Positions 1 through 64,000 of a stretch of 64,000 bases of DNA are shown here, one piece after another. The notes below the pieces were generated by a model, which was not told the DNA's origin, made no database searches, and worked only from the letters and a program-made list of their open reading frames with translations. The stretch is from Prostheceraeus crozeri (taxonomy: Eukaryota > Platyhelminthes > Polycladida > Euryleptidae): the NCBI GenBank assembly GCA_907163375.1, contig CAJQUW010015652.1, forward strand, positions 62,001 through 126,000. Direction: 5' to 3'. Numbering within the stretch: position 1 is the first letter of the stretch; the number at the start of each line of letters is the position of its first letter. A program made the translations under genes and the position numbers.

Positions 1-576
1 CAGCTGTATTGCGAGTATAGGAGAACGATAAATTACCACGCATGACGACAACGGTGATGTTGGAGAGGTGATGACTGTGTGGATGATTGGGGACCCTCAG
101 ACGCCATCCATACGCCGGAGATGGCGATTCCATAACCTGTCGCACCTCTTCTGACCTTAATTAGAACATAATTTTGACTTTCTAGCAGTGCAAATCCATT
201 GATTTTCGTAAGTAACTCGAATAATGCGCTAAAACTAAAGGTAAAGTTTAGCTTTAAAAGGTCTAGGGATAATTTGCGACAATTTAAGCGAATTCGAGGC
301 CATTGAGCTAAGGAAATTGTCATTACAACTACAATATATTCTGTTGGTAGACTATTACATTGATACTCTTGTAATGAAACCGCTGAGATTTCCATAAATT
401 CTATGGACAATATACATGGCATGAGGATGTTCCCACAAAATCGATTGGAAGACAACGAAGATTGAATGACCATCACTCTTCAAAAGTCTGGACTTAGCAC
501 CATAATCGTTTTGACTCTGGCTTTCTTACAGATGCAATCAGATAATCAGCCGGGAATCGTTTTTCCAAGCCTGTTT
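1..576. other. no recognised gene
   Basis: An open frame of 147 codons runs on the - strand (476-33), but it shows no domain, repeat or splice context I recognise. It lies just downstream, in - strand order, of the Penelope-like relic at 577-699, so it could be decayed 3' sequence of that element. I do not call it a gene. Confidence 0.4.
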
Positions 577-699
577 TCATTGGTTGACTTCTGCAGATAC
601 ATAGAAGTTGTTTGTGAATTCTTGTAATCTGCACCTTATTGTATTTTTAGTCTCGCCAATGTAATATTGGCTGCATCCGTGGCATGTAATTACGCAGAT
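577..699 (-). pseudogene. Penelope-like GIY-YIG endonuclease relic
   Basis: Read from 699 downward, the - strand gives about 40 residues with the pattern VITCHGCSQYYIGETKNTIR and then a stop (577-579). The C-x2-C spacing followed by YYIGET and an arginine is the signature of the GIY-YIG endonuclease at the C-terminus of Penelope-like retroelements. In that family the domain nicks DNA for target-primed reverse transcription. No reverse transcriptase is visible upstream, and stops follow, so this is a dead, 5'-truncated fragment. It is more decayed than, and different in sequence from, the second Penelope relic at 17978-18310, so the two are probably separate lineages. The motif is short but specific. 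Confidence 0.6.
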
Positions 700-1107
700 A
701 GCAAGAATTCAGATGAACAACCCTAATTATAGACACATAAGTGTAAGTGAACATTTAGATGTACGTGGACGAAAATCTTTTTCTATTTTCCCTTTTTATA
801 AGATGGCTTCTGATTGTGATGTAGAAAGAAAAAATAAAGAAAGATACTTCATAGAATTCTTTCATCCATTACTCACTTCCACTTAACTATCTTATCCTTA
901 AAAGAAATCTATGCTGTACATAATCCAATCACTCTGAAGATATGTTCCAAATTTACATGTTATTTCTAATGACTAACTTTATGATGTATATTTCAAATTT
1001 TGCAAATACTCGTAGCATGCTATCTGAATCTTATTACTTATAAAGCATCTGAAGAAAAGAAAGCGCTTATGTTTATAAGTATAAGTCGAGTTTTCTATTC
1101 TAATTTC

Positions 1108-1108
<1 letters not shown>

Positions 1109-1163
<55 letters not shown>
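1109..1163. repeat. (AT)n microsatellite
   Basis: About 27 uninterrupted AT dinucleotides. This is a simple repeat with no coding meaning. Confidence 0.97.
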
Positions 1164-1164
<1 letters not shown>

Positions 1165-1239
1165 TTTCCTCCAGTCTTCAGGTACGACGAATAGATTCCG
1201 TCTAATTTAGGCACCGATTTACTTGCAGGTCAATGCTGC

Positions 1240-1315
1240 TAGATCATAAAAAAGAATCAAATTGCTGAAACATGTTGTAGTAGTAGATCCTTGCGTAAGG
1301 CGATTTATTGAAAAT
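1240..1315 (+). repeat. short dispersed repeat R1, copy 1
   Basis: A block reading AAGAATCAAATTGCTGAAAC, then a spacer, then GGCGATTTATTG. Related blocks occur at 9375-9420 (+), 29885-29945 (-) and 38525-38615 (-). In the 38525 copy the same two motifs appear in the same order on the opposite strand. The family is unknown to me and no ends or duplications are clear. Confidence 0.45.
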
Positions 1316-1319
1316 TATT

Positions 1320-2184
1320 TTGTCAAAATGCCTTTCATGAGGGGCCTGAGCTCATATTCATTTGTGTAGGAAGGAGGCCAAAATCCAGTTGATGTCTACG
1401 AAATCCATCTTTCTGATCAGCTAATTCCGTGGTAATTTCTTTAAACTGCAAAATTCTGCTCTTGTCACATTTGGTGCTGGGTTTCAACTCGAGTTCATTC
1501 AATAAAATCGAAACTGCATACACATAGGATTTAATTAATGCTAAACTTAATACTTGCTCAATAGTGGCGGAATTCCATGGCCGCACCTACCACTTTCAGT
1601 TGTACCAGTATCTTGAACTGTTGATTTAATTCATCGCAAGGATTTCGATCGCTGTAGGCTAGAGACAGTACATGCAATCATTTTTATAGTCCTAAGCGCT
1701 CGTGAAAGAGGCAATTGAGACACTTGAGCGTTCTATATGCCACCGATGAGAGGAGTTGATAATCCTTTAGGAGTAGTCTGATGCTTGAAATGGAAACTTG
1801 AATGTTCAGGGTTGATTTGAAGATCTTCAAATAATAGAAAAACATGGAATGCTCTTTCTTCGGACGACTTAACAAGCAGCTATTGCAATGGGAGAGAATG
1901 TAACAGCTGAGAAGTTTCACATGAGAATTCAATAATGTTCCTTTTGAAAAAGCCATTTTTATAACGACAACATATCGTAAGTGATCAAGCAGCAGAGTAG
2001 ATTGCAACACCGGGAAACATTCTTCTTTGTGTTGACAGTTGTACATTTTACCCATTCGATTGATAGGCTTTTATCCTTCCCTCCAGGACCGTGTGAATAC
2101 CAGGCTCTAAAATACCACTTGAAATGCCAGGATGAAACCTAGAACTGCATTAGAAGATAGGAAGAACGACCGAAATTCTCAGGC
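1320..2184. other. nothing recognised
   Basis: Open frames of 83 and 123 codons on the - strand (1586-1335 and 2055-1684) have no recognisable family, and the base composition is the same as the surrounding non-coding DNA. Confidence 0.5.
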
Positions 2185-2194
2185 ATGTTCGGCC

Positions 2195-2600
2195 GGCCGG
2201 TTCAAGCCTGCATCTGTTCTATTTCATTTAGGGCTTTAACCTGTTATTTGAGATCGGCTTCGAAGAGAGTCAAGGTTCTAGCTGACTTCAGGCCAACTGC
2301 TGGACGGTTTAGTGTACATAGAGGTGAGACCGGCGTAGAACACAGTTCGCGAAGGGTTATCGCTGCCTTCAAACCGACATCTGGTCGATTTCATGTCGGG
2401 CTCTGACCGGCTATTTGAGATCGGCTTCGAACAGAGTTAGCGAAGGGTTCTCGCTGCCTTTAAACCGACATCTGGTCGACCGACCTAGCTCGCAGTTCTG
2501 GCTGATTTTCGGTTGACTTCAGTGCAAGGTTCAGATTGGATTTAGTTCGATTTCAGGTTGATTTAATGTTGGGATTCAGGCCGATGCTTCAAGCCAGTCA
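2195..2600 (+). repeat. imperfect tandem repeat block, GC-richer than surroundings
   Basis: TTTGAGATCGGCTTCGAA occurs near 2246 and again near 2414, about 168 bases apart. GCGAAGGGTT followed by TCGCTGCCTT and CCGACATCTGGTCGA occurs near 2347 and again near 2438, about 91 bases apart. The block is therefore a nested, partly degenerate tandem repeat. A 73-codon open frame lies across it and is best read as a by-product of the repeat. Confidence 0.6.
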
Positions 2601-3535
2601 TCATGTGAAATGACATTTTAATTCACAAAATTTTAAAAATACTCTGTAATGCCTATCAAACATGGGGTGTGGGACAGTTTTCTTTATCAATATGGCATCA
2701 TTTATACACATCGCTCACAATTTCGAGAAGAACTGCCTTTCAGACGTTTTTTATGGACACGTTGGTAGGCGTTGAAGCATAAAAACATGATGCTGTAGGG
2801 CTATGGCAAAGCTGTTCAATAAAGCAACATTTGGATGCATGTAATAAAGGACCTCCTTGTCAGCTGAGTGTGTGCAGATTCTGACGGAACTGGGAAGTTG
2901 ATCGAGGACATGCCAAGTGACTCGGGAAGGTCTTCTCACTCAGATTCTGTCAAGTTTGATTCTAAAAGTAGCTCTAGAAGAGTCAGAAAGTTCGACACCA
3001 TTATATCTGCCGGTAGTAGCGTGCCTTTAAAGGCAAACACAAGTTAAGTTTAGTATTGGTTAGATGCATGCATGTTAAATTAAGTTATGTCCAATATAAC
3101 ATCAACATGGATTTATGAGGGTAACAATGTCAACCATTTGAGGGCGCGAAAGCGCCTGACATCCATGCGCAATTAAATGGTCTGGGCAGCAATGTATAAC
3201 TGCCAGCTTGTTTGAGAAGACAGCAATGTCTATGTAAAGCCGAGGCTGACAGTCATTGTTGTCCGAATTCAAACATACTCACAGTTGCATTGTAATACGA
3301 TTCTATGGCAATGTCATTGCGGTCAGAATTACATGAAACATAAAGAGTATGCAACACACAAATATCATATTACAATGCTGTGAATAGATATGGAGATATA
3401 GGCTAACTGAGATTTCTTAAATACCTTTCACATACATAGATACAGATATCATCTTTGCGAGATACATTGTTGCCTTCTATTTTTCCACATCTTTTTCCGA
3501 ATAGCAAAATTGCGCACAATATGTAAGACTCGTTA
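2601..3535. other. nothing recognised
   Basis: AT-rich non-coding sequence. No long open frame, element end or RNA gene is visible. Confidence 0.5.
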
Positions 3536-3747
3536 CAGTGCATATCGCTGGATACGAAAGTAATACACAAATTGATGATTCACACAAAATGATATCAAAT
3601 TCACATGCAATTTGAAATTAACAATTGATACGAGATTCTCGTATATTTACAGAGGTTTGTTATGTTTTGCATGCAAATGCTGATTTCCTTTCGCATGCAT
3701 TCGTATGTAGCAATACGAACAACTCCTTCTGTGAGTGATTTACAATG
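3536..3747. mobile_element. short Tc1/mariner-type MITE (CACTGTAAA family)
   Basis: The unit begins CAGTGCATATCGCTGGATAC and ends with the inverse of CATTGTAAATCACT, flanked on both sides by TA. Its body matches the left part of the longer element at 50048-51008 (shared TATCGCTGGATACGAAA, then GATACGAGATTCT). TA target duplications and CACTGTAAA-like termini fit a non-autonomous Tc1/mariner-type element of about 212 bases. Confidence 0.65.
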
Positions 3748-3749
3748 TA

Positions 3750-4759
3750 TGTTAATGTTCCCGCTTCAAATGCAACATAGGTGAGTTCCTTGGGACTCGG
3801 CAGGTTAAAGCTAGCTTGCTGTGTTTTGGGTACTCTTACAATCGATCAGAATCGTCAATATTGAGAGATCATGAATTGATTTGAGATGGAAGGAGGTGTG
3901 ATAAAGTAGTCGTAGTGAACATGAGGGTCAGTCATTGTACATTAACTGGTGCATATTAAATCAAACGGAATTCTTCTCCTCATTGCACAAATTGTCTGTT
4001 AGGAGGCAATTAATGCGGGAAATATGTTGTCCTTTTGTTTCAATGTTAACCTTATGATTAAGTCATTGCAAAATGAATATCAGAAGCACTCACGAAAGAC
4101 AAGGACTGCTCTTCTGTATGATAACCCTAGCTCGCTGGCTCTTCACTTTCATTAAAGAGGTTGGAGAGGCCTGATCGACGAATTCACCGCTGCTGTCACG
4201 AGACTGACGCTTGTTTCCAGTTGTATTTAGTGAAATAAAGCGTGTAATTTCGACCATTCTTAGTAATCCTGATACTAATCCACTTTTCCATCAACGTCAT
4301 ATTAACTCGGACCTCAAATAACACTCATAATCATTACGATCAAAACCATGTCATCAAATCTTCTGACAGACATCAACAATAGTCTGAAAACGAGAACAAA
4401 TCTAATGAAAACAAGGTGAAGTTGTTGAAGGAGCAGAGTTGCTGTCACTTCTGTTGTTGTACTACTTCTGAGCGACACAGGAGAGGTCAGCGTTTCACTC
4501 TCTGGTACCCGACAGCTCTGATAGGAGTCACCAGCTCTGATAGACTGTAACAGGAAGCAATCAATTAATTGTAATTAATTGCAATAGAATAACTTTCTGA
4601 TAATCCCTGCAGAGAGTATAAAAAATTTTCTCATAATGTGAGCCTAACAACTTAAGACAGTAGTTTTTGCTTTCTATCATTTCTTTTGTGATTCTTGTGC
4701 ATGAAAGACGAAGGCAATGAGAGTTAGATGACATCATCAGCATTGTTTACTATTTTCCG
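3750..4759. other. nothing recognised except a short AATTAATTG run
   Basis: Non-coding. A short CAATTAATTG-type run at about 4557-4590 resembles the arrays at 5960-6090 and 45405-45680. Confidence 0.5.
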
Positions 4760-5184
4760 GGTACTGCTATTGAAATGGAAATGGAATGGAAAATTTGAAA
4801 TGGAAAAAAATCACATTTCCAATTTTTCCAAATTCAACAGATTTCGTCAAACTTGATCACATTGGATATAGAATACAATTGATTTGTCACTGAGAAGTCT
4901 TACTGGAACCCTTGGATGAAGGATTGGTCCCTTGGATACTCAGTTAGAATACAAGGTACAGCTGTGATCATGAACTTCGAGGGATTGTTGTCTACAGACA
5001 AATGACGAGCAGTTGTCTGATTCTGAGGCTGCAAATGTTCTACAAGCCAGATGAGTTTTACACACTCAACGCTTTTGAGACTGTAGTGAGACTGCCCGTA
5101 TAAGGAGTAAGATAAGATTGCTAACGCTGCAACACTCTCGGGTGTCAACAGCAAAAATTGTGGGGGAGGAGGAATAGAAGTACC
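4760..5184. mobile_element. MITE with GGTACTTCTATTC-type ends, complete copy
   Basis: The left end is GGTACTGCTATT and the right end is AATAGAAGTACC, its near-perfect inverse. Flanks are ATTTTCCG (4752-4759) and GTTTTCCG (5185-5192), an 8-bp target duplication with one mismatch. The interior matches the inverse of 39151-39564. An 8-bp duplication suggests a hAT-type transposase mobilised it. No coding capacity of its own. Confidence 0.78.
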
Positions 5185-5192
5185 GTTTTCCG

Positions 5193-5959
5193 CAATATAA
5201 TGCGTCCAGAAGGCTTGGATATATATCCATTACTAGGAGGCATTGGCTGCTTCGATACAGATCGATTGACTTCCTCATCATGCTTGTTGATCGACCTAAT
5301 CTGTTCTAATGTCTAATCGTTATAAATTTCCGCAATGTCGTTTCACTTCATGAGAATTTACTGAATCCTTTGTTTCTAGAATTGCCATGGCCAGCATGAC
5401 ACCTTGCTCAGCAGTTTCCATGGTTTGCATTTTGATAAACTGCATAATAATTTGAGAACCGTTTCATTGCACTTTGTACTCCAACATTCGTCTTCATTGA
5501 CTGTGTACATATTTGGTAAAGTTCAAATCAAATCTTCTAAATACATGAAGAAGAAACAGCCTGAGATTGTGGGAAATCTAAACGGCCTCATGCCAAGCAC
5601 ACGATGGGATAAATACTGATATAAATTGCGTTCCTGTCGAACGACAGTGTGTTCTCTAAGACTGTCAATAACAAGAGATAAACAGGCACTTGATGTGAAG
5701 CGTACACTTGAAGTGGTTGAATGTAGTGTGGATTAGATAATAACATCATCCGATTGGTTCTACTCGTCTACTGTCAATGGTTAGTTGGCAGTCAGAATTC
5801 AGATTTCAAGAGCGAGTTATCAAATTTTCGTCTCTCAATGCAGGAGATGAAGAGAATTGGACCAAGAAAATGCTGACAAGTTTTGAGTTCTCAGAGGAGA
5901 CAATGTGTTCTATTGAGAGCATTGGATTGTCTGAAGTTAACTGTAGTTTAATTTGCATA
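5193..5959. other. nothing recognised
   Basis: Open frames of 60-70 codons on both strands have no family signature. Confidence 0.5.
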
Positions 5960-6195
5960 ACCAGGGGCTGGAAACATTAATTGATTGGAAATTAATTGGA
6001 ATAAATTGATTGATGAACAATCTTCAATTCAATTAATTAATTGATTGGATCAGTTGCCAATTATTCCAATTAATAGCAATTATTCACGAACAAAAAAGGC
6101 GATTTATTGAGTGATTATTGCAAGTTATACAGTATAAGAATTATATAAGTTATATCAGTTATATAGTTATATAATATATTATATAAGTTACACAA
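5960..6195. repeat. ATTAATTG low-complexity run followed by TATATAAGT run
   Basis: From 5960 to about 6090 the sequence is dominated by ATTGATTGG and AATTAATT words. From about 6120 to 6195 it becomes a degenerate TTATATAAGTTATA repeat. It belongs to the same general class as the array at 45405-45680. Confidence 0.65.
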
Positions 6196-6904
6196 GGCTG
6201 CGCAGTCGAAGATATGATATTCTGTAGGTCTACTACTCGTATTTCAAACGAAGAAATGTTTGATTTTAGCCTGATGCGAAGTTTATTGCTAATAATTTAT
6301 AGCATTCGTTAAAACTTTAATTTAAAAGTCTCTAACTAGTGCATGTAAGTATAAATGTCTCTCATTTTATCTTAGATTAAGTCAAATTATGGTCACGATG
6401 ATCACAGTGGCAATGTTTCAGTGTTTGAAGTGGAAAATATTGCGCTTGAAGAATAAAGGAGAATATAAATATCAATTATCAATTATGAAATCAATTTTGC
6501 ATAAATGAAATCATTTGTGACCATAAAATCCATCTTAATCCTTAAAATGACACTGACAGAAAAGCTGGGAATAAACTATCTAAGTCAGTGTTTACAAGCT
6601 TGCATTAACGAGTTTATTATCAATTGTCATTATTTGAAAAATTCTAAAAAATAAAAAACGCTTTTGAAGCAATAAATACCAACAAAATGAATTGAGGCAA
6701 TAACACTCATCTGAAAATGTGGCATTCATTCCTCGACAAGCTTTCAAACCTTGGGAGCAGCAGGATGAGCTGCATGTGTCTATACCTGCACATGCATAGG
6801 TTTGAGCAACACGAGGGATTACACGGACTCGAACCGTAAGTGAGTCTAATAGAGAGGGATGCAACCGAACTGTTGCCATGGTTATAAGCGACCCAAGATT
6901 ATTA
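6196..6904. other. nothing recognised
   Basis: Non-coding AT-rich sequence up to the left end of the foldback element. Confidence 0.5.
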
Positions 6905-7611
6905 GTCCGGCAGCCAGACCGAGTTTGAGTTGAGAACGAGGCCGAAAGTGAGACTTTCACAGAATGATGTACACCCCATGTCTACTACGAATCTGCACGT
7001 CTGCCGAGTTCTAGTGAGTTCCTCTTCTTGTCAGACAGGATCAAAGAAAAACATGTAAATCCAATCGGACGCAGATTGCAGCTTTTGGCTAAAATGAAAT
7101 TTTCTATGATTTCTCTGATTAAACGAAAAGTACTAAGCCAAGAGTCATAATTTTTGGCATGGAATGTCTTCAGGTCATTTTCTTTCATGTTCATGCACCC
7201 CTGTCTATAAAACTAAACACATTTAGATTTGGCGAGCCTCTTAATGTCGGCAAACATAAACATTTTGAGAAACTTCATCCACATTCAACCACATTCTCAC
7301 ATACATTGCCGATCAGATGCATGATAATAGCACATGCACATCATAGGAAATGACCTGAAGACATTCCATGTGAAAAATTATGATTCTAAGCTTAATACTT
7401 TCCAGTTGATAGGCGAAAACATAGAAAATTTCATTTTAGCCAAAAAATGCAATCTGCGTCCCTATGGATTTTCTATGATCCTGTCTGACAAGAGGAACTC
7501 ACTAGAACTCGGCAGACGTGCTGATTCGTAGTAGGCATGGAGTGTACATCATTCTGTGAAAGTCTCATTTTCGGCCTCGAGCCCTGCAGAAACTCGTTCT
7601 GGCTGCCGGAC
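6905..7611. mobile_element. foldback element, copy 1
   Basis: The left terminus GTCCGGCAGCCAG is mirrored at the right end by CTGGCTGCCGGAC, and both are flanked by TA. Left (6905-7200) and right (7330-7611) arms are inverted repeats about 280 bases long with moderate divergence. Shared blocks include CGGCAGACGTG near the ends and GGAATGTCTTCAGGTCATTT near the loop. The loop is about 130 bases. The open frames on both strands here are products of the palindrome. Related copies lie at 42214-43176 and 13550-13739. Confidence 0.82.
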
Positions 7612-7613
7612 TA

Positions 7614-10600
7614 TCTCCACCCAAAACAGGATGGGTATCAGTATCTATTCGGTATGCTATCAGTCGTTGTGTAGCTGCATGTAACTTAATGATCGAATTT
7701 CAAAAGGATCAATTTTAACGAATTTGCATATGAGCAGATAGAAGTAATGAAAGCAATGTATGCATATTACTCCGCCTTGAATACCCGTTACAAGTCGGCA
7801 ATCTACGCCTTGTGCCTTTGTAAAAGATCATCAGCGCAATGTAAAACGCAGTTCAAGAGACAATCATATAGTCTGCATTAGAAGTACATACGTATGCGAG
7901 TAGGTCATTGCCCTTACCATGTCCCGAAATGAGAAATTCATTTCTATTAGTTCAATGAACTGATTTTCTATCATAATATTTTAAATCAGTCAATTCCTGC
8001 GGAAAGTTTGCGAAAATTCCCTAAAGGAAATCTTTTCAAAGGTTTTCATTCATTAGAGACCATTAACTGAGTCATTATTGCTGAAAACATGTTAACGGCT
8101 GCACTTTACAAGATATTGTTGTCAATTCACACTCATTTGTCGCAAACACAGGCCGCAATTAACTTGAATAGACAGGTAATTATCAGGTGCTGGTGAATTT
8201 CGAGTTATTGTAATTACAAAATGGGAACGATGTGTCCCCTAACACGTACGCCTTGTCAAAACAACCTCGGAATTTAGACTTGAAAATCCTTTTGATTCCA
8301 ACACAGACTGTCAATTTCACGCCAAAATGACTTGAATTTCTTCCGTAGTTTCCTTTAGACGAAACCCCAGTCCAAGTGAGAGAGGCCAAAAAAGTGGCAG
8401 ACTTTAATTAATTAGACCTTCAGTAGACTGTTATGCCTTCTCCGCGTCAACTTAATGCTGTCAGCGAGGATAATTTCCTCCCACTTTCAATGCGATGCAC
8501 TTTTAGTCGAGGTCAGAACAGGACATTCTTTGATTTTCTTTTCATATACTCTCATGGAAAAAGCCGAGAGCAGTTCGAATGATGTACAAGGGATGATTTC
8601 GTGAACTCTTGACTGACTTCGTTCCTGAAAGACTATGCTTTTAGGAGAAATTGATACAAGAGTGTTGATGAGTTCAAAAGTAGTGAAAAGGATTGATCAG
8701 AAGTTTCGATAACATTATTTCCTTTTTCTTTTGTAACAAACAGTTTTTGAAATCGCGGAAAGTGTCGGTGAAAAGTTGCGGATCTTTCATGTCAGGATAA
8801 AATCAAGTGAACCATTGAAGTTGAAATTATAGCCGTATGTACACTGTTCAGCCAAATGGTCTGTATTGAAGGCTGTTTATCCGGAAGATTGCTTGAGATT
8901 TCCTTAATATGTCCTGCTGATGTCATCCTGGTCACTCACGTGATGTCCTTACTTGACATGTAAGTCAGTGAGAACTACTGACGTTTTCTTCCTACATTCG
9001 CGCACGAGCTTCTTATCACTTTTAATCTGTAGATTGTTACCCGACATCAGTAAAACGACAATTCTTAGGCGATACTTCCAGTCTTCTGGCAAGTTACGGA
9101 GTGTCAAACATTACAAAGTGCCATTTGTTTATGTAGATCCATGTCCTTCTGAGTTTGATGCATTTTATAACTCAACGATCTAACATTCAGTCACTCAAAA
9201 TAAGAATTGACCTTCTCATCAATATGATTGCACTTTTAAGTCAAACATCTTTCAGAGTAGGCAGAAATGTGATATTCTCCGCATCTCCAAGTTGTCCTAA
9301 TTGCTCTTAAAGATAATGAAAACGTCATGACAACCGATGCTATTGTTGCAGACAAATAAACAGACTGTTGATAGATTTTAAGAAGAATCAAATTACTGAA
9401 ATTGTGTTGTGCCTAAAATTAATTCTGTGAATATCATTTTGTGATCTGGACAGTCTGATCACTGTCAGTATTTTTCAACGATGGTCAGAAACTTACTAAG
9501 TCGGCAAAAGAATAACACTGCTTAGATAGCAAAGGGTATCTCCATGTATGTTCCATGCTCGATCGAGTCAGGCGGGGTAGCGGTAGAGAAAATAGAATTC
9601 AGACACTCCATAATAATAAAGGACTAGAACGGACATAGGCATTGAAAACAATATTGTGTCGCGGACAGCGGCGCTTAATTGATGACGGCTTCCAGTGGCT
9701 AACAATGGATATTCCAGTTTCATGCAACGAAGGTTCACTTTCAGATGTCTATAATTTAGTGGACCGCTTACTCCAAGAGAAGGAAGAAATTTGGTTGACC
9801 AATCTAATCATAGAAATTAACAATACCATAGAACTTATACTATCTACTTCTACGGATTTCATGCAGTCCACTGGATCGAGACGACGGCGCACGCGCAATT
9901 GACACGTGTCCGTGTGTGCAGCAGTGTGTGTCTAGTGTGTCCACTTAATGAACCCGTGTATATGCACCTTTAAAGCGGAAAGTCTGATTTCTATGTTTAA
10001 GACTACATGTATGTCTCGAGAAATTGATTCCCAGAACAAGTCGGAGGAATTTTGAAAACTTGAAAGCATCACACTGATGCGCTTTCAGGCATGTTGCCTC
10101 CTCTTATTCCAACGCATGACTAACTGGACATTCCTGACTCCATTTATGATGGCTATCTCGCTCATTGCTTCACGACTGTGTTTCCATTGCATCAGCGTTA
10201 GGTATAAACAAATCCAAATGGTCATATCGTGTTGGCTATTTGTTGACAAATTTGAGAGAGAAATGGCGTCTCTAAACTAGTTCAAAAAGGAAATAAAGCA
10301 ATGTTCAAATTATCAAGATTTTTCATGTGATTTGGGAACGTTGTAATCATTTCTAAATCTGATGCGGATTTGGTGTTAAGAAATTGACCTTATTAGCTTA
10401 AAGAGAAAATAAAAGTTGCATATCATGCTGGTAGAGTTCAAGGGAACGAAAACGTTTCATTCTTTTTTTTTACTGTGATAGTTATTTCTACAATGATAAT
10501 TATTTCATAATATGCAGAGGAATACACCGCTTCTTGACGTGACCTCTCTGGTCAGTCTCTAAGAAAACTCCGAGTCTAAGCGGTAAAACAAAGCGTAATA

Positions 10601-11157
10601 GAATATGATATGAATGGAATGTAGTTCAGCAGCAATCATGTTATGATTTTAAAGATGACCCTTTTTGCTGTTTATTTAACATAATCCTGACATCATGAGT
10701 GACAGTCTCTGATAAGGAATGATTTTCTTTGAGACTTCTAAATCCGGGATTACATGTCTATCACGAAGGTCTTGGCGCGAAAACTTGCAGATATAAATAG
10801 ATATAGCAGAAAATTTCCCTGTAAATCTATCATCAGATATCTCGTAATTAAAAAACCACAACTATGTTGACGCGACTGGTTCAGTCTGTCGCGAAGAGAG
10901 GATGTTGGTGCTCGAGTTGATGATGATTTTTGTCTGCTTTCCTGACTTTAAACGGAATCGATTGTTTCTCTTTGGATCTGATATTGGACTTGAAATATTG
11001 AATCAGGAGAACCCTTGAAGTCGCACCGAGAGACGACGCACGTTTGTGATCACTTAAAAAGCAAAACAAAAGTTTTAAAATTTAATTTTTTTGTTGCAGA
11101 CAAAGGATTGAAGCATTTTATTTTTTGGAAGGTATTAAAGGTCCTTCATGTTTAGAC
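7614..11157. other. long stretch without recognised gene
   Basis: Contains an R1 repeat copy at about 9375-9420. An 86-codon open frame at 9642-9902 (+) ends in a run of arginines and has no recognisable domain. I see no convincing exon, RNA gene or element end in the rest. Confidence 0.45.
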
Positions 11158-11212
11158 AAGTAACCTGGCAATTGATAAATTTATCAAATCTCAACAGGTG
11201 TAACCACCACGA

Positions 11213-11241
11213 GACATGTTTCAACCTGTTGGGCATCATCA
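11213..11241 (-). ncRNA. mutated hammerhead ribozyme in the left arm
   Basis: On the - strand the core reads ATGATGA, a short stem-loop with CCCAACAGG, then GAAACATGTC. The invariant C3 before TGATGA is replaced by A, and the left side of stem II is altered, so this copy is predicted to be inactive. It is the inverted partner of the intact core at 11434-11475. Confidence 0.6.
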
Positions 11242-11433
11242 TGTAATGAGTAGCGCCTGCGTGAAGCGGATGCGGTATTAAGTGATTGCAGAATGCAGTC
11301 CGCCCTCCACGTGCCTGCGTTAAAGCAGTACCTTCCTGGCTAATTCACGCTCTCAACAGATGGTCCGGTGGCCTTGTGGTTAGAGGGTATGCTTGCACGT
11401 CCTCTAGCTCCAACGTCGCTGGTTCAAACCTAC

Positions 11434-11475
11434 CCACGACTGATGAGGCCCAACAGGCCGAAACATGTCTCGTGG
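11434..11475 (+). ncRNA. type I hammerhead ribozyme, core intact
   Basis: All conserved core positions can be read. C3 and UGAUGA lie at 11440-11446. Stem II is GGCC/GGCC around the loop CAACA (11447-11459). GAA is at 11460-11462. Stem III is the palindrome ACATGT (11463-11468), three base pairs without a loop. H17 is C at 11469, the predicted cleavage site. Stem I pairs CCACGA (11434-11439) with TCGTGG (11470-11475), six perfect pairs, with further bases outside available for a loop contact. Very short stem III is a known trait of hammerheads in retrotransposons, which may act as dimers. Activity is not shown by sequence alone. Confidence 0.85.
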
Positions 11476-11522
11476 TGGTTACATCTGTTGAGATTTGATA
11501 AAAGTCCATCAGTTCTGACCAG

Positions 11523-12155
11523 GTGTAAAGTCGCACTTAAACATTCATGACTGGCACCATCTATTGGATTTCTGAGATTCCAACGTTCTTCATAAAGGAA
11601 AGGATATTTGATTCTTCGAATATCATCAAATGAAATTGAGTTCACAGTAAGAATCGTGATTACCTGTTATTTGATTTTCAACATCCGCATGATTGTGCTT
11701 CAAATTTGCATATTCGCAAAACAGGGTGATAGATGAACCTCCTCCTCCCACGCATAGAGGCATGTAATCACCTGGACGAGTCAAATTACTTGCTCAATAT
11801 GTTTGAAAAATTCCTTCAATAAAACTCCTTTCCTTTGATTCCAAATTCTTTCAGACGGCTTTCATCTTAGAGCAACAGTTGTATGGATAATATCAAACTG
11901 TGAATTGAATTGTAAAATTATCCGTATCGCAAATCTGTTACGTGTCTAGAAAGCTGATTTTCATTCAAGATGAAATGATGTGATTATGATGTGAAATTTT
12001 GATTCTCAAATATCCTGAATGCATTGAGCTGAACAAAGAATAACAAGCAAGTTCGCATTCTTCTTGAAAATGAAGAAATGTGGTGTAACGAAACTGAAGC
12101 AAAACAAAGGTCCTGTTGAAGATACCGCGACCTGCAGACTATTATAGACTATTAA
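11523..12155. other. nothing recognised
   Basis: Non-coding sequence between the hammerhead SINE and the TTAA-flanked element. Confidence 0.5.
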
Positions 12156-12290
12156 CCCTTTGGCTGCTGTGCCTACTTCATTGTACTGCCGTGCCTACCG
12201 AATTTCACTGAGCCCGAGTTAACTCGTATCGAGACGTCAAGGAAATATCACTGACCCAATTTAGATAAATCTCAATGTGTCTCTGAAGGG
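12156..12290. mobile_element. possible TTAA-flanked (piggyBac-type) MITE
   Basis: A 135-base unit begins CCCTTTGG and ends CTGAAGGG, flanked on both sides by TTAA (12152-12155 and 12291-12294). TTAA duplication with CCC-type ends is typical of piggyBac elements, but the inverted end is only about 5 bases, so chance cannot be excluded. A perfect 12-bp palindrome CGAGTTAACTCG lies inside (12215-12226) and again 99 bases on, outside the unit (12314-12325). Confidence 0.45.
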
Positions 12291-12325
12291 TTAAAATCAC
12301 TTTATCCCAAACACGAGTTAACTCG

Positions 12326-13256
12326 ATATTTGTGATAGGACTACGACTCCGGGGGTTGATAGGACTCCGACTCTGACTCCGGGTGGCCAGTATACATAGC
12401 CTAGTTTTTTAAAAAAACTGGTAACCTACATCATAGATCATTATAGGCTCACCTGAACCTATCTTTAGTGATCATTATCAATCATTTTTGATGAAAGTTT
12501 ATCAAATGTCGCTTTAAGTTTAATGCATGCGACCGGGCTCCTCCCTGATGTGTGCTTCACACGGTTTTCTCCAGTCTCTACCACGCAGGAAAATCCCCAT
12601 CCTTCTCCAAAACATTTGAGTACATTTTCGATTTTAATATGCGCTTTGGAGGAGCCATCAAACACGATTAGCGTGATGGTAAGAGGTAATGTTCTCAAAA
12701 AAACTGGCATTCCATTTTTGTCTCTGACGTGACTTTTGGTGCATAAGTGTGATCGAGGCTGGGAGGGCTTGTCTTCTCTACTAAATCACCCAGTGAAAAG
12801 ACAATCCTTATTTCATGTTGTAATTTTGGTCATTCGCCATTGACCTATGTTGTTATGGTAGATGTAATGAAAAAATAGACGTCTTAGGTCAATAAATCAT
12901 ATAATACTCCCAAATTTTCGAATGTCTCTTTCTCAAGGGTATGAAATCACACTGACAGTGGGCAAATTATCCTACGATCATTAAAGTGTCATTCGCACAT
13001 GCCAACATGCATCTGCTGTTATCAGACTCTTTTTCACCACAGCAGTTATTTGAATGTATTGGGAGTAACACCTTAAGAATATATAGACAAAATGCACATG
13101 CAACATTCTTGTAATGAGGATATTCTTCTAAATGTCCTACTCAATCAAGGAGCCTTTTAACCCTATTTTAAAGAATATTAGAAATAATGGAAATGCTAAT
13201 CATTTGTATTGCACATTCGTCATCTGGCAAATCGTAACGAGAACAAAACGGATAAA
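12326..13256. other. nothing recognised
   Basis: Contains a short degenerate repeat of GGACTCCGACTC type at about 12335-12390. Otherwise plain non-coding DNA. Confidence 0.5.
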
Positions 13257-13549
13257 AATTTATTAATTCTCAACAGATACAACCATCACGAGACGTGTTT
13301 AGGTTAGTCCTCTTAAGTCGTGGGTCAGGCTCGAACCAGCGACTTTGGAGCTAGAGGACGCACAAGTACACCCTCTAACCACAAGGCCACCGGACCATCT
13401 GCTGAGATAGCGAATTAGCCAGGAAGGCACTACTGACACGTGGAGGGCGGATTGCATAATGCAACCACTTCATGCACTTCACGCCACTCATTTAATGTTT
13501 TCACAAACACTACCACAAGTATTTATCAATTGACAGGCTACTTGTGAAA
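13257..13549 (-). mobile_element. hammerhead SINE, decayed copy 2
   Basis: Read on the - strand this copy has the same order as 11158-11522. A terminal motif CAATTGATAAATA comes first, then a shared CCGCCCTCCACGTG block. Next are A box TGGTTAGAGG (13372-13381) and B box GGTTCGAGCC (13328-13337), then a decayed hammerhead reading CCCACGACTTAAGA, then AAACACGTCTCGTG. The core G5 is T, the GAA box is altered, and stem II is disrupted, so it should be inactive. The left-arm hammerhead is largely deleted. The promoter region is better conserved than the ribozyme. Confidence 0.75.
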
Positions 13550-13739
13550 AAGAAAATTCCATTCTTGCAAAAAAACTGCAATCTACGTACCATAGGGTTA
13601 ACATGTGCTTTTCTCTAATCCTGTCTAACAAGAAGATGAGCCAGGTGGAACTCGGCAGAAACACAGATTCGTAGTAGCCACTGTGAAAGTCTCATTTTCA
13701 GCCTCGTTTCCTGTAGAAACTCGCTGTGGCAGCTAGACT
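13550..13739. mobile_element. foldback element, copy 3 (single arm)
   Basis: Matches only the right arm of 6905-7611. The shared blocks are CTGCAATCTACGTACC, ATCCTGTCTAACAAGA, GGAACTCGGCAGA, GTGAAAGTCTCATTTTC and a degraded terminus near AGCTAGACT. The left arm is missing, so it is truncated and immobile. It directly abuts the end of hammerhead SINE copy 2. Confidence 0.65.
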
Positions 13740-13974
13740 CTACACAAGATAGCTTAGATATCCAAAAACCCGACCATCTATGATCAGAATGTGTTCAGAG
13801 GTACTGGACAAAATAAACTATCAATGTCATCTTCCACAAAAGATCCGACATAGTTTATGTGCGGTCTCGCTACAGCATGAATGCTGGTAGCGTTCTGTAA
13901 ATGATAATAGGACAATGTGCTGTAGATATCACTTGGAGATGACTTCTGCATTCACTCGCATTCCTTTTGTTATG

Positions 13975-14055
13975 TCAGCGTGGCCTAGTGAAGAAGGTAC
14001 GGGCTCGTCTCCACAGCGGACTGCGGTTCGATTCCTGTGTGAGGGTCGTGGAAAC
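13975..14055 (+). mobile_element. tRNA-derived SINE head
   Basis: A tRNA-like segment has A box TGGCCTAGTG (13981-13990) and B box GGTTCGATTCC (14025-14035) at tRNA-like spacing. A full cloverleaf cannot be drawn, so this is a SINE head rather than a tRNA gene. It lies about 120 bases upstream of the cadherin exon and is unrelated in sequence to the hammerhead SINE. Confidence 0.55.
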
Positions 14056-14173
14056 AAGGGTGTTGGTGTCATTTATTGACTTAATAGTTGTCATTTTCTT
14101 TTGATATGCAATGTACTGCGGCAGACCTTTGTTGTCAATAACTTGCCTAATCGCTACATTGTCGATATTTCAG

Positions 14174-15016
14174 GTGAACGTTAGGATTCGGGACATCAAT
14201 GACAACGCTCCTCACTTCCTGCAGCCGATCTACTCGGAGTCAGTGACTGAAGACACAGATCCAGCGCGTTATCCTCATTATCCTATCGTGAGGGTTCAGG
14301 CACGTGATCAAGATGAGCCTGATACTCCAAACACAGAAATAGTTTACAGTCTAGGCGAAATTCCGATCAATAAGGACAACAAGGAACTCTTCAAGATCGA
14401 CTCTACAACAGGACAGATCACTTCGACGAGTCTATTAGATCGCGAGGAGCAGAAATTCTTCAATTTCTCTGTGTTGGCCACCGACAAAGGCAAGCCTCAT
14501 CTCACCGGCACAGCGACAGTGTCCTTAACAGTAACAGACTACAATGATCACACGCCGAAATTCGGTCAAATCAAGTACAACTGTTATCTTCGTGAGAACG
14601 TTCCTATCAATTCTCTTGTGGAAACTATCCACGTGCGCGACAAGGATGAAGGTCGAAATGCAAATCTCTCATTCTACATGCGTTACGAGGAAGGTCCACA
14701 GAGTCTTCCATTTCGGCTGAGCTCTGGCGGGCCTTTTCAGAATGGTTACTCGGTCTACGTTCGCACAATCGCTCGGATCGACCGTGAGGCGCTGGTGTCC
14801 TCAGATCGGAATCACAGAACCAACGTCAGTCCTGTCTACAGATTCTACATCATCGCCAAAGATATGGGCATCGATAGAAGCTTGACGTCTAGAGTGGAAG
14901 TCAGTGTGCATATCACCGATGAGAACGATGAAGCGCCGCGCTTCAACAATCCACCTAACAACCGGTCTCGCGTGCGGGTTTCATATCTGGAACGTGTGGG
15001 CAAAGAAATCGTACAA
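14174..15016 (+). CDS. cadherin superfamily, internal exon with two EC repeats
   Basis: The exon encodes 281 residues and is phase 0 at both ends. The acceptor is ATATTTCAG before 14174 and the donor is CAA/GTAAGT at 15016/15017. Residues 1-15 end a preceding repeat with the calcium linker DINDNAPHF. One full EC repeat follows (residues 16-130), with E26, RDQDE at 44-48, DRE at 89-91, ATDKG at 102-106 and linker DYNDHTPKF (122-130). A second (131-257) has RENV at 140-143, RDKDEGRNA at 155-163, DRE at 203-205, AKDMG at 228-232 and linker DENDEAPRF. A third begins before the donor. Cadherin repeats bind calcium between domains and mediate cell adhesion outside the cell. The exon is GC-richer than its surroundings and has no stop. 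The tandem repeats suggest a large member (Dachsous, Fat, protocadherin or CDH23-like), but I cannot assign the family. No neighbouring exon is visible, so both introns are long. Confidence 0.93.
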
Positions 15017-15261
15017 GTAAGTCAAATTTGACTTTTGTTCATGTGAGATGCGAATTGCAAATAATTGACATCAGTTTCTTGTGACGTCATCATCGTAAAC
15101 ACATCAGAAAGCTATAGATCGGACATCTTCAAGATCAGCTGCAGAAATCGGGTCTGAGTCTGAGTGAAGCTCTAACATGATCCGGAAGAAAGGAATCTAG
15201 CTGCAACCGAGATCAAGCTAAAAACTGCAAGTGTTATAATGATAATCGGTTGGGTTCATGG

Positions 15262-15740
15262 CGTAGAGATAGACATCGATAGAATCTTTAGAACGGAAAG
15301 GCGGCTCATGTAATGTAATAGTGGTAAAAAGTCCGCTCGCATTTTCACTTGTACCACAAAAATGGTTTGTTTATATGAACATAACCAAAATGGAAATTGA
15401 CTCAAGGTCGCGACAGAGTTCGGGGAACTAAGTTGGAGCATGAATAACCAATGAAAAACTTAAAATTACACATGTGACTGATTCTAACCCAATGATACAG
15501 CAGTTGACAAGTGGATCTGAGTGAAAATGCGTGCGAATTTTGTGCCACTATTGTGTATTGCTTGACTTCCATTCTAGAGGTTTCAGTGTTATCAATTTCA
15601 ATGACTTACAATGTAGATGTACTTGCCAATGACTGCATCATTGGATTAGGAGCAGTCACATGCGTGATTCGAAGCTTCTCATTTGTTATTCATGTCCCAA
15701 CCTAGTTCCCCAATGGTGCCGCGACCTTGGGTGAATTTTA
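15262..15740. mobile_element. composite of three partial CATAGAAAT-family MITEs
   Basis: Three pieces of the family seen whole at 28265-28518 lie together. 15262-15345 matches its left end, 15389-15605 is a piece in inverted orientation, and 15606-15740 is again in the first orientation. Shared words include GAAATTGACTCAAGGTCGCG, GTGACTGATTCTAACCCAATG and AAAATGCGTGCGA. The arrangement suggests repeated insertion or foldback rearrangement in the intron just downstream of the cadherin exon. Confidence 0.7.
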
Positions 15741-15969
15741 GGTAGCATTAAATAACTTCTAGATGCCTCACACTATCTTCCCGCCCCCAGCTGTTCACCT
15801 GACCAGGAGTCGAGTACAAGTCAGCTAAAAAACCAAACAAGCGTTTTGTCCACACGACCGGGCACCAACGACTACCTAAAGCGTGTAATTGAGTAGCAAT
15901 AGCGGCTGGTTTGGCAGTAGTTCAACCGTCTCCTCCGCTGTCAGAGCTGTGAGGCAAGACACAGGCTTT

Positions 15970-16085
15970 CAGCAACGCTACACCTGTGCCACCTGCGTGG
16001 GCGTGTGTGTAGAGCGATTGCTTGGCAATCCAGCTGCCTCGTGTTCGAATCGTGGTCAGGCAATTTTTGGTCGTCAAGGTAGGGC
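15970..16085 (+). mobile_element. possible tRNA-derived SINE fragment
   Basis: GTGTGTAGAGCGATTGC followed about 30 bases later by GTGTTCGAATCG resembles A and B boxes of a Pol III promoter. No second copy is present in the window, so the call rests on the two boxes alone. Confidence 0.3.
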
Positions 16086-16089
16086 TGCA

Positions 16090-17812
16090 TCCAACCACTG
16101 CTGTTCGATTATATATTTTAAACAGTCGATGACCAAGTAATGTTCGCTAAAATTCTCTATAATTCGGACAATCAATCTTTCCAGCTGTAAGGACGGAAGT
16201 GTGAAGTGGAGGATAACGTTGGGAGAGGTCAGACGAAAGGCTTGAGTTGCTCGTGTTTGTTCTGCCTCTTTCTCTACGGCGGATGAACAAACAATGGCCC
16301 AGGGTCAGTGATGATGGAAGTGAGATACTCAACTGCCCCCAAACCTTCAAAGCATTACCGACAGCTTTTCAAGACATCTAGCATGCGCAGTTCTTGAGAA
16401 TTCGTGAAAATCAAGGAATTAAGATTCCCCAGTGTTGTTTTTTTTCTCGCGTCATTTGAACAAGAGAACCGCTTTGAATATTTTCTCATTTAAAAGTTTC
16501 ATGGTGTCTATTGAGCAGATCAGAAAATATCTAGAAAGACAAAATCTTAGAACATTGTCAGCGGCTATTGTGTGAGTGCACTCAGAAATAGTCATCTATT
16601 CATTTGAATTACATTTGCAGATTTCAAATGAGCATGATATTCAGGGTAGCTGGTAGGATATCAATCACACGATAAATTGCTAAGATGTGTTGTTTGTGAT
16701 TCTGATGATAATGGCAGCGTCTGCGGCGAATATTGTGTTCAAGTTTGTCACAGTAGCCACATGATGGTCAACAGATCGTGTAATAATAAACCTTTATGAC
16801 ATAGATATTTGTATACATTTTACAGATGTTGTAACACTTCTGTCTTGTTTGTGCTGTATTCCTTATTCCAAATTAAATAAAGTATTTAGAAACGGCAGGC
16901 CTAGACATCTCAGGAATACAGTTTGAATTTCAGCAGAGATGCAAGTGCACAATATACCATGTACTATGTACTTTGCCACCATAGAAAGATTAGAATTCAT
17001 GCACATTGGTGCTTGCTGAAAGCATGCTGCATGAATCAGTAGGTTTCAGAGACGATAGGCGAAGGTTGTGGAGCGGAGAAGAAGTGGGTTAATCAGTCAC
17101 TTATCGTTCAGCTCAAATAGCATTCTAAGCCTCAGATAAACAGCTATTCAAAAACATGATCAGCGATGCCGATTAAGCAATACAAATCAATGTTGATAAT
17201 TTGAGACATGAACATTTTCATAAGACTGTAATCCACAAATGTGTTTGATTGAAACGAATTAACAAGATCCTCCAAATGTAGAAATTTTATCTGATATTCA
17301 CACCTCTTCTTAAGATGGTTTAAAAGTATTTAATGGATTTAAGCCAAATTGCTAATTGTTGCAAATTGATGCTATATTGCAAATCTTCACCATTAAGACG
17401 GCCAAGCAAATACAGCAACAAAAAGGAAGACATCAAAATCCAAAAAGTTGTGATTAATATTCTGTGCATTCCTCCCAGTTACGTATTATAGGAACATTTG
17501 ATTAGCACGCATTCTCGAGGGCGCGAATTGATGGCATTGATATCTCTCTGTCAATCAATCACTGTAACATCAATATCGGATTTACACAATTGGAGGTGTT
17601 TATAAACAGAGGAATGAGGAACGAAGTTGAGTAAGATATTCATTGATTCTTGTATGCGGAAATGCAACGGTCCTTCATGTGCAAAAATGTTCGCAGTTTT
17701 TACTTTCAATTTTAGAAATTACTAATTCATTAAAGCATATGTTCTTATTAGGATTTCTGTAATTGATGGAAGTACATTGCTTCCTTTCTTTGTGTTTTCG
17801 CAACATTATTTG
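16090..17812. other. nothing recognised
   Basis: AT-rich non-coding DNA. I see no exon with splice sites and no element ends. Confidence 0.45.
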
Positions 17813-17834
17813 TAAATGAAAAGTCGATGTGTCA

Positions 17835-17880
17835 CGATCAGTTTCAGTCTATTTTAGACCATCATTAGTTGTATGTACAG
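17835..17880 (-). ncRNA. decayed hammerhead of the Penelope-like left flank
   Basis: On the - strand the core reads CTAATGA, stem II GGTCTAAAATAGACT, GAAA, then CTGATC. G5 is mutated to A, and stem III has lost its palindrome relative to the right flank copy. It is predicted to be inactive. Confidence 0.65.
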
Positions 17881-17977
17881 GCATGGAGAAAATCGACTTA
17901 TATACAACAATGATTAAAGTTAAGAGTGAAGAGAATAGTACTCAATAAAATTGCGACAGTCACAGAAATTGCGTCGG

Positions 17978-18310
17978 TCACAGAAAGACCCGCAGCTTAA
18001 ATGAAGAATCGTGTTCATTCAGCAAGGTTCTGTCAGTGCTATGGCAAAGAGCGATACTTTCAGCTATTTTCGTGTACTTCGTTTTGTAGATTATCGAGAA
18101 ATCCTCAAGGTCAGCAGAGTGCAAATGTTTTGAAATTTCAGTTTCATTAGGAATACCGCGAATATGTTCTTTTATTCTAGTGTAGAGATGACGCTTAGTC
18201 TCACCAATATAGCTGCTTGAGCACAGCTTACAAGTAAATTTATATACGACATCAGAGGAGAGACTAAACTTCAATCTGTCTTTGTTTGGAAAAAGGTTAG
18301 CAGTCTTTAG
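17978..18310 (-). pseudogene. Penelope-like GIY-YIG endonuclease domain
   Basis: About 109 codons are open on the - strand down to a stop at 17978. The frame reads FPNKDRLKFSLSSDVVYKFT and then CKLCSSSYIGETKRHLYTRI and KEH. This contains the GIY-YIG-type signature (Y-I-G-E-T with following R) and the C-x2-C pair that typify the C-terminal endonuclease of Penelope-like retroelements. In the intact element it would follow a telomerase-like reverse transcriptase and nick the target DNA. Upstream the frame is closed and no reverse transcriptase can be found, so only the last domain remains. The reading frame itself is not broken, so truncation at insertion is likelier than long decay. No ATG precedes the conserved part. 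Confidence 0.85.
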
Positions 18311-18440
18311 AGTTCAGTAAGAAACAATAATTTTATGACTAGCTGGAAGGATTTTGTTCAAACTATCAATTTCATTGAGTACTATTCTCTTTTAACTTTA
18401 ATCATTGTTGTATATAAGACGATTTTTTCCATGCCTGTAC

Positions 18441-18490
18441 ATACACCTGATGATGGTCTAAAACAGACTGAAACCGGTCGTGACACATCG
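18441..18490 (+). ncRNA. hammerhead ribozyme of the Penelope-like right flank
   Basis: The core reads CTGATGA (18447-18453), one extra T, then stem II GGTCT/AGACT with loop AAAAC (18455-18469, one G-U pair). GAA follows at 18470-18472, then the palindrome ACCGGT (18473-18478) as a loopless three-pair stem III, and C at 18479 as predicted cleavage site. Stem I starts with CAC (18444-18446) against GTG (18480-18482), and further pairing is interrupted. The extra T between A9 and stem II is unusual, so activity is uncertain. Hammerheads with minimal stem III are documented in Penelope-like elements. Confidence 0.72.
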
Positions 18491-18506
18491 AATTTTCATT
18501 TTGAAA

Positions 18507-21500
18507 TGAATTTGGGAAGCCTCGCGTATTATTTGTAAAGTATTAAATCGATGATAATGTCGAACAGGTAAGTCTAATTATTTAAGGATTATTTTATTTT
18601 AAGATTAACACGGTCTGAAATATATGGAATATTGATGTAGAAGAATTCACTCCTATGTTGCACTTTTTAGCGTATGAGTGAAACTTTGGATATTTTGCGA
18701 CTCATGAAATTAGGAAGATAATCATTTAGTTGCAAAATACTTTCATATTCGCATTCAGATTGTTTGTTTTGCAAATTATCAGAACAGCGTTCAAGTCGTC
18801 GTTTTCTTTCATTTTTGCAAGTTGTTTAGCTTCATTTTTGTTTTTTAAACTGAAAGATTTTAGTCTTTAAGTCAATACTTACAAATGCTGCTTTAAACAA
18901 ATTACGACATATTGTTAAAGGTTTACAAAGAATTTTAACAAAAACATGATGTTCTGAGTGACATATTGAAAAAAATAAATTGCATTTCAACTCCCTTTGT
19001 ATCCTCTGATGCGGCCTGAGAAGGCGAATATTATAGGAGATAGAACTTGCTACAAATAGAGGGCCGTTTTTTAATCAAGTTGATTTAGTTTCCATTCAAA
19101 ACTCGCATTTGAAGACATTTAGGATATGCATGGTAAGTTTTCACCTCAGCCTGTCTTAACAGCTGGTTCATTGAAGAATTCTATTTCTGAGAATTAAGAC
19201 TTTTGCTTCTTGCGAATAGTGACAATGCGAATTGAACATAAGCCACACCTTTCAATCAACCAGTTAGTCAGTATTCCCGCAACACTTTTAGTCTACAAAA
19301 AAGAGGAAATCATGTTATACATCCAAACTTCATCCTATTCGAATCCCATGCTAAAGGATTTCTCAAATCCCATCGCTCACTCTCTGAGCAGTCTTTTATT
19401 ACTTGCAGTCCAACTATCCGGTTTTTCTTTTTTTAAGGCTGAATCTTTAATTTGAATTCATGTTTTAGATGATGAATTTAGGGAATGAGATACCCCGAGG
19501 AATATTTCAAATTGGAAATGTCATCTTTGATGCTTATGGATTATCTTCTGACCTATTAATGAGACAAACGATTCGGTTGACAATAAGTCAGTGAACTCTA
19601 ATGGAATGATATTTCACGAATTTCTTTTGCTTCTAACTTATATGAAATGTAAAGTTCAGGAGGAATACATATCTGCACTCATGAGATGTACCTAAAAGTT
19701 GCTTTAACAGCTCAGACAGTTAACTCCTCAAACTTATTGGTTAGAAAAATCAATTCCAACATCGACACCTCCTACGCTTGAGAGGAAGAATCAAATTTAA
19801 CCTTCGAACTTGAGACACTCGTATTTTCTCTTTGAACGTTAATCGATGCAAAATTGGTTTCATAAAATATCAAATTAAGAGAACCAATTAAAATAGGTTT
19901 GCATAAAATGTCGAGAAAAATAGGGGAATTTTGCACGTTTTGACTGGGCGGTTTGAGTGCATATACAGCTGAGAGGCGCTCGCGAATCCCCTGACAACTG
20001 CTTAAAATGCTAGATTTATCCTGAGATTATTTACTTATTAGTTGTAATTAATCATACATTAACATGGACACGATGTGCTTGAATGCACAGACGTTCCACT
20101 CTGCATTGGCGAAGATTTTACATAACAATGTTTGGCGAGTAAAATGATTAAGCTTTTCCATAAAGGCTTTTCATACTTTAAATACAAGCGATAAATTCGG
20201 TAACTTTTTGTCTAAGGTAGCATGTGAAGGTTCTATTGGCAGCTATGAGCGATCGCATAATGAGTCCTTCTTCAAAGTGCGACGAAGACCTTCCTCAAAA
20301 AATATTTCTTTTTGAAAAATACTTCTGCAATCTATTTTGCGACTCCGTCTTGCGGTTTACTGATCTATTTTGCATAAGCTTCTTGTGAATTTTTACTTTG
20401 TTTAAGCTGTTTGATCGGGACCTAGCTGTATCCCTAGATTTTGTTTTCACTGTTTTTTAATTCTCATGATGTGTTCCTATTTTCAAGCGATATAACACAG
20501 AAGAAATTCTATCTAGCACAGTAATAAGATGCTAGCTAGTTTTGTAAATGTGTAGAAAAATATCTCTAACATCCTCTTGCGCAACAAGTGAATGTCTTAA
20601 ATTGGAATTGCCGTGGGCGTGACTTCCCTGACATACTCACTGTTCACATTGTTTCCCTGTCAGTGGTAATAAAATGCCGTGTTGACGATAAAATATAAAA
20701 AATCCTAATTATCGGGGAGTTGTCTTATTACAGCCTAAAATAGGATGTTTGTTCGTGAAAGAGATTCATTCGCGTCGGTAATCACACGATGTTAAATACT
20801 GATTACTCAATCACTGGCTCATAATGAAATGATAAAATCTCCATTTCACTGCTTTATGAAAACAATGGATGGCAAAGCAGTCGCAGGTTTCAACTGTTGC
20901 AGCGTCAAAGAGCTTTGTGCAATTATAAATCCTTGTTTCAAAACAAATTGCCTTAACACTGTATTATCACAAAAATGTCTTGAATTCATATAGAGTAAGT
21001 ATATAAAAAGTATTTGTATACAGTGAAAGGTTTTATGTGACAAGATTCAGTTTTTATAAAGATTACTTCCTACAGTCTAAAAAAATATTTGATCACATTT
21101 CAAAAAGCTAAATTTTTGCAGATTACTATACTACCGACGTGAAGCCCCTTTATAAGTAGTATGAAACTTGTTGAATATCAAAATGAATTAAAAGTTACAA
21201 ACAAGTGTCTTAATTAAGCGGACATTAAGCTGATTGTCAAGAGAATTTCATGAACCACATTATAATGCGGTCTTCATGGAAAAGGTCGAGATCTTATTGT
21301 GCTTCTTGCTGAAATTTCAACCTATTAATTCAATTTTCATCGGCATGATATTATGATTCACTAAATTTAATGTTCCACTTCATGAATCTGAATAGCAATG
21401 CGGATCTTTTTACATCTTCCTAAAGTTAATTATAATGTCTTTGATTGTGATATCTTTTTTGTTTTTTGTGGCAGGTAGTTTGCGATATGATCATGCACAC

Positions 21501-21767
21501 GAAAATGCTATTATCATTATTACTAAGGCTGAGTCTATAGAAACCTGTTAAGTTTGTTCTCAATTAGTCTTTGATGCTGGGTTGTTTTCGATGTCTGTGA
21601 TTTGAGTGTTTTGTGATATCTTTGGTCTGTTGTAAGTACGCTTGAGTTTGTTATCTTGTTTCCGTCGTCGGCTACGTTATAGCGCTGCTCTTCATCTATC
21701 TATGTATATAATGTAAAGCTTTCTTCATATGGATTGCTATGATCTGTGACTTTGGGTTAAATCTTTA
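18507..21767. other. long stretch without recognised gene
   Basis: About 3.3 kb of AT-rich DNA with only short open frames. An 81-codon frame at 19210-19455 has no recognisable family. Confidence 0.45.
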
Positions 21768-21835
21768 ACCTTTATATCTTTAAATTTATATTTTTAAATC
21801 TTTAATCTTTTAATCCTTTAAATCTTTCTTCTTAC
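21768..21835. repeat. TTTAAATC-type low-complexity run
   Basis: Short degenerate repeats of TTTAAATCTTTAATC. No function seen. Confidence 0.7.
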
Positions 21836-24800
21836 GTTCTAACATTGCTACAATTTGAAATACTGTTATGAGATGCTGCTTTTTGTTAAAGCCATAAACC
21901 ATTTGAAACCGTCTTCAAACGTGACAGTGTGATTAAATAAATGAAAGTAAAAGACGCGTTTTTAAAGGCTTAAAATATAAACATTTTACAGCAACCTATC
22001 GAATTGCTAGTTTAAAAAGCTATATAGCCTTTATAAGGTTGACATGACACAGGATTTGCAAAATGTTATTATTCCTTCTGTATTGCTATCGTGATCAGTA
22101 AATTGCGTGTTAATTTATCCAAAAATGTGAAAAGTTGCATATTACTGTACTGTGTATTACATATGTACTGTGTTTCACCTTGAGTTCATTTAATGAAATC
22201 GAAACTGTATGCACATTGGGGATTCAATAAATGCTGATTTGTTGCCCTACCTAATATACTTATTCTATGCTTGAATCATCCTCATTAACATTATCATTAA
22301 CAATTATCTTTCGAAAATTTGAAAAAGGCAAAATTCAGACCTTTTACATTTTTCAAAACATGTCATGCATTGACCAAATCCATTAATATTTTAGAGTGCA
22401 GTCCTAGCTAGCATCTGCACATACGCAGCCAGTAATTATTCTTTCTTGATCATCTTAGATTTAGCTTCTATGGATTCAACATTACAAAAGCCTGTTCATG
22501 TGCCAGCAAGAATGAGCTTCTTTGAGCTGACACTGTTTGTAGATGATAAAGATCGATCTGAAGTGACCTTGTGCTTCCCAAGGATGACAAACATACAACT
22601 TGCAGGCCTCTAATCAGAGGAGTCATTCTGCTACAAATGCGGAAGAAAGAGGCATGCGGTTTAGCTTTGAAAGATGACACGAATGTTGCTACCGAAGGAC
22701 CAAATCGCCCTTCCATTGTAATGAGTTAATTACCGGTCCGAAACCAATCCCACTGAGATAATTTACTTCGATTAACTGCAAATGCAACAGAGAAAAAGTC
22801 CCTCGGTTTGTAAACAAACGGAAGCTTCGATTTGGTCCTCAGTTAAATCAGTCCGTGAAAAGTCAGACGTTTCAGTTCCAGACATCAAGAAATCAATCAA
22901 AATATCATTGTAGTTGAGATCTGTACATTTAATGGCCGTCTCCTTCGTACATTTTAATATCAATCAACTTCCATCACGATCGCATGAGTATAAAATGAAC
23001 AGCCAGCGTCGCTCTAAGTCGTCGAAATATCTTTTACTTGTCGAATTTTTTCATCTCTTTTCAAACAGCAGCTTCCAAGCCTCACGATCTCACGCTGGAG
23101 TATCATAAACTCCAATTAATGTTTGGCGACACGTATAAGACGTGTTAGAATTGATATCCTTCTGCTTGTTGGGAACGTTAATCAGGTTTCATTACCATCA
23201 AATGAATTTCATCTCCAGTTAATTGCCAGTGCGATTATCATAACGTTTAGATTTGCTACGCTCTGATTATATGATCGCATTGAGAGCACTCAGTAAATTC
23301 ATGTCGACTTGGAGTGAGTACATCTGTGAGAGGCTCCACGAGGCTTTGGAAATTCTGAGGACAAACTTGTCAGATTCATCATTAGTCTTTGTTTACAATA
23401 TCTGTTTCCAACTTCTAGAAATGGTTTTCATTGATGTCAGAATTTGTTGGGATATCTTTGAAGGTTGATATTCTTGAAAATCAATGCGTGTCGGATGACA
23501 ATTTGAGGTAGTTATTCGATAATTTTAGACAACGATTTGTGACGTCGATATTCAAGGAAGTCAGATACCTTTCACCTGTACAGAGTTATCAACCAACAGG
23601 GACTTCCGGTACATCAAAATCAAACAAATGTCATGCACTTAACATACATGATCTGTAAGTATGCACTTATACAAAGAACTGTGATTTGCAATTCAGACAG
23701 TGCGTCTGCAGGTTATCAATGCCATGGAGTCTGTACTCAACATTTTATCAACTCAAGTAAATAGTCCGAGAAGGCGTTTGATTGGAGGTATAATGTCTGG
23801 CATAGGATTCAGTACGAACTTAGTAAGACAGACAGATCATATCAAAAAAACATGCGACTAAACACGATCCTCAAATCACAACTCTAGAAATGAAATGAGT
23901 TCTTGTGGCAGTAAATACAAAATTATTTTAGGCTTTGTAAGATGCATTAACTGAAACCTATGCCGGTAAGAGTGATTGTCATCCCAAAACATTGATTATT
24001 TCTAAAGTAGCTAAATTTAAAACTATTACTTTCAAGCATTTTCATTGCCATATCTAAAGAGGTAGTATAGCGTGTATTGTCACAAAACTGTATCGTGCAC
24101 AATGTTTCTTGCCAAACATAGCGATGAACAAAGCAATTTCTGTTTTCCGAAACATTGAACACATGCTATTCATACTATCTACTTACACCGTAATTTGAAA
24201 ATGTCCAACAAGGTTTAAATGTCATTCTAATTAAAGAAATTTTAATTCCTTTTTCTTTTTTCTTTTTCCTTTTTCGATTAATTTCTTTTTATCTTTCGCC
24301 GCACAGATAGTGATTGGCTTTTGCTTTTCTTAACTATATTTCGGCGAACCGCCCGTCTCAATCAGATTTTGAATTTACAGCGATATCATCTAACAAGGAC
24401 TATGATTTCAAAATTAATTCTGGAAATATCTATTAAAGATATCATGGGTGAATGGGGAAAGAAGGTGAAGTCGAAGACAAGGAAGTCAAAATAGCACGTT
24501 TCCATGTAAACTGGTCACAATATAGGAATTATAGCTATCTGTCGAGGGCATAAATTGGAGGATATCCGAGGTCGCGCAGTGCACGATATGCTGTGATGTG
24601 AAGGCGTGTGCACTTTCATGGCTAATGTTGTTGAGAAGCCGAAACATATTTTAGAAAAACAAAGACAAATTATTGTCTGTACGTAGAAAGATTAATTTAA
24701 TTTTCTTCCATTAAAATGTTATCGAAATCTTCTTTACAAATTCAATTCTTATTGCTGTAAATCGGTATAAATCAAGATTTACTTTGTTATTTTAGACATC

Positions 24801-24978
24801 TATGCATCAGATATAGCGATCACAGTTGCTATCTGTTGCATGATGACCAGAAAATAACATATGGGGCCTATGCTCCTTTGAAAATAGGATTGAACTCAGA
24901 AATTAGACCCACACTTAGACTGTTTTGGACCTTTTCATTTTACAGTATATCGATTTCTGAGTGGCAAAATATTTACAT
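21836..24978. other. nothing recognised, with a pyrimidine run
   Basis: A TTTTTC-rich pyrimidine run lies at about 24243-24293. Open frames of 60-80 codons on both strands show no domain. Confidence 0.45.
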
Positions 24979-25481
24979 CACAGAATTAGATTGTTTAAGC
25001 GAATCACTGTGCTAGAAGTACAAACTGATTCAAAACGATGGCACATGGAGGAACTTACTAAGTGGGCAAAAAAAATTTTAATTCCTTGTCGAGATACAAA
25101 AAACAGTCGTGCGCCGCTTGCGGATTGCTGTGAATTCCTTCAAAATGCTCCGATCGCCCCGATTCCTTCAGATTCGAAGAAATCAGATGATTTGGAGTTT
25201 TTCCGATTATGTTGGGCCCTCCGATCATTATTAAAAAAATTAGCAGGCGCATGAAAAAGGGTTCCCAAACTTCTCTATAGAACTTGAGATCGACTGTGTG
25301 ATCCGGTTGGTAACAGTTACTGAAACGTCGCACAATTTGGTCTGTCTAATGTTGAACTGGCTGCTCATTGTTCGATCGCTATGGTATTATGTCAACAAAT
25401 TGTGCCATTTCATTAGCATTACATATATCAATGTTTCCTTTCTAGCCGAACAGAAGAAAAGATAACCTGTCTAATTTTGTG
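24979..25481. mobile_element. hAT-like MITE (CACAGAATTAGA family), copy 1
   Basis: Starts CACAGAATTAGATTG and ends with CTAATTTTGTG, the inverse with one change. Flanks ATTTACAT (24971-24978) and CTTTACAT (25482-25489) form an 8-bp target duplication with one mismatch. The body matches 31342-31863 throughout. The 8-bp duplication points to a hAT-type transposase. The open frames inside are not conserved between copies. Confidence 0.82.
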
Positions 25482-25489
25482 CTTTACAT

Positions 25490-26189
25490 AGTCTATCAAC
25501 ATATACTCTTAATGACGCACAAGTTCATTTTTCTGTGATTAGTGAAAACTTGTATTTTAATGCGATAGTGCTTTCCAAAGTTACATTGCGATAGCATGGA
25601 CGCGACAATGTATTTCGACAATTTAATCAAGCAATTCAATGGATATATGTTTTGCAATGTTAATATTATGATGGAACAAAAATTTCAATTGTCATGTAGA
25701 AGTTAAAAATTATTTATGAAACTGGTATTTAAATGCGCATATCACGCTTTCAAAATAAGAATTGATCAACCATAGATTCTGACTTTTTATCAAGAATTTT
25801 TACCAAGAATAATTTGGTGTCTCTCCTCTCTGATATCACTTGAGATTTTCAATTGACATTCCGAGTGTCTCAATTATTCATATAAACTTGTTTTGTTCTA
25901 AATCCAAGTTGTCAAAAAATATTCTAGATCAATTCAGTAGTTCCAATTCATTGATATATAGGCATATATAGCTGTCATCAGTTGATTGCTCAGAGAATTC
26001 CAATTCAAAGAACACCCAATCATTTCAGCAGCTGGCCATTGTTTTAAGGGTTTAGCATCATTTGATGATTCATTTCGACAATTTTATCATCTTCATCATG
26101 AACTGCTTCCAGATAGAATCTTTTGATTTCATAATGTTTGGTCCAATTTTTTCATAATTAATCAATTTCTTGTTCTCCTGTGCCTTTTC
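25490..26189. other. nothing recognised
   Basis: AT-rich non-coding DNA. Confidence 0.5.
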
Positions 26190-26395
26190 CCGCTAGGTAG
26201 GGTCGGCCGCAACCTCAATGCTCCCCCATACTGGGGGCTTCGACGGTGCTGACATAGCCCGACTTTAATTAGGATTATTGTGATCTTTTAGTCCGGATGT
26301 CCTCCTGACCTCCAATGACACTTTGGGGGCTCGACCTCTGAACCTAGAGATCGTTAGGCCAAGCACTTAACCACTGTGCCTCGGAGCCTCGGAGA
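26190..26395 (-). mobile_element. tRNA-derived SINE
   Basis: Read on the - strand, a tRNA-like head has A box ACAGTGGTTAAGTG (26377-26364) and B box region GAGGTCGAGCCCC (26337-26325). A unit-specific body follows, containing GGGCTATGTCAGCACCG, a GC-rich hairpin CCCCCAGTATGGGGG and CGGCCGACCCTACCTAGCGG. The body is clearly GC-richer than surrounding DNA. A single copy is in the window. It has no hammerhead motif and is unrelated to the hammerhead SINE. Confidence 0.65.
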
Positions 26396-27478
26396 CCAAT
26401 TAATCAACTTATCAAGCAGCATTCATCGACATGTACAATTCTTTAGCTTCTTTTCACAGAGCAGAGAATTAGAGGTCATTTTTCACATAACGAATGAATT
26501 TGTCCTGTAATGATTTTCCTTTATGTTACTGGCCATAATTTGTGTTATTCGCTGTGTTTATATTCTCTTCATTTCTTGTAATTCCTTGAATAGCTTAGAG
26601 AAATGCTCTATGATATCACTGTGATTTGATCATGAGAATGAAGATATAGACTCACGGCAAGAGAATTCTTCCCACAAGTTTTTCATGGAGCATCATACCC
26701 AATCATATGGAATCCACGATATCATCAAGCTTCTATTGTTTTCAAATATCAGCCTGTTTTTGAAATGAAATATTTGATTCATCATGTCAATCAATTCGTA
26801 AGAGAAGAAATTTGGAGAATTCATTTTCAAATGTAGAAAATTATCAAAATGCAGCGTCGTTCGTGCTATCTATTCTGTTACAATTGATTCTTAATGCCAA
26901 CCTCTACATCTGAGATGCATTCAAATATGATGCGGATGTCTCAAGTTTCAGTAGAGATGGATAATTATAACAATGTTTCGGAAAATCAAATTTTAACCTT
27001 ATCAATATCAAGCTGTGAAGTATCTCTATCAAAAGTATTGTACCGAGTGGGCTGAAAATCCCTGTACAACATATTTGACATGTGAAGTTTCATTTGCTCA
27101 AATTCTTTCAGTTTCGTTCTATAAATGGTAATTCAAGTTTTTTAAAAATGATTTACTAGTTTTTGAAAATTTTGAAATTTCGCTAAGTTTGGCTTTTAAT
27201 GACTGAAAATTTGTGATGCCTTGAATGCATCACATTTGGGTACAGATTCACCCGTCTATACAAAATGAATTGATAATGTTGATATGCGAAAGGGGTGCAA
27301 TTCGGGACTACAATGCAAGGAGATGCGGATATGAAGTGGGAAAATCCAATCTGTGAAATGATATGTTCCGAGATTAAGTGCCTTCAAATGAGATTCTTTA
27401 GTCTAAAGGAAAATTGAAGACCCAAAATATTCAGAAGATTTAGAAAATAAACAAACAGCAAGACGATATTTGAAGCTA
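26396..27478. other. nothing recognised
   Basis: AT-rich non-coding DNA. Confidence 0.5.
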
Positions 27479-27953
27479 CACTAGGTGACATGCCACGCTC
27501 AATCACGCGTAATTCACGCGTGAACCACGCGTAATTACACATGACCCAAACATCCGTGGCTATGCGGGATATTGCTGCAATATAAGTTATATAAGTTAGT
27601 ATAGTTGGCAATCCTGTTATATAGACATTGCGTCTCATGTGTCTGCATGGATCAGAGGCTAAACAATGTGATAGGACCTCAATTTCATGCTCAGGGAAGA
27701 CAGAACATGCTTAGTGGTTCATCCGTGGTTAAAGCGGCAGCGCAGACAACCGTGGACGACGCGCAAAGTATAAACGCTCGCCCGCGCGTATTCATAAACA
27801 TTTCCCATGTTTTAACAGCATCGGATGAAGTGATTTCTGACTCTTAGTGCAGCGCGTATGTACGCGGGTAGAAGAATAGAATGTCTTTAGCCACGGATGT
27901 TTGGGGTGTTCCGTAATTACGCGTGAATCACGCGTGGCATGTCACCTATAGTG
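27479..27953. mobile_element. TA-flanked MITE with ACGCGT palindromes in its ends
   Basis: The ends read CACTAGGTGACATGCCACGC and the inverse of CACTATAGGTGACATGCC, flanked by TA (27477-27478 and 27954-27955). The inverted arms are about 80 bases, up to the shared words AAACATCCGTGGCTA. The left arm carries three ACGCGT-type motifs and the right arm two or three, forming small palindromes. The interior is GC-richer. The TA duplication fits the Tc1/mariner-like group, and the length of 475 bases and lack of a transposase make it non-autonomous. Confidence 0.8.
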
Positions 27954-28264
27954 TATGTCCGATGTCTACATTGTATAGATGATCATGAGATGATTCCTAG
28001 TCTCATGCCGCTAAAGTCCTGTACTCACATTGAAACCAATGCACTTCCTTTAGAGTTAGTAGAAGGAGCAGCAAAATTCTGAAGTTACAGAAAATGCTTT
28101 CAAAATTTATCATGAATTTGTCTTACTTTTGAAATTCTGTCCTGACCAACTGTTTATCGAAGACAGTAAAAAATTGGTCATTTCAAGCTTCTTTTGTCTG
28201 TAGTTTGAATGGTGGCACGGCTGCCTACTCCGCTTGCAGGAACCATTACATATCCAGTCTAACC

Positions 28265-28518
28265 CATAGAAATCGACAACAATAAAACCTCTAGAACGGA
28301 GGTTAAACTTCATGCAATACACAATAGTGGCACATAAATCGCACGCATTTTCGCTTAGATACACTTGTCAACGGCTGTATCATTGGGTCAGAATCAGTCA
28401 CATGTGTAAATGAAAGCTTTTCATTGGTCATTCATGCCCCAACTTAGTTCCCCGGCGTGCCGCGGCCTTAAGTCAATTTCCATTCTAGTCAACTTCAGTT
28501 AAACAATCTATTTCTATG
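28265..28518. mobile_element. CATAGAAAT-family MITE with perfect 8-bp duplication
   Basis: Starts CATAGAAATCGA and ends with the inverse of CATAGAAATAGA. The 8-bp flanks GTCTAACC (28257-28264 and 28519-28526) are identical. Length 254 bases. This is the cleanest single copy of the family and defines its ends, suggesting hAT-type mobilisation. Related copies lie at 15262-15740, 32351-32605, 32614-32869 and 34966-35223. Confidence 0.88.
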
Positions 28519-28526
28519 GTCTAACC

Positions 28527-30059
28527 TGATGTCTGTTATCAGTCCCATAGTGACTCATTTGTGCTTGCCATAGAAATTAGTGATTCTATGGAATTTGCAT
28601 AGATAGCTATGTCTGCTGGCGACGAAAAGACAATAGATATTAACAGTCTCACATCCATAGAAATAGAATGTCTGTAGACTCTTCTATTTCCATGTTTACA
28701 TGAATCACTAGGGCTCAGCACCTGCAGAGACACTCAACACGCGCACGTGCTGATGAGCGCGCTCAATGACATCATCCATTACTTGACTGGATTGCCTCCT
28801 TGGATTTGTGATTTTATCACATCGTATTGAAGTAATGAAACAATAATGAGGCAATTTCCTTACGGTGTCATCTATTTTCATCTCCACAAATCTGAAAATG
28901 GCCTTTTTGATGAACTTTCAGGTGTTGGTGCCAATCATTACGTAATACAATGAGATTAGGTCACTTAACTTTAATTGCTCAGGTCAGACATGGCGATCTT
29001 TCAATAACGATCAACTTTCTGCTGCAGTAATTGCCAAGTCTTAGGCCTCTACCGAATCATTAAAGATCTGCGAGGACAGACAGCCACACCCGTATGCAAT
29101 GAAATTGAATGGATAAAATGTCCCGCATCCTTCCTTCACACATTGCTGTCCCGTCAATTGAGATCAGAGTAAAGGCCTCATGGGTCTCTACACTTGGCGC
29201 CATAATGAACTTTCATACATCAAAAAACTTCAGTAAGTGCATCTGGCGTGACAAGTTTGTCTAGCAAACATCAACACTGATCCGATGATTACTCAAGAGC
29301 TTCAGCGTGATGGCGTTGTCCTTCGTAAGAAGTATCCAGAAACTCATGAATCCTTTTAATTTGTTCTGACAAAAGCGCTTAGTGAAGATAATAATCTCAT
29401 CGCTGTTCACATTAGGAGATGTTTCGTCCTTCATGAAAGCCATGTTTTTTTACAGCAAGCAGAGAGCTGCATTGATGGTGTCTGCTTTCATTAGAACATC
29501 AAGTCCGACGTGAAGGACACGTGAGACATCCTATTTGCATGTTAGTGTAGAAAGGGCATTGTTCTCGAATCAAGATCAACAACTTGTGTCGGTTCAGACG
29601 TGTCATTGACGGCGTTCACGTAATCTAGACAGAGTTGTAGCCGGGCAAATCCAACCACAATGCGTTCTAAGAATAAAAAACGCCGGATGGCACTGCCGGC
29701 GAAGGACAAGAGAATGGTCTGAATCATCAGAAGACTGCGAGTTTGTAATGTCACACAATTTGCATACAGTTTTACATCACAGTTAACACAGTTCCTGTAT
29801 AAATCTATTATTAGTTTTATAAATACTATGTCATTTATTCTTTAAAGTGATGTAGAAATTCATGTACAATTTTGATAAAATTACTCACAATATATCGCCT
29901 TTCGGCAAGAATTTGCAACTGTGCCAGGTTTCAGTGTTTTTCCTCCGTCAAAATTGCCATAAATCAACAAAAAGCTGTTGTCCATTCAAGTCTCACTAAC
30001 CTAAGCAAAACGAAAAGGCGGATTTTTATGCCTTTCACTTTGGTGAGCTGCAGCGTATA
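28527..30059. other. nothing recognised apart from an R1 repeat piece
   Basis: The R1-like block lies at 29885-29945. No exon or RNA gene is visible. Confidence 0.45.
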
Positions 30060-30216
30060 CAGTCCGTTTCATAAAAAGTGGATCATCCTAAAATTTGACT
30101 AAATAAAACATAAGTATGATACAGAAAGCATTTTTCATGTTATTTCATGTCCCTAATATATTTAAATGTCCTTATATAATCTGATAAGCGATGATACAGT
30201 AACGGTTCTTAAGAAG

Positions 30217-31212
30217 CTAATATTTTGTGGCCCTACCCTCATTGTCAATGACATTACCAATTCGTCTAGGCATTGATTCGATGATATCGTTGATTTTTGA
30301 CTGATCTAAAATTCTCCACTCTCTTTTTAACAGTGACGTAAGTTGTGATACGCCATCTGTACGTAGCAGTGAACGACGAACGTTACGTTTTAGAATACTC
30401 CATACATTTTCTATGGGATTTAGATGAGGAGAACGAGCTGGCCAAGATAATGTCCTAAGCCCTAATTGAGACTTGCATAAGTGGACTCTACTACTCCTGT
30501 GACACGTAGCATTATCATCCATAAATAACCAAGTCGATGGATCACCAAGTTGATCTGTCATTTGGCCAATGTTCATTCGTAAAACATTCACATAGCGTTC
30601 AGAATTCATGGTTCCTTGCTGCATGTGAAGTTCAGAGCGGCCATTGGTCCAAATGCCAGCCCAAATCAGTAGAGCCGCACCACCTTGTACCCGGGGACGA
30701 TGTAAATGTCTCGGAATTTCCTGATCAGATTTTATCCATAATCTCAATCGACCATCACTATCCTTCAGACGGACTGATGCCTCATCAGACCAGACAACCC
30801 GATCCCATTGATTTCGCCAGTGACAATGACTCATTGCCCATCTGAGACGTCTTTTTGTATGCTGATCTGATAATTCGATCTGAGAGGGCCTCTTACAGCT
30901 CTTGAAATTCGACTCAATAAGTCTTCTACGAATAGTGGACTTAGAAATAGACGAGTCTACTGCAGCCATCTCAGTGAACGAGAGACTTGGATCAACTTTA
31001 ACAAATCTCAAAATTAGGCGGTCTCTACGTTTGGATGTTTTGCGTGGACGGCCAGAGGCCTCTTTACGACAGAGTCGAAAATCATCATTATGCCATCGAT
31101 GCACATTTGTGTAAGGGACATTTAGTCGCTTGCTTGTAGCTCGCAAAGAAAACCCTAGTTATAGCAAGGCTGACACTTTGCCTTTTGTGAATGCGATCTC
31201 GTTATTGTTCAT
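30217..31212 (-). pseudogene. Tc1-like transposase with one nonsense codon
   Basis: Read down from an ATG at 31212 the frame is 331 codons plus stop, close to the usual ~340 for Tc1. It has one in-frame TAA at codon 18 (31161-31159). Past that it is open for over 300 codons. Residues are numbered from codon 23 (31146), the start of the long recognisable part. An N-terminal helix-turn-helix region is seen (TSKRLNVPYTNVHRWHN, then a basic GRPRKTSKRR linker). The DDE catalytic triad lies in VVWSDEASV (D121), WLFMDDNATCH (D211) and SPHLNPIENVW (E246). The spacing of 34 residues between the last two is the DD34E signature of the Tc1 group. The enzyme would cut and paste the element at TA sites in the nucleus. 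The single stop suggests recent inactivation. A downstream start would lose the first helix needed for end binding. Confidence 0.93.
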
Positions 31213-31341
31213 TTGTACTTTGTATTGTTTTCAACCGGTAAGAGATAGATTTCTAGCTGAAAGCAATCAGGAGTGCTGCCAACACCACCGCAACGAAGTC
31301 AGGAAGCTATGGAACATGAAGTCCAGTTAATCACATGTAGC

Positions 31342-31863
31342 CACAGAATTAGATTGTTTATCTGTGTCACTTTGCTAGAAGTGCAAACTGATTCAAACAA
31401 ATGGCACATGCAGGAACTTAATAAGTGGGCAAAAAGAAATTTTTAATACCTTGCAGAGATAGGAAAAATAGTCGTGCGTCGCTTGCGGATTGCTCTAAAT
31501 TCCTTCAAAATGCTCCGATCGCCACGATTCCTTCAGATTCGAAGAATTCAGATCATTGCGCAAAAGTTTTCTCGATAATGTTGGGCCCTCCGATCATTTT
31601 AAAAAAAGTTAGCAGGCGCATGAAAAAACGTTCACAAACTTCTCTGTAGAACTTGACATCGACTGTGTCTCTTTGCTGTGTGATCCGGTTGATAACAGTC
31701 ACAGAAACTTTGTACAATTTGGCGTGTTTAATGCTGAACTGGCTTCTCATTGTTCGATTGCTATGGTATTTAGTCAGCAGATTGTGCCATTTCAATAACG
31801 TTGCACGTTCCAATGCTTCCCTTCTAGTCAAACGGAAGAAGAGACGACCTGTCTAATTCTGTG
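31342..31863. mobile_element. hAT-like MITE (CACAGAATTAGA family), copy 2, nested in Tc1
   Basis: Starts CACAGAATTAGATTG and ends TCTAATTCTGTG. The 8-bp flanks CATGTAGC (31334-31341 and 31864-31871) are identical. Inserted in the 5' part of the Tc1-like element, so it is younger than that element. It aligns along its whole length with 24979-25481. Confidence 0.92.
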
Positions 31864-32350
31864 CATGTAGCAGTTACATTATTGTTGATGAATAATGGTG
31901 CTATACTGGCTCTGATTGATCGATTTTCTTTATTTTTGTTTTGCTTGATAGCTTTTGGCTTGTAGAACAACATATTACATAACAAAGGAAACAAATGTAA
32001 TTTTATAAGAATGAGGTATGATTTTGTGTAACATTGCTAAATGAAGATCAAATTATCTACTACTTTTTTATCTATTACAGGAAAACAACTCAATATTCAT
32101 GCATGAAATTTCCAACAATGATATTAGTAAGCACAACTGACATATCTTCTAAATTTCAGAGAAATTCGTTCAAGTTTGGCGGAGTTAGACAAAGTTGAAG
32201 TTAAGGCGATGTTTAAGGGTGATCCATTTTTTATGAAACAATCTGTAGTTAACATTTCGATCGATTAACTGAATGAACAAAATAGAAACCAATGTGCTTG
32301 CAAGGGCATAAGATATTATTGCAAGTATCATTTTGACAGTCACTACCAAG

Positions 32351-32605
32351 CATAGAAATCGACAACAATAAAACCTCTAGAACGGAGGTTAAGCTTCATG
32401 TAATACACAATAGTGGCACATAAATCGCACGCATTTTCACTTAGATACACCTGTCAACGGCTGTATCATTGGGTTAGAATCAGTCACATGTGTAATTCTA
32501 GGCTTTTCATTGGTCATTCATGCCCCAACTTAGTTCCCCGGCGGTGCCGCGACCTTGAGTCAATTTCCATTCTAATTAACTTCAGTTAAACAATCTATTT
32601 CTATG
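32351..32605. mobile_element. CATAGAAAT-family MITE, left member of an inverted pair
   Basis: Same orientation and ends as 28265-28518 and 255 bases long. Preceded by CTACCAAG (32343-32350) and followed by CTACCAAG (32606-32613), an exact 8-bp target duplication. Confidence 0.9.
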
Positions 32606-32613
32606 CTACCAAG

Positions 32614-32869
32614 CATAGAAATAAACTGTTTATCTGAAGTTCGCTAGAATGGAAATTGACTCAAGGTCGCGGCACATCCGGGGGAACTAGTTTGGGGCAT
32701 GAAGAACCAATGAAGAGCTTCAATTTACCCATGTGACTGATTCTAACCGAATGATACAGACGTTGGCAGGTGCATCTGATTGAAAATGCGTGCGATTTAT
32801 GTGCCGTTATTGTGCATTGCATGAAGCTTAATTTCCATTCTAGAGGTTTTATTGTTGTCAATTTCTATG
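32614..32869. mobile_element. CATAGAAAT-family MITE, right member of the inverted pair
   Basis: Opposite orientation to its neighbour and 256 bases long. It starts CATAGAAATAAACTG and ends AATTTCTATG. Flanked by the same CTACCAAG on both sides (32606-32613 and 32870-32877). Together the pair can form a hairpin of about 250 base pairs with an 8-base loop. Confidence 0.9.
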
Positions 32870-33298
32870 CTACCAAGCCTTGGATTTAAATGCACTCATA
32901 GAAAGCCTGTCATATTGCTTTATCCAAATCTCTGCATTTATACAGTCGAACCTCTGTATAGTGAACCTCTACTAAGTGAAGCTATCCTCATAGTGAATTA
33001 AATTTTTGATCCCATCAAAAATGGTATACTTCGCGCTTGTTACATATCTCTACATAGTGAACATCTTCATAGTGAATAATCTCTTCATAATGAATACATT
33101 ATTTGGTTCTTTTGTTGTCTCAACCTCAACATATTGAATATTTTACATCAAGTATGTATTGATCTTTAATAATGCTTTGTAATTAATACGCATCCCATGT
33201 ACGTGTTATACTATTATTCAGGGCGAGTAGTTCGAAGTCTCCTAAGTTACTAAAGTCTACGAATCTACAATCTAAATTTAGATGCAAATCAATAGTTA

Positions 33299-33451
33299 AT
33301 GTGGCCAATAGTTTCAAGTTTATTAGCCTTGAATTCCTTAAAAGGAAAAGTGACATTAAAGCTTGATCAACAAGCTTTTGGTCGAATAGAAAACATGATT
33401 GATTCTGTTGACGAGCGACGTACTGTACAGACTCGTACAGACAGTTATTTC
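33299..33451 (+). pseudogene. Tigger/pogo-like transposase C-terminal remnant
   Basis: The frame ends in IENMIDSVDERRTVQTRTDS followed by YF. It resembles the conserved tail of pogo/Tigger transposases (acidic helix, then RxxQTKITDFF). Its position inside the matching terminal repeats supports this. The catalytic DDE domain is deleted, so it is not functional. The similarity is short and judged by eye. Confidence 0.5.
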
Positions 33452-33767
33452 TATCGTTCGTATGTAGGTTATAGTGTATGCAATACTGATTATTTCATAG
33501 TAGTTACATTTTGCATCTTGAGTCTGCATTATCATTTAATATGACATATTGTGATACAATACAGTATTACTGGTAATTATCCCTATATAAATTTGTTTCC
33601 TAAATAATTGTATTAGTTTTAATTATTTTGTATGATTGGTTTGACTTTGGGCTTATGCTTACTTTAAAAGCAATATTACGCTAAATTTTAGAAAACCTCC
33701 TTATAGTGAACTCTCCTCATAGTAAATTTTTTTATCTGGTCTCTTGAAATTCACTATTTGTATTTGT

Positions 33768-34862
33768 ATTTTGTATTTATTCAAAATGATAACAACAGCT
33801 GGATGCCAATTACAGTCATCAGATGCGAATGATATACAGATTACAACAGTACCAGAATCAAAATGAGACAATAGAAAACCGGATACTGAAAATATACACG
33901 TACCTGAAACATATTACAGTATGAATAAATATACTTGATAAAAGACATAGTAGTAAAATACATAGCATTTTTCGAATACTAATGAAATACAACAGATTAC
34001 CAGAATAAAGGTGAGACATTAAAAACCAGATATAGTGTAAATGTACCTACCTAAAATGCATGATAATAAGAAAAAAGATACTTTATAAAAAGAATCGAGA
34101 AAATTATGTGAAATGTTTTATCAGAAACCTTTTTACTGTAGAAAGAGATGCACTGAAAACGTCAATTTCTTTGAATTTGTTTACTCTCAAAAATGTCCTC
34201 GGGAAGAAAGCGTGTTTGCGTAAGAGTAAGCAACGTTTTCTTTTTGAAGTAAAAATACCATTATTCCTGGTAATAAGACAAACAGCTGATGTCAAATAAT
34301 TGCAACTGATTGCACTATTGACAATCTTGTGAAATAGCAAAATGTCTGAAATCTCCCTGCGCTCCGCAAGCGTAGTTAAGCGGAAATGATGGCATAATAC
34401 AGCGTAGTTATCACTTTTGTACATGATGCGAGTGTGAAAACACAAGAACTTGACGAAAGCTTTTTGAATACGCTCAATCTTATTCACAGCACATTTTGAA
34501 TTTGGAGACCATACTTGTGAGCAGTAGTCCAGGTTGGACCGAACATACGAATTATACAAAACTTTCAAAACACAAATATCTTTGAAAGAATGGGTAACAC
34601 GCTTAATAAAGCCAAGTATTCGAAACGACTTAGTAGCAATGAAAGAAATGTGGCGGTTGAAGCATAAATTGCTGGTAAAATAAACCCCGAGATTCTTGAT
34701 TTCATCAACTTTTTAATAACATTGCCATCAAAGTGATAATCATAAGAAATGTCAAATTTACTTTTTAAAGAAAAATTCACGAAACAACATTTTTGGATGT
34801 TTAGAGAAAGCTTCCATTTTATACACCAGTTCCGAAAATTCATCAGGTCTCCTTGTAAATCA
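33768..34862 (-). mobile_element. 5'-truncated non-LTR retrotransposon (Jockey/CR1-like group)
   Basis: On the - strand, from 34862 down, the end of a reverse transcriptase is readable. DLMNFRNWCIKWKLSLNIQK (34843 region) comes first. In another frame NLGVYF and LGFIKRVTH follow, then VLYNSYVRSNLDYCSQVWSP and IERIQKAFVKFL (34568-34104). This is the typical thumb and C-terminal region of LINE reverse transcriptases. One frameshift near 34720 breaks the frame. The 3' untranslated part (34103-33800) contains an imperfect duplication of about 155 bases, and the tail is a TACAAATACAAAT-type run at 33768-33785. It inserted into the right terminal repeat of the pogo-like element. Confidence 0.88.
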
Positions 34863-34965
34863 ATGTAGAGGTTTGACTGTATTTTATGTTTTAATGCGGA
34901 TGAAATTTCCTGGAAATGTACTTGTTGTTTTTCTGACTGTCTAAGTCTCTCATCATATGTTGCAA

Positions 34966-35223
34966 CATAGAGATGGATTGTTTATCTGAAGTTGACTGCA
35001 ATGGAAATTGACTCAAGGTCGCGGCTTATCCGGGGGAGAACTAAGTCGGGGCATGAAACACCAATGAAAAGCATAGAATTGCACATGTGACTGATTCTAA
35101 CCCAACGATGCAGCCGTTGGCAAGTGTTTCTAAGTGAAAATGCGTGCGATCTTTGTGCCACTATTGTGTATTGCATGAAGCTCAACTTCCATTCTACAAA
35201 TTCCATTGTTATTAATTATTATG
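34966..35223. mobile_element. CATAGAAAT-family MITE, diverged copy
   Basis: Same orientation as 32614-32869, with degraded ends (CATAGAGATGG and ATTAATTATTATG). The interior is well matched, including GAAATTGACTCAAGGTCGCG and AAAATGCGTGCGA. No clear duplication remains. Confidence 0.75.
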
Positions 35224-38200
35224 GATGAAAATGAAATGCAGGAGTACACGTCAAATACGGCTATTGTCAAATGAAATATAAGAAATTATCATGCATAGAA
35301 CACTTGGCTGCCACATGCTTCTTCTTTATACTGAACCAATACTTCTTTCCACGCATTCATTCGACAAAGTGACGACAAGTTGGCAGAGAGAAAACTACAG
35401 AAAACTCCAATTTCTCTGCATATTTCGCTTTCGAATTATTCAGAAACTTCACCAGGGGGCAAAATATCCTTCTTTCACTTGAACGAAGTTGAAATGTGCT
35501 TCATTGATTCAAATCAGGTCGAATGATGATGTTTCACAATTAGTGTTGATTGATGCTATCTGACTTAATCACTCGATAATTGGAGAATGAATGACATTTG
35601 ATTGTTAGTGGAGATTAATTTGTGTCTTTGACAGCATTTTCATTTCATTGAAGTCCCAAACGTGGTTCATACTTTGCTTTTGCATTCTTATTTCTGAGGG
35701 ATTGAAATTCATCTAAAATGGAATGCCACAAAGGCGAAATTAATCAATTTTTGAAATACTTCATTCTTGTATCAGGTAGGTGAACATTTCGCCAGATGAA
35801 GCTTTTTGTAATTCGAGTTCTATTCCAGTGACATTTTCAGAATTATTGCCCATCCATCACCCTTCATCTACTCATCTCCCAGTTGTATTATCATTGACTT
35901 ATGAATGAAAATCTCTCTCAACTATGCAGAGGAGAAAAATAAAAGAATCTCATTTTGAAAGAAAATAATAATTTTACGAACTTGCACAAGAAAAATATTT
36001 CTCTTGAAGCAGCATTAGCCTACCGATGATTTACAAATTAAGAGCAATTGATGCATAAATATCATCTCATCGGAGGAAAGAATCCACAAATATTTTGGCT
36101 TCATTCCTTGGTTGAAGAGTTGTTTCTCAGAGCGCTAGTCACCGTATCACGATGAATGATTCCAAAGTTTGATATTCCTGACGTCTCTGGGTGTGCCGCA
36201 TGGCTACGGTTTGGCACTTTGTTTGTTTATCTCCTTAAATGGCCCAGTCACTCACTGTCCGTTCACCGTCCTCAGCTGTGCTTTTCGCAGATAAATTTGC
36301 AGTCATTGAACCTCTTCCAGCAAGCAATAATTTCTCCATGTTGTTTATTAAGCTGGCGGGATTCGAAATTGCTTCGAAGATGCTGAATAGAATGACCCGA
36401 AACATGGAAATATATCAGCGGATGATCATATGTCACGCTGCACATATTCAGATTTAAAATCATCAACACTGCCCACAAAGATTGAATATCTTGAGAAATT
36501 TGAAGCCTTTGGTTTCGCGCAATGTAGGCCTCCTGTTTGGTGTTTATCATAGCCTCATTGATGTACTTCTTTGTAGCAGCTTCTACTCTTCCGTGTTGGT
36601 TGGCAGTTAAACAAAATGCACGACTGACTAATTCCTATGAGCGAGCTCATCGCATTATCTGTGGCTAATGTTGTTGCCAATCAATTTAGACCAGTCTTAT
36701 GCAATTTGCACAAGCGGGGAGTTTTCAAAATATGACTGTTTCAAAAGCTATCCCTTCCATAACCTTGTGTTCAGTCATATGCCGCGCAGTGGATATTTCA
36801 ACTTGAATTACTTTTATTCTTCAATAAGAATGTACTAATTCTTCCCATTTTCATTTATAAAAGGCACAGTTGGCGATCTTTTACATATCTCCCAGCGTTT
36901 CTGTGAAACTGTTTCGTTTGTCCTTGTGTGTTCATGGATGCATCGATTTGTAAACCGTTTGCGGTAAATGTCATTTCGTGATGCCATAATTTCACATAAC
37001 TCTGAATAAACGATTGCTTCCTTGTTCAAACTCACGCAGGCCTGCATGTAAATTATATCTGTACATTTGAGAGCTGAATCTATCAGCAGCGGAAAATTAG
37101 ATACCTGCCTCTCCCTATATTTATTGCCTGGAATGAAATGACGCGCTGTGTAGGAAAAATACCACCAAAAACTGACAGCCGGATGAAGACAACGTCGAGG
37201 ATGCTAGCCTAAGTTTTTCTATAACAGTTGGTTGCACGTTACCAGCAATGAAACAAAAGTGTGATAAGTTCTCAGAGTAGTGTTTGAACTTTCCTACTAC
37301 TATCCTTACTACTACTACGTCTGCTATCTTTCAAATTGTTGATAAGACTGGTTTACTTCATCGGCAAGATACGCACTTTAGTATGACGATCGTCATTGAT
37401 GCGGGATAATTCAAATGTGTAAGATCGATGGCTTTCATCAAGATGACCACCAGTCCGGCGTTGACTATATTTAGAAAGTACACAGACAACTGAAAATGTA
37501 CCATCGTCAATCACAGGAGGTCGCCCACCGCATCCCTACGACGCAACATAGTTATCAATGTGCGCTCTCGTCCATGCATGTTATAAAGTACATACCTAAC
37601 TCTGATTTCTATGTTTCAGCAGACCACTTATCACTTCAATCCTACCAAAAAGTGCCATCGGCTGGCAATTGCATCAGTATTTGCACTTTTAATGGACCTG
37701 CTCTTGAACATGTTTATCTCTTCTTCAATTCTTCATATTATCAACCAAAATACTTGAGAAATCAATTTGTAGGTAGACACGTCAATGCGGCTTGAAAGAA
37801 TTGCTTTCAGAAATGACCAGATGGAACTCTTGGGAAATAGCAGCTGTATATAATAGTTCCGTTAAATTAAGAGAGGATTCGTTATATTTGGAAGGAAGAT
37901 TGTTATGAAGAGACAATATGAGTATTGAGGAAATACTGCAGATGGTGATAATAAAATATCCTGTCATTGCTAAGAGATTGATAAAAATAGACTGAATTGC
38001 AAAATCTTATGGGTCTCATGGGATCCCCTTTTTTGATTTGCAAAGGAATAGGTTGCTGTCTGATGACAGTTTGATTTAATTTGCAATCAGAAGAAATTAG
38101 GTAATGAATTGAGATTATGAGATAAAGTTTCGTGGAGATGAAAAAATATCAAACTTGTGAGTGATGTCTCAGACAGGCTTCTGCCACAAAAAGATGCTGT

Positions 38201-39150
38201 CAATGTTAGCAGTACATAACTCAAACTTGAGGCAAGCGTTAAAGATGTAAGGTCATTGTTTAAACTATAGAAAATATTTTCTATTTTCTCTACATTTTTT
38301 CTACTATTTCTCTTCATCAAAAAGCTCAACTTTGGATGAAAAGTTACGAATCCGCAAATGCAGCTTTGACAATGGAAATCTGACAGTCTATGATAATTAA
38401 GGGCTAGAAATCGTTGTCATAACAACGGTGACAATGGGAAGCTACCGGCAGTTTATCAGTATAATTTGTAAATGTTTACGGTTGCTATAATTTCTCTTTA
38501 TATGTAAAAACATTTTGATAGATTGTCTTACAATAAATCGCCTTGTGGCAAGAATCTACAGTACCTACAAGAAAAGTTGCATGTTTCAGTAATTGAATTC
38601 TTCTTAAGATCTATGCACCTTCTGTGCATTGTTGCTGAATAAGTAGGTTTATCAACCAATATTTGTCATTTTTCAGAAGTCTCAAAATTTGCATAATTAA
38701 GGCCGTCTAGTTTGAGGTGATTCATGTGGATCATAGTTTGAACTCATGCATGTAGATGTCTCAAGACTGATATATTTCAACACTAGAATGCCCAAGCGGA
38801 AGCTTTAATTGGCCATTCCCTTACGATCAGATGAACAATCAAATCGACCTGACATTTTCTGACTTTAGTCAATTTTTAGCTAGTTTACAATGATATAGTG
38901 ATCGTTTAGTTAAATTTAATGGTTTACAAATGGCTTGCTGCAAGGGGGACATTGCCATGCGGTCATTTTGATCGCAAAAATTGGTGAGCTCTATCTCACC
39001 GAACCCGCTTTCCTGATCTAAAGCAGCTACGTAACCCCAGATAATTTCTATACGTCCCTTCGTCCTTGCAATGACTTGCTGAAGCAGTCGATCACCTGTG
39101 ATGGAGCAGAAAGTATACCAAACGTATATAGTATGAAAACTAAGGCGTTG
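35224..39150. other. long stretch without recognised gene
   Basis: About 3.9 kb. An R1 repeat copy lies at 38525-38615. Several open frames of 60-99 codons on both strands (for example 37496-37795) show no domain and no splice context. Confidence 0.45.
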
Positions 39151-39564
39151 GGTACTTCTATTCTTCCCCCCCCCAACATTTCTGTTGTTGACACCCGGAA
39201 GTGTTGCATCGTCAACGATCTTCTCTTGCTCCTACCTGTTCTCACTAACGTCGCATAGCGTTGAGTGTGTAAAACTCCTCTTATCTGACTTGTAGAACAT
39301 TTACAGCCTCAGAATTAGACAACTGCTCGTAATTTGTCTGTAGACAGCAATCACACGAAGTTCATGATCACAGCTGTACCTTGTATTCTAACTGAGTATC
39401 CAAGGGGCCAATCCTTCATCCCAGGGTTCAAGTAAGACTTCTCAGTCGTGCTGCAGTGTCACTCAGTGAGAGATCAAGTCTATTCTAAACCCAATGTGAC
39501 TAACTTCGGCAAAATTTGATGATTTGGAAAACTTAAAAAATGTGGGGGAAAGAATAGAAGTACC
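39151..39564. mobile_element. GGTACTTCTATTC-family MITE, copy 2
   Basis: The left end GGTACTTCTATTCTTCC is mirrored at the right by GGAAAGAATAGAAGTACC. The whole body is the inverse of 4760-5184. An open frame inside is a by-product. Confidence 0.75.
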
Positions 39565-39802
39565 CAAGGTACAGCTATGATCATGAACTTCGTGTGATTG
39601 TTGTCTACAGACAAATGACGAGCAGTTGTCTAATTCTGAGGCTGTAAATGTTCGACAATGCAGATAAGAGGAGTTTTACACACTCAACGCTACGCAACGA
39701 TAGTGAGATTGCCCGCAGGAGCAAGAGAAGATCGTTGACGATGCAACACTTTCGGGTGTCAACAACAGAAATGTGGGGGTGAGGGGAAAGAAGAGAAGTA
39801 CC
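39565..39802. mobile_element. GGTACTTCTATTC-family MITE, partial inverted copy
   Basis: Begins abruptly with the internal word CAAGGTACAGCTATGATC and ends with GAAGAGAAGTACC. It is inverted relative to its neighbour, so 39151-39802 as a whole forms a foldback structure. The abrupt junction means this half is truncated or the pair arose by rearrangement. Confidence 0.7.
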
Positions 39803-40544
39803 AGGGATTATACACCACACTTCTTTATAAGTCGAATTCTTCTGTGATCCTCACCGCATGTAAAGCAAAGAAGAACAAAACTCTATAGTATTATTAAGTT
39901 CTCTGCTCCAAGCAGTCTTGGTCAGTGATACTATCAAACGCAAACCTGAGACAATTGTGTATTACAATCAGACAAAAGGATGAGTAGACTCACTGGATCA
40001 GATGGCAAAACTGTATTTGGCAAAAGTGGAGCAAGAAGATGGACGCTTGCAGTGTTCTTTAATTTATTAGATCTGGCAGCAATAAATGCATTTCTAGACT
40101 TATAAATGGCAGTAATATCAGTCGCCAAACCTATTTGCAAAGTCTGAGTGAAGAACTTTGTCTAATCAGCGGCAGTTCAACTCAAAGCACTCTAATTCCT
40201 AAAACTAGTGCAGCATTCTGCACTCAGAAGCAATGCTATCTGTAGAAATAACTCAAATATGCTGTGTCAACTATACAGCAAACTGTCTGTGGAACCTGTG
40301 CATCCTTCAAGAATTGTGACAATTGAATGATGCGCATTTCTTAAAATTCCTTTGAAATTGCTATACATATAATATATATCCCAAAAAATTGGATTTCAAG
40401 TTAAGAACAAAAATTTAATTTCGGGAAATAGCGATCTTTGATTTATTCATCTAAATTAGCAATTGAAAAAAGCAATGGTCATTCAGCACCCAGTAAGAGA
40501 TAACTGCGGTCAAAATAACCTCAGTTTGGCATTTGTGGGGCGCC
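39803..40544. other. nothing recognised
   Basis: Non-coding DNA with short open frames only. Confidence 0.45.
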
Positions 40545-41090
40545 AAATTTAATAATAATAATAAATGTCGTATATTTGAAGAAAATACAGTCTCAATAAT
40601 AAAAATCGTGAGACGGTCAAAAAGTAAATTTTTACAAAGTAATCAAAAATATTCTTTAACAGAAAGTCACACAAAGCCACTATTTACAGGCCTACACATA
40701 CTTGGAAGGAAAGATCTATGTCTTAAGACGAGATCACACTTTGGGACACGAAATTTGCCAGAAAACGGAAGGACATCTGGTTTGAAATGATGGAGCGGAT
40801 GTTCAGGGTCACTAAGTTACTGCGAGAATAGTTTAAATGCCAGGATAGTTCGTCGGTAGTTCAGAGGCAAAAAATTATCACATAAAGAACTTGAAGTACC
40901 ACATATAGTTCTATGCGCTCGTCTTTGCACCAAATCAAATAGATCACTATCTTTTTGATGTATTGAAATTAATAATGTAGCACAATACTTGAGGATATTT
41001 CGGATGGTGGAGTTGTAAATGGTCACATGTATTTTGGACACTCTAGTGTGGTATGCTCTGAGCTGCATGGGCTATGTAGAAAATCATAGC
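40545..41090 (-). mobile_element. 5'-truncated LINE, reverse transcriptase C-terminus
   Basis: The - strand frame 41068-40817 reads IYNSTIRNILKYCATLLISI, then DLVQRRAHRTICG and LNYRRTILAFKLF. This matches the conserved end of LINE reverse transcriptases (VR-x2-LEY-C, then VQRRATR). An untranslated part follows, and a run of ATT triplets near 40547-40560 marks the probable 3' end. Different in sequence from the other LINE pieces. Confidence 0.75.
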
Positions 41091-42213
41091 AGATTTAAGT
41101 TTTTTGCAGATCAGAGTCTTGGATTTCACGTTCAGAAAGTTCTACACGCACGCCGACGATTTAGGCTGTCATTTGAAAGCTGATTCCAGTCCACAACATA
41201 GACGGATTTGTATGGGTCAACCACGGACACACATGTCTGTTAAGTTCTTGTTTGGATGACACACAGCGGACTCATAAACTCCTGATGATGGAAGTTAGCG
41301 AATTCTGTAGAACCATTAAATCAACTTGGATGAACTTTTCTTTCCTGAGTTGGAGTTCAGTTGGCGCTGCCATTATCTTTCTCTTCCAGACACTATGTTA
41401 ATTACGATGGAATTTCTCACTTCTCTCTTCCCCATCGAGTCGAACATAGAGATCCCTGAAAGAACTTTTAGGATGAGAATCACACGATGGCGTGATTGTT
41501 AATTAATCATAACAAATGAAAAAAATCTGTGGAAATCACTTTGAAAGAGGCAAACAACAGAAAACACGAAATCTGAGGAATATGTAGAAATAGTCAACAT
41601 TCAACTTGGTTAAAAGGGTGTGCTTGTGGGATGATGCTTTCGATCTCTCCTGAAATCATCGAAGCGACCATTCCGACCGTGAGTGACAAGCCACCTGGTG
41701 CAACCGCGCGTATTCGATGCCAAATGCTCAGTGAATTTGCGTGCTACAGATGAGAAAACGTGGGTCACAAAGTCAACTCAGCCTTGACTGGCAGCTGCCA
41801 AGATCTTGTCAACGTCAGGCTCGATGTGTACGTGATGATGAAATGAGCCGATATGAGTCTTTTCAACAAAATCCATTCACTAACAAGTCATCCATTCGAC
41901 AGGAAATGAGAGATTAAAATGTATTTCTTCTCTTCATATGGAGAGCAGGAAATATTTCTGTTGATTCTCATCAAAATGACGGAGAAAGGTAATTTTCAAG
42001 TTACTCTTAGAATTTATTAACAAGGCGACGACGATTCCTAGTTAAGGTCAAAACGGCAGATGGCAGGCAGAATGGGAATTCCATCGTAAATTTTGGAAGC
42101 TTTTAACAATCTAGATTTGAATAACAACCTTAGATAGCTAGCTGAGATTAAGCATGTATGACATTGAGAGGCATCATTATGCAGCGAACACTGGAGGGAT
42201 TTATGTGTGACCA
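41091..42213. other. nothing recognised
   Basis: Non-coding DNA up to the tandem-ended foldback element. Confidence 0.45.
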
Positions 42214-42535
42214 AATTCCAGCAGCGAGCACGAGTTTCTGCAGGGAACGAGGCCGACAATGACACTTTCACAAAATGATGTACACCTCATAGTCCGGCAG
42301 CCAGCACGAGTTTGTGGAGGGAACGAGGCCGACAATGAGACTTTCACAGAATGATGCGCACCTCATAGTCCGGCAGCCAGCACGAGTTTTTGGAGGGAAC
42401 GAGGCCGACAATGACACTTTCACAAAATGATGCGCACCTCATAGTCCGGCAGCCAGCACGAGTTTGTGGAGGGAACGATGCCGACAATGACACTTTCACA
42501 AAATGATGTGCACCTCATAGTCCGGCAGCCAGCAC
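42214..42535 (+). repeat. 76-bp tandem array
   Basis: Unit starts AGTCCGGCAGCCAGCACGAG at 42291, 42367, 42443 and 42519, an exact 76-base period. A diverged first unit starts near 42215. Units differ by few changes, so the amplification is recent. Confidence 0.93.
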
Positions 42536-43176
42536 CTCATGCCTACTATGAAACTTCACGTCTGCCGAATTCTACCTGGTTTCTCCTCTTGGCAGACAGG
42601 ATCAAAGACAGACACATATTAATCAAATGGGACGAAGATCGCAGTTTTTGGCAAAAGTGAAACTTTCTATGTCTTCTCTTATTAACTGAAAAGTACTTAG
42701 TCCAGAGCCATAATTTTTACATGGAATGTCTTCAGGTCATTTCCTATGATGTGCTTCTGATCGGCGATGTATGTAAGAGTGTGCTTCAATGCGAATACAG
42801 TGGGTCAGCATGTTGGTGTTTGCAAAAATTAGGAAGGAGCGTTGTACAGGACTTCGTTCAATGGGTTGGAGGCGAGGGCATTTTTTGTTTTTCTCTGATC
42901 CTGTCTGACACGATAGAATTCGTTAGACCCGCAGAGTCGCAGTAGGCATGGGGTGTACATCATTCCGTGAAAGTTTCATTCTCGGCCTCGTTCCCTGCAC
43001 AAACTCGTTCTGGCTGCCACACTATGAGGTGTACATCATTTTTATGAAAGTCTCATTCTCGGCCTCGTTCCCTGTAGAGACTCGTTCTGGCTGCCGGACT
43101 ATGAGGTGTACATCATTTTGTGAAAGTCTCATTCTCGGCCTCGTTCCCTGCAGAAACTCGTGCTGGCTGCAGGAAT
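42214..43176. mobile_element. foldback element, copy 2, with tandem arrays at both ends
   Basis: The left end ATTCCAGCAGC is mirrored at the right end by GCTGCAGGAAT. The left terminus is a 76-bp tandem array (about 4.3 units), and the right terminus has three inverted units of the same sequence. Between them lie the same inner blocks as 6905-7611, including GGAATGTCTTCAGGTCATTT at about 42723. The terminal unit of copy 1 has therefore been amplified here at both ends. All open frames in the region follow the repeat. Confidence 0.85.
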
Positions 43177-45404
43177 ACCATCTCAGAAGCACCATTATCT
43201 AAGACAACATAAGGAACCATAGTAATCGACTTTTCGCTTTGTTTAACTTGCTGAGACTACATAATGGACAATAGCGGCTTCTTGATGAACAATTTCAACT
43301 GCTCGGTCAAGTTCCGATATAAGTCAACGTTGCTGGATTTTTCGAATTATCAAATTACTGAAATCGGCAGCAGTTTGCCTTAATTCTTGCAAGTTATTTC
43401 ATTAAAATTATTTGATGCTTAAGGAGAAATGATGATTACCGTGAATCTTTACAAACTTCACTGAGGTGGCTCCGGTACCTTCCTATTGTCACTAGATCAC
43501 TAGAAGCCGACATCGTTCTGTGGCTTCCCTGTGACAGTTTCAGACCGAGTTTCAGGGCCATTTTGACCGGGAAATTGCTAAGAAACGTTGACTTTGAAGT
43601 TCTCAGACTATGACGCAAATACTCCTTCTATGCTGTCTCACATGTTCAGACGAGACTCACAAACTTGTAAATAAGATGGAGAGACGGACTCGAGGGCATA
43701 CATGCAGAAGTCCATGAATTTGTTAATGAATTCGCCGCTGCCTCGATGTTGGCGAGGGAGGAGTCTGCATTCCATTACCTGTTGATGATCAGAAAAAAGT
43801 CGGCTCACCCGTCTTCGCATTCTTCTCTTCACGAGCAGCGCTTTGATTACCAGCTGAGGACATGCGGAGAGATTCTCTCCTGATATTCTCTCTGCGCGAT
43901 GTGAACTCTGCGGTAGTGAATGTGAAATTTCATCTTGTGAGTGAAATGATGTATTCCTCGTCTCTTGCACAGATACAATGGAAAATTGCAGCCGTGAAGT
44001 AGCTATTCTAATTCTTTATGTCAAAAGTGCATGCCATTATTAGATTTGTTCAATTTGGAGCTCTCCTTTCAAGACAAGCTGGCCATCAATCCTTTCTGCA
44101 ATCAGATTGATGTCTTCCTCAAATTTTCAACAAGAGTTACAAAGGTATGTTTGTTACCTCACGGCGTGAATTTCAGACATTTCCTTTGATATTTCATCCA
44201 ATAGGTCACGAGACGCCAGGAATTGCTGATATCAGGATTTGAAAAGTCAAGAGAATGCTCCTTTTGTTTGTGTTTTGATGAAATTCGATGCTGGATGAAC
44301 CTTTCTTGAAAACATTGATGAACAGTTGCTTTATGTCATCAACTTCATTTTCCAAGCTACAATCAAGTGCAGAGCAGAAGAAATGCTGCCATGAGCAAAC
44401 TAAACTATCTCCGAGGCTGTTGACGATGTTTAAAAATATCAAAAGCATAATTCTACTATACGGCTAAGAAAACTGAGCTTGAGATGTTTTACGATAAGAA
44501 TGCCAATGATGGCGAATGAGCTAGCCCAGGTCAGATAGAACTGCTGGTTCACATTCTAACTGTGTATCGCTGGCAAATCTGACTAATGTGAACAGCAGCC
44601 ATGTTACACATACAGTGCGATTTTACACTTTTTAAGAATAGTTTCAAAACGCTGGTCAAAAACTTCATGCTTAGAACAAGGCTTCAATGCTGGAAGGACG
44701 GATTAAAATGATTGTTTTAAAATGTTCGGTACGGGTGTAAAGTCATACTTCAAAAGCAGCTAAAATTGTAGCTTCAATATATTCCTTTATAATATAACAT
44801 TGCTCTTGTTGTCCCGACTTCGTGCAATCCCTAGAACGCCCACAAATAAAATTCGAAGAAAATTTTTATTTTTCAAAAAAGCTATATTTTGAAAATAATT
44901 TATGCATCAAAGGGTTAAATAGACTAATTCTTGATATTGAATTTTTCTCTCTCTTACTTCATTTTAACGAAATATGTCACATGGGCCTACATCTTTACGA
45001 GCCGCATAATGGTTAATTATCTATTTAGAAAGTGTCTTGAGTAGACCATACAGGAAATTCATATAACAATGTTCTTAACTTGATGTGAATGTTGATACAT
45101 TTATTACAAACTACGCAAATTACGCTCATCCATCACAATTGCGGTAATAATCAATTATTGAAGCACGTGAATCAACAGTCTCACTTGCGTATAACAGTGC
45201 ATAAAATATAGTTTCATATGCTATCATAAATTGTTGTATTATTAATATACTAATTGCGCTATGCACCAAAAAGTTCCTGATTAGAATCCAGAAAGCGATC
45301 AGCTTGTGAATAAGACATGTTTAGTAAGCATAGTATTCTAAAGGTGGTAAACCTTGCAAATCTTCACCTAGCAATTGTAAGCTTCTCCTCTACAACACAT
45401 TTCA
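43177..45404. other. nothing certain
   Basis: A 110-codon - strand frame (43970-43638) is GC-richer, and a possible acceptor ATCAACAG precedes GTAATGGAATG inside it. It has no recognisable domain and a weak donor, so I leave it uncalled. The rest is non-coding. Confidence 0.4.
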
Positions 45405-45680
45405 ATCAATTGATTAATTGCAATTCTTCGATGACGCCAATCAATTAATTGCAACTTCGATGACACTTATCAATTAATTGCAATTCTTCGATGACACGAA
45501 CAAATTAATTGCAATTCTTCGATGACGCCAATCAATGAATTACAATTCTTTGATGGCACCAATAAATGAATTGCAATTTAATTGCAATTCATTGATACCC
45601 GCAAGCATTGTTTTTGATAGAAGTGATCAATTAATTGTGACCCATGAATTGCAATTAATTTATGACAACCCCTGCTTCAA
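45405..45680. repeat. AATTAATTGCAATTCTTCGATGAC satellite-like array
   Basis: About seven degenerate units of roughly 31 bases, containing AATTAATTGCAATT followed by CTTCGATGACGCC. The array ends with ACAACCCCTG. The core word AATTAATTG is self-complementary. Confidence 0.8.
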
Positions 45681-46146
45681 AGATCATCGTGTCATCGAGA
45701 GCTCATGCATCTGCTGAAGACGCAATCATCTATCCGTGCTGATAACGTGCAGTGCCGTGCATTGAATTTGAAAGATATCCCAAACAAGTGATTTCAGAAT
45801 GTGCACCACTTGGTTACTTGTGGTCAATAGAATCAACAGAATTTCTATTGTTTCTCTAAAGTATAATTTGCATCTAATAAGTCTCCTCGCCACGATCGTC
45901 TGTCTTGAAATGTGAACATGTCCTCTTCATCCATCCACCACGTCTGCTGTCTGTCTCCTTCCCGCCTGATCCGAAGATCGCGTGCAGGAAAGTGTTGACA
46001 GATCTCACGTGTCATGATCTCACCAGCCGAGATGAGAATAAAAGAGAAAAAAGTTGCAACTGATTGATAAGTTCGTGATTTGAGCATTAGAAGGGCGTGA
46101 GAAGAATTACACGAACAAGCAAGAAAACGGTAATGACATCGAGAAC
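45681..46146. other. nothing recognised
   Basis: Non-coding DNA before the polypurine tract. Confidence 0.5.
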
Positions 46147-47917
46147 TTTAGAGATCCAGGAAGAGAAAGAGAGAGATAGGGAGGGAGAGGGGGAGAGAGA
46201 GATAGGGAGGGAGGTCGAGGGGGAGAGAGATAGGGAGGGAGAGGGGGAGAGAGAGAGATAGGGAGGGAGAGGGGGAGAGAGAGAGATAGGGAGGGAGAGG
46301 GGAGAGAGAGAGATAGGGAGGGAGAGGGGGAGAGAGAGGGAGAGGGGGAGAGAGAGAGATAGGGGGAGAGATAGAGATAGGGAGGGATGTCGAGGGGGAG
46401 AGAGAGATAGGGAGGGAGGTCGAGGGGGAGAGAGAGAGAGATAGGGAGGGAGAGGGGAGAGAGAGAGTGAGATCGAGGGGAGAGAGAGATAGGGAGGGAG
46501 AGGGGGAGAGAGAGAGATAGGGAGGGAGAGGGGGGAGAGAGAGAGTGAGTGAGTGAGTGAGGGAGAGAGAGTGAGGTCGAGGGGGAGAGAGGGAGAGAGA
46601 GAGAGAGAGATAGGGAGAGAGAGGGGAGAGAGAGATAGGGAGGGAGAGGGGGAGAGAGAGAGATAGGGAGGGAGAGGGGGGAGAGAGAGAGAGTGAGAGA
46701 GAGTGAGAGAGAGAGAGTGAGGTCGAGGGGAGAGAGAGAGAGAGAGAGAGAGAGGGGGGAGAGAGAGAGATAGGGAGGGAGAGGGGGAGAGAGAGAGATA
46801 GGGGGGAGAGATAGAGATAGGGAAGGAGGTCGAGGGGGAGAGAGAGAGATAGGGAGGGAGGTCGAGGGGGAGAGAGAGATAGGGAGGGAGAGGGGAGAGA
46901 GAGTGAGATCGAGGGGAGAGAGAGATAGGGAGGGAGAGGGGAGAGAGAGAGAGTGAGTGAGTGAGTGAGTGAGAGAGAGAGTGAGGTCGAGGGGGAGAGA
47001 GGGAGAGAGAGAGAGAGAGATAGGGAGGGAGAGAGAGAGAGAGAGAGAGAGAGATAGGGAGAGAGAGGGGGAGAGAGAGAGTGAGGTCGAGGGGAGAGAG
47101 ATAGGGAGGGAGGTCGAGGGGGAGTGAGATAGGGTGGGAGAGGGGAGAGAGAGAGATAGGGAGGGAGAGGGGGAGAGAGAGAGATAGGGAGGGAGAGGGG
47201 AGAGAGAGAGATAGGGAGGGAGAGGGGGAGAGAGAGGGAGAGGGGGAGAGAGAGAGATAGGGAGAGAGATAGAGATAGGGAGGGATGTCGAGGGGGAGAG
47301 AGAGATAGGGAGGGAGGTCGAGGGGGAGAGAGAGAGATAGGGAGGGAGAGGGGAGAGAGAGAGTGAGATCGAGGGGAGAGAGAGATAGGGAGGGAGAGGG
47401 GGAGAGAGAGAGATAGGGAGGGAGAGGGGGGAGAGAGAGAGTGAGTGAGTGAGTGAGGGAGAGAGAGTGAGGTCGAGGGGGAGAGAGAGAGAGAGAGAGA
47501 GAGATAGGGAGAGAGAGGGGAGAGAGAGATAGGGAGGGAGAGGGGGAGAGAGAGAGATAGGGAGGGAGAGGGGGGAGAGAGAGAGTGAGTGAGTGAGTGA
47601 GAGAGTGAGGTCGAGGGGGAGAGAGAGAGAGAGAGAGAGGGGGGAGAGAGAGAGATAGGGAGGGAGAGGGGGAGAGAGAGAGATAGGGGGGAGAGATAGA
47701 GATAGGGAAGGAGGTCGAGGGGGAGAGAGAGAGATAGGGAGGGAGGTCGAGGGGGAGAGAGAGATAGGGAGGGAGAGGGGAGAGAGAGTGAGATCGAGGG
47801 GAGAGAGAGATAGGGAGGGAGAGGGGAGAGAGAGAGAGTGAGTGAGTGAGTGAGTGAGTGAGTGAGAGAGAGAGTGAGGTCGAGGGGGAGAGAGGGAGAG
47901 AGAGAGAGAGAGATAGG

Positions 47918-47962
<45 letters not shown>

Positions 47963-48058
47963 GGAGAGAGAGGGGGAGAGAGAGAGTGAGGTCGAGGGGA
48001 GAGAGAGATAGGGAGGGAGAGAGAGAGAGAGAGGGAGGGAGAGGGGGAGAGAGAGAGA
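46147..48058 (+). repeat. 1.9 kb GA-rich polypurine tract with ~0.9 kb higher-order period
   Basis: Almost only purines on the + strand, built from GAGAGAGATAGGGAGGGAG and GAGGTCGAGGGGG words with GTGAGTGAGT patches. Landmarks recur at a long distance: GATGTCG near 46386 and 47284, GTGAGGTCGAG near 46571 and 47467, and GATAGAGATAGGGAAGG near 46810 and 47695. The tract is therefore two units of about 885-898 bases. The - strand stays open for 664 codons of Ser, Leu and Pro because a pyrimidine strand rarely makes stop codons. I do not regard it as a gene. Such tracts can form triplex DNA and are hard to assemble. Confidence 0.95.
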
Positions 48059-48544
48059 ATTAGAAAAAGATAGACCATCAAACGATCTATTTGTTCTGAA
48101 GATCTATTTCATTAGAAATTATGGTCGTTCATAAAAAGATGTCTGCATTTCAAAAGAAATTAGCAGCTAAAAACACATTGTATCTTTTACACATTGTTAA
48201 TAAAAAATGTTTCAAGCACCTATGCATTCCCTTCGAGGGATTTTTTATGATGTCATATCAACATGCGTTGGCCAGTTTCCTTTCTCATCAAATCAGACAC
48301 CCAATGTGTTCATACACTTAGCATAGATTGTGTTAGGTATAGCTATGAAGGTCAATAGCCATGTCTGCGTGTTTTGGTTTAGAGATGACTTTCGTAAATA
48401 CTGATGGTCACAGTATGAAATAGTCCCGAGGGGGATCAATTTTCCATTCAACATATAAGCCTGCCTGCAATGCGCGCGCGCTTGGCCAATCACGCAGACG
48501 AAAGATTGAAGAATCCCTATGTCAATCTCTACTGCTTGCTACCA
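48059..48544. other. nothing recognised
   Basis: Non-coding DNA. Confidence 0.5.
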
Positions 48545-48985
48545 TTGTATTATGTTCGCTCCAGACTAATCCACATGCAAATGAATCTATCTCTGTGGGT
48601 ATGGCCAAATTCACGTTCAAGTCAAAATTCTTCTTTTGCATGATGATGTTTTTGTACTTGGAAACATTTATTAATAGTCTCATAGCTTGAGGCCATCATG
48701 TTCTCATGTTCCTTTTCATAGAAATGAAGAGGCACATAGTTGCATCTTCTGCATATCTGACAAAATGACACAGATTTGAGTGGCTTGAAATGGCAGCTGT
48801 TGTCATCACAGACAAAAGTAAACCCAATATTGATCCTCGAGGTACCCCAGAAATGGTTTTGTTTGTTGCACTATTTTGAATGCCGATTTTGACGAACTGA
48901 TTTCTGTTCCTCAGGTAGCTCCTTATTCACAAAATAAATTGTCATGGAGATTTGCATTCAATCAATTCTTTATATTTCAAGGTCA
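48545..48985 (-). pseudogene. LINE reverse transcriptase core fragment
   Basis: On the - strand, in one frame, SYLRNRNQFVKIGIQNSATN is followed by SGVPRGSILGLLL and then FVRYAEDATMCLF, a stop, and LINVSKYKNIIMQKK. These are the fingers and palm motifs of non-LTR reverse transcriptases. GVPQGSILGPLLF is nearly intact, but the catalytic YADD reads YAED, and a stop follows about 15 codons later. It is a dead internal fragment without its 5' or 3' ends. It could belong to the same LINE group as 33768-34862, but they cover different parts of the protein, so this cannot be tested here. Confidence 0.85.
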
Positions 48986-50047
48986 AACCTCAATTTGTCA
49001 AATGCATTTTTGAAAACGCATGAGATTATACAGATCCACGTACACTGCCGAGATAGAATATTTGATGCTTTACCTCCTCTATTAATAAAAACTATATTAT
49101 ATTAATCAATTGTTACAATATTAATTCATTATTATACTAATTAAAGTCTGAGATAATTAAACTTCGTTACGGAAGAAACACTTACAATTCTGATGACCAA
49201 AAAAGCATAATTATGGCAAGTTTGAAAACCATATCTGAGGATCGATGAAATGACACAAAATCCGAGCAATTATAAAAATTTGATTTAGGCATTGCTACTT
49301 CAGTTGTATTATTTATCAGGCTGCTTATCATACAGTAATTGGAGCAATTTCGGAATTATTTCGCTTCATCAGATATTTTCACACTTTTGTCAACGTCATC
49401 ACACTTCTGTAGGAATTTGATTCTGCCGCATTCCACTTTTTAATCGGAAATATTTCAATTCTGAAAGCGACAAAGAGGAAAAACTGAATTTTAGTCTGAG
49501 AATTCCTTTGTCTTCCGAAATTGCTTTTCAAAGTGGTGATTCAGTGATCCAACTATATAACCGGGTTTCAAGGTTTTCATTTCACAGGGCGATTGAGAAT
49601 TTCTCACTACTTTCTTCAACGCTTTACATCCGATCATCCTATACATTTCCCGTCCGTTTCTGGAGTACTTCAAGCTGTCGGCAATCCTTTCAAAATACAC
49701 TCCTAATCACAAGCATGTCCCCACTACCGCGCGCCTGTATGCCATGAGAACGTCTTCTACAAATGTGGGGCGACATGAGTCAGGCGAGAGCAGCGTGAGT
49801 TAGATCCCGCGACACTGACAGAAAACAGAAGATCATCATCATCGTGAATGAGATCGGGTACTCCAGCCATCGAATGTCTGGTCACAGTCAAAGTCAGATA
49901 ATTCGTACTACAAAAGGACTTTGAATCCGAATTCTGCAGAGACACGCATCGCCAGGAGGGAAAACAGCATGCAGAAAACGATGTCACCAGGAAGGGAGTT
50001 CGATTGATGCATAGAACGGGATAGCAAGGAAAAAAGTCATATTCATA
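48986..50047. other. nothing recognised
   Basis: Overlapping frames of 70-80 codons at 49491-49747 on opposite strands have no domain. Confidence 0.45.
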
Positions 50048-51008
50048 CACTGTAAATCGCTGGATACGAAAATTACATACAAACATATACCAAATCACAT
50101 ACAATTTGAAACTAACGTCTGATACGAGATTCTGGTATGTCTACAGAGATCTGGTATGTTTTTCATACCACATCTCACTTACTTTACTATGTGATTGGTA
50201 TGTAGCGATACGAACTATTCTATCTGTGATTGGCTGTTTTACACTGAAATACGAATTGTTGGTATGTTTTATATTGGTATGTATGTGCAGCTTTAAGTCA
50301 CACAGCAAAAAAATGTATGTATTACATACTACTGTCAAATAACTTTTTCGGTAATGCAAGTGGTGAATATTTTTTGTTTGATAGAGTGATATTTGAATAA
50401 ATTAGATTTATTGTGAATTTTATGCTCCACGAATATGCGGTCGATGCTACTTGTCTGGCAACAATAACAGGACGTTTATTTAACTCTACTTTATGACCCA
50501 AGTTGATAAACATCATTTCATTTAGACGATATCTTTAGTGAAATCATGTTGACTTATATATCTCAAACATGACTATTTTTGCGTTCATTAATTATAATGT
50601 GTATTTATTTCGGATTGATAATATGCTTAATTTCAAAATTACATAATGCATAATTGTTGATGGTTGAAATCTTATTGATTATTCATGAAATGCCTTAGAC
50701 TCACGTGTATTAAAATCGAATTCAGTATTAAAAGAATGACTCTTGAATGTCATTATCTCGCTACTTGCAGAACAGTAGTAAAATTAGTGTGATCTTTATT
50801 GACAAAAGGCCTGAAATCAAGATACTTTGGACATGATTTATGCTTTCTTTTAACATTGTGCTAGTATGGCTTTAGTATGTAAAGCATACCACATTTGAAA
50901 TAACATACGAAAAGCAGACAAATATATACCAAGAGAATACAGAAATATACCAAAAAATATTTTGGCATGCATCCTTCGTATGTGATTGGTATTGAACGAT
51001 TCACAGTG
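50048..51008. mobile_element. Tc1/mariner-type MITE (CACTGTAAA family), long copy
   Basis: Starts CACTGTAAATCGCTGGATAC and ends with the inverse of CACTGTGAATCGTTCAATAC, flanked by TA (50046-50047 and 51009-51010). The terminal inverted repeat is about 30 bases and imperfect. The left 200 bases match 3536-3747. At 961 bases without a transposase, it is non-autonomous. Confidence 0.8.
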
Positions 51009-51010
51009 TA

Positions 51011-51902
51011 CAGATAGTGGCATAGCCAGGAAAGAAGTGCGATTCATGCAGCGAACTACATCTCCAGGAAAGAAGTCAGATTCATGTAGATAATGGTATC
51101 CCCAGAATTAGCACAGAGGAAGGTATCGCTACAGTGATTTGCAGTCTAACGGAGAGCATGCATCTTCGGAAATGGCAATACTTGACCGCACAGAGCGTCT
51201 GTTCTGCAAGTGAATATGCAACGATAAATATTCGTTCGTATAACTGAAACCTCCATATGGAAAGTCGTCTGTTGTAACTTCATACGGACGTTTTCTCCTT
51301 GGATTGTCATGTATATTTCCAAACTCATGTGAGAACTCTTCATTATTGAATGTTGTCGATAAATCCTTCACACATCGCATAGTTAGCCTCCAGGGTCATT
51401 GAGATGTGGATTTGAAGAATTTCTCAATGGGAATGAAGATTACAGAACAGCCGATTGAGCATCGGGCGTTTCCTCATGTTGCAGCTGCTGCCGTAAAGAG
51501 GTGGAATCCGACCAATTTGAAGCCAATCATTCCCTGGCAAGAGACAAACAGTGTCCTACTCTAATCGTCTTTACTTACAGGATGAACTGAGTCGTGGATG
51601 AAATGGACAGCTGAAAAACATTTGGAGGTGGCACACATGCAATGAGGCGGGTAAAAGCCTTTCACTCAACCTTCTTATTACTTCTTGGCGTGTGATCCTG
51701 AAATCGATTCAAACTGCAGCGAATGATGGCTCTCTTCGCTCATGACTCATCAAATTCTGATACTACAATCTAATAGCAACATGCCCAAGCGCTAGAAATC
51801 TATTTCTCAAGTTTTACTTGACATTATCAGAAAATGAGCTAGATGTAACCCCTATCAATTTTAATACCGGATCCCTTATTGAGCAATAATGAAAACATTA
51901 TT
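51011..51902. other. nothing recognised
   Basis: Two overlapping - strand frames at 51129-51380 have no family signature. Confidence 0.45.
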
Positions 51903-52140
51903 TTCTCAGGTATCCTGACAATTGATAGATTTATCAGATCTCTGCAGATGAAACCCCGAGACATGTTTCAGCTTGTTTTGTCTCACCAATCGTTGGCAGG
52001 TTCGAGACAGCGACTTCGGACACTGGAGGACGCGCCAGCAAACCCTTTAACCGTACTGCTACCGAATCATCGCCTGTGAGCGCGAGTAAGCCAGCAAAGC
52101 ACTGATTCATCGCAGGCATCTGAAGAGCGAAATGCATCCT
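51903..52140 (-). mobile_element. hammerhead SINE, decayed copy 3
   Basis: On the - strand the order is the same as in the other two copies. First is a GCTGGCTTACTCGCGCTC block, then a degraded A box ACGGTTAAAGGG (52054-52043) and B box GTCTCGAACC (52008-51999). A hammerhead remnant follows, with TTGGTGA in place of CTGATGA and an intact GAAACATGTC (51969-51960). The outer motif GACAATTGATAGATTTATCA is conserved with copy 1. It is the oldest-looking of the three copies. Confidence 0.7.
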
Positions 52141-52194
52141 GCATTCGGTGTTGAGGCAGACAACTAGCCTCAGGCAACTTCAGCTACAAGGGGA

Positions 52195-52588
52195 GATCTG
52201 GTGACTCCAGGGGAAGGTCTCGTGACTCCAGAGGAAGGTCTGGTGACTCCATGGGAAGATCTGGTGACTCCAGGGAAAGGTCTTGTGACTTCAGTGGAGA
52301 TCTGGTGACTCCAGAGGAAGATCTGGTGACTCCAGGGGAAGGCCTCGTGACTTCAGTGGAGATCTGGTGACTCCAGGGGAAGAACTCGTGACTCCAGGGG
52401 AAGATCTGGTGACTCCAGAGGAAGATCTGGTGACTCCATGGAAAGGTCTCGTGACTCCAGTGGAGATCTGGTGACTCCAGAGGAAGATCTGGTGACTCCA
52501 GGGGAGATCTGGTGACTCAAGGGGAAGATCACGACACTCCAGGGGAAGTTCAGGAGACTTTAGGGGAAGTTCAGGTGACTTCAGGAAA
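52195..52588 (+). repeat. 20-21 bp minisatellite
   Basis: About 19 head-to-tail units of GATCTGGTGACTCCAGGGGAA with single-base variation and occasional 20-base units. The 21-base period keeps the frame open on the - strand (about 116 codons of LPLESPD repeats), which is a by-product unless transcription is shown. Confidence 0.95.
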
Positions 52589-53574
52589 CCTATTCGGTAA
52601 ACATGGAGAAAAGTTCCACTAACAGCTGTCAAAGACAGCACAACGAGAGTCCTTTTGGTTGCGCATTAGTCCGAGAGCGGTTGCTTGATGGCTATCTGGG
52701 ACAGCAATGATTCTTGTTGGGTTCCTGGTCCCCTACGAGCTAGTTCCCAAGATTGGAGGAGACGCCCCTGTAACTGGCAATGTGATAATGTGGAGGATTG
52801 CTGACAGGGTTGTTATCGTTGGAGGTTTATTGTACATGTACCTATCGACAATTTAGCCTTGCAATAGCACACACCATACCATTTTGTCCTCTCATAAAGC
52901 GTTGCAGAGACGTGAGTCATGTCTATTCAATACTGAGGTCATTTAATGATAATAACATCAACAGCAAGAATTATTTCTGATAAGCTAACCGACATTAAGG
53001 CATAAATGAAGTTCCTATTTTACAAAGAGATAAATTTAGTCAATCATTTGCTTAATTAAATTTCCATGACTTATTAAAATCAGAGAATTTCACTGTGTTT
53101 CTGACAGGAATGAACTTTAAAAGAAAGAAATACAAACACAAGTTTTCAAAAATTCAAAGACAATCAAAGCATGATAGAATATCATCTCTCCTCTAGAAAT
53201 AACAAATGAGAACTAAGTGCACGAGTACTGAGAGTAATGCGAATTACAGTTTTTTATTGTTGTTATAGCGCACGTGACCAATTTGAGCTTACCTCTATTT
53301 TTAGACAAGAAATGTTGTTTTTACTCAAGAAAACATTCTCAGCACAACAACATCATATTTGTGCATCATTCAGGAACACAGGGTCAGTGAGTTTGCAAGC
53401 CGCAATGTTCTTTGCCGTTCTCATTGTCAGGAGAGCACATACAGATCTTCTGTCGTCTATCATTTTGCCTCTGCCACAACAGATTTCACAACAATTCTTA
53501 GATTATCTCGAGAATTTCTCAATGCAACCACTTTTCGACAGACGTTCCCTTTTCATGCATCATCCTCGAAACTA
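52589..53574. other. nothing certain
   Basis: A 126-codon + strand frame (53237-53617) overlaps another frame, runs into the next element and has no recognisable domain. Confidence 0.45.
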
Positions 53575-54007
53575 CATTGCAAACTGTAGACCAACAATTA
53601 TCCTACAAAATTACTGACAAAATCAACCGACGATTGTCACCTCCACTATCCTTCGATATCCGACGAATTTGTAGGTTCTCCACCGACATCGAAACAGATG
53701 CTTTGTATGCAAATTAACTAAACAACAACTGTTGAAAATTGACTGATTTTTTCGATTAGTGATTGTTTGATTTTTGGGCAATATGTATTATTGTGTGGCG
53801 AAACCATGATTTATTTTGACACATTTTAATTAATTACCTACATTTTTGATAAGATTTAAGCTATAATGCATTGCTATTCATTTTGTCGATTTTTTGTCAG
53901 ATATTGTAGGTGTTCAGTGGCAATCATCCTACAAGAACTAACAATGACCGGCAAAATAGATTTTGTAGGATAAAGGTCTATCAATTGTCAGTCAACGGTT
54001 TACAGTG
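53575..54007. mobile_element. possible TA-flanked MITE
   Basis: The left end CATTGCAAACTGTAGACC and the inverse of the right end CACTGTAAACCGTTGACTG are related, and both sides lead into ATCCTACAAAAT. TA lies at both borders. The interior has several TCCTACAA words in both orientations. The left terminus has an internal deletion relative to the right. Confidence 0.5.
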
Positions 54008-54313
54008 TACCGATGAATTTTTGTATTCGACATCACAAGCCCTCCGTGACTAGTTCCGCTACCCTGACTTCTTTTAGTATCTTTTTTATTTGACTAATTT
54101 TCACTTTTACTTTTTAGTATGTTCAATAAAGATATTAATAGGCGGTTGTATTGAACAGGAGCGGCTTTAAGAGATCCTTTCCTCTCATCCTTCCTCCTAT
54201 CTGATTCCTTTCCTATTAGGAATTCTATGCTACTGTGATTCATTGTTGCTATTTTGATGGAGCGCTGGTCAGTGAGAAGACAGCGCTTGCAGTAGAGCTG
54301 TCTGAGACCTGGT

Positions 54314-55040
54314 CGTTTAAATCAAAGATCGGCAATGATAAAATGATATCATTTTATTCTGAGGAAAAATGATATCATCAAACATTTTCGCTCCCCTATA
54401 TTTTCTAATCATAGATACCTCGCATTTTGTATTGAAGCAAATTGTCTCTTTCTCTTCATTCTACCCATGTCCTTCCGCACTGGTTGATTCATGTAGCGAA
54501 GAGCAACAGGGAATTGTCAGTCAGTCGGTCTATCACACAAATTGTCAAGCAATGCAGGACTGCAGGTGCGCTAAGTAGCAGATGTGACACACACAAATAT
54601 AACACGGAGTCGGTAAATGTAATCTAAATGCAGATCTACTGTAATCTAAATATTTTTGGCCTTTTATCGTACTTTGAATACTGTTGGCCTAATCGCATAT
54701 TGTAGCCATATTTGCAATTCGAGTGTATAAAGTTTAAATCAAAACTTGCGATGTCTAATGTATAGGCCATAGGCCCTACCTAACTTTTGATATACAAGAA
54801 GCTTTGTATGATTAAACTGCTTTCTTCGGTCTTCCATTATTTAGAATCTATCGATGCTGCATGCAATCTGATTTCAGTCTCATTGCTAAGAGCAGTAAAA
54901 GTAGCATGGTAGCAGTGTAAATCGAAATATTCGTATGACTGGATCTATTTACGGTGTAGGCCTGCGTATATTTCACTAAAAATGGTATATTTTCATTACA
55001 AAAAATAAAATGATATCATTGCCGATCATTGGTTTAAACG
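54314..55040. mobile_element. MITE with GATCGGCAATGATA ends
   Basis: The left arm CGTTTAAATCAAAGATCGGC is mirrored on the right by GCCGATCATTGGTTTAAACG. The next bases, a palindromic AAAATGATATCATTTTATT, are also shared by both arms. Length about 727 bases. The duplication is not clear, so the superfamily is open. Confidence 0.68.
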
Positions 55041-55826
55041 GTGGATCAGCTGACTGCTTGGGATCAGTTAGAAATATTGTAGCTCATGGTGACGGGCCCG
55101 GGTTGATTCGGAACCTTAAATCTTAGACCAACTCCTGGCTCGAGATCCAGCGGTCTTCTCAAATCTTCTCAAGTTAAGCTATAATCATTGCAGCATCGAT
55201 CATATTGATATTTGCTGTCAATTACTCAGCAAAACTCTTTGTAAATCTCATGATTCTTAGCAAATATTCGTCCCGTGAATGTGTATGTTCCGGGTATTCA
55301 CTTCCTTTTCAATTCACTATTAGGTTTATTGTATTTCGTCACATTGTAATTGAAACTTCGATTCAGTACATTTTTAACATGTTGACAAGGATAAATCAAT
55401 ATATCTGGTTTAGAGTGTACAAAGATGTATGTTTTAACATTCCCAAAAGTAGTACATCTTGAATGACAGAGAAAGACTCAGAACTTAAATGCTCGCCGAA
55501 TTCGCTATCCAATATATTGTTCATGATCTGATTGACATCAATGCTAATGATAGTTTGTAATCATCGAACTTGTGGAAATCATATGAATTTAGTCAACACA
55601 ATTATTAGCAAACGCGAGGCATTGGAACGTCAACTCTACTGTTAGTTCAAGAATACTCTTCATTTTCAATTTCAAATGCCTTTCATGAGACTTGATATGC
55701 GTTATTTCTTTCACTTCGTTTCTTCAATCATCATATGATTTCACTGTGTCATGCTAGCATCACATGTGACTCCCTATAACCCATTTTCAAATGCTTTGCA
55801 ACATTGCAATGTATATACAGACATTC
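55041..55826. other. nothing recognised
   Basis: AT-rich non-coding DNA. Confidence 0.5.
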
Positions 55827-56070
55827 TAGAATATTTGACGGGAGGATTTTCATAGCTTATATACATGTCGAAATGTACTATCCCTTTAGTTTTGAAAAAG
55901 TTAAAAACAATATTTACGAAAAGTTTCGTCTCGGACGTGTGTTCGGGTCCCGAATCTTTATCAACGAGATGTTTTTTTACAAATATTGTTTTTAATTTTT
56001 GCAAAACTAAAGGCAGAGTGCATTTTTACCGGTATATTAACTATAAATCAGGCAAAGTCAATATTTTCTA
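55827..56070. repeat. near-complete palindrome / foldback MITE
   Basis: TAGAATATTTGAC at the left is mirrored by GTCAATATTTTCTA at the right. CCTTTAGTTTTG, TTAAAAACAATATTT and the central GTTCGGGTCCCGAA complete an almost continuous stem of about 120 bases. As expected for a palindrome, both strands show similar short open frames. None is a gene. Confidence 0.8.
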
Positions 56071-56499
56071 TCAAAACACGCAAATTGAAAGATCATAAAA
56101 CAATGGCATTCGATGTCTATGTCCTTCATTTGAGTTATGATTTCAAAAATAAATATTATTTTGTATCTTATAATGACAATGAAAAGCAGTAAACGTCACT
56201 ATTTACTAACGTATTATTTGGTTACCTTGCACTACGCATGCGCATGTGGCAGAAAGTGCATCATGTATTGCATGATTTTCATTATTTTCCAAAGAGCACT
56301 TTATTATTATTATCCCAAGTAAGATGAGCAAACCTGTGGTAACTGCAATATTGAAAAGTGCAATCTTGTTCTGATTTAAGGAGGTAGAAGAAAATTTTGG
56401 AGAGTCGAAGGATTTACTATTCTCTTGAGTAGTTTCAGGTGAAGTGCAGACGGAATAGATGATGTTGCATTAATGATCTCAGCTATGAAATGATTAGAT
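56071..56499 (-). other. possible 3' untranslated region of the candidate exon
   Basis: On the - strand a canonical poly(A) signal AATAAA occurs at 56305-56300, about 195 bases past the stop of the candidate exon. No other feature is visible. Confidence 0.3.
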
Positions 56500-56687
56500 C
56501 TACAGCTCCCTGCTTTTCTTGGGGATGCTGGAAGAGACGATCTCCACCACATTTACATTTCCTGCACTCATTGATGGTCTGAAGTTAAGCCGTTCACTGT
56601 TGCTGTTGATCCTCTGCTTAGCGGCTTGGTTAATCCGTTTGCTTAACGAGGCGATGTCTTGAGGCATTCCGACGACTTTTGTCTTGC
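56500..56687 (-). CDS. candidate 3'-terminal exon of an unknown gene
   Basis: After a pyrimidine-rich stretch and the acceptor TTGTCACAG, the - strand reads two bases of a split codon and then 61 codons to a TAG (56502-56500). The peptide begins KTKVVGMPQDIASLSKRINQ, has a basic RINSNSERLNFRPSM segment and ends SSSIPKKSREL. It is GC-richer than its surroundings, lies outside all repeats found here, and is followed by a poly(A) signal at 56305. Its mix of charged and polar residues looks like an ordered or tail coding segment rather than chance AT-rich DNA. I do not recognise the protein. It is on the opposite strand from the cadherin exon, so it would be a different gene. The alternative is a chance open frame of about 100 codons. 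Confidence 0.42.
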
Positions 56688-57072
56688 CTGTGACAATGCG
56701 TGACAAACGGAGTATAGAGGGCGGGGAGAGAGGGGCCCAGAGATTGATGGTGCACGATAGACGAACAAGCGGCCACCTACTGCGACAGCACAGTGCGATG
56801 GTCACCTCTCAACACGTCTGATGTCTTCTTATTAACCCTCTCTCTATCAATGTTCAAACCTCTAGGAGTTCTAGTTCCATAGGAAATGCCTGTCAAGTCA
56901 TACAAAATACGAGAAATGTACAAATGAATCCATCACAGCAATGCAGAACGTCAGATATAACAATGAGAAAAGTGAGCAATGATGAAATGACACCAAGACA
57001 ATACGACTTGCAATGCATTATGTGAAAGTGCAATACGCAACTTACGAGTACGTAGAGGATGATGGTTTGGTA
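56688..57072. other. nothing recognised
   Basis: If the candidate exon is real, this is its upstream intron on the - strand. Confidence 0.4.
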
Positions 57073-57689
57073 CTTATGGGTTATCTCCCTCACGTTTTCA
57101 AATTTGTCTAAAGTCCGTAAAAATGAATCAATCATCAGAAAAATTCAGGTACACGTATTTGAGCATATTTTCTACCCACATGCAAAAATTTATGTAGATC
57201 GGACAAGTGCTTTTTGAACTAGGGGCGATAACTTGAAGTGTAGCAATGTCTGCATCTCGATCTGACTTCATCTGACCTCATCTTCTGAGCAGCTGCACTT
57301 GAGGTCAACAAAGTCATTTCCCGACAACTCGTGAAGCGATGATGACCAGGCCACATCCCCTACACTAACATGTTTAACTTTAAAAAGGTGTGGCAAGGTA
57401 GTGGTCGTGGGAGGATTTCAATTTGGCAGTGGATGAGACGAAGAGGGAGAGAGAACAATGCACACACGAGTAACAACAATACGTCGAACAGACCAGATCA
57501 AGCTGTTGACATCGATGCACTTCACGTTATTGTCTCTAATAGAAAAAGTACTTGTCGGATTTGCATAAATTTTTGTATGTGGGTAGAAAATATACTCAAA
57601 TACGTGTACCTGAATTCTTGTGGTGGTTGATTCATTTTTTAGGGATTTTAGACGAATTTGAAAACGTTTGGGGGGAGATAACCCATAAG
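57073..57689. mobile_element. TA-flanked foldback MITE with GGGTTATCTCCC ends
   Basis: Starts CTTATGGGTTATCTCCC and ends GGGAGATAACCCATAAG, flanked by TA (57071-57072 and 57690-57691). Arms are about 145 bases. Shared words include AATTCAGGTACACGTATTTG and TATTTTCTACCCACAT. The open frames on both strands lie in the arms or loop and are not genes. GGGAGATAAC words are abundant in mollusc repeats, which gives a weak hint of lineage. Confidence 0.85.
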
Positions 57690-57691
57690 TA

Positions 57692-59598
57692 ACGATGCTT
57701 TTCAGGAATTTATCCATGAAACTGCCAAATTTCTTGGTTATTTTATTTTATGATCTGATAGAAGAATATCTAATTATATACAACTGCACATAGTTATCGG
57801 CATTGACCTTCTCGTGGTGCGGGGATAGGATTCTATCCACTGCATAAATATCAAAAGATGTTTCAACAGATTTGTAAATTAAATGATGATGATTTTATGT
57901 CACTCCATAATCACACTCAGGAGTCCCATTATCAAATCGAGGGTACGGCTAGTTTACAGTCTTTGATATTTTCAGAGTGCTGCTTTCAAGATCTCTCTCT
58001 CTCTTTCAAAATTCAAATTTCTCCGTGACTGGATATCTTTATCCGCTGAAAGCTCAGATTCAACGCTTACTTTCCAGGAGGACTTAAACTATGACATATG
58101 CTAGAACGAGATGCTGGTCAGGCATATGTTACCAGCTCAGATGGACATCGTTAGAGCAAATAAATGTTTAAGGAAATGACTTACAAGTACTTACTAGAAT
58201 CAGCTGTCAACACAGCAGTCACAACATTTGAAGGAAATCGGCTTTCTTGTTCGTAAATCTGATCGGTTGACTTACCAACTTGTTCAATTTGAAGGTATGT
58301 CAACGAGCCCTTACCGGAGGGGGGGCGGGTCATCTGCCCTTGTTGTCCTTTGACTGCATCAAAATTACTGAAGCATCTAGGACAAGAAGGGGCCTTCACC
58401 GCAGCAAGGGATAGTTAGAGTGAGGGCTTAGTGGTTTGAACGGTTAGTTTTCAAGTGCTGTCATCTGCATTTCATATATACATGCAGATACTGGACATCC
58501 GATATCGATATTCTACACAGATAATCAGCAGTTAAGTCAGGATTCTGCTGTGGTTTCATATTCTACCGGCCGAACATCTGTTGCATGGCTTTTTGATCCA
58601 ACTTTTCTCACTTAATTGACTATATTTTCAGTATTTTTCAATTTCAAACGTATTCCATGAAAAATGTAAATGAGAAATTATTGCACTGCATGTAGGCCTG
58701 TTGCTGCATCATTTTTGTTTTTATTCCCGGTTACAGAAATGTTATTGAAAAGGAGCCAGTCAGTTACTCCTATGACTATGATTGCATGCATGAGCTAGTC
58801 GGAAAAGGGAATTATACAACACGATTGACATGTTAGACCTTCATAAATTAAATACCGTAGAATGTATTTCACTCACAAGTGGATCTCAACATATTTTGAA
58901 GTTTGCGCACTTTCGATGTACTCAAGTAGAGGACTGTACTACCATACTGCTGCTTGTGAAAAGTACATGTTCAAATTCAAGTTGTAAGAGAATGTTCTCC
59001 ACTTGACCAGACAGCGAAAAACAAAATACTCTGGAGAATTACTTTGACGCAGAACACGAGCGCATGAATATGTAAACACTTAAGCAATCATTTATGATGT
59101 TTTACAGCATTCATGGAGGCTGTACGAGAAACAAATTGAAAATTGAAATTATAAACAATTCATATACAAGAAATTCAATAATTTTCGCCTTTCCATTTCC
59201 GGTTGTCCAGAGCAGTTCCGTTGAAGACAGACTGGAATTGATCGAATGCTTAAGGACATGAAGGTCTGTTATTTTTCATGTAAACAGATTAACCGAGCAC
59301 TTGGTCGCTTGGGAATTCGATGGCAGACGCTGCAAATAATTAAACATCGTTAACAAATCAGTCCGGAGTGATTCACATGGACAGAAATCGAAGTACATTT
59401 TCCTGTATCTTCAATCTTGTAAACACGTCTCTCTTACGATCTTCAGTTGATCGCTTTAAATCGAAGTACAATTTTCAAAACACGTCTGATCGCTTCAAAG
59501 CGATGCAATTTAGTTCATTCATTGGCTAGGCAGACAAGCTTGATAACTTCATAATGGTCTGGAAGTTTATCGCTGTTACCTCCAGGATGGAGTAGGTG
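57692..59598. other. nothing recognised
   Basis: Non-coding DNA. A short G-run (GGAGGGGGGGCGGG) lies near 58316. Confidence 0.45.
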
Positions 59599-60009
59599 TA
59601 CAGAATTAGACAACTTGCTCGTTCAGTCTTCGCTATCTAGATGGGGTGAGTTCTATATCGCAAACTATTGGAAATGGCGCACGCGCCGGCTTTTGGACAT
59701 CAGACAGTCAATGAGTGACGTGCGTGTTGTAATATCATTTCAGTCACACATCAATCACTGTCTAGTTCACATTGAGTGAGGAATGCTGAGAAGATGATGA
59801 ATCAATTTTCTTGCGCCTGCCATCTTCTTTAATAATGATCGGAAGGACCAACATTATGGAGAAAACTTGTGCGCTATGATCTAAATTCTTCGAATCTGAA
59901 GGAATCGTGGCAATCGAAGCACTTTGCTGGAACTCACATTAATCCGCGTCTTTTTCCTATCTCTGCAAGGTATTAGGAATTCCCCTTTCTCCAATTACTA
60001 AGTTCTGTG
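59599..60009 (-). mobile_element. hAT-like MITE (CACAGAATTAGA family), copy 3, internally deleted
   Basis: Inverted relative to the other copies. It starts TACAGAATTAGACA and ends AAGTTCTGTG. Shared words on the - strand include TAATACCTTGCAGAGATAGG, CCACGATTCCTTCAGATTCG and AATGTTGG with TCCGATCAT. About 70 bases near its left end are deleted. No clear 8-bp duplication remains. Confidence 0.72.
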
Positions 60010-60764
60010 GGTAGTTATAAACTGCTGATTGAAATGATAAATAACATGATACTTCACTCTTAGATGAAACAGATTCGTTAATTTGTGACACATAAGCTCA
60101 TAATGACATGACGGAAGCCTTTGTGCGAGTACTAACTTCATTCCCCTACGGCATGGATCGGGCTGACCACCAATTCATCTCGCTTAGCTGGGATGAAGAG
60201 CGAGTACTAACTTCATCGATGACACTTTGAATAACAGCAAATAATTATCGTAGTAATTGCAGTTTCAACTTTCCTGCTCTTCTATGTCTTCTTTCAATCG
60301 GTATGTGAACCAAGGTCTGTGAAAGAAAATGATTTGACAATGTGAATGAGCGAGGAAACAAGTGGAGCTTTGGCTGAGGAGGTTAACTGATGAGCATTTG
60401 GATGTTGTGGACACTCTTCACATGCCTCACTGAATCATCTGATGAGTTAGACGAGGAAACAATTAAATACTAGAAATTGAAAGGCAGACCGTCTAAATCT
60501 TGGTCACCCTTTCCCCCGTTGACCTATTCCTAACCGATGCCAAGACTACAGGAGTTCTTCACAATGTCCGCAATACCAGTTATCTTCTTTTTCAATGCTC
60601 ACTCGGGGGAGAGAATTTATAGTTCTTCTTTTGCGTTGTTGTCACTTGATTTATCATAAGTTATCGGAGTGTGTTGATATCATTGCAATTGATCGTCTTG
60701 CGATTATCATTCCTCATAACTGATTTGCAATCTTGGAATCGTTCGGTCAAACTGCCACGCAAAG
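60010..60764. other. nothing recognised
   Basis: Non-coding DNA. A 25-base AGCGAGTACTAACTTCATC-type word is repeated at about 60125 and 60200. Confidence 0.45.
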
Positions 60765-60835
60765 ATGTGGGATTCTTGGGATTTGAACCCGCGGTCACCC
60801 ACGTTTCCTACACGACTTGATCCACCAGTTCTGAT
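60765..60835 (-). mobile_element. tRNA-like segment, probably SINE head or tRNA pseudogene
   Basis: On the - strand TGGTGGATCAAGTCG (A-box like) is followed by GCGGGTTCAAATCCC (a good B box). The acceptor stem and a proper anticodon arm cannot be formed, so it is not called as a tRNA gene. Confidence 0.45.
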
Positions 60836-62554
60836 CTATAAATAGCTATTAAGATCGAAATAATGGATGATCAAACACAAGTTAAATGAAAATGTTCAAA
60901 CCATTTGTGTGAAAGAGTATCTTTTATGTGAAAACTCAAAGCAGCATAAAACGAACTTGTTTTCAGAGATTATGCTTCATCAGTTTACTTTCCGTCCTCA
61001 GATACTTCTAAATACTTCTAAACTCCCGATAGAAAATGATATGTTCTCATTATGTCCTAGGTTGAAATACTTCTGTGATCAAGAAGTTCGTCTACTCGCA
61101 TTACTGAATAGGTCACTGCAACTGATGGTCACAGGCTTGCCTCTGGTGCATTTCCATTCATGTCTGAAGTAGCAGATACAAGCCCATGTAAACAGAACTG
61201 CAGAAGCTACATGACTCACTCCTTACACAGATGTTGCATTGCGATTCGTCGCTATCATCGAATATGTGATATCTATGCCCATTGTTGTTGACCAGTGAGG
61301 TCTAACAACAATAGGCTATTGTGACATCATTGACAAACTGAAGTTTATGCAACGAGATTGCATGAACAGTGATCGTTCATGCAACACTCATATTTAAAAG
61401 CGTGTTCGTCTCTGAACAATACACATTATCTCCGCAACTTGTGGATGTTTTAATCTCAGAATACTACAGAATAATTGTCAAGCCGAATCCGGCTTCTTAT
61501 ATTGTTTGCAAGCATAGAAATCATATGGATACTACGACATGAGACAAATCGTTTAGCCAAGCTTCCATTTAGGCATTACATTATCATACGTCGATAGAGC
61601 TGGATTTTTCTTGAATACTTCCTGATACAGTTTGTACATTACTTCATTATTTTACCGATCATAAATTTTAGAAAAGGAGTGACTCAGAAAGTCTCCTCTC
61701 CTTTCTCTCGGAAAAATCAAATATAATTGTAAGCCAAACATCTTTACAAATGACTTTGATGCACAAGCTTTCAACTTTTCTATTCACTGATGAACAAAGC
61801 AACCTGTATTTCAAATAAGTATTGAAGTTTACGATTGATGATTCATAGAAATGAAATTGATAAAATTAAGAAAGGCAACATACACTTTTAAATGAAAAAA
61901 TGAATCAAAAGTTGGATTTAATTACTTTGTGACATCGAGTGCCATTCTACACCATTAAAGATGATTAATTGTCCAGCCCAATATTATTGCAATTAATTTT
62001 GGCGTCACTGTGAGTCATAGAAGTTGATAATGAGTCATATCACAGGAAGAAGCAGAGGATGTTCCTTGCATTGATCATCGACAACACCAATGAAGTTTGC
62101 AGTGTGAAGTTCCATTGACATTGTACCCGAAATTCTTCCTCCAAGTCATCTGAGTCCACTGCTCATCACGGATGGTACAATACTAGCTCATGTAAAACTC
62201 TTTCAACTCCAGCTGTGTGCCAGCTTGCACGCATGTGTTTTTTGAATGACATTTTCCGGATATAGTATTTCAGTAGCTCATTATTCCGGTCTGCGGATGT
62301 CCCCTCTGTTGTCTGATTATATTGCATCGACATTGAACATTTTGGTAGCTTACGATGATGACGCCATGAAGATTGTATCACTTTAAACCCTTTGTTTCAT
62401 CAGGAAACGGAAATCCGCCAATGAAGATCCTTTGGAAATATAAAAAAATGATGGTCAACGCATTGAATAGGAATTACAGTTGCGCCTACTTATTGACAAC
62501 GCGCTCGGCTTGCTATTATTCGTGTTCGTTCAATTATACAAAGAGTGAACAATA
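60836..62554. other. nothing recognised
   Basis: A 101-codon + strand frame (60867-61172) lacks any domain or splice context. Confidence 0.45.
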
Positions 62555-63201
62555 TCACAACGAACATCAAGAAGTAATGCTGAATGATAAGTTAAATTGA
62601 GCGATCATATCAAGATGATTCTAAAGAAGGAAATTATGCGAATCCATTTCATCAAAGAGATGATCCGGTCAAAATTTCCCACCAACGAAATAATTCATTA
62701 CTATGTCTCGGCAATTCGAAGCATTTTAGAGTACGGTGCACCAGCATGGCATTTTAGCTTAACAAAGGAGCAAGCGTCTAGAATAGAAGGAGTACAAAGA
62801 CGAATACTAAAGCTGATTGATGGTATTAATTGCAAAAATCATTCATATGATTATTCAGCTATTCTAAGTAAATCTAAACTCGAAAGTCTTCACAAACGTC
62901 GTCAGAATCTGTGCAAGAATAAGTTGTCACGATTACCACATAGCCTACAAACTCGTCTATAGACACAGCCAATGTCTATTGTGAAAGATTGAGGAATTAG
63001 CCACGAATCTTGTGTAAGAGAGGCAGATATAAGAAAACATTTCTTCCTTCTGTCGTTTCTTCTTTTATGTAGTGTCCTTTTATTTATTTACTTCTTTAAA
63101 TTGATTTGTGTGATGCGTGTTATATAAAACAGAAAGTGTGATTCTACATGTATAATGATCAGCTTTTAGCTGGTATTTTGAATAAAGATATTTGATTTGA
63201 A
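62555..63201 (+). mobile_element. 5'-truncated LINE with reverse transcriptase C-terminus and 3' end
   Basis: The frame reads EVMLNDKLN (to 62600), then a one-base slip, then SDHIKMILKKEIMRIHF, PTNEIIHYYVSAIRSILEYG and RIEGVQRRILKLIDG to a stop near 62962. This is the usual end of CR1/L2-type LINE reverse transcriptases. Expected LNWSDH has lost one base, which breaks the frame. An untranslated 3' part of about 240 bases ends with GAATAAAGATATTTGATTTG at about 63180-63201, typical of a LINE 3' terminus. Its sequence differs from the - strand LINE pieces at 33768 and 40545. Confidence 0.85.
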
Positions 63202-64000
63202 ATGCTTGTAAAATTGCTTGCGTACGGCCCATTATTGATTTCGACCAATCAGTAAAAACCCCTCATTCCCCGCCTTTTCATCAAACTTATGATCCTTTCA
63301 TGCACATAGAGCTAAGAATGCGACACGTGGGCGAGTACACCCCCACCCCCTTGGTATGGATAGTCCTAAGTCAGGGCTCTGATGGCCTATTAGATCAATC
63401 TCATTGCACCAGGAACACTGAAAGTACAGACCGTGATGAATTTGTGTAGGCCTCACAGGATCTGGTCTGTGATTTTGGTTCGGTGAGCATAATTTAAGCA
63501 ACCCGATTACTAAAGTCTTTAAAATCTTGATTGACATGGTATTTTGAAGTGAAATTGAGACCGCCAAACTCTCTTCATTGCATCGAACAAAGTTCATTTC
63601 TAAACTTAAGTTCAGTATGCTAGTAAATGTCAAGGTTTCATTCGGCAAGCTCTTGCCGAAGTTTCTTGATTGCAAAAAGCTTTTGTCTATTGAATTTCTT
63701 TATTTTAAGTAGATGAAGAAGTAGAGAGAGACTTCTATAACGATTGTATATGAATTCTGGTAATGGACTGTTATCATTCCGAAAATATGGATGTGGAACT
63801 ATTCAAGCATCTTTTTTCTCTAGGAAATATTACAATATGATGATGATGCTTCCTTTGATACAGTCACCTCCGTTGCCCACAGGATCCTATTTATGAAATC
63901 ACAGAAGCTATGTTTGTCTCTCTGCGTCTGATCACATGCTCATGAATTCAGTGCTACTTCTGTCTGTGAGTATATAGGGCTTGAAGGGAGGTCAAATTCA
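63202..64000. other. nothing recognised
   Basis: A 125-codon - strand frame (63675-63298) has no recognisable domain. Confidence 0.45.

Follow-up and report, generated by a model that had tools for sequence, protein, structure and literature searches.

A head-to-head, hammerhead-bearing retrozyme/SINE-like element in the polyclad Prostheceraeus crozeri and its likeness to Penelope-like elements

The stretch of Prostheceraeus crozeri DNA analyzed here (64,000 nucleotides; "the window") carries at 11151–11502 (+ strand) an insertion of a retrozyme-like element that is multi-copy and non-coding. Alignment to a 303-bp unit of the family (the copy is L001 1494–1845) resolves it into a minus stretch, unit positions 213–303, followed by a plus stretch, unit positions 1–274, arranged head-to-head with one tailed and one untailed 3′ end; this alignment corrects the extent of 11158–11522 given in an earlier note on the same DNA. 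The short inverted arm (11151–11241, − strand) starts at the tailed end, called B here (unit position 303), and is 5′-truncated at unit position 213. It contains most of the ribozyme core, a changed stem II and the cut site, but the 5′ strand of ribozyme stem I is missing from it. The long arm (11242–11502, + strand) runs from unit position 1 to 274 and stops at the untailed end, called A. The insertion is flanked by imperfect direct repeats, GGTCCTTCATG at 11140–11150 and AGTCCATCAGT at 11503–11513, which are its left and right target-site duplications (the score at this locus alone is only 5). The 62 nt of the element that follow the ribozyme are TTTATCAATTGCCAGGTTACTTGTCTAAA.

Sequence comparison within the window finds two further, diverged copies, both on the minus strand and both with a decayed ribozyme core: one at 13256–13545 (81% identical over 227 bases) and one, apparently 5′-truncated, at 51907–52146 (74% over 232 bases). 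A 21-bp tandem repeat array at 52189–52585 lies near the 5′ side of the latter. Elsewhere in the window, a 306-amino acid cadherin-repeat open frame (14111–15031, + strand) is likely to be an exon from a large cadherin gene, and a 309-amino acid open frame (30217–31146, − strand) has the Tc1/mariner-type transposase domains DDE_3 and HTH_Tnp_Tc3_2. Sub-cut-off microRNA family matches on both strands at 32548–32671 probably mark a palindromic MITE-like hairpin, not a microRNA. Two arrays of 76–77-bp tandem repeats (42217–42535 and 42948–43170) lie about 400 bases apart; by eye their units are reverse complements, possibly a head-to-head tandem insertion. Among the other loci, L029 holds at 1222–3006 (− strand) a COX1 open frame of 594 amino acids, with an apparent N-terminal extension of ∼50 residues relative to its relatives of about 510 amino acids. 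Among 8000 scored candidates, compared by way of a table 5 translation, the nearest named COX1 proteins are two at 69%, from polyclad genera; its codon use agrees with table 9, the code of flatworms and also of echinoderms, on few AAA codons.

The long arm contains a type I hammerhead ribozyme with a minimal stem III (11424–11489, + strand). The core CTGATGA is at 11440–11446, and stem II (GGCC/GGCC), the GAAAC segment and the six pairs of stem I (CCACGA/TCGTGG) can be read directly in the window; stem III consists of two pairs, A-U and C-G, closing a 2-nt loop. The hammerhead model predicts cleavage between 11469 and 11470, the preceding base being the end of GAAACATGTC. The Rfam covariance model Hammerhead_HH9 (RF02275) scores 33.5 bits here, with E 1e-6 when 501 bases are scanned and 1.3e-4 for the full 64 kb; this falls short of its gathering score of 52, so a default Rfam scan reports no hammerhead. 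A strict hammerhead descriptor matches the window once, and 200 mononucleotide shuffles of it not at all. The core, stems I and II and the predicted cut site after 11469 that the earlier note described are thus borne out by the sequence, the covariance model and the descriptor. It is the stems that are the evidence; the bare CTGANGA..GAAA pattern is present in 19 of 2000 shuffled units, and being this common in shuffles the core by itself is none. A second complete hammerhead in the left arm was considered and rejected, because 11151–11241 begins inside the core, without the 5′ strand of stem I. At the arm joint of another copy (L005, position 1770, + strand), ACTGATGA directly precedes the ribozyme core and replaces the usual 5′ strand of stem I.

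Conservation of the core across genome copies, to which the earlier note had looked for support, is also seen: among the best-preserved loci (L001–L028) 77 of 81 spanning copies keep it intact, a count that inherits the bias of that sample to well-preserved copies. The ribozyme stretch varies by 1.1%, only a little less than the 1.6–1.8% found in the rest of the unit. By folding energy the ribozyme stretch is unexceptional (z −1.1 and −1.7, with 23 and 10 of 200 shuffles equally good), and its minimum-energy fold adds three extra pairs across the core. In the RNA fold an AACC/GGTT pairing prolongs stem I across an internal loop, and this AACC is the last four bases of the B box discussed below. 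RNA of the whole element is predicted to form an arm-to-arm duplex that buries the ribozyme (−168 kcal/mol); a predicted transcript from near the A box would keep stems I and II. Co-folding of two ribozymes gave a plain duplex, which is uninformative on dimer activity.

Upstream of the core lie a Pol III A box, TGGCCTTGTGG (11369–11379, + strand; one mismatch to TRGYNNANNNG), and a B box, GGTTCAAACC (11421–11430, + strand; no mismatches), both found by pattern match. When the 303-bp unit was mononucleotide-shuffled 3000 times, a pair of equal quality arose six times. ARAGORN finds no tRNA in the window, nor does Rfam in the unit at E values up to 10, so it is the two boxes that carry the label "tRNA". 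The tRNA-promoter SINE of the earlier note therefore keeps its one-mismatch A box and exact B box and loses any recognizable tRNA homology. T-runs in the 303-nt unit do not exceed 3, and a Pol III transcript would thus continue through tandem units.

The family was collected from the host assembly (2.05 Gb, 14165 contigs) with a 365-base query, for which the best 40 of 1222 first-look candidates were scored, and with an inner-region query that excludes the element ends, for which the best 40 of 469 candidates were scored and 27 of its 34 contigs analyzed. These sets are samples that favor well-preserved copies. Copies among the scored places are mostly 93–100% identical, and many of these places are tandem arrays of the 303-bp unit, with units mostly 98–100% identical to the chosen one. 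On contig C1095, 15 minus units followed by about 14 plus units (∼29 in all) together form a single insertion of ∼9 kb, bounded by a B end and an A end. The candidate retrozyme/SINE family of the earlier note is therefore real in the sense that it is multi-copy and tandemly arrayed, with copies that are closely alike and a core that is mostly intact. The unit is non-coding and too small for a reverse transcriptase (RT) plus endonuclease, unlike an autonomous Penelope-like element (PLE); like metazoan retrozymes it combines a small unit (about 170–400 nt in those elements) and a type I hammerhead with tandem genomic copies. When the 303-nt unit of locus L009 is cut at the ribozyme site, its RNA folds at −108 kcal/mol, an energy reached by none of 100 shuffles (z −3.57), into a predicted long rod that continues stem I and would be compatible with self-cleavage and circular RNA. 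In this fold TCTCAACAGATG (window 11351–11362, + strand, placed by sequence identity) is predicted to pair with 11481–11493 and so to extend stem I of the unit-length RNA.

Most insertions of the element are head-to-head: a minus stretch is followed by a plus stretch, with the 3′ ends facing out and the 5′ ends meeting at a point that varies. When 179 ribozyme-bearing copies were walked in the 3′ direction (some counted twice because loci overlap), 60 ended at unit positions 269–277 and 30 at 298–306; another 65 reached the walk limit in the next tandem unit, and 24 ended elsewhere. The two preferred positions are end A, untailed and ∼33 nt past the ribozyme cut site, and end B, tailed and ∼62 nt past it. 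There are 55 match clusters away from locus edges (three at the edges were excluded), 37 of them two-ended and 18 one-ended and 5′-truncated; clusters were split by a 150-base gap rule, under which an insertion interrupted by a later insertion, as at L024 and perhaps L010, counts twice. Thirty-three of the two-ended clusters can be classified at both ends, and 31 of these are A/B, with one A/A (L017) and one B/B (L013); in the other four one end is unclassifiable. The first query itself held the head-to-head structure and could favor such copies. Among places found with the inner-region query, 11 of 12 classifiable two-ended insertions are A/B.

Many insertion targets are AT microsatellites, and target duplications are roughly 8–13 bp and variable in length. 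At 17 hand-picked insertions (some ends set by hand, most AT-microsatellite ones omitted), 13 loci score ≥7, compared with 5.5% of mismatched pairs, and none of 20000 permutations did as well. A chance origin of these features is rejected on the shuffle and permutation controls applied to the hammerhead descriptor, the A and B boxes and the target duplications. One might suspect that this repetitive genome, built from long reads, was misassembled to give the inverted and tandem arrangement, and repeat-related assembly difficulty is indeed mentioned in passages of the genome paper (PMC9469890). Nevertheless, many insertions have unique flanks with matching duplications on either side, many are only about 350 bp long, and the end positions are consistent, so that an artefact is barely credible.

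The variability of the arms bears on what kind of element this is. Inverted arms can be as short as tens of bases or as long as about 4.6 kb (C1095), both arms begin at the preferred 3′ positions, and sequence from both sides of the cut site is present in nearly all copies seen. The "inverted terminal hammerheads" of the earlier note are not borne out as a fixed structure: the feature is a truncated second cDNA without terminal inverted repeat (TIR) nature. Seen in isolation, the window copy with its 62-nt, 94% inverted repeat could pass for a MITE-like DNA transposon whose TIRs enclose a captured tRNA promoter and hammerhead. That repeat is, however, the short arm of this copy, and the different arm lengths and inner breakpoints, the tandem copies, the variable duplications and the one-ended copies do not agree with fixed TIRs; we reject a MITE as having next to no likelihood.

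Conventional LINE-driven SINE movement, with inverted copies produced by twin priming, is another explanation. Tandem and inverted copies and variable duplications do occur with LINEs, and an RT_1 frame of uncertain type is present near one copy (L066). Twin priming, though, places the 3′ end of the element at only one outer end, whereas here both outer ends are element 3′ ends, at two preferred positions; moreover the unit has no A-run above 3 and hence no poly-A tail. This explanation is rejected as very unlikely.

A closer parallel is offered by PLEs of the same genome. RT_1 open frames lie near element copies at L018 (E 2.2e-11) and L049 (E 3.6e-7), with weak ones at L016 and L017, and GIY-YIG matches appear in a frame of L017 (E 5e-4, just under the Pfam cut-off) and in the L018 frame (E 0.051). 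These GIY-YIG matches in frames of the host genome, at 20.8 and 14.3 bits, both fall short of the Pfam cut-off of 22.6. Longer homologs of the L018 frame have about 790–830 amino acids and include the RT; of two scanned relatives, one of 816 amino acids has GIY-YIG at E 4e-4 and one of 591 amino acids has it above the cut-off. Given RT plus GIY-YIG in these relatives, hammerheads, tandem and inverted ends, and RT motifs that we take to be of the Penelope type, the frames probably belong to PLEs. One PLE insertion (C1140:1049578–1066043) comprises tandem copies, no fewer than four minus and two plus, with most matches in open frames of 836 amino acids.

The PLE set comprises 147 of 153 matches, drawn from the best 150 of 25161 candidates, with the three weakest and the unlisted matches excluded. 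Among these 147, neighbors within 8 kb of each other are head-to-head in 29 cases, tail-to-tail in none and tandem in nine, six of the latter at a spacing of 2754 bp. Ten PLE insertions were examined at both ends, which were classed by eye, and in nine of them one end is tailed and the other untailed; the tenth (C314), with a left end without ribozyme motif and an untailed right end, did not fit. Untailed PLE ends lie about 30–37 nt past their own hammerhead cut, with C11617 as an exception at 13 nt; tailed ends lie 57 nt past it, or 67 nt in the C13006 subfamily, which has an extra stretch. The motif GAAACATGT(A/C) is common to the PLE hammerheads and that of the element. In the PLE families examined the element's own tail sequence was not found, and their tails are not clearly homologous to it.

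The element thus shares with PLE insertions a type I hammerhead with minimal stem III close to the 3′ end, head-to-head copies with 3′ ends outward, a tail on one end and variable short duplications. We conclude with a probability of roughly 0.8 that it is a non-autonomous Pol III-type retrozyme/SINE moved by PLE machinery. A different explanation keeps the retrozyme circles and has them copied by several retroelements, the likeness to PLEs arising from a common preference for AT microsatellites and from tandem templates. Tandem arrays and ribozyme-made circles are a retrozyme hallmark according to sections of PMC7229834, in keeping with this idea; however, target preference cannot explain the tailed and untailed ends or the similar spacing from end to ribozyme, and copying by several retroelements is accordingly unlikely.

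If PLE machinery is responsible, the cycle might run as follows. The internal tRNA-like promoter would start Pol III slightly upstream of the A box, and the hammerheads would cut the resulting multimer to units before ligation, the part that they play in retrozymes; a host ligase would then close unit-length circles. Pol III transcription, cleavage and circularization of the RNA, and likewise the use of a PLE protein, are here inferred from genomic sequence. A PLE enzyme (reverse transcriptase plus GIY-YIG nuclease) would cut both strands of an often AT-rich target, and a cDNA would start on each broken end, at ∼33 nt (A, untailed) or ∼62 nt (B, tailed) past the ribozyme cut. Copying would proceed around the template or along it, over distances that vary, after which the two cDNAs would be joined 5′ end to 5′ end and repair would leave duplications of roughly 8–13 bp. 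Because nearly all copies span the cut site, the template must have been uncleaved or re-ligated there, and a spanning template would most simply be a circle. The ∼15 units per arm in C1095 fit repeated travel round a circle and equally fit long multimers, and recombination could also enlarge tandem arrays once they are inserted.

Retrozymes, ribozyme SINEs of the Sm-alpha type and PLE hammerheads are all known already. Parts of PMC7229834 describe metazoan retrozymes that resemble the element in their non-coding units of 170–400 nt, type I hammerhead, tandem copies and self-pairing; compared with these descriptions, the A and B boxes, the PLE-type scar and the PLE-like minimal stem III distinguish the element. 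Strong self-pairing of retrozymes is likewise reported in portions of PMC7229834 and PMC4918200. According to passages of PMC7761336, retrozymes seem to be without promoters, and the metazoan ones without a motif that reveals the mobilizing element. Plant LTR retrozymes, as far as excerpts of PMC4918200 describe them, are also non-autonomous and hammerhead-bearing, but they have type III hammerheads where the element has type I, and the element has no LTR-type insertion structure.

The schistosome element Sm-alpha has a Pol III promoter. Sm-alpha and Sj-alpha are SINE-like with hammerheads, and tRNA-Gln-derived Sm-alpha-like elements are reported, in excerpts of PMC2770079, PMC8490949 and PMC4918200; thus a tRNA-type head joined to a hammerhead is not the new combination that the earlier note supposed. 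By these partial descriptions, SINE nature, the hammerhead and a flatworm host are common to both, the tRNA-related head belongs to Sm-alpha, and the element has no recognizable tRNA; head-to-head insertions with tailed and untailed ends, and dependence on PLEs, do not figure in these descriptions of the schistosome elements.

The likeness to hammerhead PLEs, in passages of PMC3846280 and PMC11167929, extends to a minimal type I hammerhead, tandem and head-to-head copies, an optional tail on one inverted end, short duplications and AT-rich targets. The same parts of PMC3846280 describe a bdelloid PLE with inverted pLTRs, an optional ∼31-bp tail on one pLTR and a 9-bp duplication, give duplications of 8–10 bp, and state that PLE enzymes are able to act in trans. 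The element differs in its unit of only 303 bp and in a tail with no clear likeness to those of the examined PLE families. PLEs are named as a strong or likely candidate for mobilizing animal retrozymes in portions of PMC7229834 and PMC7761336, where such mobilization is so far only proposed.

A ribozyme SINE with a PLE scar, or a SINE moved by PLEs, was not found in searches of open-access literature. On balance, we rather favor the reading that this "PLE-SINE" may be the first retrozyme/SINE whose mobilizing machinery reads directly from its scar, one that would combine an internal Pol III promoter and a Penelope-type 3′ module (the hammerhead with cDNA starts at about 33 and 60 nt) with twin cDNAs made from circular RNA on both strands of one break. 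If so, the scar itself would name the partner class, in many copies and with autonomous elements of the same genome as an internal comparison. Such natural double-ended insertions would let the PLE reaction be read, with its two strand cuts, two start sites and variable travel along the template. The role of the hammerhead in PLEs would also become testable, as the distance from ribozyme to start site is similar in PLEs and in an otherwise unrelated-looking short element.
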